Source: an uncultured Elusimicrobium sp. (lineage in GTDB: Bacteria; Elusimicrobiota; Elusimicrobia; Elusimicrobiales; Elusimicrobiaceae). From it: a stretch of DNA of 35,932 nucleotides. The stretch lies in contig CAMZDW010000008.1 of assembly GCA_947305555.1 (NCBI GenBank), positions 1-35,932 of the forward strand, written 5' to 3'. Positions 1 through 35,932 of this stretch are shown here, piece after piece. The position numbers and the translations under genes are program-made. How positions within the stretch are numbered: the stretch's first letter is position 1; each line of letters begins with the position of its first letter. The notes below the pieces were generated by a model. That model did no database searches and was not told where the DNA came from. It saw nothing but the letters and a program-made list of their open reading frames with translations.

Positions 1-774
1 GGGGGAACGAGTTCCGGTACGGACGTTTCTTTTGGCCGGAATTTGAGAGTAAATGAACTAACGAATGCCGATTCAGTGTCGGCCAAACAAATGAAATTAA
101 AGGGTTTAAAGTTATTTGGGAAAGATTTTCCTGAGTGTGATGTCCAAGAAATGCATTGGGTCCGGTTGAATTTGAAAGATAACCCGGTGTGTAGCTGGTA
201 CTTAATGTGTGGGAATTTGGCTTCGGTAAGCGGTTATGAATGTACGCTCGGGGAATCTTCGGAAACGAGCGGGAGAAAAAAGTGCAGTGCTTGGGAGATG
301 CAGGGTAAAAGGTGTAATACGGGGACTTATTTAACACAAAACGCTACCCTCATTGAGGCTGCTGACACTGCGTTCCAAAAAACATGTTGTATTAAACATG
401 AATGGGTATTAAAAAAGGGGGCTCAGATGAGTTGTTCGAACAGCAAACTTTCCGGTTCGGTTAGTGACGTAAATACGGATGTCGTCGACAGAGCGATTAA
501 TGACCCCGCAGGTATGAGCTGCTATGCAAATGCGCTTGACTGTGTGAATGTTAGCAATAGCTGTGTGAGTAGCCTTTCCAGTGTACCACATGGTGCAAAG
601 AGAGAAATAGGCAATGCTTCTTGTGAGTTGAATCAGACAAAGGAAATGTTGTATACAGTAAATCCTGATTGGAATATGGGTAGCAGCCTAAACAGACTTT
701 ACATTTGGGCTACGTACACTTGTGTTGAAGCCGGGTATTGTTTTGATTTGGGTGCCTGCGAGGGTACACTGTAA
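1..774 (+). CDS. Cys-rich protein of unknown function, C-terminal part (cut by left edge)
   Basis: The reading frame is open from base 1 to a TAA at 772-774, so the gene almost certainly starts outside the window. A TTG at 43 could be read as a start, but it has no ribosome binding site and the frame continues upstream. The visible 257 residues are rich in Cys (CC, CxxxxxC and similar spacings), Asn, Ser and Thr, with no transmembrane segment, which suggests an exported, disulfide-bonded domain. I recognise no family. It sits 90 bp upstream of a pilin gene on the same strand, so it may be a pilus-associated or surface protein. That link is inference from position and Cys content only. Confidence 0.6.
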   Translation, partial: GGTSSGTDVSFGRNLRVNELTNADSVSAKQMKLKGLKLFGKDFPECDVQEMHWVRLNLKDNPVCSWYLMCGNLASVSGYECTLGESSETSGRKKCSAWEMQGKRCNTGTYLTQNATLIEAADTAFQKTCCIKHEWVLKKGAQMSCSNSKLSGSVSDVNTDVVDRAINDPAGMSCYANALDCVNVSNSCVSSLSSVPHGAKREIGNASCELNQTKEMLYTVNPDWNMGSSLNRLYIWATYTCVEAGYCFDLGACEGTL

Positions 775-805
775 CTTTTTAGCAAAATAAAAAGGGAAGA
801 ATGGC

Positions 806-834
806 TTGTGGAGAACTAATTTTTGTAATAAATT
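806..834 (+). promoter_or_regulatory. possible sigma70 promoter of pilin gene
   Basis: TTGTGG (806-811), 17-bp spacer, TAAATT (829-834), 29 bp upstream of the pilin ATG at 864. Both boxes are imperfect, so the call is weak. It is listed because the other single pilin genes in the window also carry their own promoter. Confidence 0.35.
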
Positions 835-863
835 TTAAAGAAAAGGAAAATAGAGGAGTAAAT

Positions 864-1370
864 ATGAAAGTAAATAAAGGTTTCACCTTGGTGGAAATGT
901 TAGTAGTGGTCCTGATCATAGGAATTTTGGCTTCGGTCGGGTTGCCGCAATACACACGCGCAACAGAAAAGGCGCGTACCGCAGAAGCTTGGCAAACGTT
1001 GCAGCAGATTTATGAGGCAAAGCGTTTGTATAGGCTGACAAATAGAGCAGAGCCGCAGGATTTTGCGGATTTGGATGTAAAATTTGCAACCCAAACGGGA
1101 GCAAATGCTATTGGCCCGGAATTTTGGACGAAAAATTACCATTATCTGCTCTTCGCCGGAGAGGCGGCTGCCTGCGGTGGCAACACTAAAATCCCCCTGG
1201 CAGTAGTTGCAGAACGTTCAGATCCTGCGAAGTTTCCGTATAGCTTGGAATTTTGTAACGGAGTACGGCGATGCACGGGAAGTTATTGTAAATACCTGGG
1301 CTTTAGTCACGTCTCTGATATCAGTTGTGCAACTGCTGTCGGAGAAAGCGGCGGTTGCTTTACCGATTAG
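864..1370 (+). CDS. type IV pilin-like protein
   Basis: A 168-residue prepilin. The start at 864 is chosen over an in-frame ATG at 801 because GAGGAG (853-858) sits at the right distance and the product then begins with a classical class III leader. The leader is MKVNKG, cut before Phe, followed by FTLVEM with Glu at +5 and a hydrophobic helix to about residue 28. The motif GLPQY and the AEAWQTL stretch are shared with the pilin at 12316. The C-terminal half has several Cys (for example CNGVRRC, CxxxxC) that probably form the pilin disulfide loop. The product should be processed by a prepilin peptidase (not in the window) and assembled by the machine encoded at 28-36 kb. It is a single gene closed by a terminator. 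Major or minor pilin, or pseudopilin, cannot be decided. Confidence 0.9.
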   Translation: MKVNKGFTLVEMLVVVLIIGILASVGLPQYTRATEKARTAEAWQTLQQIYEAKRLYRLTNRAEPQDFADLDVKFATQTGANAIGPEFWTKNYHYLLFAGEAAACGGNTKIPLAVVAERSDPAKFPYSLEFCNGVRRCTGSYCKYLGFSHVSDISCATAVGESGGCFTD

Positions 1371-1392
1371 TAGGGATGTTTTATTATAAAAG

Positions 1393-1419
1393 AACCCGGG
1401 CTTAGTTCCCGGGTTTTTT
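1393..1419 (+). terminator. rho-independent terminator after pilin
   Basis: 8-bp perfect stem AACCCGGG / CCCGGGTT (1393-1400 and 1408-1415) with a 7-nt loop, followed by a T run to 1419. It lies 22 bp after the pilin stop codon. Confidence 0.9.
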
Positions 1420-1459
1420 GTATTTTATCATTCCGTTTTTGCAACAACGTAAGAAATGC

Positions 1460-1488
1460 TTTACAAAATTCGTCAAGAAAATTAAAAT
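1460..1488 (+). promoter_or_regulatory. sigma70-type promoter of lemA-htpX
   Basis: TTTACA (1460-1465), 17-bp spacer, TAAAAT (1483-1488). Transcription would start near 1495, leaving a leader of about 60 nt before lemA. Confidence 0.65.
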
Positions 1489-1495
1489 AAAAGTA

Positions 1496-1537
1496 GGGTT
1501 GCGTTCCCTTTTGAGAAATAGGAAAAAAGAGCAACCC
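1496..1537 (+). promoter_or_regulatory. leader hairpin directly before the lemA ribosome binding site
   Basis: GGGTTGC (1496-1502) pairs perfectly with GCAACCC (1531-1537). The loop can extend the pairing (TTCC 1504-1507 with GGAA 1521-1524). The GGGAGG Shine-Dalgarno of lemA (1540-1545) begins 2 nt after the stem, so the hairpin occupies almost the whole leader and could modulate initiation. No T run follows, so it is not a terminator. Confidence 0.5.
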
Positions 1538-1554
1538 CTGGGAGGAATAAAAAT

Positions 1555-2121
1555 ATGTCCGGAATGTGGATTGTTGTACTTTTGTTAGTGATTTGTGCCG
1601 TATATACGGTGATCGTATACAACGGGTTTATTGTACTCAAAAACCGAGTTAATGAGGCTTGGAGTGATATTGAAGTGCAATTGAAACGCCGCTATGATTT
1701 AATCCCCAATTTGGTAGAAACTGTGAAAGGTTATGCTTCGCACGAAAGTCAAACGTTAGAAAAAGTAATCCAGGCCCGTAATATGGCCATGGGCGTTAAT
1801 AAAACAAACGTGAAAGAAATGGCTGCCAGCGAAAATGTGCTTTCCGGTACGTTAAAATCGCTGTTTGCATTAAGCGAAAATTATCCGCAATTGCAAGCCA
1901 ATACTAACTTTTTGGAACTTCAGCGCGAGTTGCGCGATACCGAAGACAAATTGCAGGCCGCCCGCCGTTTTTACAACGGGAATGTAATGGCGCTGAATAC
2001 GAAAGTGGAATTGTTCCCCAGCAACGTGGTTGCGGCATTGTTCCATTTTGAAAAACGCGATTTCTTCGAATTGGCCGAGCAGGATGCTGCAGCCAAAGAA
2101 CCTGTAAAAGTACAGTTCTAA
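1555..2121 (+). CDS. lemA: LemA family protein
   Basis: A 188-residue protein of the LemA family, the usual length. It has an N-terminal signal-anchor helix (about residues 4-25) followed by the family hallmark around NEAWSDIEVQLKRRYDLIPN, then YASHE, QARN and the C-terminal FYN helix-bundle motifs. The start is supported by GGGAGG (1540-1545). LemA proteins are membrane-anchored helical bundles facing the periplasm or outside, and their exact role is unsettled. It lies 10 bp upstream of htpX on the same strand, a well-known pairing, so a shared role in envelope protein quality control is likely. The promoter and leader hairpin upstream probably drive both genes. Confidence 0.93.
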   Translation: MSGMWIVVLLLVICAVYTVIVYNGFIVLKNRVNEAWSDIEVQLKRRYDLIPNLVETVKGYASHESQTLEKVIQARNMAMGVNKTNVKEMAASENVLSGTLKSLFALSENYPQLQANTNFLELQRELRDTEDKLQAARRFYNGNVMALNTKVELFPSNVVAALFHFEKRDFFELAEQDAAAKEPVKVQF

Positions 2122-2131
2122 CGGAGTAAGT

Positions 2132-3130
2132 GTGGCTACCACTTACGAACATATTGCACAAAACAAGCGGCGCACCTGGCTGCTTGTTTTGTTATTTCCA
2201 CTCGCATTTGCGCTATTGTGCGGCGCTAGCTTTGCGCTCCTCTTTCTCTTGATAGGAGGGGGAGGCGAATCGTGCGGCAATATCAATGGCACGACGCTTT
2301 CTTGCGCGCAGATGAAGATGGCTTTTTCCTTATTTTTAGTAACGCCGATAGCGTGGCTGGTGGCTATCATTTGGATGGTAATCTCCTTTTTTGCAGGAGA
2401 TAAATGGCTGATGAGTGGCGCCGGCGCAATCGCCGTTACGCGGCAAGACCAACCCGAAATTTATCGCTTAGTTGAAAACTTATGTATTACGCGTGGTCTG
2501 CCGTTGCCGCGGATTTATATCATGGATGATGATTCCCTAAATGCTTTTGCTACAGGCCGCGATCCTCAACACGCTTCCGTAGCACTCACAAAGGGAATTG
2601 TGCAGAAATTGGAACGCGTGGAATTAGAAGGCGTTATTGCCCACGAACTGGCCCACGTAGAAAACCGCGATATTCGCTTAATGTTACTGACTATTGCCGG
2701 GATTTCTTTCTTCACATTTGCCGGCGAATGCTGCTTGCGGATGGCGCTTTCCGGCGGCCGCTCGCGCAGTTCGAAAGGCGGAAACGGTACCTTGTTGTGG
2801 CTGGTATTGGGCATTGTCTGTTTAGTATACGGTTATTTGCTGGCGCCTTTAATTCGTTTGGCAGTTTCGCGCCAACGGGAATACCAGGCGGATGCAACGG
2901 CGGCTTTGACAACCCGTAATCCGCGCGCCCTGGCCAGTGCTTTGGCTAAAATTTCCGGGGATCCGCGCGTGGAAGCATTGGATAAACGGGAAAGTATGGC
3001 GGCCATGTGTATCGCCAATCCGTTGGGAAAGATGGGGCTGTTTTCCGGATTATCCGGCTTATTATCCACTCACCCGCCCATTGAGAAACGTATCCAAGCC
3101 TTGTTGGATATGGACCGGGAAGTTTATTAA
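2132..3130 (+). CDS. htpX: HtpX-like M48 zinc metalloprotease
   Basis: A 332-residue integral membrane protease that would degrade damaged inner-membrane proteins. It starts at GTG 2132 with GGAG just upstream. Two membrane helices lie at about residues 16-40 and 65-85. The M48 zinc motif HELAH is at residues 171-175 (His171, Glu172, His175), and the third ligand is Glu250 in REYQADA. Two further hydrophobic segments flank residues 190-245. All catalytic residues are present, so it should be active. It is second in an operon with lemA. A catalytically dead paralogue lies at 22331 and shares the N-terminus MATTYEH. The gene converges on the SpoIID-like gene with only 24 bp between stops and no clear terminator. 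Confidence 0.94.
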   Translation: MATTYEHIAQNKRRTWLLVLLFPLAFALLCGASFALLFLLIGGGGESCGNINGTTLSCAQMKMAFSLFLVTPIAWLVAIIWMVISFFAGDKWLMSGAGAIAVTRQDQPEIYRLVENLCITRGLPLPRIYIMDDDSLNAFATGRDPQHASVALTKGIVQKLERVELEGVIAHELAHVENRDIRLMLLTIAGISFFTFAGECCLRMALSGGRSRSSKGGNGTLLWLVLGIVCLVYGYLLAPLIRLAVSRQREYQADATAALTTRNPRALASALAKISGDPRVEALDKRESMAAMCIANPLGKMGLFSGLSGLLSTHPPIEKRIQALLDMDREVY

Positions 3131-3154
3131 TATTTTTGGCGCTTGCCGATACTT

Positions 3155-5242
3155 TTACGGTTGCGTGGGGCCTTGTAGCTCGGCTAAGGGGAAATAATGG
3201 TTTAAGATTGTTTTATAATCTTGCCCGTCTTCGGCGCGTCCGGCGGCCCCAGTTTGGTCAAAACCTACGCCGTGCCCCCAGCCTCCGCCGTAAAATACAA
3301 AGTATTTAAGTTGCCTTTTTTCGTAGTGAGGCTCCACAATAAAATAACTGCTGCGCAGCATCCCCAAGCTTAAATTATTGCGGATTACATTCTCTTTATT
3401 TAAAACAACTTCGCCTTTCGTTCCTTTCACTAATAATTTGCTGACGTATCCGGAGCGCCCCCGTTTTTGCGGAATCAGCGCAACGATTTTGCCAATGTCT
3501 TTTTTCTGACGTTTAATCACGTCGCGCAGTTCCGGTTCATCCACTACGCGTGTCCAGCGGAATGCCGCCATGCTGACGTGTTTATCATAACGGCTAAAGG
3601 CATCATGCGGATATTGCAACAGTTCTTTAAAGTGATAAGGTTGCAAATCATCAAAATCAAAATCTTTATAATCCGATACCGGCTTTAGGTAGGGAGTTTC
3701 ACTCCAACCGGCATCTTTGGAGCTTTGTGTAATACCGCCACAGTTCGCCGAAAACACACCCTCAATGGGTTTTTGTTGATAGTATAACACTTCACCCATG
3801 GTAGATTCTACCGCCGCATTGGCGCGCTCGCTTTCTGCGCTGACACCTCCATATACTTGGCAGTTTTGGGTATCGCACACATCGTAACCATACGAGCGGT
3901 GTTTTCCAAAATGTTTTGTTGCATACGTACGGGCCAGAACAGCCTGTGCCCGCAACGCATCCATAGGGAATAAAGTGGGCATTTCCGAGGAGATAACCCC
4001 TTGTAAATATTCTTCTAAGTTTACAATGTTGATGGGAATTAACGTATTTAACTTCGTATTATGTACGATTCGTAACTTTCCGCGGTATTCTTTATCATCC
4101 AGGCTGGCCCACGTCATACCGGCGCCGCTCAAGATATGTTTTACGATAATCGTGTGGCCTTCTCCTTGTGTATGAGATACCGGCGTAACGGTTACGGCAT
4201 TACGGAAAGATATTTTTTTGCCTTGGGGAGAAACCAATTGGACCGTCCGGCCCACCAGTTCGACGCGCCACGTTTCCTTTGCTTTTCCACGTGCCAGGAC
4301 AAGGCCGTTTTCCCCGGTAATCGTGAAGTCGTGCGAGGGAATGAATTCCACTTTTTTACGGTCGGCCGGTTTGCCGTTCTGGCGTGCGCCAAGCCCAATT
4401 TTAATTTCTTTAATTGCACTGGCTACGGGGGGAATCACCGGTTTTACGAGGGTATGTTCACGCATGGTTTTTTGTTGGGTAAGTTCTTTTTCCGGTCGTG
4501 TAATTTTACCGCGCAAACGTTGAATAGCCTGGTTGACCTGAGCATCCTTTTTATCAGCAGAATAAAGCATGCGGTATTGGCGGTAGGCTTCGTTGTAATT
4601 GCCCGTCTTTTCCAAGACGGCGGCGTAATGCTTTTTCGCTTCTATGAATTGATGGTCATATACGGAAGCTTGTTTAAGAGGTTCCACCGCTTCTGCGTAC
4701 TTTTTTTCATCTTCAAGCAGACGCCCCAGCAGATAGTTGGCTAACGCGGTATGGGTTTGCCCTCGTGTGGCTATGCGCAAATTATATTTGGCCAGCTCAT
4801 TTTCGCCTAATCCAATTTGAGCCCGGGCTAAATTGATATGCAAAAAACCGTCTCGTTTGGGATTCGGCGGGAGCTGGGAGAGTAATTTTTCGGCGGTCGC
4901 ATATTGTCCGTCGGCCAAATAAGCGCCTGCAGCGGTTTCAATAATTTCGCGGTCTTGTGGGTAAAGCCGATAAGCGGCGGCAGCTGTGTCCACGGCCAGC
5001 TTAGGATTATTTTGTTCCAGCGCGATGAATGCCGCGTTTAAAAAGGCTTGCCTATGTTGGGTATCTTTAGAAATTTGAAGATAAGCTTCCAGTGCTTCTT
5101 TAGGTTTGTAGGAAAAATACAACGCTCTGGCTTCTGCCAGGCGATCCTCGACGGGCATTTGGGCCAAGTGAGCGTGTAAGCCCAAGGGAAAGAAACTTCC
5201 TAAGCCTAACAAAAATATCCCTAGTCCAGTGATTTTTTTCAC
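3155..5242 (-). CDS. TPR and SpoIID/LytB-domain protein
   Basis: A 695-residue exported protein. It starts at GTG 5242, preceded by AAGGAG with a 6-nt spacer. A signal peptide covers residues 1-24 (ending LHA). Residues about 30-260 form TPR-like helical repeats. The SpoIID/LytB domain covers about 390-690, with SSEMP (Glu420, the position of the catalytic acid in SpoIID lytic transglycosylases), RAQAVLARTYA, DTQNCQVYGG, and the signature GGGWGHGVGFDQTGAAGRA near the end. SpoIID enzymes cleave denuded glycan strands. In non-sporulating bacteria the family acts in cell-wall remodelling or as amidase enhancers. The TPR-SpoIID combination suggests a scaffolded peptidoglycan enzyme. The enzymatic assignment rests on the family motifs. 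Confidence 0.9.
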   Translation of the reverse strand: MKKITGLGIFLLGLGSFFPLGLHAHLAQMPVEDRLAEARALYFSYKPKEALEAYLQISKDTQHRQAFLNAAFIALEQNNPKLAVDTAAAAYRLYPQDREIIETAAGAYLADGQYATAEKLLSQLPPNPKRDGFLHINLARAQIGLGENELAKYNLRIATRGQTHTALANYLLGRLLEDEKKYAEAVEPLKQASVYDHQFIEAKKHYAAVLEKTGNYNEAYRQYRMLYSADKKDAQVNQAIQRLRGKITRPEKELTQQKTMREHTLVKPVIPPVASAIKEIKIGLGARQNGKPADRKKVEFIPSHDFTITGENGLVLARGKAKETWRVELVGRTVQLVSPQGKKISFRNAVTVTPVSHTQGEGHTIIVKHILSGAGMTWASLDDKEYRGKLRIVHNTKLNTLIPINIVNLEEYLQGVISSEMPTLFPMDALRAQAVLARTYATKHFGKHRSYGYDVCDTQNCQVYGGVSAESERANAAVESTMGEVLYYQQKPIEGVFSANCGGITQSSKDAGWSETPYLKPVSDYKDFDFDDLQPYHFKELLQYPHDAFSRYDKHVSMAAFRWTRVVDEPELRDVIKRQKKDIGKIVALIPQKRGRSGYVSKLLVKGTKGEVVLNKENVIRNNLSLGMLRSSYFIVEPHYEKRQLKYFVFYGGGWGHGVGFDQTGAAGRAEDGQDYKTILNHYFPLAELQGPTQP

Positions 5243-5323
5243 GAAGCGCTCCTTACTTGTGGGTATTCTATCATATTATGACAGGTTACGTTTTAGTATA
5301 ATAAAAAAGGGGGGAAGTTCTCT

Positions 5324-5353
5324 CTGTCAAAGTTTTTAGAGATAAAGTATAAT
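5324..5353 (+). promoter_or_regulatory. promoter placing the start site at the ATG of the 5361 gene
   Basis: CTGTCA (5324-5329), 18-bp spacer, perfect TATAAT (5348-5353). Only 7 nt separate the -10 box from the ATG at 5361, so the mRNA is probably leaderless. Confidence 0.6.
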
Positions 5354-5360
5354 ACAAGAG

Positions 5361-5699
5361 ATGAAAAAAATAATTAGCTTTTTATTTTTGAGTTGTTTTT
5401 TAACCGCTTGTGTTGGAAATCCGCCCGCGTGGTGGAATCCAAGCCAGTCGTATACGACGCAGACGCAGAAGGCGGCTTCGTCTGCAAAAACGCCCGTTCA
5501 GTCTCAGCGGGTAACGGCTACGCCGGTCAATATGGAGGCGGAAGAATTAATCTCCGTGCCGGATGAAGGGTATGAAGAAATGCCGCTGACGCCCATCCAG
5601 GATGAAGAGCAGGAAGATGCTTCCGGCGAATCATCCGCACAAGTGATAGAGGCGGACGAAGAAACCGATGTTTCAATGCCCAGCGTACTTACCGACTAA
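5361..5699 (+). CDS. small acidic lipoprotein, function unknown
   Basis: A 112-residue protein with a lipoprotein signal: MKKIISFLFLSCFLTAC, lipobox LTAC with Cys17 as the lipidated residue. The mature part is low-complexity: a Thr/Ser/Gln-rich stretch, then a strongly acidic C-terminus rich in Glu and Asp. No domain is recognised. It is a single gene, divergent from the SpoIID-like gene and followed by a terminator. The -10 box lies 7 nt before the ATG and no good Shine-Dalgarno is seen. It is probably a tether or spacer-like envelope lipoprotein. Confidence 0.75.
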   Translation: MKKIISFLFLSCFLTACVGNPPAWWNPSQSYTTQTQKAASSAKTPVQSQRVTATPVNMEAEELISVPDEGYEEMPLTPIQDEEQEDASGESSAQVIEADEETDVSMPSVLTD

Positions 5700-5746
5700 G
5701 AAATTATCCGGGTACCTGGGTCAGCTAAAGCGTTTTTTGTAATTAC

Positions 5747-5778
5747 AAAAATCCCCGAGTGAAAACTCGGGGATTTTT
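5747..5778. terminator. bidirectional rho-independent terminator
   Basis: AAAAATCCCCGAGT (5747-5760), loop GAAA, ACTCGGGGATTTTT (5765-5778). The 14-bp stem has an A run on one side and a T run on the other, so it serves both the lipoprotein gene (plus) and the convergent 5800-6492 gene (minus). Confidence 0.93.
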
Positions 5779-5799
5779 ACTTTTCTATTTTTTCAAGAT

Positions 5800-6492
5800 T
5801 TAGAAAGAAGGTACGAGATGATTCCCATGCACGATACGTCCCGTGGGGAGATTCCTAGAGGCCGACGCAGGCGTCTTTGCTTGTGCCGGACGAGCTTGCT
5901 GCGGTGCTTGCGGGCGGGGGGTTGAAACAAACAGGTACACCGCTCGGTCACGGCTGTTAATAAGTAGCGTTAAGTTTTTACCTTCTACTTGAAATTTCAA
6001 TTCCGTTTCAGCCGCTTTAGGATGAGAAAGTTTTGGCGTATAGCTGGATTGAAAACGATTTCGTTCCATGGGTTGTGCCAAAAAGTTGGTCAAGAATTTA
6101 ATTTGCCCGGCGGACAGATTTGTTAAATGAGCCGGATTCGGCACCTTAAAACTATAACGGCTGAGGGTGTGATTATCTTTCAATGATTTTTGGAAAGAAG
6201 CCATTAACCGGTTATATAAATCTTTCTTTTCTGTTACGGGAGCTTGCTTGAAAGTGCGAGTAGGAAATCCGTAGAAACAAACTCCTAACGGACCGTTTCC
6301 GTTGGCTTTGCGTTCTTCGTTTCTAACGGCACGAACCCATTCCACTTTTTCAGGGTGCGAACGGGCAATGACACGCTGTACACTCTCTACCAGGTTAATT
6401 CTCGAGCCAAAAAAACCCTCGTAAAAAGTAGCTTGAGCGAAAGATGGAATAGCAATTCCGATCAATGCAATTAATAAAATACTCTTTTTCAT
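5800..6492 (-). CDS. secreted protein of unknown function
   Basis: A 230-residue protein starting at 6492 behind a good GGAGGG ribosome binding site (about 6501-6506). A signal peptide is clear (MKKSILLIALIGIAIPSFAQA, cleavage near residue 20). The mature protein is basic. Its C-terminal 40 residues form a Pro/Ala/Gln-rich linker ending in GRIVHGNHLVPSF. No known domain or catalytic motif is recognised. It is flanked by terminators on both sides (5747-5778 and 6567-6595), so it is transcribed alone. Location is probably periplasmic or surface. Confidence 0.75.
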   Translation of the reverse strand: MKKSILLIALIGIAIPSFAQATFYEGFFGSRINLVESVQRVIARSHPEKVEWVRAVRNEERKANGNGPLGVCFYGFPTRTFKQAPVTEKKDLYNRLMASFQKSLKDNHTLSRYSFKVPNPAHLTNLSAGQIKFLTNFLAQPMERNRFQSSYTPKLSHPKAAETELKFQVEGKNLTLLINSRDRAVYLFVSTPRPQAPQQARPAQAKTPASASRNLPTGRIVHGNHLVPSF

Positions 6493-6566
6493 TTTTCCCT
6501 CCTAACACGTATATCGTAAAATATTTAACTTCTTCTCAACAGGGCCTTTAGACCTAGATGATACCA

Positions 6567-6595
6567 CAAAAAGGACCTATTTTTTGAATAGGTCC
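6567..6595 (-). terminator. terminator of the 6626-7627 gene
   Basis: Read on the minus strand: 9-bp stem GGACCTATT / AATAGGTCC (6573-6581 and 6587-6595) followed by a T run (6567-6572). It lies 31 bp beyond the minus-strand stop codon. Confidence 0.85.
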
Positions 6596-6625
6596 CCTTT
6601 TCAATTAAGTTTTCAGCTATTGTGC

Positions 6626-7627
6626 TCAGTCATGTGGCCTCAGTGGGACAGTACCCCCGGAGCCGTCGGGCGACGCAGATGAGTACTCTATTTCTAGCTG
6701 TGTCGGACCAATCGTTTTACATTTGTCCGAGGTTACTCTATTACATTGTAAACAGGCCCACTTATAGTATCTACATGGCTCACCAACACCGGAACCCCTT
6801 TCACAGAGCATATCATACCACAAAAATTGATCTCCCACCTTACAATTATCTTGTTTGGCTCTTATGTCAGCATTGGACCTAAGCATTTGCTTAGGGGCAT
6901 CGTAATTCTTACTGCAGTGATGTATACCATTAGCGTAATAATTAATGTGGCGCAACCCGCTAGGCGGCGGTGTAAAAGTTACATTGTTATCTGTGTATTC
7001 GTAATATACAAAGGCCGAAAGACAATTGTGATAAGTGGGTTCTTCCTCTTGTGTTGATGAAGAGGTTCCCCAGCTAGAGGTTAATAACCTTTCAGTTTTG
7101 TCATCATTTCCTAGCCAATGCAAATTTCCAGGAGCTCTTTCGTCTTCTAAACTCATTTTATTCTTGCCTTCTATTTCAAAATCACTTTCACCCTCTCCTG
7201 CAAGTCCTCCCCAAACTGCCGCTCCGGACACATTCGCCCCGTTTTCTACGTACAAAGTCTCCTTTACCTTCACATTGGAATCCGTAGCTGAATCCATGGT
7301 AACCGTGTTGGCCCACAAACCTTTCCCTGTTATATTACCCCCGGACTGAATCGTTAATGTATTCGCCGATAATTCACCCACACGTCCCGTTAATGCTGCG
7401 TTCTCTTTCAACACCACGTCTCCTAATTCCGCGTTCCCGTTTCCGCGTAATTGAATGCTTGTGTTCCCATAGATACTCGCATTCTTCGCTTTAGCCTTTG
7501 TAACGGTTTCTACCTTAGAAAAGGATCCTACCGGTGCAGACATTAATGTGACAAATTGTAATTGGTCGGCATAGACAACAGAGCACAATAAAATGCTTAA
7601 TACTGTAAAGATGCTTACTTTTTTCAT
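6626..7627 (-). CDS. secreted protein with beta-solenoid-like N-half and Cys-rich C-half, unknown
   Basis: A 333-residue exported protein with a signal peptide MKKVSIFTVLSILLCSVVYA. Residues about 45-150 show short hydrophobic/Asn/Gly-rich repeats of the type seen in right-handed beta-solenoids or adhesin stalks (NASIYGNTSIQL, ANTLTIQSGGNITG, VKVKETLYVENGANVSG). Residues about 200-333 hold eight Cys, including CLQC, with many Tyr, His and Asn, suggesting a disulfide-stabilised cap or binding domain. The start is supported by AGAGGG (about 7635-7640). No family is recognised. A surface or adhesin-like role is inference. It is a single gene with its own terminator. Confidence 0.72.
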   Translation of the reverse strand: MKKVSIFTVLSILLCSVVYADQLQFVTLMSAPVGSFSKVETVTKAKAKNASIYGNTSIQLRGNGNAELGDVVLKENAALTGRVGELSANTLTIQSGGNITGKGLWANTVTMDSATDSNVKVKETLYVENGANVSGAAVWGGLAGEGESDFEIEGKNKMSLEDERAPGNLHWLGNDDKTERLLTSSWGTSSSTQEEEPTYHNCLSAFVYYEYTDNNVTFTPPPSGLRHINYYANGIHHCSKNYDAPKQMLRSNADIRAKQDNCKVGDQFLWYDMLCERGSGVGEPCRYYKWACLQCNRVTSDKCKTIGPTQLEIEYSSASPDGSGGTVPLRPHD

Positions 7628-7716
7628 AATAGCCCTCTAGCTTTAAAATAGTAGTTTTTGCAACTTGCATTACTAAGTATAGTGTACTGCATAAAAAGCA
7701 AAAAAACAAGTCCTGG

Positions 7717-7735
7717 CTCTGTTAACGGAACAGAG
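7717..7735. other. unassigned perfect hairpin
   Basis: CTCTGTT (7717-7723), loop of 5, AACAGAG (7729-7735). It lies between the minus-strand 6626-7627 gene and the promoter at 7761. The flanking T-rich sequence is irregular and no plus-strand gene ends here. It may be a weak terminator or an operator-like inverted repeat. Confidence 0.3.
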
Positions 7736-7760
7736 TACTTTCTTTATTTTATTTTGGCCC

Positions 7761-7788
7761 TTGACTTTTTTTTGTTTTCCCTTATACT
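7761..7788 (+). promoter_or_regulatory. strong sigma70 promoter of candidate ncRNA
   Basis: TTGACT (7761-7766), 16-bp T-rich spacer, TATACT (7783-7788). Each box has five of six consensus bases, one of the best promoters in the window. The start site is expected around 7794-7797. Confidence 0.8.
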
Positions 7789-8038
7789 AGAGGTACGTTC
7801 TTTTGTCTGCGGGAGTTCCAGCCGCCACGGACAGAGCGGAAGTGTGCTGGTAGGGTGCCAAGGATGGAGGAAGTTGGCCGGTGAGTTTGAGCGTGAGTAG
7901 TGCCGCGGGTAGGGCCTATCTTCGCATATGCTCCTGCGCATGACGAATCCAATCCATCGCTGAGGTACGAGCATCAAAGATGCTTAAGCGAAGTTGGTTC
8001 GGTGCCCCCGGTATGTTCCTGATAGAACGGGTGCCAGT

Positions 8039-8077
8039 GGAAGATGGTTGCTGGTATCAGCCGGAAGATGGCGCTGG
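8039..8077 (+). repeat. two-copy 24-nt-period repeat inside the candidate ncRNA
   Basis: GGAAGATGGTTGCTGG (8039-8054) and GGAAGATGGCGCTGG (8063-8077) are near-identical and start 24 nt apart. They may form similar sub-helices or a duplicated protein-binding site. Confidence 0.6.
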
Positions 8078-8178
8078 GTTGATAAAGAATGCTTCGATCC
8101 AGTAAGCACGTGGTATAGAAAAGGTTGGAAAACGACCGCTAAGTTCAAGGTAAGGAGTGAACATGGTCAGTACAAAAT

Positions 8179-8212
8179 GAACCCCTCAGTTGCGTAAACT
8201 GGGGGGTTCTTT
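8179..8212 (+). terminator. terminator of candidate ncRNA
   Basis: An uninterrupted 13-bp stem: GAACCCCTCAGTT (8179-8191) with AACTGGGGGGTTC (8197-8209), including one U-G pair, and a 5-nt loop. The tail TTTATGTTATT is only partly U-rich. Its first four bases are also used in the 5'/3' closing helix of the RNA. Confidence 0.85.
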
Positions 8213-8241
8213 ATGTTATTGCTAACAGGGGCTGAAAATTT

Positions 8242-8508
8242 CTACGGAATAGAATCCATAATTTTGCGCAGCTCTTCTTCGCTCTTATCACGCACTTCCA
8301 CGGTTTTCTCTTTCCCCTTGGCCCCTTTGACGATGATAATGCTGGGCTCTGCTACATTAAAAAAGTCGGCTAAAAAAGTTTTCATGAGCGCATTTGCTGC
8401 ATCATCATCCACCTTTTTGTTTTTAATTTTCACACGCAACACACTGCCAATACGGCTGATAACTTCGTTGCGCCCTGTGGTGGGAATTAAACGGACTTTA
8501 ATAATCAT
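8242..8508 (-). CDS. yggU: YggU / DUF167 family protein
   Basis: An 88-residue protein matching the DUF167 (UPF0235, YggU) family in length and pattern: an N-terminal VRLIPTTGRNEV strand, LRVKIKNKKVDDDAANALMKTFLADFF (the family's basic and VD..AN..L region), then IIIVKGAKGKEKTVEV. The molecular function of the family is not established. The start overlaps the yggS stop (ATGA at 8505-8508), and its Shine-Dalgarno GGAGGA lies inside the end of yggS, so translation is coupled. The yggS-yggU pairing is common in bacteria. Confidence 0.88.
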   Translation of the reverse strand: MIIKVRLIPTTGRNEVISRIGSVLRVKIKNKKVDDDAANALMKTFLADFFNVAEPSIIIVKGAKGKEKTVEVRDKSEEELRKIMDSIP

Positions 8509-9209
8509 ACTTCCTCCAAATTTTTAGCAAACAAACTACTGCCAATACGCGGTAAGGTTGACCCTTCTTCCACCGCAATTTCAAAATCTTCGCTCATGCC
8601 TAATGATAAATACCGCTCCGCACCGGGAGGGAAATCTTCATCAAAAGCGCGTTTAACGGAGGCAAATAACTCGCGCAGTTCCGTCTCGCTGGCTCCTTGG
8701 GGAGCGATGCCCATGTATCCGCATACATGCACGCGTGCCAACTGCTTCAACACTGTTGCCAATTGACGCGCTTGCGCTAAAGGCAAGCCGGATTGTGTTT
8801 CGCGCTGGGTCAGTTTTACCTGCACCAGGGCACGGAGCGTTTTTCCTTGCGGCACATTTTTTTCGAGAATTTGTGCGGTCTCTAAATCGTCCAGCGAATC
8901 AATAAAATCAAATAGCACTGCGGCTTTAGCCGCTTTGTTTTTTTGCAAATGACCAATGAAGTGTTTAACCGGATGAAATTTTGCAAAATCAGGATGCAGC
9001 CACCGTTTTTCTGCTTGTTGCACGCGCGACTCTCCCACGTGCTTAATAAGCCCTCGTTGCAAGAAAAAAAGCACGTCGTTATCTTTCGCGTACTTGGTTA
9101 CAGCTAACAAGGTGATATCGTCGGCCGTACGGCCTGTGCGTTGGGCTGCACTAAACAGGGCCGTCTGAACTTCGTGATAGTTTTGAAGGAGCGTTTGTTC
9201 CCTGTTCAT
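8505..9209 (-). CDS. yggS: YggS/PLPBP family pyridoxal-phosphate homeostasis protein
   Basis: A 234-residue TIM-barrel PLP carrier that regulates vitamin B6 and amino-acid homeostasis. Motifs: LLAVTKY with PLP-binding Lys39, GLIKHVGESRVQQAEKR, HFIGHLQKNKA, and the C-terminal phosphate-binding LSLGMSEDFEIAVEEGST..RIGSSLF. The start is set at 9209 because the upstream in-frame ATG (9227) lies inside the TATAAT box of its own promoter (9226-9231, minus strand), so it cannot be within the transcript. The gene is divergent from the MFS gene and translationally coupled to yggU. Confidence 0.95.
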   Translation of the reverse strand: MNREQTLLQNYHEVQTALFSAAQRTGRTADDITLLAVTKYAKDNDVLFFLQRGLIKHVGESRVQQAEKRWLHPDFAKFHPVKHFIGHLQKNKAAKAAVLFDFIDSLDDLETAQILEKNVPQGKTLRALVQVKLTQRETQSGLPLAQARQLATVLKQLARVHVCGYMGIAPQGASETELRELFASVKRAFDEDFPPGAERYLSLGMSEDFEIAVEEGSTLPRIGSSLFAKNLEEV

Positions 9210-9225
9210 AAAAATCCCTTGACAC

Positions 9226-9231
9226 ATTATA
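9226..9231 (-). promoter_or_regulatory. -10 box of yggS
   Basis: Perfect TATAAT on the minus strand, 16 nt before the chosen ATG at 9209. The -35 is not convincing. Confidence 0.55.
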
Positions 9232-9237
9232 CCAAAA

Positions 9238-9266
9238 TTTACTTTAATCCTGCAATTTCCTACAAT
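9238..9266 (+). promoter_or_regulatory. promoter of MFS gene, leaderless geometry
   Basis: TTTACT (9238-9243), 17-bp spacer, TACAAT (9261-9266), then 7 nt to the ATG at 9274. No Shine-Dalgarno can fit, so the mRNA should be leaderless. Confidence 0.6.
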
Positions 9267-9273
9267 ATCCTAT

Positions 9274-10524
9274 ATGACTATGCACCGCGCCACGCGCAAA
9301 GGGATAATCCTGGTTTCCATTGCTAACGGCTTGTTATTATTCGGGTACGGTTTATCACTGCCGTTTTTCACTATTTACCTCATTCACCAACGCCATTTAT
9401 CTCCGGCGGTGGCCGGGCTGGTTATTGCACTGGCGGGGCTGTCGCGTTGTGTTTCCAGCGCTATTAGCGGCGAGCTGGCCGACGTATTTGGCCGAAAACC
9501 CGTCATGCAATGGGGGCTTTTTTCGCAAATTATGGCTATGTTTGCGCTGGCCCTTTGTATTGAGTTCCAGGCCCAAGCGGCTTGGGTGCTTACTTGTTAT
9601 TTTTTTACCACCTTTTTAGGCGCTTTTTTCCGCCCGGCGGCAAATGCTTGGGTGACCGATCATACTACCCCCAAACAACGCGTGGAAGCGTTTGGGGTTA
9701 TTCGCATTGGGCTGAACCTGGGTTGGGCGTTGGGGCCGGCAGTGGGCGGATTTTTAGTGCGCTATTCCTATAGCTTGGCGTTTTATTTAACAGCCATTCT
9801 CTATGCAACCACCATTCTCTATTTGGGCCGTTTAATATCGGACCGCAAACGCCGCTCCGTAGCACGCAAAGCTAGTTTTGTGTCCACCCTGTTATCGCTC
9901 AAAGATACACGGCTGGCTAAAATTTGCCTCTATGTGGTGATGATTACGGCGGTTAATTCCCAGTTGGTGGTGGGGTTATCCATCCATTGTAAGCAGTATT
10001 TGCAAATGCCGGAATATTTTGTCGGTTGGTTTTTTACGATTAACGGTGCCGTGGCAGTCTTGTTGCAAACGGCTGCCTCGCGTATTATGAGCCGTATGCG
10101 CCTGACAACGGCCATGTGGTGGGGCTGCGCACTCTATGCGTTGGGATTTGGCTCCGTCGGATTTTTTGATACGTTTGCCTTGATCGCTTTGGGAGTATTT
10201 TTAGCCGGAGTAGGGGAATTACTCGTCAACCCGGGCGAACAGACCCTCGTTTCCAATATTGCTTCACGCGAAACACGCGGCCGTTATTTGGGGATGTTGA
10301 TGGTTTTTTACAATTTTGGTTCCGCCGTCGGATTTTTAGGGGCCGGGTTGTTGGGAGATTACGTGGCCCCGTTGTATTTGCCCGGCCCGTGGCTTATTGT
10401 AGGTGCGGTGGCGCTACTGGCCGGAGCCGGCTTTTGGGCGTTGCGCCGTGAGCTTACACCCGAAGAGGACGGGAAACAAACTGCCCCAGAATTGATAAAA
10501 AAAGATAAAATAATTTTAGGTTAA
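9274..10524 (+). CDS. MFS family transporter
   Basis: A 416-residue major facilitator superfamily permease with hydrophobic segments consistent with 12 transmembrane helices. MFS motif A is visible between helices 2 and 3 (GELADVFGRKPVMQWG), and a drug-antiporter-like region follows around GPAVGGFLV. These features fit the drug:H+ antiporter subgroup, but the substrate cannot be read from sequence. The C-terminus is cytoplasmic and charged. The start could be 9274 or the Met two codons on; the -10 box 7 nt upstream favours 9274. The next gene begins 15 bp downstream on the same strand. Confidence 0.88.
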   Translation: MTMHRATRKGIILVSIANGLLLFGYGLSLPFFTIYLIHQRHLSPAVAGLVIALAGLSRCVSSAISGELADVFGRKPVMQWGLFSQIMAMFALALCIEFQAQAAWVLTCYFFTTFLGAFFRPAANAWVTDHTTPKQRVEAFGVIRIGLNLGWALGPAVGGFLVRYSYSLAFYLTAILYATTILYLGRLISDRKRRSVARKASFVSTLLSLKDTRLAKICLYVVMITAVNSQLVVGLSIHCKQYLQMPEYFVGWFFTINGAVAVLLQTAASRIMSRMRLTTAMWWGCALYALGFGSVGFFDTFALIALGVFLAGVGELLVNPGEQTLVSNIASRETRGRYLGMLMVFYNFGSAVGFLGAGLLGDYVAPLYLPGPWLIVGAVALLAGAGFWALRRELTPEEDGKQTAPELIKKDKIILG

Positions 10525-10539
10525 TCCAAGGAGTCAAAC

Positions 10540-10758
10540 ATGAGAGGACTTATTTTTGCATTACTCACGTTAATACTGGGGGGTGTTTTAGGAATCGGGC
10601 TGGAGAAACTGGCCGGGTTTTTGCCTTCTCAACTGGCCGCTGCATTGACACGTGTTTACAGCGTGGGGATTCACCCCATCTCGGTTAATATCACGCTCTG
10701 TGGTATAGTGGGGCTTATCATTAGCTATTTGATTATTGAAAAATTTGTGCGGAAATAA
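10540..10758 (+). CDS. small membrane protein, DUF4321-like
   Basis: A 72-residue protein with two hydrophobic segments (about residues 4-22 and 48-67) separated by a short polar loop with SVGIHPISVNI. It resembles the DUF4321 family, small membrane proteins often found directly upstream of maf, as here. AAGGAG lies just before the start. The maf ATG follows after a single base, indicating co-transcription and probable coupling. No function is known for the family. Confidence 0.75.
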   Translation: MRGLIFALLTLILGGVLGIGLEKLAGFLPSQLAAALTRVYSVGIHPISVNITLCGIVGLIISYLIIEKFVRK

Positions 10759-10759
10759 T

Positions 10760-11317
10760 ATGCAGTTGGTTCTAGCTTCTAAATCGCCGCGGCGGATTGA
10801 AATATTAAAACAGTTGGGCAAGACGTTTGAAATTATTCCGTCCCAATGTCCGGAATTTTCGTTTTATAAACGTCCGTCGCTTCGAGTGGTGGATCTGGCT
10901 ACTCAAAAAGCATTTGATGTGGCGCGCAAGTATCCGGGTAAATATATCGTCGGAGCCGATACACTCGTTTTTTGCAAAGGGGAAATTATCGGCAAGCCCA
11001 AAAGTAAAGCGGATGCGTTGCGTATTCTGCGTAAATTAAACAATTCCTGGCAGTCGGTTTACACGGGTGTTTGTTTGATGTGTTTAGATGAACACAAAGC
11101 GCTTTACGGATATGAAGTGAGTAAATGTAAGGCGCGAAAGCTCAGTCAAGCACAGCTTCTGCACTTGGCCGGTAAACACATGGACAAAGCCGGAGCCTAT
11201 GCCGTGCAAGACGAGCAGGATCCGTTTATAGAGCGTATCGTCGGGAGTCGAAGCAACGTAGTCGGTTTCCCGGTAGAACTATTTGAAAAAATGTTTAAGG
11301 AGTTTTTAGCAAAATGA
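10760..11317 (+). CDS. maf: Maf family nucleoside triphosphate pyrophosphatase
   Basis: A 185-residue Maf/Ham1-fold enzyme that hydrolyses non-canonical or dTTP/UTP-type nucleotides to monophosphates (house-cleaning, linked to septum control). Motifs: N-terminal LASKSPRRIEILKQLG (substrate loop with the SxRR signature), GADTLVFCKGEIIGKP containing the catalytic Asp, the W-V-Y-TGV segment, and the C-terminal DKAGAYAVQDEQDPFIERIVGSRSNVVGFP. The start is ATG 10760, one base after the DUF4321-like stop. It overlaps trxB by ATGA (11314-11317). Confidence 0.94.
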   Translation: MQLVLASKSPRRIEILKQLGKTFEIIPSQCPEFSFYKRPSLRVVDLATQKAFDVARKYPGKYIVGADTLVFCKGEIIGKPKSKADALRILRKLNNSWQSVYTGVCLMCLDEHKALYGYEVSKCKARKLSQAQLLHLAGKHMDKAGAYAVQDEQDPFIERIVGSRSNVVGFPVELFEKMFKEFLAK

Positions 11318-12240
11318 CAGAAACAGAATTATTGATTATTGGCGCAGGCCCTGCCGGATGCAGTGCGGCTATTTACGCGGTGCGCGCCGGTATTAAAACC
11401 ATCGTAGCAGCCGGAGCTGTGCCGGGTGGACAACTTTTGCAAACAAGCGAAGTGGAAAATTACGCCGGATTTGAAAACCCCATCAGCGGTTTTGAACTGA
11501 TGGATGCCATGCATAAACAGTGCAAGCGTTTAGGGGTGGAATTTACCAGTGATGAAGTTATTAAGCTGGAAGGGGAAAACACCCCTTTCACCGTTACTTG
11601 TTCCGGCGGAAAAGTATATCAAGCCAAAAGCGTAATTATCGCGACGGGTGCAAAGGCGCGTTGGTTAGGCTTAGCGGAAGAAGAAAAATTTAAGGGAAAA
11701 GGTCTATCTGCTTGCGCAACCTGCGACGGATTTTTTATGCGCGGTAAAGAGGTGTGTATCGTTGGCGGCGGAAATACCGCTTTTGAGGATGCACTCTTTT
11801 TGGCACAGTTTTGTACAAAAGTAAGTTTGATTCACCGTCGAGATGCGTTTCGCGCTGATCAAGTAACGGTAGAGCAAGTGAAAAATAATCCGAAAATTGA
11901 ACTGGTGTTGAACAGTGTGCCGGTGCAAATTTTGGGGAGCGAAACCGTGGAAGGGGTGCGCGTGAAAAATGTACAAACCGGAGAAGAAAAAAATATTCCG
12001 TGTTCCGGTTTATTTGTAGCCATTGGCGCTGTCCCGCAGACGGAATTTTTGAAAAATTCGCTAGTTGCCCTATCGGATAATGGCTTGGTGCTTTCCAATG
12101 AACGCACTCACACAACGATAGAAGGTATTTATTCTGCCGGAGATTGTGCCGCCAAATATTACCGTCAGGCAATTATTGCAGCCGGGGCCGGGGCTAAAGC
12201 CGGTATTGAAGCGGCGGCCTTCATTAACAAAAATCGTTAA
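11314..12240 (+). CDS. trxB: thioredoxin reductase
   Basis: A 308-residue FAD/NADPH flavoprotein that reduces thioredoxin. It has the N-terminal FAD-binding GAGPAG (residues about 9-14), the redox-active CATC at Cys134-Cys137, the NADPH-binding GGGNTAFEDA, HRRDAFRA for NADPH 2'-phosphate recognition, and the C-terminal FAD motif GIYSAGDCA. Length and motif spacing match low-molecular-weight bacterial TrxB. It is translationally coupled to maf by a 4-base overlap. It would maintain cytoplasmic thiols and, indirectly, feed electrons to periplasmic disulfide handling of the many Cys-rich exported proteins. Confidence 0.97.
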   Translation: MTETELLIIGAGPAGCSAAIYAVRAGIKTIVAAGAVPGGQLLQTSEVENYAGFENPISGFELMDAMHKQCKRLGVEFTSDEVIKLEGENTPFTVTCSGGKVYQAKSVIIATGAKARWLGLAEEEKFKGKGLSACATCDGFFMRGKEVCIVGGGNTAFEDALFLAQFCTKVSLIHRRDAFRADQVTVEQVKNNPKIELVLNSVPVQILGSETVEGVRVKNVQTGEEKNIPCSGLFVAIGAVPQTEFLKNSLVALSDNGLVLSNERTHTTIEGIYSAGDCAAKYYRQAIIAAGAGAKAGIEAAAFINKNR

Positions 12241-12248
12241 AAAGGGAC

Positions 12249-12276
12249 TTGTATTTTTGTAAAAATATGATAAACT
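12249..12276 (+). promoter_or_regulatory. probable promoter of pilin gene 12316
   Basis: TTGTAT (12249-12254), 16-bp spacer, TAAACT (12271-12276), about 40 bp upstream of the pilin ATG. The organisation is similar to the promoter of the pilin at 17983. Confidence 0.45.
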
Positions 12277-12315
12277 ATAGAAAGCAGGATTAGGTTATAT
12301 TTTAGGAGGCCTTTT

Positions 12316-12801
12316 ATGAAAGGTTTTACATTAATTGAATTATTGGTAGTAGTACTAATTATTGGTATTCTATCTTCTGTGGCGTTACCGCAATATCAAA
12401 AATCGGTAGAAAAGTCACGCCAAGCAGAGGCATGGCAGACCCTGGCATCCATTAACAATGCCGTAAAAGTTGGCCAAATGGAAAAAGGCATAACAAGCGG
12501 CCTTGGTACCCTTACATGGGATGATCTGAGCTTGACGTTCATTCATGCATCTGGGAACAATGTGGGTTCTTCTGTGACGGGTATCTTAGGAACTGCAAAT
12601 GTCTTACAGGGGAAAGGGTTTTATTTCGTCGCGGCACCTAATGGAAGCTATGCAGTTCGTAACGGTGGACGTTACTCCTATACGTTACATTTACCGTTCG
12701 TTGGTGCTCGCGGATGCTCTGGAACTGACTGTGATAAAGTGGGTGCTAAGAGCAGTGGCTCTGCACCTTGTGTTACGGGCAGTGGTTGTAAGCCAATCTA
12801 A
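12316..12801 (+). CDS. type IV pilin-like protein
   Basis: A 161-residue prepilin with a minimal three-residue leader (MKG, cut before Phe), then FTLIELLVVVLIIGILSSVALPQYQ with Glu at +5. The helix continues into SVEKSRQAEAWQTL, nearly the same as in the 864 pilin. The C-terminus has CSGTDC and CVTGSGC, giving four Cys for disulfide loops, and is Gly/Ser-rich. AGGAGG (12304-12309) supports the start. It is a single gene with its own promoter and a strong terminator. It is a likely subunit of the pilus built by the 28-36 kb machinery. Pilin versus pseudopilin cannot be decided. Confidence 0.92.
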   Translation: MKGFTLIELLVVVLIIGILSSVALPQYQKSVEKSRQAEAWQTLASINNAVKVGQMEKGITSGLGTLTWDDLSLTFIHASGNNVGSSVTGILGTANVLQGKGFYFVAAPNGSYAVRNGGRYSYTLHLPFVGARGCSGTDCDKVGAKSSGSAPCVTGSGCKPI

Positions 12802-12821
12802 TCGCAAAGATGCATTTTGTT

Positions 12822-12856
12822 AAAAACATCCCCTGAATTTTCAGGGGATGTTTTTT
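12822..12856. terminator. bidirectional terminator between pilin and LPS operon
   Basis: Perfect 15-bp stem AAAAACATCCCCTGA (12822-12836) / TCAGGGGATGTTTTT (12841-12855) with loop ATTT, and a 7-T run on the plus strand. On the minus strand it would end the kdsA-cysE operon 10 bp beyond the last stop. Confidence 0.95.
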
Positions 12857-12865
12857 TGTTATTTG

Positions 12866-13687
12866 TTAGATTTTGCTGTTGGGGGGAACATCCTGCGTGA
12901 TCCATTGGTTGGCCCCAATGATACTGTCATGGCCAATGGTAATATTTCCCAGTACGGTTGTTTCGGCGTAAATGATTACGTTGTCTTCAATGTTAGGATG
13001 TCGTTTAATGCCTTTAACGGGATTGCCGTGTTCATCTAGCGGGAAGCTTTTGGCTCCCAACGTAACCCCTTGATAGAGTTTTACATTTTTCCCAATGACA
13101 CATGTTTCGCCGATAACGACCCCGGTTCCATGGTCAATAAAAAAAGAAGATCCAATATGTGCACCCGGATGAATATCAATGCCCGTAATACTGTGCGCGT
13201 ACTCCGTAACGATACGCGGTAGTAAACGCACCCCCAACGATTGCAACTGATGGGCTAAGCGTTGAAAAGTGACGGCCATAATGCCCGGATAACACAAAAG
13301 CGGTTCTATGGCATTCATAGCGGCCGGATCGCCTTCATAAGCGGCTTTTACATCACTTAAAATTAATTTTTGCACATGAGGCAGACAACTTAAAAATTGG
13401 CGTGTGATTAAAGTCGCTTTTTGTTCGCAAGCTTGGCAGTCGGTCGGCTCCTTGCAAACAAAACATAACGCATTTTTTATCTGTTTTTCCAGACGGCTAG
13501 CTAATGTTTTTAAGCAGTGGCTTTTATCCGGAGTGCAAACGAGTGGATATTGATACAGAAAATCACGCAAAGAGCGAAAAATATCTACCGTTTCTGTAGC
13601 CGAAGGAATGAAGGCCGCTTTTTCATAGAAATTTTTATCAAATGTAGTTTTTAATTCTGTTGTAATTTGTTCTGCCCAGTCTGCCAT
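12866..13687 (-). CDS. cysE: serine O-acetyltransferase with N-terminal Cys4 motif
   Basis: A 273-residue enzyme that would make O-acetylserine from serine and acetyl-CoA, the first step of cysteine synthesis. The C-terminal half is a left-handed beta-helix acyltransferase: GIDIHPGAHIGSSFFIDHGTGVVIGE with the catalytic His, then GVTLGAKSF, RHPNIEDNVIIYAETTVLGNITIG. The N-terminal helical part is long and carries Cys75-x2-Cys78-x5-Cys84-x2-Cys87 (CFVC..CQAC) plus Cys51 and Cys58. This looks like a zinc or Fe-S site and is unusual for the family as I know it. The protein ends at PPNSKI soon after the last hexapeptide coil. It is last in the kds-lpt operon, 9 bp after lptB. Confidence 0.9.
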   Translation of the reverse strand: MADWAEQITTELKTTFDKNFYEKAAFIPSATETVDIFRSLRDFLYQYPLVCTPDKSHCLKTLASRLEKQIKNALCFVCKEPTDCQACEQKATLITRQFLSCLPHVQKLILSDVKAAYEGDPAAMNAIEPLLCYPGIMAVTFQRLAHQLQSLGVRLLPRIVTEYAHSITGIDIHPGAHIGSSFFIDHGTGVVIGETCVIGKNVKLYQGVTLGAKSFPLDEHGNPVKGIKRHPNIEDNVIIYAETTVLGNITIGHDSIIGANQWITQDVPPNSKI

Positions 13688-13696
13688 GTTAAGCTC

Positions 13697-14416
13697 CTAC
13701 ATTTTAAAATCTTCACCCAAGTACAAACGCCGTGCGTTAGCATCATTTAGCAAGGTGTTTTGATCGCCCTCTACTAAAATTTTACCGTCATAAATGAGGT
13801 AAGCACGCTCCGTAAGTGGCAATGTTTCGCGCACGTTGTGATCGGTAATTAAAACGCCGATTCCTTTATCCTTGAGTTTAAAAATCATCTGGCGCAAATC
13901 AGCTACGGTAATCGGGTCAATTCCCACAAACGGCTCATCAAGCAAAATAATTTTAGGATTACTGATCATGCAGCGCGCAATTTCCATTCGGCGCTTTTCT
14001 CCGCCGGAAAGCGTCCACGCTTTTTGTTTGGCTAGTTTGGTAAGTCCAAATTCGTTTAGTAGTTCCTCTACTCGTTTTTTTTGCGCTTGTTTATCGTCCA
14101 AAATACGCTCCAAAACGGCTAATAAATTTTCTTCCACCGTAAGCCCTTTAAAAATAGTGGGTTCTTGTGCTAGGTAGCCTAGCCCGTGGCGTGCGCGTTC
14201 ATACATGGGTAATTCTGTTACATCTTTATCGTCAATAAACACGCGCCCGTTGGTCGGCCGGATAAAGCCTACCATCATGTAAAATGAGGTTGTTTTTCCT
14301 GCTCCGTTGGGCCCCAGCAGACCCACAATTTCCCCGGAGCGCACGTGAATATCCACGCCTTTTACTACCATGCGGTCTTTGTATACTTTTACTATTTTTT
14401 CGCTGCGTAATTGCAT
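13697..14416 (-). CDS. lptB: LPS export ABC transporter ATPase LptB
   Basis: A 239-residue ABC ATPase that powers LPS extraction from the inner membrane. Walker A GPNGAGKTT has Lys41. The Q-loop is in YLAQEPTIFKGLTVEEN, the signature is LSGGEKRRMEIAR, Walker B is IILLDEPFVGIDP, and the H-loop is in LITDHNVRETL. The LptB-specific features LAQEPTIF and HNVRETL separate it from amino-acid transport ATPases. It lies 9 bp downstream of the lptA-like gene. The permease genes lptF and lptG are not in the window. Confidence 0.96.
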   Translation of the reverse strand: MQLRSEKIVKVYKDRMVVKGVDIHVRSGEIVGLLGPNGAGKTTSFYMMVGFIRPTNGRVFIDDKDVTELPMYERARHGLGYLAQEPTIFKGLTVEENLLAVLERILDDKQAQKKRVEELLNEFGLTKLAKQKAWTLSGGEKRRMEIARCMISNPKIILLDEPFVGIDPITVADLRQMIFKLKDKGIGVLITDHNVRETLPLTERAYLIYDGKILVEGDQNTLLNDANARRLYLGEDFKM

Positions 14417-14425
14417 GTTAAATCC

Positions 14426-15325
14426 TTAAAATTTTGAATTGATTTTCTCGTCATTCAGTTGGGGGGAAACCACCCACCCTTGCACTTTTCCGTTAAGTTG
14501 AATGACCGTCCCTTCACTATCGCTTAGTACCTCATCGGCTATTATAGCAAATGTGCCCTGGTCCGTTTCTCCGTAAGCCAGCGGTCGTTGACCGACGGCC
14601 GAAGAGGTATTATGCTGTCCATCATACACAATGGTTTGTGCTTCTAAGTTGCGCTTTCCGTCGGAAAGTTTTGCATCTCCTTCCAGCAAAGCATAATTTT
14701 CTAACTGTTTAAAAGTTACTTTCTGGGCTTCCAGAGTATTAAGACCTTCTTCCGTGGGGCGCTCCATGTATACGTCGCCTTCCAGTACAAAAATTTTGGA
14801 AATTAAATCAAACGAAACCTGCCGAGCCCGTGCGGAAGCCGTTTGCTGCTTCTCATCCTGCAAACGGAGGTGTACTTGATTTTTCCCTGTGGCGGTTAAC
14901 GTCCCTGTTTGGGTGCGATAATTAAAACGTGCTTGGTCTGACCGGGCTTCATAAAAGGAACCGTTTAGTTCATTTTGCCGTAAAAAAACATTGCCTTTAG
15001 CAGTAAACAATTTTTTTGCTCGTTGGGAAAGCGCATAATCTGCCTTGAATTGATAAGCCCCGTTATCGTAAGACACATTGCCTTTAAATTCTTCTTCTTG
15101 TTTATCTTTGTAAATGATCCAGCTGTCACTTTGTACTAATCCACCCAATACCGGAGGAATTTGGGAAACGTTGGATTTTTTTTCTTTCAGCGAAGATTTA
15201 GCCGCCGATAAACGCGGCTTCACTGCCGGGGATGAAACAGCCGGTCCTTCTTTTTTAACCGTCGTGCAGGCAGTTAAAAACAACCCTACCAGGGAACAAA
15301 TAAGGTAAACGAAAATGCGGTTCAT
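14426..15325 (-). CDS. lptA: LptA/OstA-domain lipoprotein
   Basis: A 299-residue exported protein with a lipoprotein signal (LICSLVGLFLTAC, Cys20 lipidated). After a 40-residue Ser/Lys-rich linker the protein consists of OstA/LptA-type beta-jellyroll repeats: FKGNVSYDNGAYQFKADYAL, LFTAKGNVFLRQ, VLEGDVYMERP, EAQKVTFKQLENYALLEGDAKL, EAQTIVYDG, and a final IIADEVLS...VIQLNGKVQGWV. LptA forms the periplasmic bridge carrying LPS to the outer membrane and is usually soluble, so a lipid anchor is noteworthy. It overlaps the lptC stop by ATGA (15322-15325) and precedes lptB, the canonical order. It is longer than typical LptA and may supply a longer bridge. Confidence 0.85.
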   Translation of the reverse strand: MNRIFVYLICSLVGLFLTACTTVKKEGPAVSSPAVKPRLSAAKSSLKEKKSNVSQIPPVLGGLVQSDSWIIYKDKQEEEFKGNVSYDNGAYQFKADYALSQRAKKLFTAKGNVFLRQNELNGSFYEARSDQARFNYRTQTGTLTATGKNQVHLRLQDEKQQTASARARQVSFDLISKIFVLEGDVYMERPTEEGLNTLEAQKVTFKQLENYALLEGDAKLSDGKRNLEAQTIVYDGQHNTSSAVGQRPLAYGETDQGTFAIIADEVLSDSEGTVIQLNGKVQGWVVSPQLNDEKINSKF

Positions 15326-15858
15326 TTTTTTTGTAACTCCCGAAGGTCAGTAGGTAACTGCGTGGTTTGTTTTTTAAGTTCTACTTTGGAAAATTTTGAA
15401 TTGGTTTCTATGCCGCCGCGTGCCGTTACTTTAGAGTTGCGACCGCGCACAATGACGGTTTTGGTGTCGGACCAGAGACGATCTTTATCAATATCATAAG
15501 AAAAACGATCTGTGGTCAGCACCGCATTTTCCTCAAGGGCTTCAATGCGTGCATGCCCTTCAATGGCAACTAGTTTATTAGCGTAATCAAACCAACCGCT
15601 GTCCCCAGTTACTTGAAGATTTTCCTGCCCATCCTTTTTCAGCAGAAGCACCGGATTTTTAAGCGTGGCATTTTGCAAATCGGCAAAGTTAACAGCTTGG
15701 GCGGTTAAAAGCCATTGTTTTTGACTGTCTTTTGATTCAAAAATAGTAACTTGGTTGGCCAGTTGCAAATCGCCTTCTTCCTCCGGCGCGAAATCTTTTT
15801 GTCCGCCGCAGGCACACAAAGCAAAAACAAAGGGCCAAAGAAGCAAAGTTTTTTTCAT
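15322..15858 (-). CDS. lptC: LptC-like lipoprotein
   Basis: A 178-residue LptC-family protein. LptC is the inner-membrane component that hands LPS from LptBFG to LptA. Here the N-terminus is a lipoprotein-like signal (LLLWPFVFALCAC, Cys17) in place of the usual transmembrane anchor. The core follows the LptC/OstA pattern: LANQVTIFESKDSQKQWLLTAQAVNF, TGDSGWFDYANKLVAIEGHARIE, LTTDRFSYDIDKDRLWSDTKTVIVRG. It overlaps both neighbours by ATGA: kdsD (15855-15858) and lptA (15322-15325). Assignment is by fold pattern plus operon position. Confidence 0.85.
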   Translation of the reverse strand: MKKTLLLWPFVFALCACGGQKDFAPEEEGDLQLANQVTIFESKDSQKQWLLTAQAVNFADLQNATLKNPVLLLKKDGQENLQVTGDSGWFDYANKLVAIEGHARIEALEENAVLTTDRFSYDIDKDRLWSDTKTVIVRGRNSKVTARGGIETNSKFSKVELKKQTTQLPTDLRELQKK

Positions 15859-16853
15859 TTTTTATCCAACAGCGCTAAAAATTCAATTAAATCTTTTTCG
15901 TCAACCATACCAACCACTTTGCCGGCTTTGTTGAGTACTGGCAGGTTATCCACGTGGGTGGAATGAATCATTTTGGCGGCTTCAATAGCGGGTAAAGTAT
16001 CCAGCAAATGATACGGATTTTTAGTCATCACTTCAGAAATATTTTTATCTAACACGTTTTGCCCGGTCTGTAGTAAACGGCGTAAATCTCCGTCAGTAAA
16101 GTAACCGGCCAACTTGCCTTTCTTGTCTACAATGCTGGTTGCTCCGGCAGCGCCTGTTTGAGTCATGACAAACAACGCATCTTTCACAGTGGCTGTTAGT
16201 GAAACTACCGGATTGTTTTTACCGGTGCGCATAACATCTTTGACTTGCTGTGTCAGCAATTTGCCCAAGGAACCGCCCGGATGAAATGTAGCAAAATCGC
16301 GTTTTTCAAAATGTTTCAGCCGCATTAAGCACAACGCCAACGCATCTCCCACCGCTAACGTAGCTGTGGTGGAAGCCGTAGGGGCTAGGTTGTAAGGACA
16401 CGCCTCGCGTTCAATGTAGATGGGAATGTGAATATCGGATAGTAATGCCAACTTGGAATGAGCATGCCCCGTCATGGAAATAACGGTTAATTTGCGCCGT
16501 TCCAGCGAAGGCAAGATGCGATTGATTTCCTCGGTTTGTCCTGAAAACGAGAGTGCTAAAATCACATCGCCTGGGGTAATCATCCCCAAATCTCCGTGTA
16601 AAGCTTCTACCGGGTGAACAAAGAAAGCCGGCGTTCCGGTGGAGGCGAGCGTAGCGGCTATTTTACGTCCAATTAGCCCGCTTTTTCCGATGCCGATTAC
16701 GACCACCCGGCCTTTGCTTTTTGCAATTACATCCACCGCTTTTAAAAAGTTTTCATCAATACTTTTTCGACTGAGTTCTAATGCTTTGTGCTCAATATCT
16801 AGTACGCGGCGTGCCATGGTTTTAATGGCAGAAGGGGAAAATTTTTCTATCAT
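15855..16853 (-). CDS. kdsD: D-arabinose 5-phosphate isomerase (KdsD/KpsF family)
   Basis: A 332-residue enzyme converting ribulose 5-phosphate to arabinose 5-phosphate, the first step of Kdo synthesis. A SIS sugar-isomerase domain covers about residues 30-185 (VVVIGIGKSGLIGRKIAATLASTGTPA, VEALHGDLGMI, ALSFSGQTEEI, LAPTASTTATLAVGDALALCL, FHPGGSLGK). Two CBS domains follow (about 205-325). Length is standard. It overlaps the small ORF upstream and lptC downstream, each by ATGA, so it is translated as part of a coupled chain with kdsA further upstream. Confidence 0.97.
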   Translation of the reverse strand: MIEKFSPSAIKTMARRVLDIEHKALELSRKSIDENFLKAVDVIAKSKGRVVVIGIGKSGLIGRKIAATLASTGTPAFFVHPVEALHGDLGMITPGDVILALSFSGQTEEINRILPSLERRKLTVISMTGHAHSKLALLSDIHIPIYIEREACPYNLAPTASTTATLAVGDALALCLMRLKHFEKRDFATFHPGGSLGKLLTQQVKDVMRTGKNNPVVSLTATVKDALFVMTQTGAAGATSIVDKKGKLAGYFTDGDLRRLLQTGQNVLDKNISEVMTKNPYHLLDTLPAIEAAKMIHSTHVDNLPVLNKAGKVVGMVDEKDLIEFLALLDKK

Positions 16854-17038
16854 AAATCCTCCATAGAATGGGCGTTCCAGGGCATTGCTTGCGGCGCCGG
16901 ACGATGTATCTGATACGGGGCCGGCAAGTGGGCCGTTAGGTAAGAAAACAGCAAAAACAACAAAAAGCAGACCGCAACTACGCTAGTTAAAAAGTTGATA
17001 TGCCAACGAAACGATGGTTTCCAATCTGCTTGATTCAT
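16850..17038 (-). CDS. small single-pass membrane protein, unknown
   Basis: A 62-residue reading frame between kdsA and kdsD. It starts 2 bp after the kdsA stop and its stop overlaps the kdsD start by ATGA, the same coupling used by the other genes of this operon. This is the main reason to accept it. There is one hydrophobic helix (about residues 18-38, TSVVAVCFLLFLLFSYLTA), a basic aromatic N-terminus and a Pro/His-rich tail. No family is recognised. A role near inner-membrane LPS synthesis or transport is inference from position. Confidence 0.6.
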   Translation of the reverse strand: MNQADWKPSFRWHINFLTSVVAVCFLLFLLFSYLTAHLPAPYQIHRPAPQAMPWNAHSMEDL

Positions 17039-17040
17039 AA

Positions 17041-17868
17041 TTATTTGAATTTTTTTACAACTTCGTCAATTTTACACAACTGTTGGACCATGTGAGCGGT
17101 TAATTTTAAATCAAGCGAATTTGGCCCGTCGGAAAGAGCATGATCCGGATCCGGATGTGCTTCAAAAAACACTCCGGCAATTCCCAAGGCAACGGCCGCT
17201 TTGGCTAGAACGGGAGCCATGCGACGATTCCCTCCCGTGGCAGAACCAAGCGCTCCGGGTTTTTGGACGGAATGCGTCGCATCAAAAATAACCGGATAGC
17301 CGAATTGTTTCATCATTTCCAAGGAGCGCATATCTACCACTAAATCGCCGTAGCCAAAACTGGCACCGCGCTCAGTAAGCAAAATATTTTTGTTCCCGCG
17401 AGATTCAATTTTTTTGATAATTTGTTCCATGGCCTGGGGCGCTAAAAATTGACCTTTTTTAACATTAACGGCCCGGCCTGTATCGGCACACGCTAGTACC
17501 AAATCGGTTTGCCGGCACAAGAAAGCCGGAATTTGCAAGATGTCGGCCACTTGGGCGGCTTCTTCGGCTTGCCAAGGCTCATGGACATCCACCACAGCGG
17601 GTAGACCGGTAAGTTGTTTGGCCTTTTGCAAAATGCGCAGTCCATCGGCTAGTCCCGGCCCCCGGTAAGCGGATACAGAGGTACGGTTGGCTTTATCGAA
17701 GGATGCTTTCAAAATGAAAGGATGTTTCGTTTTAGCCAAAATAGTTTTTAATTTTTTGGCGGTATCCAAATAATGTTTTTCACTTTCAATCACACACGTG
17801 CCGGCCATAAAAGAAAGGGGACGTGTGTTGGAAATTTTATAGTTGCCGATTTTAATGGTTTTCTGCAT
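17041..17868 (-). CDS. kdsA: Kdo-8-phosphate synthase, metal-dependent type
   Basis: A 275-residue enzyme condensing phosphoenolpyruvate with arabinose 5-phosphate to Kdo 8-phosphate. Motifs: AGTCVIES, FILKASFDKANRTS, YRGPGLADGLRIL, PAVVDVHEPWQ, QIPAFLCRQTDL, GASFGYGDLVVDMR, FDATHSVQKPG, FFEAHPDPDHALSDGPNSL. Cys25 in AGTC is the metal ligand that marks the metal-dependent class (the metal-independent enzymes have Asn), and the other expected ligands (His in DATH, Glu in FFEAH, Asp in LSDGPN) are present. It is the first gene of the operon. A TATGAT box ends 6 nt before the ATG, so the transcript may be leaderless. Confidence 0.97.
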   Translation of the reverse strand: MQKTIKIGNYKISNTRPLSFMAGTCVIESEKHYLDTAKKLKTILAKTKHPFILKASFDKANRTSVSAYRGPGLADGLRILQKAKQLTGLPAVVDVHEPWQAEEAAQVADILQIPAFLCRQTDLVLACADTGRAVNVKKGQFLAPQAMEQIIKKIESRGNKNILLTERGASFGYGDLVVDMRSLEMMKQFGYPVIFDATHSVQKPGALGSATGGNRRMAPVLAKAAVALGIAGVFFEAHPDPDHALSDGPNSLDLKLTAHMVQQLCKIDEVVKKFK

Positions 17869-17874
17869 ATATAC

Positions 17875-17880
17875 ATCATA
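17875..17880 (-). promoter_or_regulatory. -10 box of the kdsA operon
   Basis: TATGAT on the minus strand, separated from the kdsA ATG by 6 nt. I do not see a convincing -35. Confidence 0.4.
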
Positions 17881-17923
17881 CCAAATTTTATAGGTATTTC
17901 TAGGAGAATTTTTGAGAAAAAAC

Positions 17924-17952
17924 TTGTTTTTTCTCTCGTGGTATTTTATACT
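17924..17952 (+). promoter_or_regulatory. promoter of pilin gene 17983
   Basis: TTGTTT (17924-17929), 17-bp spacer, TATACT (17947-17952), 30 bp before the pilin ATG, leaving room for the AAGGAGG ribosome binding site. Confidence 0.65.
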
Positions 17953-17982
17953 ATTAGAAAGATGTTAATATAAGGAGGAAGT

Positions 17983-18423
17983 ATGACTCAGGGTTTTACA
18001 CTGATTGAATTGTTAATTGTAGTGGCAATTATTGGTATTTTATCTGTAGTGGCGGTGCCGCAGTACCAAATAGCGGTAGAAAAAAGCCGAGCTGCAGAAG
18101 CATTAAATACGGGTAGGGCCGTGGCCGATGCCATGAGCCGTGCTTATACGGAACGTCCCACCATGAATCCCAATACCCGGGACTCTTTGGATGTGCAGCC
18201 TGGGAATGCCAGCTGGACGACTTCAAGTACTTTTAGAACGAAAGATTTTACATATGATATGGGCGATGGCTCCTATTTAGAAGTTAAACGTAATAATTCG
18301 TATACCATTCTAATTTATACGGAAAAAAGTGACAAAGCAGGGGAGAGTACTTGTTCCTCTTCTGATGATTTCGGAGCCAGTGTGTGTAATTCACTAAAAG
18401 CGGCTGGTGTGAAGAAAATTTAA
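17983..18423 (+). CDS. type IV pilin-like protein
   Basis: A 146-residue prepilin with a four-residue leader (MTQG, cut before Phe), then FTLIELLIVVAIIGILSVVAVPQYQ and AVEKSRAAEALNTG. Glu at +5 is present. The C-terminal part has only two Cys (CSSSDDFGASVC), fitting a single disulfide loop. AAGGAGG (17973-17979) supports the start. It is a single gene with its own promoter and terminator, inserted between two minus-strand operons. It is more divergent from the pilins at 864 and 12316 than those two are from each other. Confidence 0.92.
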   Translation: MTQGFTLIELLIVVAIIGILSVVAVPQYQIAVEKSRAAEALNTGRAVADAMSRAYTERPTMNPNTRDSLDVQPGNASWTTSSTFRTKDFTYDMGDGSYLEVKRNNSYTILIYTEKSDKAGESTCSSSDDFGASVCNSLKAAGVKKI

Positions 18424-18447
18424 TTTTTGTAACTGTAATAAAAAAAA

Positions 18448-18474
18448 TGGACGTGTTATACACGTCCATTTTTT
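18448..18474. terminator. bidirectional terminator between pilin and dut
   Basis: TGGACGTG (18448-18455), loop TTATA, CACGTCCA (18461-18468), then T run to 18474. An A run at 18441-18447 makes it functional for the minus strand as well (dut ends at 18494). Confidence 0.92.
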
Positions 18475-18493
18475 GCTTTTACTCATCAAATTA

Positions 18494-18925
18494 TTAATGA
18501 CTTCCCGTACTACCAAAGCCGCCGGCTCCGCGTTTAGTTTGTGATAGTTCTTGGGCTTGCTCAAAAGCGGGATATAAGGTGGGCAGAATAACCAGCTGAG
18601 CTACTTTTTGCCCGGCTTCAAACACAAATTCTGTATCGTTTAAGTTGTACATGCAGACAATCAGTTCTCCCCGGTAGGGTGCATCTACTAAGCCTGCCAT
18701 TGCTTTAATTCCTTTACTTTCTACGGAACTTTTTCCCCAAATAATGCCGGACGTATTTTCTGGCAGTTCTACGCAAATTCCCGTGTGCACATGGGTAATG
18801 GCGCGAGGGGGAAGAACGGTGCGGTTTAGGGCAAATAAATCAGCGCCGGAATCGGTGTCATGGGCACGTAGCGGTAATTTAGCTTGAGGATCCAATTTTT
18901 TTACTTTTAGAGTGGAAATAGACAT
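18494..18925 (-). CDS. dut: dUTP diphosphatase
   Basis: A 143-residue trimeric-type dUTPase, converting dUTP to dUMP and pyrophosphate. All five motifs are present: DSGADLFA (1), GKSSVESKGI (2), GLVDAPYRGEL with catalytic Asp and Tyr (3), GQKVAQLVI (4), and the glycine-rich C-terminal RGAGGFGSTGSH (5). Motif 2 has Lys where GRSS is usual, a conservative change. It follows the HEAT-repeat gene by 4 bp, with GGAG upstream of the start, so the two are co-transcribed. Confidence 0.97.
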   Translation of the reverse strand: MSISTLKVKKLDPQAKLPLRAHDTDSGADLFALNRTVLPPRAITHVHTGICVELPENTSGIIWGKSSVESKGIKAMAGLVDAPYRGELIVCMYNLNDTEFVFEAGQKVAQLVILPTLYPAFEQAQELSQTKRGAGGFGSTGSH

Positions 18926-18929
18926 AAAA

Positions 18930-19970
18930 TTACTCCATTAATTTTTCAATTTGACGTAACGCATTTTGTGCGTACAATTGTTCGCTTTCTTTTCCGGAAG
19001 CAGCCAACGTTTTGAGAGGAACAATCAAACTTTTTAACAAGTGAGTATCAAAGTTTCTATCTTGCGAGTAAGTAAAAGCATCCGGATTGGTTAGCACGCC
19101 TGCCATATAAGCGGCTGCACGGGCCGAATTGATACGGACGTTGATGTTTTTATCTAACAGCCCTTGGCGCAAGGCCTCTACCGAATTTCCCGTCATAAAA
19201 CCAAGTGCCAGCGCATAGGTGGCGGCTTGAGGGGTTTGATAGTTTTGCTTCAGCCCGTTTACAGTTGCTTCGTACGTAAAATCACGATTTTTCGCCAGTG
19301 CCGTAGCTAGTTGGGTGCTGACGGAGGGGTCCGTTTCTTTTTTAGCTCGTTTTAGCAATTGTGCTGCCGTTTCTGGGTCATGTTGATTACCTAACCAGGC
19401 AGCAGCTGCCGCGCGCGTGGAAACGTCCTGCGAATTAGAGGCCTGCTTAAGATATTTTACCAACTGAGTTGTGTCGGCTGAAATTACGTTCATCGCCCGC
19501 TGAGCTAAAGCTGGGTCAAAAGCATATAAACGCACAATATCTTGTGTGTAATTTTTATCAGTTGGTTTAATGAGCGCATAGGCTCCCGCCGCATAAGCAC
19601 GCAAAACCGGATCTTTGCCGGATAAAGCGGCAAAGAGAATTTCTCCCAGTTCTTCATGAATGGAGCCCATAGCTGTAATAATAACAGCCGCAAAAGTTTG
19701 TTTTAAATCATTTTGTGCGTACAGTAACACATTAAATAAAGCAGGTTCTTGTGTCTTAGCGGGGGGAATCTTAACTAAACTGGCTCCGGCGGCAAAAATG
19801 GTGTCAGGGTCATTGGAAGAACGGAATAGTTGTAGCACTTGTTGGCTTTCAGCAGGGGTGCGTTTATTTTTTTGCAGAAGCGGTAAAGCCTTTTCTAACG
19901 AAGTGGCAGCTTGCAATAAGGGAGATAAACAACCCAACAATACGATAACGGATAAAATTATTTTTTTCAT
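18930..19970 (-). CDS. exported HEAT-repeat protein
   Basis: A 346-residue protein made largely of HEAT-like helical repeats (for example VLRAYAAGAYALIKP, STRAAAAAWLGNQHDPETAAQLLKRA, NVRINSARAAAYMAG). An N-terminal signal peptide (MKKIILSVIVLLGCLSPLLQA) sends it to the periplasm. The start is put at 19970, not at the in-frame GTG 12 bases upstream, because that GTG is part of the GAGG ribosome binding site. HEAT arrays are protein-binding scaffolds and no enzyme motif is present. It is co-transcribed with dut, probably without a functional link. Confidence 0.82.
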   Translation of the reverse strand: MKKIILSVIVLLGCLSPLLQAATSLEKALPLLQKNKRTPAESQQVLQLFRSSNDPDTIFAAGASLVKIPPAKTQEPALFNVLLYAQNDLKQTFAAVIITAMGSIHEELGEILFAALSGKDPVLRAYAAGAYALIKPTDKNYTQDIVRLYAFDPALAQRAMNVISADTTQLVKYLKQASNSQDVSTRAAAAAWLGNQHDPETAAQLLKRAKKETDPSVSTQLATALAKNRDFTYEATVNGLKQNYQTPQAATYALALGFMTGNSVEALRQGLLDKNINVRINSARAAAYMAGVLTNPDAFTYSQDRNFDTHLLKSLIVPLKTLAASGKESEQLYAQNALRQIEKLME

Positions 19971-19990
19971 AATATACCTCACTTTCCTTT

Positions 19991-19996
19991 ATTATA
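19991..19996 (-). promoter_or_regulatory. -10 box of HEAT gene / dut
   Basis: Perfect TATAAT on the minus strand 20 nt before the 19970 start. It lies downstream of the terminator at 20026-20056, so it would start the HEAT-dut transcript. No clear -35. Confidence 0.5.
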
Positions 19997-20025
19997 ACAA
20001 TTTGGCTCGTTCTCTGAAAATGGAC

Positions 20026-20056
20026 AAAAAAACTCTGCCCAAAATGTGGGCAGAGT
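20026..20056 (-). terminator. terminator after the 20077 small ORF
   Basis: Read on the minus strand: ACTCTGCCC (20048-20056), 7-nt loop, GGGCAGAGT (20032-20040), then a T run (20026-20031). Confidence 0.92.
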
Positions 20057-20064
20057 GTGGATAA
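20056..20064 (-). other. single DnaA box
   Basis: Perfect TTATCCACA on the minus strand, between the HEAT gene and the 20077 ORF, 1.4 kb left of the six-box cluster. It may belong to the same origin neighbourhood or regulate the small ORF. Confidence 0.5.
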
Positions 20065-20076
20065 GGCAAAAAGCTC

Positions 20077-20250
20077 CTATCGGGTATTTAGCGCATCAGC
20101 CACTCGCATAGAATCAACGGTTTGTTTATCTTTATCGTTGGCATAAACTTCCAACTGGTCATTTTGTTTGAACACAACAATCTTGGTGTTTCCTAAGGCG
20201 AGTAAAAAATGTAAATTTTGTTTTTTAGTCATATTAATAATCATCCTCAT
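20077..20250 (-). CDS. very small protein, unknown
   Basis: A 57-residue frame starting MRMIINMTKKQ; other in-frame ATGs lie at 20244 and 20232. The 20250 start is preferred because TTGACA-16-GATAAG ends 7 nt before it. The product has a hydrophobic strand-rich centre (LHFLLALGNTKIVVFKQNDQLEVYAND) and a charged C-terminus, with no signal peptide. No family is recognised. Its own promoter and a strong terminator 20 bp after the stop argue that it is a real transcription unit. Coding status is less certain than the unit itself. Confidence 0.5.
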   Translation of the reverse strand: MRMIINMTKKQNLHFLLALGNTKIVVFKQNDQLEVYANDKDKQTVDSMRVADALNTR

Positions 20251-20257
20251 GAATCTT

Positions 20258-20285
20258 CTTATCTTTAATTTATGAGTTTTGTCAA
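20258..20285 (-). promoter_or_regulatory. promoter of the 20077-20250 ORF
   Basis: Perfect TTGACA (20285-20280), 16-bp spacer, GATAAG (20263-20258), 7 nt before the ATG at 20250. Confidence 0.5.
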
Positions 20286-20326
20286 TAAAAAACAAGGGTC
20301 TTTAGGCCTAGGATGGAATAGGTCCT

Positions 20327-20355
20327 TTGTTTTTTGCAGGTTGAAATGCTACAAT
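20327..20355 (+). promoter_or_regulatory. promoter of the 20362 gene, leaderless geometry
   Basis: TTGTTT (20327-20332), 17-bp spacer, TACAAT (20350-20355), then 6 nt to the ATG. There is no Shine-Dalgarno. Confidence 0.6.
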
Positions 20356-20361
20356 CAACGT

Positions 20362-21345
20362 ATGAAAAAAATATTTTTATTGATTGCTTTGTTGTGTTCC
20401 TTTTCGTGCTTGCAGGCCCAAAGGCCGACGGAAGAATCCCGGTTGTTTATTCATCCTTACCGGGAAGTTTTTGTTAATTTTCCCAACCAATCGTTGGGAA
20501 CCGGCGTTCGTTTAACTGTCTTTTTGCCGGAAGAGAAAATTCCCTTGAGCAAATCGTATCCTTTAGTTGTATTTTTAGGTTTTTCCCGAGAAGAAATGGA
20601 GGCAGGCGAACATTTTGCGCAAACCCATCAAGTAATTGTAGCGAGCATTGGTTTTGAAGAATGGTTGAAACCGGAGGTTAAAAATTCACCCACCATCAGT
20701 AAGTTTGTGCGTCAGGAATTAATCCCTTATTTGGAAACCAATTATCCAATCCTTTGGGGAGAAGAAAATCGTACGTTGACGGCGAGAGGAATAGTGGAAA
20801 CGGAATCCTTGTGGGACATCCTACAATATCCTCACCTGTTTTCGAAAGCGGCCTTACAAACTCCGGGAGTTGATTTCCCTGTTTCAAAAGAAATGGCCGG
20901 TTCTTTGCGATTTTATGTTCGGGGAAACCAAGCCGAACTGGCAGCTGCCCAGCAAGCGTTGGAAGCGGCTGGTTTTACATATGGGCCGGATTTTGCTCTC
21001 CGATATGCACAACCGCAACAAGAAGGATTTTCTGCTATTGATTTTGATTATTTAACAACCTCTTCTGCTAAATCGGCGGTAAAACGTTTGGAAGCTTTTA
21101 CACAAGCAAGTCAGTTGCCACTTCAGCCTAACATGACCACTGGGCTTCGCGTGGTAGCGTGGCTAAAAAATGGACAATGGTATGATTACATTCCGGAAAC
21201 ATTAAAATTCAGCCCACCCTATTTGGCGTGGGATGCTACGCAAGGAATGATTCGTATTTTGCCTGGGGCAGCGGCTGGAACGGTTAAAATTCGCTCAGCT
21301 GTGGATAAAAGCCCATTTTCCATAAAAATTAAGCTTAAAAAGTAA
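20362..21345 (+). CDS. exported esterase-fold protein lacking the nucleophile
   Basis: A 327-residue protein with a signal peptide (MKKIFLLIALLCSFSCLQA). Residues about 45-170 follow the putative-esterase (esterase D-like alpha/beta hydrolase) pattern: VRLTVFLPEEKI, YPLVVFLG, VRQELIPYLETNYP, then the segment that should hold the nucleophile elbow, and PHLFSKAALQTPG. The elbow reads ARGIVE where active members have G-x-S-x-G-G; spacing is conserved and the Ser position is Gly143. It is therefore probably not an active serine esterase. The C-terminal 90 residues look like a small beta-rich domain. The start is set by a -10 box 6 nt upstream; an in-frame upstream ATG (20272) would lie before the promoter. 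Confidence 0.75.
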   Translation: MKKIFLLIALLCSFSCLQAQRPTEESRLFIHPYREVFVNFPNQSLGTGVRLTVFLPEEKIPLSKSYPLVVFLGFSREEMEAGEHFAQTHQVIVASIGFEEWLKPEVKNSPTISKFVRQELIPYLETNYPILWGEENRTLTARGIVETESLWDILQYPHLFSKAALQTPGVDFPVSKEMAGSLRFYVRGNQAELAAAQQALEAAGFTYGPDFALRYAQPQQEGFSAIDFDYLTTSSAKSAVKRLEAFTQASQLPLQPNMTTGLRVVAWLKNGQWYDYIPETLKFSPPYLAWDATQGMIRILPGAAAGTVKIRSAVDKSPFSIKIKLKK

Positions 21346-21360
21346 TAAAATTGCACCAAA

Positions 21361-21629
21361 ATTGGTTAAAAAAAAGGATTTGTCAACAATAAAAATGCTT
21401 GACAAATCTTTTTTTTGAAAAAATCTAAAAAAGAAAAAACCCCGACGGAGGAATTTTTCTTTTTTATAAGTTTTTCCCTATAGGAACAAAAAGTTATCCA
21501 CAGAAAAATAAAGTTATCCACAACAACCGGAAGATTTGGAACGGGGAAACCAAGAAAATGAAATAAAAAAGTGGATAACTGTAGAGTAAAAGCAAAGTTA
21601 TCCACAGGTTATCCACTGTGTGTGGATAA
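21361..21629. other. candidate chromosomal replication origin (oriC)
   Basis: This is the only gene-free stretch over 300 bp besides the ncRNA region (21346-21696). Its left part is AT-rich (47 of 60 bases A/T in 21361-21420, 43 of 60 in 21421-21480) and could be the unwinding element. Its right part has six DnaA boxes in 136 bp: TTATCCACA at 21494-21502 (+), 21514-21522 (+), 21598-21606 (+) and 21621-21629 (-), and TTATCCACT at 21570-21578 (-) and 21609-21617 (+). Gene orientation switches here: mostly minus on the left, all plus on the right. No dnaA, dnaN, gyrB or parAB lies nearby in the window. Confidence 0.75.
21377..21416 (+). terminator. terminator after the 20362 gene
   Basis: GATTTGTCAA (21377-21386), 12-nt loop, TTGACAAATC (21399-21408), then eight Ts. 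The stem is a perfect 10 bp. It also sits in the AT-rich part of the origin candidate. Confidence 0.88.
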
Positions 21630-21670
21630 ACTGCTTATAAAAAAATGACGCGTAAAACGGTTATGTTTTG

Positions 21671-21676
21671 TATAAT
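21671..21676 (+). promoter_or_regulatory. -10 box of the Pal-like gene
   Basis: Perfect TATAAT 20 nt before the ATG at 21697, leaving space for the AGGAGG ribosome binding site (21683-21688). The -35 is poor. Confidence 0.5.
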
Positions 21677-21696
21677 GGGAACAGGAGGATTTTTTT

Positions 21697-22221
21697 ATGA
21701 GATTAAAACCATTTTTTATATTGCTCACAATGAGTATGTTGACAGCGTGTGCTTCTTCCAATAAACAGGAAAATCCACCTCGGGTGGAACAAGACCCTGC
21801 GATTGAAGTTCAAGCACAGGAAAATGAAAAATTGTACAACCAGAGTGTTGCGAAGATGGCTAAAACACTCAAGGTCCCGTCTATTACGTATGAGTTCGAT
21901 TCTGTTCGCCCTCCGGAAGAAGCGTATCCTCTTTTGGATAAAATTGCCACTATCTTAAAGGATTCTCCCTATTTGCACCTAATTATAGAAGGACATGCGG
22001 ACATAGTTGGGAGTGACGAGTATAATTATTGGTTATCGGCTGCACGTGCTTCTGCCATGAAATCTTACCTGGTCAGTCGTGGTATTGAGGCCGATCGTAT
22101 TCGCATACATGCCTACGGCAAAGATCGCCCAATTACTTTAGATAATTCTTCTGCTGGCCGTCGTGCTAACCGTCGGGTAGAGTTCAAGTTTACCAAACGC
22201 GATTGGCAGGCCATTTATTAA
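21697..22221 (+). CDS. Pal/OmpA-like peptidoglycan-associated lipoprotein
   Basis: A 174-residue lipoprotein. The signal MRLKPFFILLTMSMLTAC has lipobox LTAC (Cys18). The OmpA C-terminal domain covers about residues 65-170: ITYEFDSVRPPEEAYPLLDKIATIL, then the peptidoglycan-binding stretch IIEGHADIVGSDEYNYWLSAARASAMKSYLVSRGIEADRIRIHAYGKDRP, ending RRANRRVEF. Residues expected to bind diaminopimelate (Asp in GHAD, Arg in AARA) are present. It anchors the outer membrane to the wall. A short Gln/Glu-rich linker follows the lipid anchor. It is a single gene with its own promoter, ribosome binding site and terminator. I do not use the symbol pal because no tol genes are adjacent. Confidence 0.92.
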   Translation: MRLKPFFILLTMSMLTACASSNKQENPPRVEQDPAIEVQAQENEKLYNQSVAKMAKTLKVPSITYEFDSVRPPEEAYPLLDKIATILKDSPYLHLIIEGHADIVGSDEYNYWLSAARASAMKSYLVSRGIEADRIRIHAYGKDRPITLDNSSAGRRANRRVEFKFTKRDWQAIY

Positions 22222-22228
22222 TAATTTA

Positions 22229-22260
22229 ATAACGGGGCCTTCCATGGCCCCGTTATTTGT
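22229..22260 (+). terminator. terminator after the Pal-like gene
   Basis: ATAACGGGGCC (22229-22239), loop TTCCAT, GGCCCCGTTAT (22246-22256), followed by TTGT. The stem is a perfect 11 bp. Confidence 0.9.
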
Positions 22261-22294
22261 CTACTTGTTTGCCGTTATTAAAAATTCCCACTCT

Positions 22295-22323
22295 TTGCTG
22301 ACGGATAAGAAGAAAATTAGAAT
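22295..22323 (+). promoter_or_regulatory. promoter of the HtpX-paralogue gene, leaderless geometry
   Basis: TTGCTG (22295-22300), 17-bp spacer, TAGAAT (22318-22323), then 7 nt to ATG 22331. Confidence 0.5.
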
Positions 22324-22330
22324 TAGAAAT

Positions 22331-23380
22331 ATGGCCACTACATACGAACATATCAAGAGAAATAAAATACGCAGCGCAGTACTGGTTTTGTTATTTCCAG
22401 TATCTTTTATTGTGTTTATTTATTTGTCGATAATGTTTTTGTTTTTTGTAGGGGCTGTGTTCAACTACTTTCATCCAACTTCTTACCTAACATTCGGGAG
22501 TACATTATTTGTGTTTCATCAAAAGGCAATGCATATTTGCTCGTTTGCGTTACCGATTAGTTTTTTAATTGGGGCCTTTTGGGCAAGAATTGCCTTAAAA
22601 GAAGGAGACAAAATTTTACTTAATCGCATTGGAGGAGTACGTTACTTACATTACTTTGAAGCCGAAGAACTCCACCGCCTGGTAGAAAATTTGTGCATGA
22701 CCATCGGGCTCCCAAAACCCAATTTATATGAACTGGAAGATGAATCTTTAAACGCATTTTCCGTCGGTGTTCGCCCGGAAGAATCCAGCATTGTGCTCTC
22801 ACAGGGTTTACTAGAAAAATTAAACCGAGTTCAGTTGGAAGGCGTGTTGGCCCAGCAACTGGCTCACATTCGTTTGTATGATGTGCGGATGATGAGCATG
22901 ATTATTATGCTGTTGGCTTTTTTCACGTTTGCCGGGGAATATTTGGTTTACGGAACAGAACGAAAAAATATTAGTTCTTGGAAAGATTTGCCGTCAACAG
23001 CCTTGACAGCACCACGGATTCCGGGCTTGTCTTATATAGGGCTTGTGTTGTTGGGATATGGATATTTAATCGCACCGCTAATCAGACTTTCTTTGTCCCG
23101 CCATTATCAATTAACGGCGGATGCTGAAGCGGCGCTGATGACGCGTTATCCACGAGGACTTGCCCAAGCATTGTGGTATATTAGTGCAGATAGCCGTTTG
23201 GAAGCGCTGGATTATACCGAACTTTTGGGGGTGTTATGCATAGAAAACCCTCACAAAAAAGAGTCTGTATTTAATCGGTTAAGTGGATTGTGGCAATCCC
23301 ATCCACCGATTGAAGATCGTATCCGTGCATTGAATGATATGGATGGATTGTTTTTACATATTCCGGAGAAAACTCGTTAG
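22331..23380 (+). CDS. HtpX-like M48 pseudoprotease
   Basis: A 349-residue paralogue of the HtpX at 2132. The N-termini are nearly the same (MATTYEHIKRNK here, MATTYEHIAQNK there), and membrane segments and overall length match. The zinc-binding HELAH has become QQLAH (Gln175, Gln176, His179), which removes the first His ligand and the catalytic Glu. The region of the third ligand, REYQADA in the paralogue, is RHYQLTADA here, so that Glu is also lost. It therefore cannot act as a zinc protease, but membrane topology and the C-terminal SGLWQSHPPIEDRI region are kept, suggesting a retained binding or regulatory role. The start at 22331 is chosen by homology and by a promoter 7 nt upstream; the frame opens further upstream (22244) inside the preceding terminator. 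Confidence 0.88.
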   Translation: MATTYEHIKRNKIRSAVLVLLFPVSFIVFIYLSIMFLFFVGAVFNYFHPTSYLTFGSTLFVFHQKAMHICSFALPISFLIGAFWARIALKEGDKILLNRIGGVRYLHYFEAEELHRLVENLCMTIGLPKPNLYELEDESLNAFSVGVRPEESSIVLSQGLLEKLNRVQLEGVLAQQLAHIRLYDVRMMSMIIMLLAFFTFAGEYLVYGTERKNISSWKDLPSTALTAPRIPGLSYIGLVLLGYGYLIAPLIRLSLSRHYQLTADAEAALMTRYPRGLAQALWYISADSRLEALDYTELLGVLCIENPHKKESVFNRLSGLWQSHPPIEDRIRALNDMDGLFLHIPEKTR

Positions 23381-23426
23381 GTTTGATGGGTGATAAAAAT
23401 ACTGAGAATTTACATTGGGGAGATAT

Positions 23427-26051
23427 ATGCTTAATTTAACGAAACCTGCTAAAGAAACCATTTATATGAAAGTAATTCGTGTGTTACTTGCTACCTGCTT
23501 TTTGGTAGTACCTCTTCTGTTTTTTACGGATTTAACATCTAATCCGTTTTTTGCACAAAACAGCTTGCTCTACATATTACTTGCCTTGATTTATACCACA
23601 TTGGTTATCAAATTTTTGCGCACACAAACGATTGATTTTACCAAAACGTTTTTTGATTTAGCTTTTTTTACTTACGTGTTAGTGTGTTTGGTTGGTTGGT
23701 TTTCAGCGGTTTCTTCCACTTCTCAAGTATTGCGTCAAACCATGTTTTATGGCTTACTGAACTACGGTAGTTTATTACTGGTAGTATCTGTGGGTGCGTA
23801 CGTGATTAGTAAAAATGTAGTGTTTTCCGGAATGATTGAAAGTAAAACAAATTACATTTTACTTTTCTTAGTATGGGGCGGCCTTTGGTATCTTTTCCCT
23901 CATGTGAAAACACATCTTTCTTCCTCGGGCTTATTTGCCCAAATGTTTGATTGGTATGCACTCTTCTTGTGGATATTAGGCGTTTGGTTGGGCGTGCGTG
24001 TACTGCGTAGTTTAACGCAAGAAAATATTTTAGTTTTGATGTTCGTGGCCGTCTGTTTGGCTTGTTGTTACGGGGTGTTTCAGGCATTGGGATTAGAATT
24101 TTTATGGCCCTTTGAACTCAACCAATTCGCAACGAAAGCCTTTTCTACTTTTGGCAATCCTAACTTTCTCTCGTCAGCGGTTGTGATGTTGCTTCCGGCG
24201 CTACTGGTGTATTACATGCGCACGGAGAGTAAAAAAGATTTATTTGTTTATGGTTTGCTGGTGCTCGTGTATATCTTGTTTTTGTCGTTTGGATTGGCCC
24301 GTTCTTGTTGGTTGGGGGCCGCGGCCGCTTTGTTTATGATGTGGATGTTTGGTACGTTGCGTTCCCTGATATGGAATCGGAAAGGGCGCGTCTTTTTGTT
24401 GGCGTTATTAGCTGTAGGCGTGGGATGGAGTTCTGTGTATGTGAAAGGAGACAATGCGCAAAGTCCTGTTGCCAAACGAGCGCAGGAACTGATGCAAGTA
24501 ACCCCTTCTACTTTTACGTTACGTATTCCTCGGAATCAAATTTTTCAATCCCTTCATCAGCGTTTATTTATGTGGGATGTTTCCAAAGAAATTTTTTTGG
24601 AACGACCCGTGCTGGGCAGTGGCTTGGGAAATTTTCAGATGGCCTTTGAACAAAATCAACCTAAGACGTTATTGCATTACCCTAATTTGCGTGAGCTAAA
24701 AACAATCACTCATGCCCCACACAATGAATTATTTTTTCAGTTGGCGCAAGGGGGGATTGTCGGCTTGGGTGTTTTCTTGTTTATGTTTATGGTATTGTTT
24801 TTGGAAGTACGGGATTTTGCCGCACATAAAAAGGAAGGAGACAAAAAGCAATTGCTACAGGCTTTGTTTTGCGGAATATTAGGGATGTTGGTGGATAATA
24901 TGCTCAATATTTCGTTGCATGCCGTAGTGCCGGCATTTCTCTTTTGGTGGCTGGTTGGAGCGGAAGTAAGTGGTGTTGGAAAAGAGGAAGGAAAAATTAT
25001 TGTGACTGCAAATCCAGTTACAAAAACAGTGGCGTTAGTAATCCTTGTAGCTAATATTGCCATCATCGGATGGCAGGTATTGTGGCTTAATAGTGAATAC
25101 CGCTTTTTCTTGGGGCAAAAACAAGTAGCTATGAAAAATTATTCTCAAGCGCAAGAACATTTGACGGCGGCTTTACGGTTGTATCCGGCAAACACGGAAG
25201 CGGGATTTCGCTTAGGGAACTTATTACTTGCACAAGGAAAATATAAGGAAGCTTTGGAAGCGTTTGAAAAAACAATTTCAGCAGCCTCTTATTATGAAGA
25301 AGTTTATTACCATACTGCTTTAGCAGCCTTGGGTGTCAACGATCACAAAAAGGCAATTAAATATTTGATGGAAAATTTGCGTTTGCATCCGTATCATTTA
25401 CAAGCATATGAATTATTGGCTCAGTTATTGCACCAAAACGTAATCTACGTAACTGATGAAGAATTAGCCATGGTCGAACGAGGACTCACACTCTTTCCGT
25501 ACGAAACTAAATTATGGCGCCTGGCCGGCGAAATTTATTATAAGTTAGGTGAAACGGAGTATGCGAAAAATATTTATACGCGAGGGCTCACTGTAGACAC
25601 GTTGGACCGGGAATTGTTGCGCCGATTAACAGCTTTATATCCGGGAAAAAAAGAAGAAAAACCGGCGGTAATCGAGCAGGCGACTCGGTTACAACAATAT
25701 CAAGATAAGGCCGATAAATATAACAAAATGTCTTCTTCGTATCAACAGCGTTTGCGTGGTAATATCGAACAGTATATTTCGGATTATCCAGATGATACAA
25801 ACGGCCCCATTTTGTTGGCGCGTGTTTTGTCACTGGGAGGAAATGATATTAAATCAAAAGAAGTGTTGGAGCAAGTTCTAGAAAAACATCCGGATGATTT
25901 ATGGGCAAACATCGCGCTGTCTACTTTGTTTTATAAGGCAGAAGATTTCGAAAGTGCCGAGGAAGTTTTGCAAGATGCACTGTTTTATTATCCGGAAAAT
26001 GAAACGGCTCTTGCGCGGTTAAATGCATTGAAAAAAATCAAGGGATATTAA
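23427..26051 (+). CDS. O-antigen ligase / Wzy-type membrane protein with C-terminal TPR domain
   Basis: An 874-residue protein. The start is set at 23427 because GGGGAG (23417-23422) precedes it; an in-frame TTG at 23415 overlaps that site. Residues about 15-535 are highly hydrophobic (around 12 helices) with the Wzy_C/O-antigen ligase pattern: LSFGLARSCWLGAAAAL, then the periplasmic loop MWDVSKEIFLERPVLGSGLGNFQ ... THAPHNELFFQLAQGGIVGLG. Residues about 550-870 form TPR repeats (YSQAQEHLTAALRLYPANTEAGFRLGNLLLAQGKYKEALEAFEKT type). Family members join O-antigen to lipid A or transfer glycans to pilins (PglL/PilO type). Lying just upstream of a pilus operon, either role is possible. Confidence 0.85.
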   Translation: MLNLTKPAKETIYMKVIRVLLATCFLVVPLLFFTDLTSNPFFAQNSLLYILLALIYTTLVIKFLRTQTIDFTKTFFDLAFFTYVLVCLVGWFSAVSSTSQVLRQTMFYGLLNYGSLLLVVSVGAYVISKNVVFSGMIESKTNYILLFLVWGGLWYLFPHVKTHLSSSGLFAQMFDWYALFLWILGVWLGVRVLRSLTQENILVLMFVAVCLACCYGVFQALGLEFLWPFELNQFATKAFSTFGNPNFLSSAVVMLLPALLVYYMRTESKKDLFVYGLLVLVYILFLSFGLARSCWLGAAAALFMMWMFGTLRSLIWNRKGRVFLLALLAVGVGWSSVYVKGDNAQSPVAKRAQELMQVTPSTFTLRIPRNQIFQSLHQRLFMWDVSKEIFLERPVLGSGLGNFQMAFEQNQPKTLLHYPNLRELKTITHAPHNELFFQLAQGGIVGLGVFLFMFMVLFLEVRDFAAHKKEGDKKQLLQALFCGILGMLVDNMLNISLHAVVPAFLFWWLVGAEVSGVGKEEGKIIVTANPVTKTVALVILVANIAIIGWQVLWLNSEYRFFLGQKQVAMKNYSQAQEHLTAALRLYPANTEAGFRLGNLLLAQGKYKEALEAFEKTISAASYYEEVYYHTALAALGVNDHKKAIKYLMENLRLHPYHLQAYELLAQLLHQNVIYVTDEELAMVERGLTLFPYETKLWRLAGEIYYKLGETEYAKNIYTRGLTVDTLDRELLRRLTALYPGKKEEKPAVIEQATRLQQYQDKADKYNKMSSSYQQRLRGNIEQYISDYPDDTNGPILLARVLSLGGNDIKSKEVLEQVLEKHPDDLWANIALSTLFYKAEDFESAEEVLQDALFYYPENETALARLNALKKIKGY

Positions 26052-26069
26052 AAAATTAAAAAAATAGGC

Positions 26070-26097
26070 TTTACAAAACGTGTTAAATTGCTATAAT
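26070..26097 (+). promoter_or_regulatory. promoter of the pilus assembly operon
   Basis: TTTACA (26070-26075), 16-bp spacer, perfect TATAAT (26092-26097), 60 bp before the 26157 start. It is the only strong promoter I see before pilM, so it probably drives the run to at least pilP. A weak stem CTGCC/GGCAG (26106-26110, 26132-26136) lies in the leader. Confidence 0.7.
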
Positions 26098-26156
26098 TCT
26101 AGTATCTGCCTGTGCAGGGTGAAGGACGTTTGGCAGGAATAAAATAGGAATATCTT

Positions 26157-28061
26157 ATGATTAAACAATATAAATATCGGAATGTTTTTGTGACGGTTCT
26201 TTTTTGTTTCGCCTTATTAGGCGGAACCGAAGTATTTGCTGCTGGAGCAGCCAAACAATTAGCAAAAGGTATTTCATTGTACGAAAATAATAAGCCGGAA
26301 GAAGCAATGGATTATTTTGTGGAAGTATTGTTAAACGGCAACCGGGAGCAAGTAGCCGAGGCAAATAAGTATGTCAATATGATTCACAACCAGGTAGGGG
26401 GAATTCAAAATCCTGTGGAAGTGGATGTGAATTTTAATGAAGGCGAAATAAGAACTTTGAATGATACCGCTCAAGCGGCCACTGCCGCTGCCCAAGAGCA
26501 GGTTGCACAGACCAAACAAGCCGCGCAAGATACCGCTGCTCAAACGCAGGCCCAGGCACAAGCTGCCCGTGATGCTGCATTAGCGGCTGCTGAGGCACAA
26601 AAGCAAGAAGCGTTGGCCGCAGTAGAAGCAGAACAAGCTGCGCTAAACACTCGCATTGAAGCTGCCAGACAAAATGCTTTAAATCAAGTGGCCGCCCAAC
26701 AGCAGGCTGCGTTAGATCAGGCGTCCGTTTTAACAGATGCTGATTTGGAAGCTGCTACTGTTTCCGCTGCTGCAACGGAAGCTGGTTTGCCCACCCAACA
26801 GCAAAACCAAGATATTGCTGCTATTGATAACCAAACCGTGCAACAAGAGCAGGCTCAACAGTCCGCCCAGCAACCGGCTACTTCCGTATTTGCTGATTTA
26901 ACTTCTCCGGATGCCGTACGAGCCAGAGAATTGTACACAAGCCAAAAATTAGATAGTATGGCTGCTGCGGCGATGGAACAGATTAACGATACGAAAGGGG
27001 CTCATCTTTACATGCGTGATGGCCGCCCGGATGCAATCGATATCGATCCGGAAATTATTTTTAATCGTGGTCAATTTCGCCCAGAATCGCTTCCTCTTTT
27101 AAACAGTGTTTATGAACTGTTAGCTCTAACACAGGGGGCGGCATACGTTATTTTGCCTCCGGGCTCTTATACGGATGATGTAACGTTGGCCGGTATTCGC
27201 GAAGCTATGGCCTTAAATTCCTATTTAATTAGTCGGGGTATTTCTCAGGGAAAACTCAGCTATAATATGGGCCTTGCTGACGAAGAACCGCCAGCTCGAT
27301 ATGCTAATTTAAACGGATTGGCCATCGTATTTGATTATGATGCCAAATTGCCTACCGATTTGGAGAAAAATGCAAATAATGAAACGGCCCCGCTTTTGAG
27401 TATGGCAGTAGTACCGCTTTGCCATGCGATAGATCGCTCTCTGGGGGAAGCTTTTGCAATCGATTTTTCTGTATTAGAAACGGTTAGCCCGGTAGACAAC
27501 TGGGTTCTCCAAATTGTACAACATGGGCGGGATGGTAAATTCTATGTGGTGCGCCAGTTAGAAGGTTTTGGCCCGGTGTATCACCAAATTTTATGGAATG
27601 GCCGGAAGGGTATTATTGGTCCGGAATTACCATGTGGTAAATATACAGCAGTTTTAACTGCCACCGATTTAAAGGGTAAAAAACAGACGTTGCGTCGTCG
27701 TTTAATTGTGAAATGTGCGGAGCAGACTTCCTGCACGGGTACGTGTGGTGCCAAAAAGGTCAGCACTTCCGACGAATTAAATTATAAGACTGCACGTTTA
27801 TGGACAAAGCCGGGGCGCAAAATGGGTAAAGTTGCTACTGCTACGGCAACGGCTGGTAAAGCTGCCCAGAGCACCTCTACTTCCGAAGCAACCAAAACGG
27901 TTACTACAAAAACGACTATTTTGGAATATGATGATGATCAGTATGACTCCGCGGTAGCCCAGCTTGGAGTAGCTCCTGTAGAAGAAACAAACGCATACGG
28001 TATGCAGGAAACCTCATATCCCACAAATAATCCATACGAAATACCAGACGAAGGGAATTAA
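26157..28061 (+). CDS. exported coiled-coil and OmpA-like protein at head of pilus operon
   Basis: A 634-residue protein with a signal peptide (cleavage near residue 28). Residues 30-75 look like a TPR helix pair (AKGISLYENNKPEEAMDYFVEVLL). Residues about 100-260 are Ala/Gln-rich and strongly predicted coiled coil. Residues about 285-410 resemble an OmpA-type domain: DPEIIFNRGQFRPESLPLLNSVYELL, then AGIREAMALNSYLISRGISQGKLSYNMG. Residues 420-530 look like an Ig/FlgD-like beta domain (GKYTAVLTATDLKGK), and the tail is Thr/Ser-rich. It begins the operon 12 bp before pilM, so it probably belongs to the pilus apparatus, perhaps as a wall-spanning or secretin-supporting component in place of FimV/TsaP. 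That role is inference. Confidence 0.75.
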   Translation: MIKQYKYRNVFVTVLFCFALLGGTEVFAAGAAKQLAKGISLYENNKPEEAMDYFVEVLLNGNREQVAEANKYVNMIHNQVGGIQNPVEVDVNFNEGEIRTLNDTAQAATAAAQEQVAQTKQAAQDTAAQTQAQAQAARDAALAAAEAQKQEALAAVEAEQAALNTRIEAARQNALNQVAAQQQAALDQASVLTDADLEAATVSAAATEAGLPTQQQNQDIAAIDNQTVQQEQAQQSAQQPATSVFADLTSPDAVRARELYTSQKLDSMAAAAMEQINDTKGAHLYMRDGRPDAIDIDPEIIFNRGQFRPESLPLLNSVYELLALTQGAAYVILPPGSYTDDVTLAGIREAMALNSYLISRGISQGKLSYNMGLADEEPPARYANLNGLAIVFDYDAKLPTDLEKNANNETAPLLSMAVVPLCHAIDRSLGEAFAIDFSVLETVSPVDNWVLQIVQHGRDGKFYVVRQLEGFGPVYHQILWNGRKGIIGPELPCGKYTAVLTATDLKGKKQTLRRRLIVKCAEQTSCTGTCGAKKVSTSDELNYKTARLWTKPGRKMGKVATATATAGKAAQSTSTSEATKTVTTKTTILEYDDDQYDSAVAQLGVAPVEETNAYGMQETSYPTNNPYEIPDEGN

Positions 28062-28072
28062 GGGGTTTAACT

Positions 28073-29665
28073 ATGAATTTTTCTGAAACGCTGATTGGAC
28101 AGAATATGAATGCCCATCCTGATTGTTTGGGCGTCTATATCGGCATTGATGAAATTTACGTTGCACAAACAGCAAAAAAGAGTCGCGGAACTGTGTTGGA
28201 ATCTTTGGTTCGTGTTCCAATTCACTCTGTAGACAAGAATTTATTGAAACCACTCGATTTGAACGAAACATTTTTTTCTATGGAAGGTTGGGTCAATGCA
28301 TTGACCAAGGTAGTTTCCAAGAAAAAATTGAAAACAAACCGTGTGGTAGTTAGCTTGGCGCCCTCTTTCTGCTTATTGAGGCACTTTGTAATTCCTGCAA
28401 ATATTGAACGTAAAATGTGGAAGAAGTCAATTCCTTTGCAGGCACGAAAGTACATCCATTTTCCGTTTGAAAAAGCGGAATATGCCTATCATATCTACGA
28501 ATTTGAAACGGCGGCTACAAAGCAAAAACGGCTAGGGGTCGTTTTTGCAATGACTACGAAGTTAATTATTGACCAACTCCGCAAAGGGTTAAAATCTGCC
28601 GGATTGGAATTGATCTCCGTGGAGCCATCGAGCTTATCTTTAGCGCGTGCTTTTAATGATAGCGATAAGGAAGCTGTTGGAAAAGGCGGTCGTATTTATT
28701 CCTTTTTTGGCAAGGATATGGTCAATTTCGTATTCTTGAATGAGAATGCCCCTGTTTTGTTACGTGAAGTAGAAATATCGGGTTCTCTGCCGGTGGAACG
28801 TCGTCGGTTTGAACTTACCAATTGTACCGAATTTATTGCCAAACAATTGGAAAAAGATCCATTTGAAGAGGCCGTTATCACTGGAATTGACGTTGAACAG
28901 TGGGTTCCGGCGTTAGAGGCGGATTCTAAAAAACCGGTTCGACGGTGGAATTTAAGTGAGGTCTACGGTGTAGAAGCCCGTTCTGCTGGCGAAATTTCTG
29001 CTATCGGTGCTAGTATCAAATTCCATGATCATACGTTACCGGATGTTGATTTTACTAAAGATAATCGTTTGAGTGATTATGAATTTAGTGCCAGCTTGAC
29101 GGTATGGAAATTTGCTGTTGTTTTTATAGTGCTGTTCTTGTTATTAACGGGGATTTCGTGTATTAAAGCATATAAAGCCTCGCTCGATTTGGAACATACA
29201 AAAGCGACGAATGAACAAACGATAGCCGATTTCCAGGGGCTAACGTCTTCACAAATACAGTCTAATTTAAACCGTTTGAAAACGCAGAACGGAAACTTGC
29301 AAACGATTTTGCGTTCAAGTAACTCTATAATTCCGCCCATTACGGAAATAGTAGATTCTATTCCGCCGGAGATTTGGATTACCACGCTCTCATATAGTGA
29401 TCCATATCCTCCTCAAGGGAAAGAAGCTCGTGTAATTCGTATTGAAGGTACAATTAAAACTGGACGGGACGGCCGTGCAGATATGGCGTTGGGAAACAAA
29501 TTTAGAGATGCGCTAATTGAGCGGCCGGAAATTAAGAAAATTTGTGGCACCAGTGCTTCTATTGAATACACGAGTGTAGCTGGTACCGGAGGCCAATCAG
29601 ACCGTTCCGGAAATAAGAATGAAACCAGCTTTACATTTGTTTGTAGTAAAGAGAAGGGGCGTTGA
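28073..29665 (+). CDS. pilM: PilM-PilN fusion (GspL-like) pilus assembly protein
   Basis: A 530-residue protein joining two functions usually on separate genes. Residues about 18-340 are the actin-like PilM/GspL cytoplasmic ATPase-fold part (GVYIGIDEIYVAQ, SLAPSFCLLRHFVIPANIERKMWKKSIPLQARKYIHFPFEKAEYAY, GLKSAGLELISVEPSSLSLARAF). One transmembrane helix at about 343-363 (VWKFAVVFIVLFLLLTGISC) is followed by a coiled coil and a PilN/GspL-like periplasmic ferredoxin-like domain (IIPPITEIVDSIPPEIWITTLSY). AAGGGG precedes the ATG. The adjacent pilO-like, pilP-like and secretin genes confirm the complex. Together these form the inner-membrane alignment platform between the PilB/PilC motor and the secretin. 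Confidence 0.85.
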   Translation: MNFSETLIGQNMNAHPDCLGVYIGIDEIYVAQTAKKSRGTVLESLVRVPIHSVDKNLLKPLDLNETFFSMEGWVNALTKVVSKKKLKTNRVVVSLAPSFCLLRHFVIPANIERKMWKKSIPLQARKYIHFPFEKAEYAYHIYEFETAATKQKRLGVVFAMTTKLIIDQLRKGLKSAGLELISVEPSSLSLARAFNDSDKEAVGKGGRIYSFFGKDMVNFVFLNENAPVLLREVEISGSLPVERRRFELTNCTEFIAKQLEKDPFEEAVITGIDVEQWVPALEADSKKPVRRWNLSEVYGVEARSAGEISAIGASIKFHDHTLPDVDFTKDNRLSDYEFSASLTVWKFAVVFIVLFLLLTGISCIKAYKASLDLEHTKATNEQTIADFQGLTSSQIQSNLNRLKTQNGNLQTILRSSNSIIPPITEIVDSIPPEIWITTLSYSDPYPPQGKEARVIRIEGTIKTGRDGRADMALGNKFRDALIERPEIKKICGTSASIEYTSVAGTGGQSDRSGNKNETSFTFVCSKEKGR

Positions 29666-29666
29666 T

Positions 29667-30329
29667 ATGGCAATTGATTTAAAAAATAATAAGCATATAA
29701 CAGAATTGAAAAGAGGGCTACAGAACGTACAAGTAGTTCTACAAGAAGGTAATGTAAAATTATTTGTCAAACAAATAATTGCGGTAGCTGCTGTCTTTTT
29801 GCTGTTTTTTTGGGTAAGAGGCAAAAATTTGGAGAAGATAAATAGCTACAACGGACAAATTGACGCCATTTTAACACAAAAAAGTAGCGAAGAGGAATAC
29901 TTGCAAAATAAAGTGTTGCTGCTTGATTTGGAGCCTCGTTTTCCGGATGCCTCTAGTAAGAACGAATGGTTACTTAGTCAGGTATTGGGGGTTTTTAAGA
30001 GAGCAGAATTGTCCCCACAAGTTGCTGGACAGCAAGCAGAAAATGACTCGAATCCAACTTATTTGGCCGTTTCGTTGGATGTAGATACTGAGACGGGATT
30101 TACGCGCTTTATGGAATTTTTGGCGGATATTGAAAATCGTCGTGAATATATAAGAGTTTCTGATTTTACACTGAAAAAGGATACAAATCCGGATGCTCTT
30201 GGAAATAATAAAATTACGATGAAATTTAATACAGCTTTCCCAAAAGAAAAGATTGCGAGTACGATGTTTAAGGATTATAAAGAAATAATGGAAAAACGGC
30301 AGGCTGCCAGAAAAGGAGGTAAAAAATAA
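29667..30329 (+). CDS. pilO: PilO-like pilus assembly protein
   Basis: A 220-residue bitopic protein. The start is 29667, one base after the pilM stop and 7 nt after GAAGGGG; in-frame ATGs further upstream lie inside pilM. One transmembrane helix (about 33-50, IAVAAVFLLFFWVRG), a short coiled coil (KINSYNGQIDAILTQKSSEEEYLQNKVLLLDLEPRFP) and a PilO/GspM-type alpha-beta domain (YLAVSLDVDTETGFTRFMEFLADIENRREYIRVSDFTL). It would pair with the PilN part of the preceding protein. The stop TAA overlaps the next ATG by one base (TAATG). Confidence 0.85.
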   Translation: MAIDLKNNKHITELKRGLQNVQVVLQEGNVKLFVKQIIAVAAVFLLFFWVRGKNLEKINSYNGQIDAILTQKSSEEEYLQNKVLLLDLEPRFPDASSKNEWLLSQVLGVFKRAELSPQVAGQQAENDSNPTYLAVSLDVDTETGFTRFMEFLADIENRREYIRVSDFTLKKDTNPDALGNNKITMKFNTAFPKEKIASTMFKDYKEIMEKRQAARKGGKK

Positions 30330-31072
30330 TGTATAAAAAACTCCTTTTATTAGGGATAAGCTTTGGTTTGTTAGGAACCGGCTTGGTGAAGGCACAGACC
30401 GCTACGCAGGAAGCGGAAGCGCCGAAAGCGGCCACTGCTCAAGAAGCAGCGGTAAAGGGTACTGAAACTGATTCGAAAGAGAAAAAAGATGTAAAACAAG
30501 AAGAAAAAAAAGATATAAAAGAGGATGTAAAAAAAGCGGAAAAGACGGAGGAAAAGAAGGAAGATAAGGAGAAGGTTGCCCTGGAAGCCGATTTGCATGC
30601 GGCTCAAAATCCGGAAGGGGAAGCTTCTTCGGAGGGTTTTGTAAAACCACGTGAAGAAATGGAAGAATCAAAAAAAGCAGTCAAACCAAAACCTAGGCCA
30701 CGTGTAGTATATAACCCCAAGAATCGTCGGGATCCTACGTTATCTCCGGATGATTTTCTGTTGATGCAGTATCGTGAAAAACAGCGCTTGGCTGCTATAG
30801 AAGCTGAACGTCAGCGCCAGTTAGCGGAGGAACGCAGAAAGCGTGAAGAAGCAGAGCGATTGCGTCAATTAGAATTGGCTCGTATTAAAGATCCTACCCG
30901 TGAAGTGCGTAATAAAATTCAATTGGGTGGAATTTTGGGACAAGAGGTGTTCATTGGTAGTAAGGTGTACACGGTAGGCAATAAGATTTTCGGAGCGAAG
31001 ATTGTAGAGGTCACTCCGGATGAAGTTGTGTTCTCATACAAAGGACATAAATTTGTAAAGAAAATGAAGTAG
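30329..31072 (+). CDS. pilP: PilP-like pilus assembly protein
   Basis: A 247-residue exported protein with a signal peptide (ending VKAQ). It is followed by a long Lys/Glu-rich low-complexity region (about residues 45-85), a DPT-type motif (NRRDPTLSPDDFLL), a charged helix rich in Arg/Glu (about 150-185), and a C-terminal beta domain (IQLGGILGQEVFIGSKVYTVGNKIFGAKIVEVTPDEVVFSYKGHKFVKKM) of the PilP/GspC homology-region type that docks on secretin N-domains. The ribosome binding site AGGAGG lies within the end of pilO, so translation is coupled. The highly charged insert is longer than in typical PilP. The name rests on the C-terminal domain and gene order. Confidence 0.8.
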   Translation: MYKKLLLLGISFGLLGTGLVKAQTATQEAEAPKAATAQEAAVKGTETDSKEKKDVKQEEKKDIKEDVKKAEKTEEKKEDKEKVALEADLHAAQNPEGEASSEGFVKPREEMEESKKAVKPKPRPRVVYNPKNRRDPTLSPDDFLLMQYREKQRLAAIEAERQRQLAEERRKREEAERLRQLELARIKDPTREVRNKIQLGGILGQEVFIGSKVYTVGNKIFGAKIVEVTPDEVVFSYKGHKFVKKMK

Positions 31073-31110
31073 TTGTAACACCCTTTTAGGGAAAAACGAA
31101 TAGGAGGATT

Positions 31111-32676
31111 ATGAAGAATCGTTTAGCAGTGATGTTGTCCTGTGTGACGGTGTTGGGATTGGTTAGTGTGGCTTCTGCGCAAGAAACGCGGCAAACTCTT
31201 CCCAGCGATAATACCATCGCACTTACAGAAGATACGACAGTAAGACTGTCTAGCGAGTCTGATTTGTACAAGGATACGGAAGGACCTTCCCCGTTAGACC
31301 GGAAAGTTTCTATCCGTGTGTCCAATGTACCGATACAGGCTTTCTTGAACAGTATTACGACGCAGGCGGGCATTAACTTCATCATGGGTGGTGAAGAATA
31401 TGCCAATAAGAAAGTAACTGCCTCGCTGACTCGTGTAACCGTTCGGGAAGCGTTGGACACGCTGTTGCGTGTACATGGTTTGGCATACCAACGTATTGGT
31501 AAAAGCGATAGCTACGTTGTAACCAAACGTTCCAGCGAAGCTCCGGATACGATTACTAAGATCTATACGCTGAGCTATATTTCCCTGCAGGGGTTAGGTT
31601 CCTCTTCAGGAGAATTTAATAGCATTATGCCGCAAAATGTGTCCAGCTCCGTCAATTCTGATATTGGTACTGGCGAAAGTGGCTCCTCTTCCGGTTCTAA
31701 TGATAGCTATAGCGGTGGTTCGGAAATCACGGGTATTATCAAGAGTATGCTTTCTCCCGCAGGACGCATAGCTGTAGATCCGCGAACCAATAAATTGATT
31801 ATTACGGATGTTCCGGAAGTATTTCCTCAAGTGGAAAATATCTTGGCAGAATTAGATATTAAACCGCCGCAGATCTTGATTGAAGCGCAAATCGTGGAAG
31901 TCAGCAAAACCAGTGGTTTAAGCTTAGGTTTTGAATATGGCGATTCCAGCGGTACAATGATTCGTGCCACAGCTCCCAGACGCAGAGTGGACTTGGACTA
32001 CGTGAAAGGAAATGGTGTAAAAGGATGGAACTACATCTTCCCGTCCGCTGATCAAGTAAATAACGGTTCAAGTGGTGGTTCCAGCAGCTCCGGTGGTTCC
32101 TCCTCTAGTTCTGGTGAGGGCGGCAATGACCAAGCCGGTTTGTTAGATTTCTCGGCCTTTAACATTGTACTTAAGAGCTTGCTTACCCGCGGGGAAGCCA
32201 AATATTTGGGTAAACCGAAAGTAGTCACGCTCAATAACAAAGAAGCCACAATCACGACTTCACGTGATGCGACGGTAGGTTATTCCCAAAGTGTTTCTGG
32301 TAGCGGTAATGCAACGATGACTACCAAAAATGCTGAAAGAAAACGGGTCGGTTTGGTGTTACGTGTAACTCCGCAAGTTAACCGCGAAGGATATGTAACC
32401 TTGTACGTACAACCTTCCTACTCGGATGTTATCTCTTCTGGGTTTGAAGATTCTAAAGATACGACCACTCGTGCAGCTTCTACGTTGGTTCGTGTGAAGA
32501 ACGGGCAAACTGTTGTTATCGGCGGTTTGTTGACTTCTCGTGAAACGGAACAAACACGTAAAGTACCGTTGTTGGGTGATATTCCGATATTGGGTTGGTT
32601 GTTTACCAGCACTTCGAAATCCAAAGATACCAACGATTTGGTTATCTTTATTACTCCAACAATCTTAGCTGAGTAA
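31111..32676 (+). CDS. pilQ: type IV pilus / type II secretion secretin (PilQ/GspD family)
   Basis: A 521-residue outer-membrane secretin with a signal peptide (ending ASA, cleavage before QE). N-domains: STN-like NVPIQAFLNSITTQAGINFIMG and VTVREALDTLLRVHGLAYQ, then IAVDPRTNKLIITDVPEVFPQVENILAELDIKPPQILIEAQIVEVSKTSG. The secretin core ends with TTRAASTLVRVKNGQTVVIGGLLTSRETEQTRKVPLLGDIPILGWLF and DLVIFITPTIL, the family signature. Two Ser/Gly-rich low-complexity loops lie around residues 183-205 and 315-335. It lacks AMIN domains and is shorter than proteobacterial PilQ (around 700 residues), so wall binding may be done by the OmpA-like protein at 26157. AGGAGG precedes the start. Confidence 0.95.
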   Translation: MKNRLAVMLSCVTVLGLVSVASAQETRQTLPSDNTIALTEDTTVRLSSESDLYKDTEGPSPLDRKVSIRVSNVPIQAFLNSITTQAGINFIMGGEEYANKKVTASLTRVTVREALDTLLRVHGLAYQRIGKSDSYVVTKRSSEAPDTITKIYTLSYISLQGLGSSSGEFNSIMPQNVSSSVNSDIGTGESGSSSGSNDSYSGGSEITGIIKSMLSPAGRIAVDPRTNKLIITDVPEVFPQVENILAELDIKPPQILIEAQIVEVSKTSGLSLGFEYGDSSGTMIRATAPRRRVDLDYVKGNGVKGWNYIFPSADQVNNGSSGGSSSSGGSSSSSGEGGNDQAGLLDFSAFNIVLKSLLTRGEAKYLGKPKVVTLNNKEATITTSRDATVGYSQSVSGSGNATMTTKNAERKRVGLVLRVTPQVNREGYVTLYVQPSYSDVISSGFEDSKDTTTRAASTLVRVKNGQTVVIGGLLTSRETEQTRKVPLLGDIPILGWLFTSTSKSKDTNDLVIFITPTILAE

Positions 32677-32695
32677 TTTGAGAGTGTAGTTTTTT

Positions 32696-32721
32696 GCCTG
32701 CCCCTGATTTCAGGGGCAGGC
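32696..32721 (+). other. strong hairpin between secretin and pilB
   Basis: GCCTGCCCCTG (32696-32706), loop ATTT, CAGGGGCAGGC (32711-32721): perfect 11-bp GC-rich stem. No T run follows (ACGAATATAG does), so it is not a standard terminator. It may protect the upstream mRNA or cause partial termination between secretin and motor genes. Confidence 0.65.
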
Positions 32722-32755
32722 ACGAATATAGTAGATACAAACAGAGGATTAGGAA

Positions 32756-34495
32756 ATGGCAAAACCGTTACATGAAATTATGCTGGAGCAAGGTGTGCTG
32801 ACCCAGGAACAGGTTAAGCGTGCAGAATTAGCTGCCAAACAGAACAATATTTCTTTTGCAGATGCCATTTTGAAGTTTGGTTTTGCAACGGAAGAACAAG
32901 TTACGATGTCCCTTGCTAAACATTTTTCCATTCCCTACGCTTCTAAAGAAAATGGCATTTTGGTGCCAGAACGGGAACAAAATTTGCAGGAGATTATTCC
33001 CGAAAAATTTGCTCGCGAAAATATGATTATGCCTCTATTTTTAGAGGATGATTCCATGGCCGTTGCTTTGTTGGATCCCACCAACCTGTTTTTATTGGAA
33101 AATATCCAATTGATGTCTGGAAAACAAATTCGTCCTTTTATTGCTTCCAAAAGCCAATTGTTAAATGCAATGGATTTGTTTTACTCCAGCAAAAACCTGT
33201 TGGATGAGGTAATGAATGAATCTGCTGAAGGGGTATCTGCAGAACCAACAGGTTCCGAAGAAGACGTTGAGGTAGATTCTACAGGCTTCTTAGATTTGGA
33301 TAAACCTTCCTTAAGCTCTTCCCAATACGTTAAGCAGGTAAACGCTATTTTAAGGCAGGCTATTGCTGAGCGTGCTTCTGATATTCACTTGGAATTGTTT
33401 GATGAGCGTGTGTCATTACGTTTCCGCATTGACGGTTCTTTATATGAACGTACTGCCCCTGCGAAAGAGGCCGTAAACGCTATTATTTCTCGTATTAAAA
33501 TTTTATCTAAGTTGGATATCGCTGAAAAACGTTTGCCACAGGATGGTTCATTTACGATTCGTTACCAGAACCGTTCCATTGAAGTCCGTGTGTCTGTATG
33601 TCCGGCAGTGTACGGGGAAAAGCTCGTGCTTCGTATCTTGGATAAAGGTAGCAACGAGATGAACATAGATAGATTGGGTTTTGAGCCGGAACAGAAAAAA
33701 GCATTCTTGGAAGCGGCCAACCTTCCCCACGGTTTGATTTTCTTGACGGGGCCAACCGGTTCCGGAAAATCTACCACGCTAAACGCTGTTTTGACCACTA
33801 TTCGTACTTCGGAACTTAATTTTATGACGTTGGAAGACCCAGTAGAATACAAACTGGCTGGTATTAGTCAGGTGCAAGTAAAACCGGCTATTGGTCTTAC
33901 GTTCGCTGCGGGGTTGCGTTCCTTCTTACGTCAAGACCCGGACGTAATTCTGGTGGGGGAGGTGCGCGATAACGAAACAGCCGAAGCTTGTTTAAAAGCG
34001 GCCCTCACGGGGCACTTAGTGCTCTCCACCTTACACACAAACGAAGCGTTGGGGGCAGTTCCTCGTTTAATTGATATGGGAATGGAACCGTTTTTGTTAG
34101 CTTCTTCTTTGGCGCTGGTAGCGGCGCAGCGCTTAGTGCGTATTTTATGCCCGTATTGTAAAGTGCCTCACGTGCCGGATCCGGCAACGTTGGCCCGTAT
34201 TATTCAAGAAGGGCATTTAAATCCCCAAGATCAGCATTCTTGGACGTTTTTTAAAGCAGTAGGATGTCCGAAATGTTTTGGTACAGGTTTTATGGGCCGA
34301 CGAGCTATTTACGAAGTATATCGTATGACTGAAGATATGCGCAATATCATTTATAAGACGCAAGACTTGGTAGAGTTAAAACGTGCGGCCGTTCGGTCTG
34401 GTGCATTAAATTTGCGTGCTAATGGATGGCGCAAAGTGATTCGCGGCCAAACGACTATAGATGAGATCTTGAGTATTACGACGGCGGATGAATAA
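32756..34495 (+). CDS. pilB: pilus extension ATPase PilB (GspE family)
   Basis: A 579-residue hexameric ATPase that drives pilin polymerisation. N-terminal MshEN/T2SSE-N domain about residues 1-150 (LTQEQVKRAELAAKQN, ATEEQVTMSLAKHFSIPYAS). Catalytic domain: ASDIHLE, RFRIDGSL, SRIKILSKLDIAEKRLPQDG (Arg-rich loops), Walker A GPTGSGKST at 332-340 (Lys338), LRQDPDVILVGEVRD with Glu402 (Walker B), TGHLVLSTLHTNEA (His box), and a tetra-Cys zinc motif CPYC ... CPKC. Length and domains match PilB/GspE rather than the retraction ATPase PilT. It follows the secretin by 79 bp and is followed by pilC. Confidence 0.96.
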   Translation: MAKPLHEIMLEQGVLTQEQVKRAELAAKQNNISFADAILKFGFATEEQVTMSLAKHFSIPYASKENGILVPEREQNLQEIIPEKFARENMIMPLFLEDDSMAVALLDPTNLFLLENIQLMSGKQIRPFIASKSQLLNAMDLFYSSKNLLDEVMNESAEGVSAEPTGSEEDVEVDSTGFLDLDKPSLSSSQYVKQVNAILRQAIAERASDIHLELFDERVSLRFRIDGSLYERTAPAKEAVNAIISRIKILSKLDIAEKRLPQDGSFTIRYQNRSIEVRVSVCPAVYGEKLVLRILDKGSNEMNIDRLGFEPEQKKAFLEAANLPHGLIFLTGPTGSGKSTTLNAVLTTIRTSELNFMTLEDPVEYKLAGISQVQVKPAIGLTFAAGLRSFLRQDPDVILVGEVRDNETAEACLKAALTGHLVLSTLHTNEALGAVPRLIDMGMEPFLLASSLALVAAQRLVRILCPYCKVPHVPDPATLARIIQEGHLNPQDQHSWTFFKAVGCPKCFGTGFMGRRAIYEVYRMTEDMRNIIYKTQDLVELKRAAVRSGALNLRANGWRKVIRGQTTIDEILSITTADE

Positions 34496-34525
34496 ATTTA
34501 GTTATGTTATTTAAATAGAGGTTTT

Positions 34526-35743
34526 ATGCAAAAATATACATATTTAGTAAAAGATTCTGACGGAAAATCCCATAAGGGAACCGTAACGGCAGATAGCCGA
34601 GAAAAGGTGATTTTTGCGTTACAAAACAAAGGTTATCTGGTGTTGGATGTGCACGAAGGAAGCGGTCGCATCTTTGGTGGAGGTGCACGTCGGCGCGGAG
34701 GAAAAGTTCCCGGTCACGTATTAGCTTTCTTTGCAGAACAGCTTTCTACCTTGATCGCGGGGGGTGTACCTTTGGTACGTGCAGTTTCCCTGTTGGGAGA
34801 ATATGCTTCTAACGCGACATTGGGCGTGGTGTTAACACAAGTAGCCAAGGACGTTGCAGGTGGACAATCCTTACATACAGCCCTCTCACAACATCCTCGT
34901 ACTTTTAGTCACATTTGGCTTTCCTTGGTACAGGCCGGGGAAGTGGGTGGTAAGTTGGCGGATACCTTGATGCAGATTTCAACTTATACAAAAACCCAGG
35001 AAGGTATGAAAAGTAAGATTATTACGGCTATTACATACCCAGCTATTTTGATGTTAGCTTCTGTGGGGGTGTTGATTTACTTCGTAATCGGAATCGTGCC
35101 GACATTTGCCCAGATCTTTAAGGATTTTAACATTGACCTGCCTATGATTACCGTGTTGGTGTTAAATATCTCTGGTTTTGTTGTAAACCACGGTTTCTTG
35201 TTGATTGTTATCATGGTATTTACTTTTATCATGTTCCGATTCTACATCAAAACTGTTGATGGGCAAAAACGATGGCATGCTTTTCTACTCAGTATGCCGC
35301 TTTTTGGAAACTTCCTTAAAAATATTTACTATGACCGGATGCTTTCCACGTTGTCTACCTTGCTTACCAGCGGTGTGACCATTTTGAATGCCATTTTGGT
35401 ATTGGAAGAATCATTTGACAGCAACGTGATTATTCAAAATGCGCTCAAACAGGTTCGTGCAGACGTAGCGGCCGGGAGATCTATTTCGGATTCATTCCGC
35501 TCAACAGGAGTATTCCCCGGGTTGATGACCGAAATGATGCTCATGGGTGAAGAGTCAGGTAAGTTACCTAGCATTATTTCTACACTGTCCAAATTCTATG
35601 CCGATGCTGTGGAGCAGTTTATTGCCCGGTTCTCTGCGGTTATTGATCCAATTTTGATTGTAGGGGTTGGTTCATTAATTGGGATAGTGGTCGCTTCTAT
35701 TTTCTTGCCTATCTTTAAATTGTCCCAGATCGGCGGTAACTAG
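34526..35743 (+). CDS. pilC: pilus inner-membrane platform protein PilC (GspF family)
   Basis: A 405-residue polytopic protein with two GspF cytoplasmic domains (about residues 65-190 and 270-390). The typical FFAEQLSTLIAGGVPLVRAVSLL, GGQSLHTALSQHP and FSHIWLSLVQAGEVGG are in the first copy; YYDRMLSTLSTLLTSGVTILNAI, VRADVAAGRSISDSFRSTGVFPGLMTEMMLMGEESGKL are in the second. Three transmembrane helices lie at about 170-190, 215-240 and 375-400. It sits on PilB and couples ATP hydrolysis to pilin insertion. It lies 30 bp after pilB. The next gene, a pilin, starts 10 bp downstream. Confidence 0.96.
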   Translation: MQKYTYLVKDSDGKSHKGTVTADSREKVIFALQNKGYLVLDVHEGSGRIFGGGARRRGGKVPGHVLAFFAEQLSTLIAGGVPLVRAVSLLGEYASNATLGVVLTQVAKDVAGGQSLHTALSQHPRTFSHIWLSLVQAGEVGGKLADTLMQISTYTKTQEGMKSKIITAITYPAILMLASVGVLIYFVIGIVPTFAQIFKDFNIDLPMITVLVLNISGFVVNHGFLLIVIMVFTFIMFRFYIKTVDGQKRWHAFLLSMPLFGNFLKNIYYDRMLSTLSTLLTSGVTILNAILVLEESFDSNVIIQNALKQVRADVAAGRSISDSFRSTGVFPGLMTEMMLMGEESGKLPSIISTLSKFYADAVEQFIARFSAVIDPILIVGVGSLIGIVVASIFLPIFKLSQIGGN

Positions 35744-35753
35744 GGGAGGATTT

Positions 35754-35932
35754 ATGAAAAAAAGGAAAGGGTTTACCTTATTGGAAGTGTTGGTTGTAGT
35801 GGTGATTGCAATTTCTGTAACGGCGTTTGCGGTGCCTGCGTACAAGAAAACCCAGGAGAAAAATAAATATTTAGCCGCCCAAGGTGTTTTACTGGATTTG
35901 GGTGCGGCCGTACAAGCGTTGCGTGCCGATTT
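35754..35932 (+). CDS. type IV pilin / pseudopilin, N-terminal part (cut by right edge)
   Basis: Starts at 35754 behind GGGGAGG (35743-35749) and runs off the right edge after 59 residues. Leader MKKRKG is cut before Phe, then FTLLEVLVVVVIAISVTAFAVPAYKK with Glu at +5. Compared with the three solitary pilins it lacks the IIGILxSVxxPQYQ signature and has AVPAY, so it may be a GspG-like or minor pilin built into the assembly operon. Confidence 0.88.
   Translation, partial: MKKRKGFTLLEVLVVVVIAISVTAFAVPAYKKTQEKNKYLAAQGVLLDLGAAVQALRAD

Follow-up and report, generated by a model that had tools for sequence, protein, structure and literature searches.

A structured RNA family with a putative five-codon reading frame at its terminator in one genus of gut Elusimicrobiota

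Introduction

A stretch of about 400 nucleotides with a promoter, a terminator and no long reading frame raises the question of what, if anything, it encodes. Such a stretch lies on contig G000:C8 of an uncultured Elusimicrobium sp., whose 35,932 bases were analyzed at full length (the window) and whose source genome measures 1.36 Mb and is 80% complete. The initial annotation read it as a lineage-specific, abundant structured RNA or, failing that, a very diverged housekeeping RNA. The RNA, here called RNA-1, is a previously uncatalogued RNA family. Comparison of its sequences indicates that it is very probably a structured RNA transcribed on its own, from one copy per genome, in a single genus of gut Elusimicrobiota.

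Among the matches listed for noncoding RNA in Elusimicrobi*, no paper is by its title dedicated to the subject. Neither RNA-1 nor its mini-ORF and terminator architecture is described in the titles and abstract openings of the matches listed. A word search of the main text of three ncRNA surveys (PMC8040213, PMC8632094, PMC11109978) found Elusimicrob* in none of them. RNA-1 adds a large structured RNA family to the phylum Elusimicrobiota.

The RNA-1 Locus

The features of the locus are collected in Table 1. The near-consensus promoter, the 13-bp terminator and the lone position between minus-strand genes were all correctly described in the initial annotation, and since the DUF167/YggU neighbor is convergent, the window copy of RNA-1 is not its leader. 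Promoter-like sites occur around the locus at 4 per kilobase vs. 1.5 in shuffles, and terminator-like sites at 2 per kilobase vs. 1.2. At these frequencies the two signals are weak evidence alone, and conservation in relatives is what counts.

Table 1. Features at and around the RNA-1 locus, numbered from the first base of the window.
Feature	Position	Strand	Details
Upstream neighbor, 333-aa protein	6626..7627	-	No Pfam match
Promoter	7761..7788	+	-35 TTGACT, 16-nt spacer, -10 TATACT
RNA-1, predicted transcript	7795..8212	+	5' end inferred from promoter, 3' end from terminator
Core hairpin, CUGGGUUGA-loop-UCGAUCCAG	8074..8102	+	Conserved; family consensus GGUUGAU...UUCGGCC
Shine-Dalgarno motif, AAGGAG	8152..8157	+	ATG 5 nt further on
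Five-codon mini-ORF, ATG GTC AGT ACA AAA TGA (M V S T K stop)	8163..8180	+	
Intrinsic terminator	8179..8215	+	13-bp stem at 8179-8209, starting within the TGA stop; followed by T
Downstream neighbor, DUF167/YggU protein	8242..8508	-	Convergent with RNA-1

The plus strand of 7791-8214 has a fold z-score of -3.72, equaled by none of 100 shuffles, and the minus strand of the same region one of -0.87, equaled by 20 of 100. The closing helix between the 5' and 3' ends, which had been proposed from this copy, is weak in it: the minimum-energy fold has no pairing at the extreme ends, and the end pairing of the centroid fold is a 4-bp GUAC/GUAC alone. Closing helices are nevertheless predicted in its relatives.

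Distribution in the Genus

In a first DNA search of 66 genus genomes, 11 other genomes matched at the 3' end only, and the full unit at these 11 loci consists of a promoter, about 480-530 nt and a terminator. One additional match, in G002, falls in an apparent coding region. When two of those units served as queries, near-complete members numbered 13 in one search and 5 in the other, each query counted in. A covariance model (R1), trained on 28 sequences and limited to the 3' part, finds one strong copy (at least 37.5 bits) in 56 of the 66 genomes, training genomes included, and, by our own tally, in 34 of the 36 that are of high quality (completeness of 90% or more, contamination of 5% or less). 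The window copy, a member of both training sets, scores 74.9 bits with R1 and 70.6 bits with a second model, R2. Ten genomes have no R1 match (G063, G001, G087, G032, G065, G009, G082, G062, G010 and G089); G001 and G063 are the high-quality ones without an RNA-1 match, and in G062 an RNA-1-like terminator stands at a contig edge.

Outside the genus, R1 gave nothing of at least 25 bits in 24 genomes from other genera of the family, and R2, run on 149 order genomes, gave nothing above 28 bits save 42.8 bits in G091, an R2 training member from another genus. Inside the genus, R2 matches of 30-34 bits in G069, G028, G089 and G065 turned out to be RNA-3, a family described below. Weaker hits of about 28 bits or less (L154, L155, L157, L158, L160, L161 and L259-L264) contain no such RNA by eye. 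The core pattern, searched in one genome per species across 84,980 species, occurs in 24 stretches, of which 16 carry Elusimicrobi- names, seven are labeled 'uncultured bacterium' and one belongs to Solibacteraceae; the last is taken for a chance match. A virus origin of RNA-1 was also considered and rejected, the core pattern being absent from IMG/VR viral contigs.

Comparison With Known RNAs

Compared with 4227 Rfam families, the whole window had no score above a gathering cut-off, and at permissive thresholds the RNA region produced chance-level matches only, the best reaching 18 bits against a cut-off of 48 and lying on the minus strand. In 18 relatives' loci, likewise, nothing within the RNA passed the cut-off; the sole hits above it were two tRNAs next to the RNA at one of these loci. 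The RNase P RNA model (RF00010) has no match in the window, and the RNase P RNA of this genome lies at G000:C2 (205.6 bits). The tmRNA resembles RNA-1 in being structured, in its short internal reading frame and in its comparable size. It differs in that its model (RF00023) does not match the window RNA and in being a separate gene, above the cut-off in 34 of 41 genomes. In the window's own genome (80% complete) there are weak tmRNA-model hits only; an above-cut-off tmRNA is probably absent there through missing sequence.

Of the housekeeping RNAs, SRP RNA needs the closest attention. The small and large SRP RNA models (RF00169, RF01854) found nothing in 40 order genomes, compared with 11 and 6 of 14 control genomes, and such searches can miss, as Bacillus subtilis, a control, was negative with both. 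The SRP RNA of this order may therefore go unrecognized, which would leave room for RNA-1 to be that RNA in a very diverged form. However, no SRP match was obtained in the window RNA at E up to 10 or in nine relatives' RNA-1 loci at E up to 5. RNA-1 moreover varies in length from 221 to 543 nt among 56 units (that of G036 is truncated by a contig end), and outside the family neither RNA-1, by model search, nor SRP RNA, in the 15 such genomes searched for it, was found. With RNase P RNA encoded elsewhere in the genome and tmRNA a separate gene in those 34 genomes, a very diverged housekeeping RNA, SRP RNA above all, is highly improbable, and the second reading of the initial annotation is not supported.

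Genomic Context

The usual gene order is glyQ, glyS, RNA-1, a convergent small lipoprotein-like gene and a radical-SAM gene. Within two ORFs of RNA-1 at 34 loci, by our own simple ORF calling, glyS beta lies upstream in 26, the small lipoprotein-like gene downstream in 19 and the radical-SAM gene in 15; glyS, glyQ and Radical_SAM are Pfam names at one locus, and the labels 'lipoprotein' and 'lipA' in this neighborhood are our own readings. The window copy sits elsewhere, adjoining DUF167/YggU. A synteny with DUF167 was considered and rejected, since DUF167 neighbors vary by genome.

At these 34 loci, the first ORF downstream of RNA-1 has the opposite orientation in 26 cases and the same orientation in four, and is absent in four. 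With 26 of 30 such ORFs opposite, RNA-1 is thus not a leader. This bears on a cis-acting attenuator, in which a leader ORF and a terminator would control a downstream gene. Motifs that combine a uORF with a terminator have been described, e.g., the ilvB and fthC motifs (PMC11109978), and RNA-1 shares with them a Shine-Dalgarno motif, a short ORF and an intrinsic terminator, the very layout of an attenuator. Unlike them, it has no downstream gene to control, since the neighbor is convergent in those 26 loci as well as in the window, and no single amino acid appears dominant among the codons of its short ORF. An attenuator is largely refuted and most unlikely.

Structure and Covariation of RNA-1

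The spacing between -35 and -10 is 16 in all 55 units that have upstream sequence, most units having been found via a promoter pattern permitting spacers of 16-18, and the -10 is TATACT in 50 of the 55. Clade folding took in 38 of the 56 units and left out 18. The five clades (13, 5, 9, 4, and 7 sequences) have folds of 99-178 pairs with 10-34 compensatory, and the pairs broken in more than 30% of sequences number 9, 12, and 15 in clades B, C, and E.

For clade A, with its 13 sequences and 142 pairs, the controls retain the structure predicted from that same alignment, which leans in its favor. In the observed alignment 98.0% of cells are paired and 28 pairs show two-sided change with pairing kept. 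Sliding the partner leaves 37-48% of cells paired and four to nine two-sided pairs, and shuffles average 10.6 such pairs, none of 500 reaching 28. In a tree-aware null, which keeps the number of changes per column and drops them at random on the tree, there are 5.8 ± 2.1 two-sided pairs with a maximum of 13 in 300, and at most 94.7% of cells are paired.

The core hairpin GGUUGAU-loop-UUCGGCC was examined in an alignment (A4) of 55 sequences, 51 of them distinct. Its cells are paired in 88.0%, vs. 17-56% when slid, and five of nine pairs show two-sided change; the outermost two pairs fail to form in 18 and in 28 of the 51. Cores were located by a motif pattern with two mismatches permitted, so that the invariance of their sequence is partly by choice, and in G068 this pattern found no core. 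With covariation beyond phylogeny and no long ORF, RNA-1 has the properties expected of a structured RNA, as far as the predicted folds go. The initial annotation had held that covariation in relatives without an Rfam match would support a new class; conservation, compensatory changes and the lack of a match were all found, and its first reading stands as far as a lineage-specific, free-standing structured RNA goes, the abundance it supposed being left aside.

Some further features were considered. In the clade A fold the start codon pairs with the 5' end, but by eye this is absent from the other clades, and the idea was dropped. A CsrB-like sponge was rejected, GGA being only mildly enriched (563 vs. 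502 shuffled). A heptamer, AAAGCGG, shows an enrichment of about 14-fold (63 vs. 4.4 shuffled; 53 units), with up to four per RNA, and is absent from 22 of the 56 units, the window copy among them.

A Mini-ORF at the Terminator

In all 56 units the body is followed by a purine-rich, Shine-Dalgarno-like motif, an ATG 2-8 nt further on and, beside the terminator, a stop in the same frame. The mini-ORF has five codons in 54 units, four in one and eight in one, start choice having favored five-codon frames and eight frames having been assigned by hand from sequence. A scan for 2-12 codons, free of that preference, recovered the frame in 49 units and none for the other seven. Seven units start with ATGATG, so that five may be six codons (and eight may be nine in one). 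The initial annotation had seen no credible ORF and had called the RNA non-coding, which is right for long ORFs; it had passed over the five codons behind AAGGAG, and RNA-1 is probably not strictly non-coding.

The 56 units hold 38 distinct frames. As these are kin by descent and not independent, the following test yields no clean probability: hydrophobic residues make up 7.8% of those after Met, compared with 20.6% in within-frame base shuffles, of which none of 2000 was as low, and T occupies codon position 2 in 5.2%, compared with 12.6% after shuffling. Such frame-specific hydrophilicity argues for translation and is hard to explain otherwise. The stop is TGA in 43 units, TAA in seven and TAG in six. 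Since TGA often overlaps the terminator stem, its conservation could be partly structural; the 13 TAA and TAG stops seem to speak against a purely structural origin. The Shine-Dalgarno region is predicted to be accessible, with 69% of positions unpaired compared with 35% in the body. It exceeds the body in this respect in 52 of the 56 units, the AUG in 42 only. In the clade A consensus fold the motif is paired with an upstream UCCU (helix 18), so that accessibility may be conditional. By eye, neither the RNase P gene of the window's genome nor the tmRNA of an order-level relative has such a tail.

With a Shine-Dalgarno motif, a start, an in-frame stop and frame-specific selection, the mini-ORF has the sequence marks of a translated small ORF. 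Its translation is likely: ribosomes would start close to the 3' end of the RNA, synthesize a short hydrophilic peptide and terminate where the terminator hairpin has its base. A different reading is that of an ordinary trans-acting structured RNA that yields no peptide and whose Shine-Dalgarno motif and ATG would serve in ribosome docking or in structure. This reading fits the covariation of the body and the unconserved peptide sequence. It does not fit the in-frame stop in all 56 units, drawn from all three stop codons, or the frame-specific base composition, and is considered improbable.

The main rival, itself unlikely, holds that the peptide is the product, a diversifying hydrophilic formyl-pentapeptide acting as signal or effector, and that the body is an unusually long regulatory 5' UTR. 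The frame-specific hydrophilicity would suit such a product, as would a sequence that differs between clades at mostly constant length and the peptide MKEST, common to RNA-1 and the separate RNA-3 family. On the other hand, the frame is kept while the peptide varies much, a covarying body of several hundred nucleotides is excessive for five codons, and within two ORFs to either side there is no recurrent gene of transporter or receptor type, as far as the few proteins scanned there show. Translation itself seems to matter more than one particular peptide.

A Proposed Model of Ribosome Control

By comparison of its members, RNA-1 very probably consists, in order, of a promoter, a variable multi-helix body, a Shine-Dalgarno motif, a mini-ORF of five codons as a rule, and a stop touching or overlapping the terminator stem; the body is closed by long-range helices and contains the conserved core hairpin. 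In the model that we favor, a ribosome terminating at that stop would lie over the 5' arm of the hairpin and thereby leave the 3' end open, by which the stability or folding of RNA-1 would be coupled to initiation capacity. The act of translation would be what matters, the exact peptide being free within the hydrophilic demand. The body itself would work in trans, probably as an RNP, while the passage of ribosomes over the final 30 nt would control the RNA. This mechanism as a whole is tentative and rather doubtful. As the best overall explanation of RNA-1, the combination of family, translated tail and ribosome control is nonetheless held to be reasonably likely. If the tail is translated, it would tie the lifetime of a regulatory RNA to the supply of ribosomes in a simple and testable way.

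Among known systems, dual-function sRNAs such as SgrS/SgrT and RNAIII are like RNA-1 in joining a regulatory RNA to a small ORF. These sRNAs encode tens of residues of conserved sequence, whereas the ORF of RNA-1 has about five codons of free sequence and a stop at the terminator. OLE, ROOL and GOLLD are likewise large, ornate structured RNAs of restricted lineages; RNA-1 is unlike them in lacking an Rfam match, in its fast-evolving body and in the 3' mini-ORF of every unit. The case also carries a warning for annotation, as an RNA that is 'non-coding' by all usual length cut-offs appears to be selected as a reading frame.

The Same Tail on Other RNAs

The specificity of the tail module, defined as a Shine-Dalgarno motif, 3-8 codons and a stop against a terminator, was checked by a scan of 1.48 Mb with both strands counted (0.74 Mb of DNA). 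It covered the window and the collected loci, overlaps included. As the loci were selected because many contain these RNAs, the outcome speaks to specificity and gives no rate for whole genomes. The scan returned 117 sites, of which a motif rule assigns 102 (57 RNA-1, 35 RNA-2 and 10 RNA-3). By our own reading, the 15 sites left unassigned comprise four RNA-3, three RNA-1, five RNA-2 (or a relative from another genus) and three that look unrelated.

RNA-3 comprises 12 units of 393-433 nt (L025, L026, L028, L034, L151-L153, L159 and L255-L258), with a body that looks unrelated to that of RNA-1. Its fold has 91 pairs, 50 compensatory compared with 20-33 when slid, a weaker contrast. Its tails consist of a Shine-Dalgarno motif, a 5-6-codon ORF and a terminator and would encode MNECT, MKECT, MKEST, MEQSTN, MEESTN, MAETK and MNQTK.

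RNA-2 is a conserved, structured RNA of about 170 nt. In the loci examined it was parsed for 43 of the 66 genus genomes, among which are the ten that lack an RNA-1 match, and also for G091; the window genome's own copy is L196 (G000:C3:39800-41600). Among loci L186-L246, 45 were parsed and 43 have an in-frame ATG, and in nine further loci the RNA-2 region had nothing above the Rfam cut-off. The fold of 38 distinct sequences has 52 pairs, 22 of them compensatory, in a structure predicted from the same alignment. Translation of RNA-2 is less clear, owing to the apparent hairpin potential of the tail region and its several in-frame ATGs. A similar GGUUG hairpin and a UAAGACCCGG-like motif suggest that RNA-1 and RNA-2 may be paralogues.

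RNA-3 has the same 3' arrangement as RNA-1, and RNA-2 has it less clearly, so that a repeated design of mini-ORF and terminator is exposed on dissimilar-looking bodies. It is quite possible, if somewhat short of probable, that in Elusimicrobiaceae at least two different bodies of free-standing structured RNAs (those of RNA-1 and RNA-3, and by trend that of RNA-2) bear a terminator-fused frame of about five codons whose translation, rather than a conserved peptide, is the working part, the RNAs being ribosome-gated.

Two minor observations concern these relatives. L198 (G086:C5) and L199 (G005:C25) have near-identical RNA-2 regions, and the RNA-1 copies of the two genomes fall into separate clades. 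A further RNA-2 of G005 lies at L206, and binning contamination or transfer is a possible source of the similarity. RNA-3 stands directly behind a gene whose C-terminus looks LexA/S24-like by our own reading, two scanned fragments having no Pfam match.
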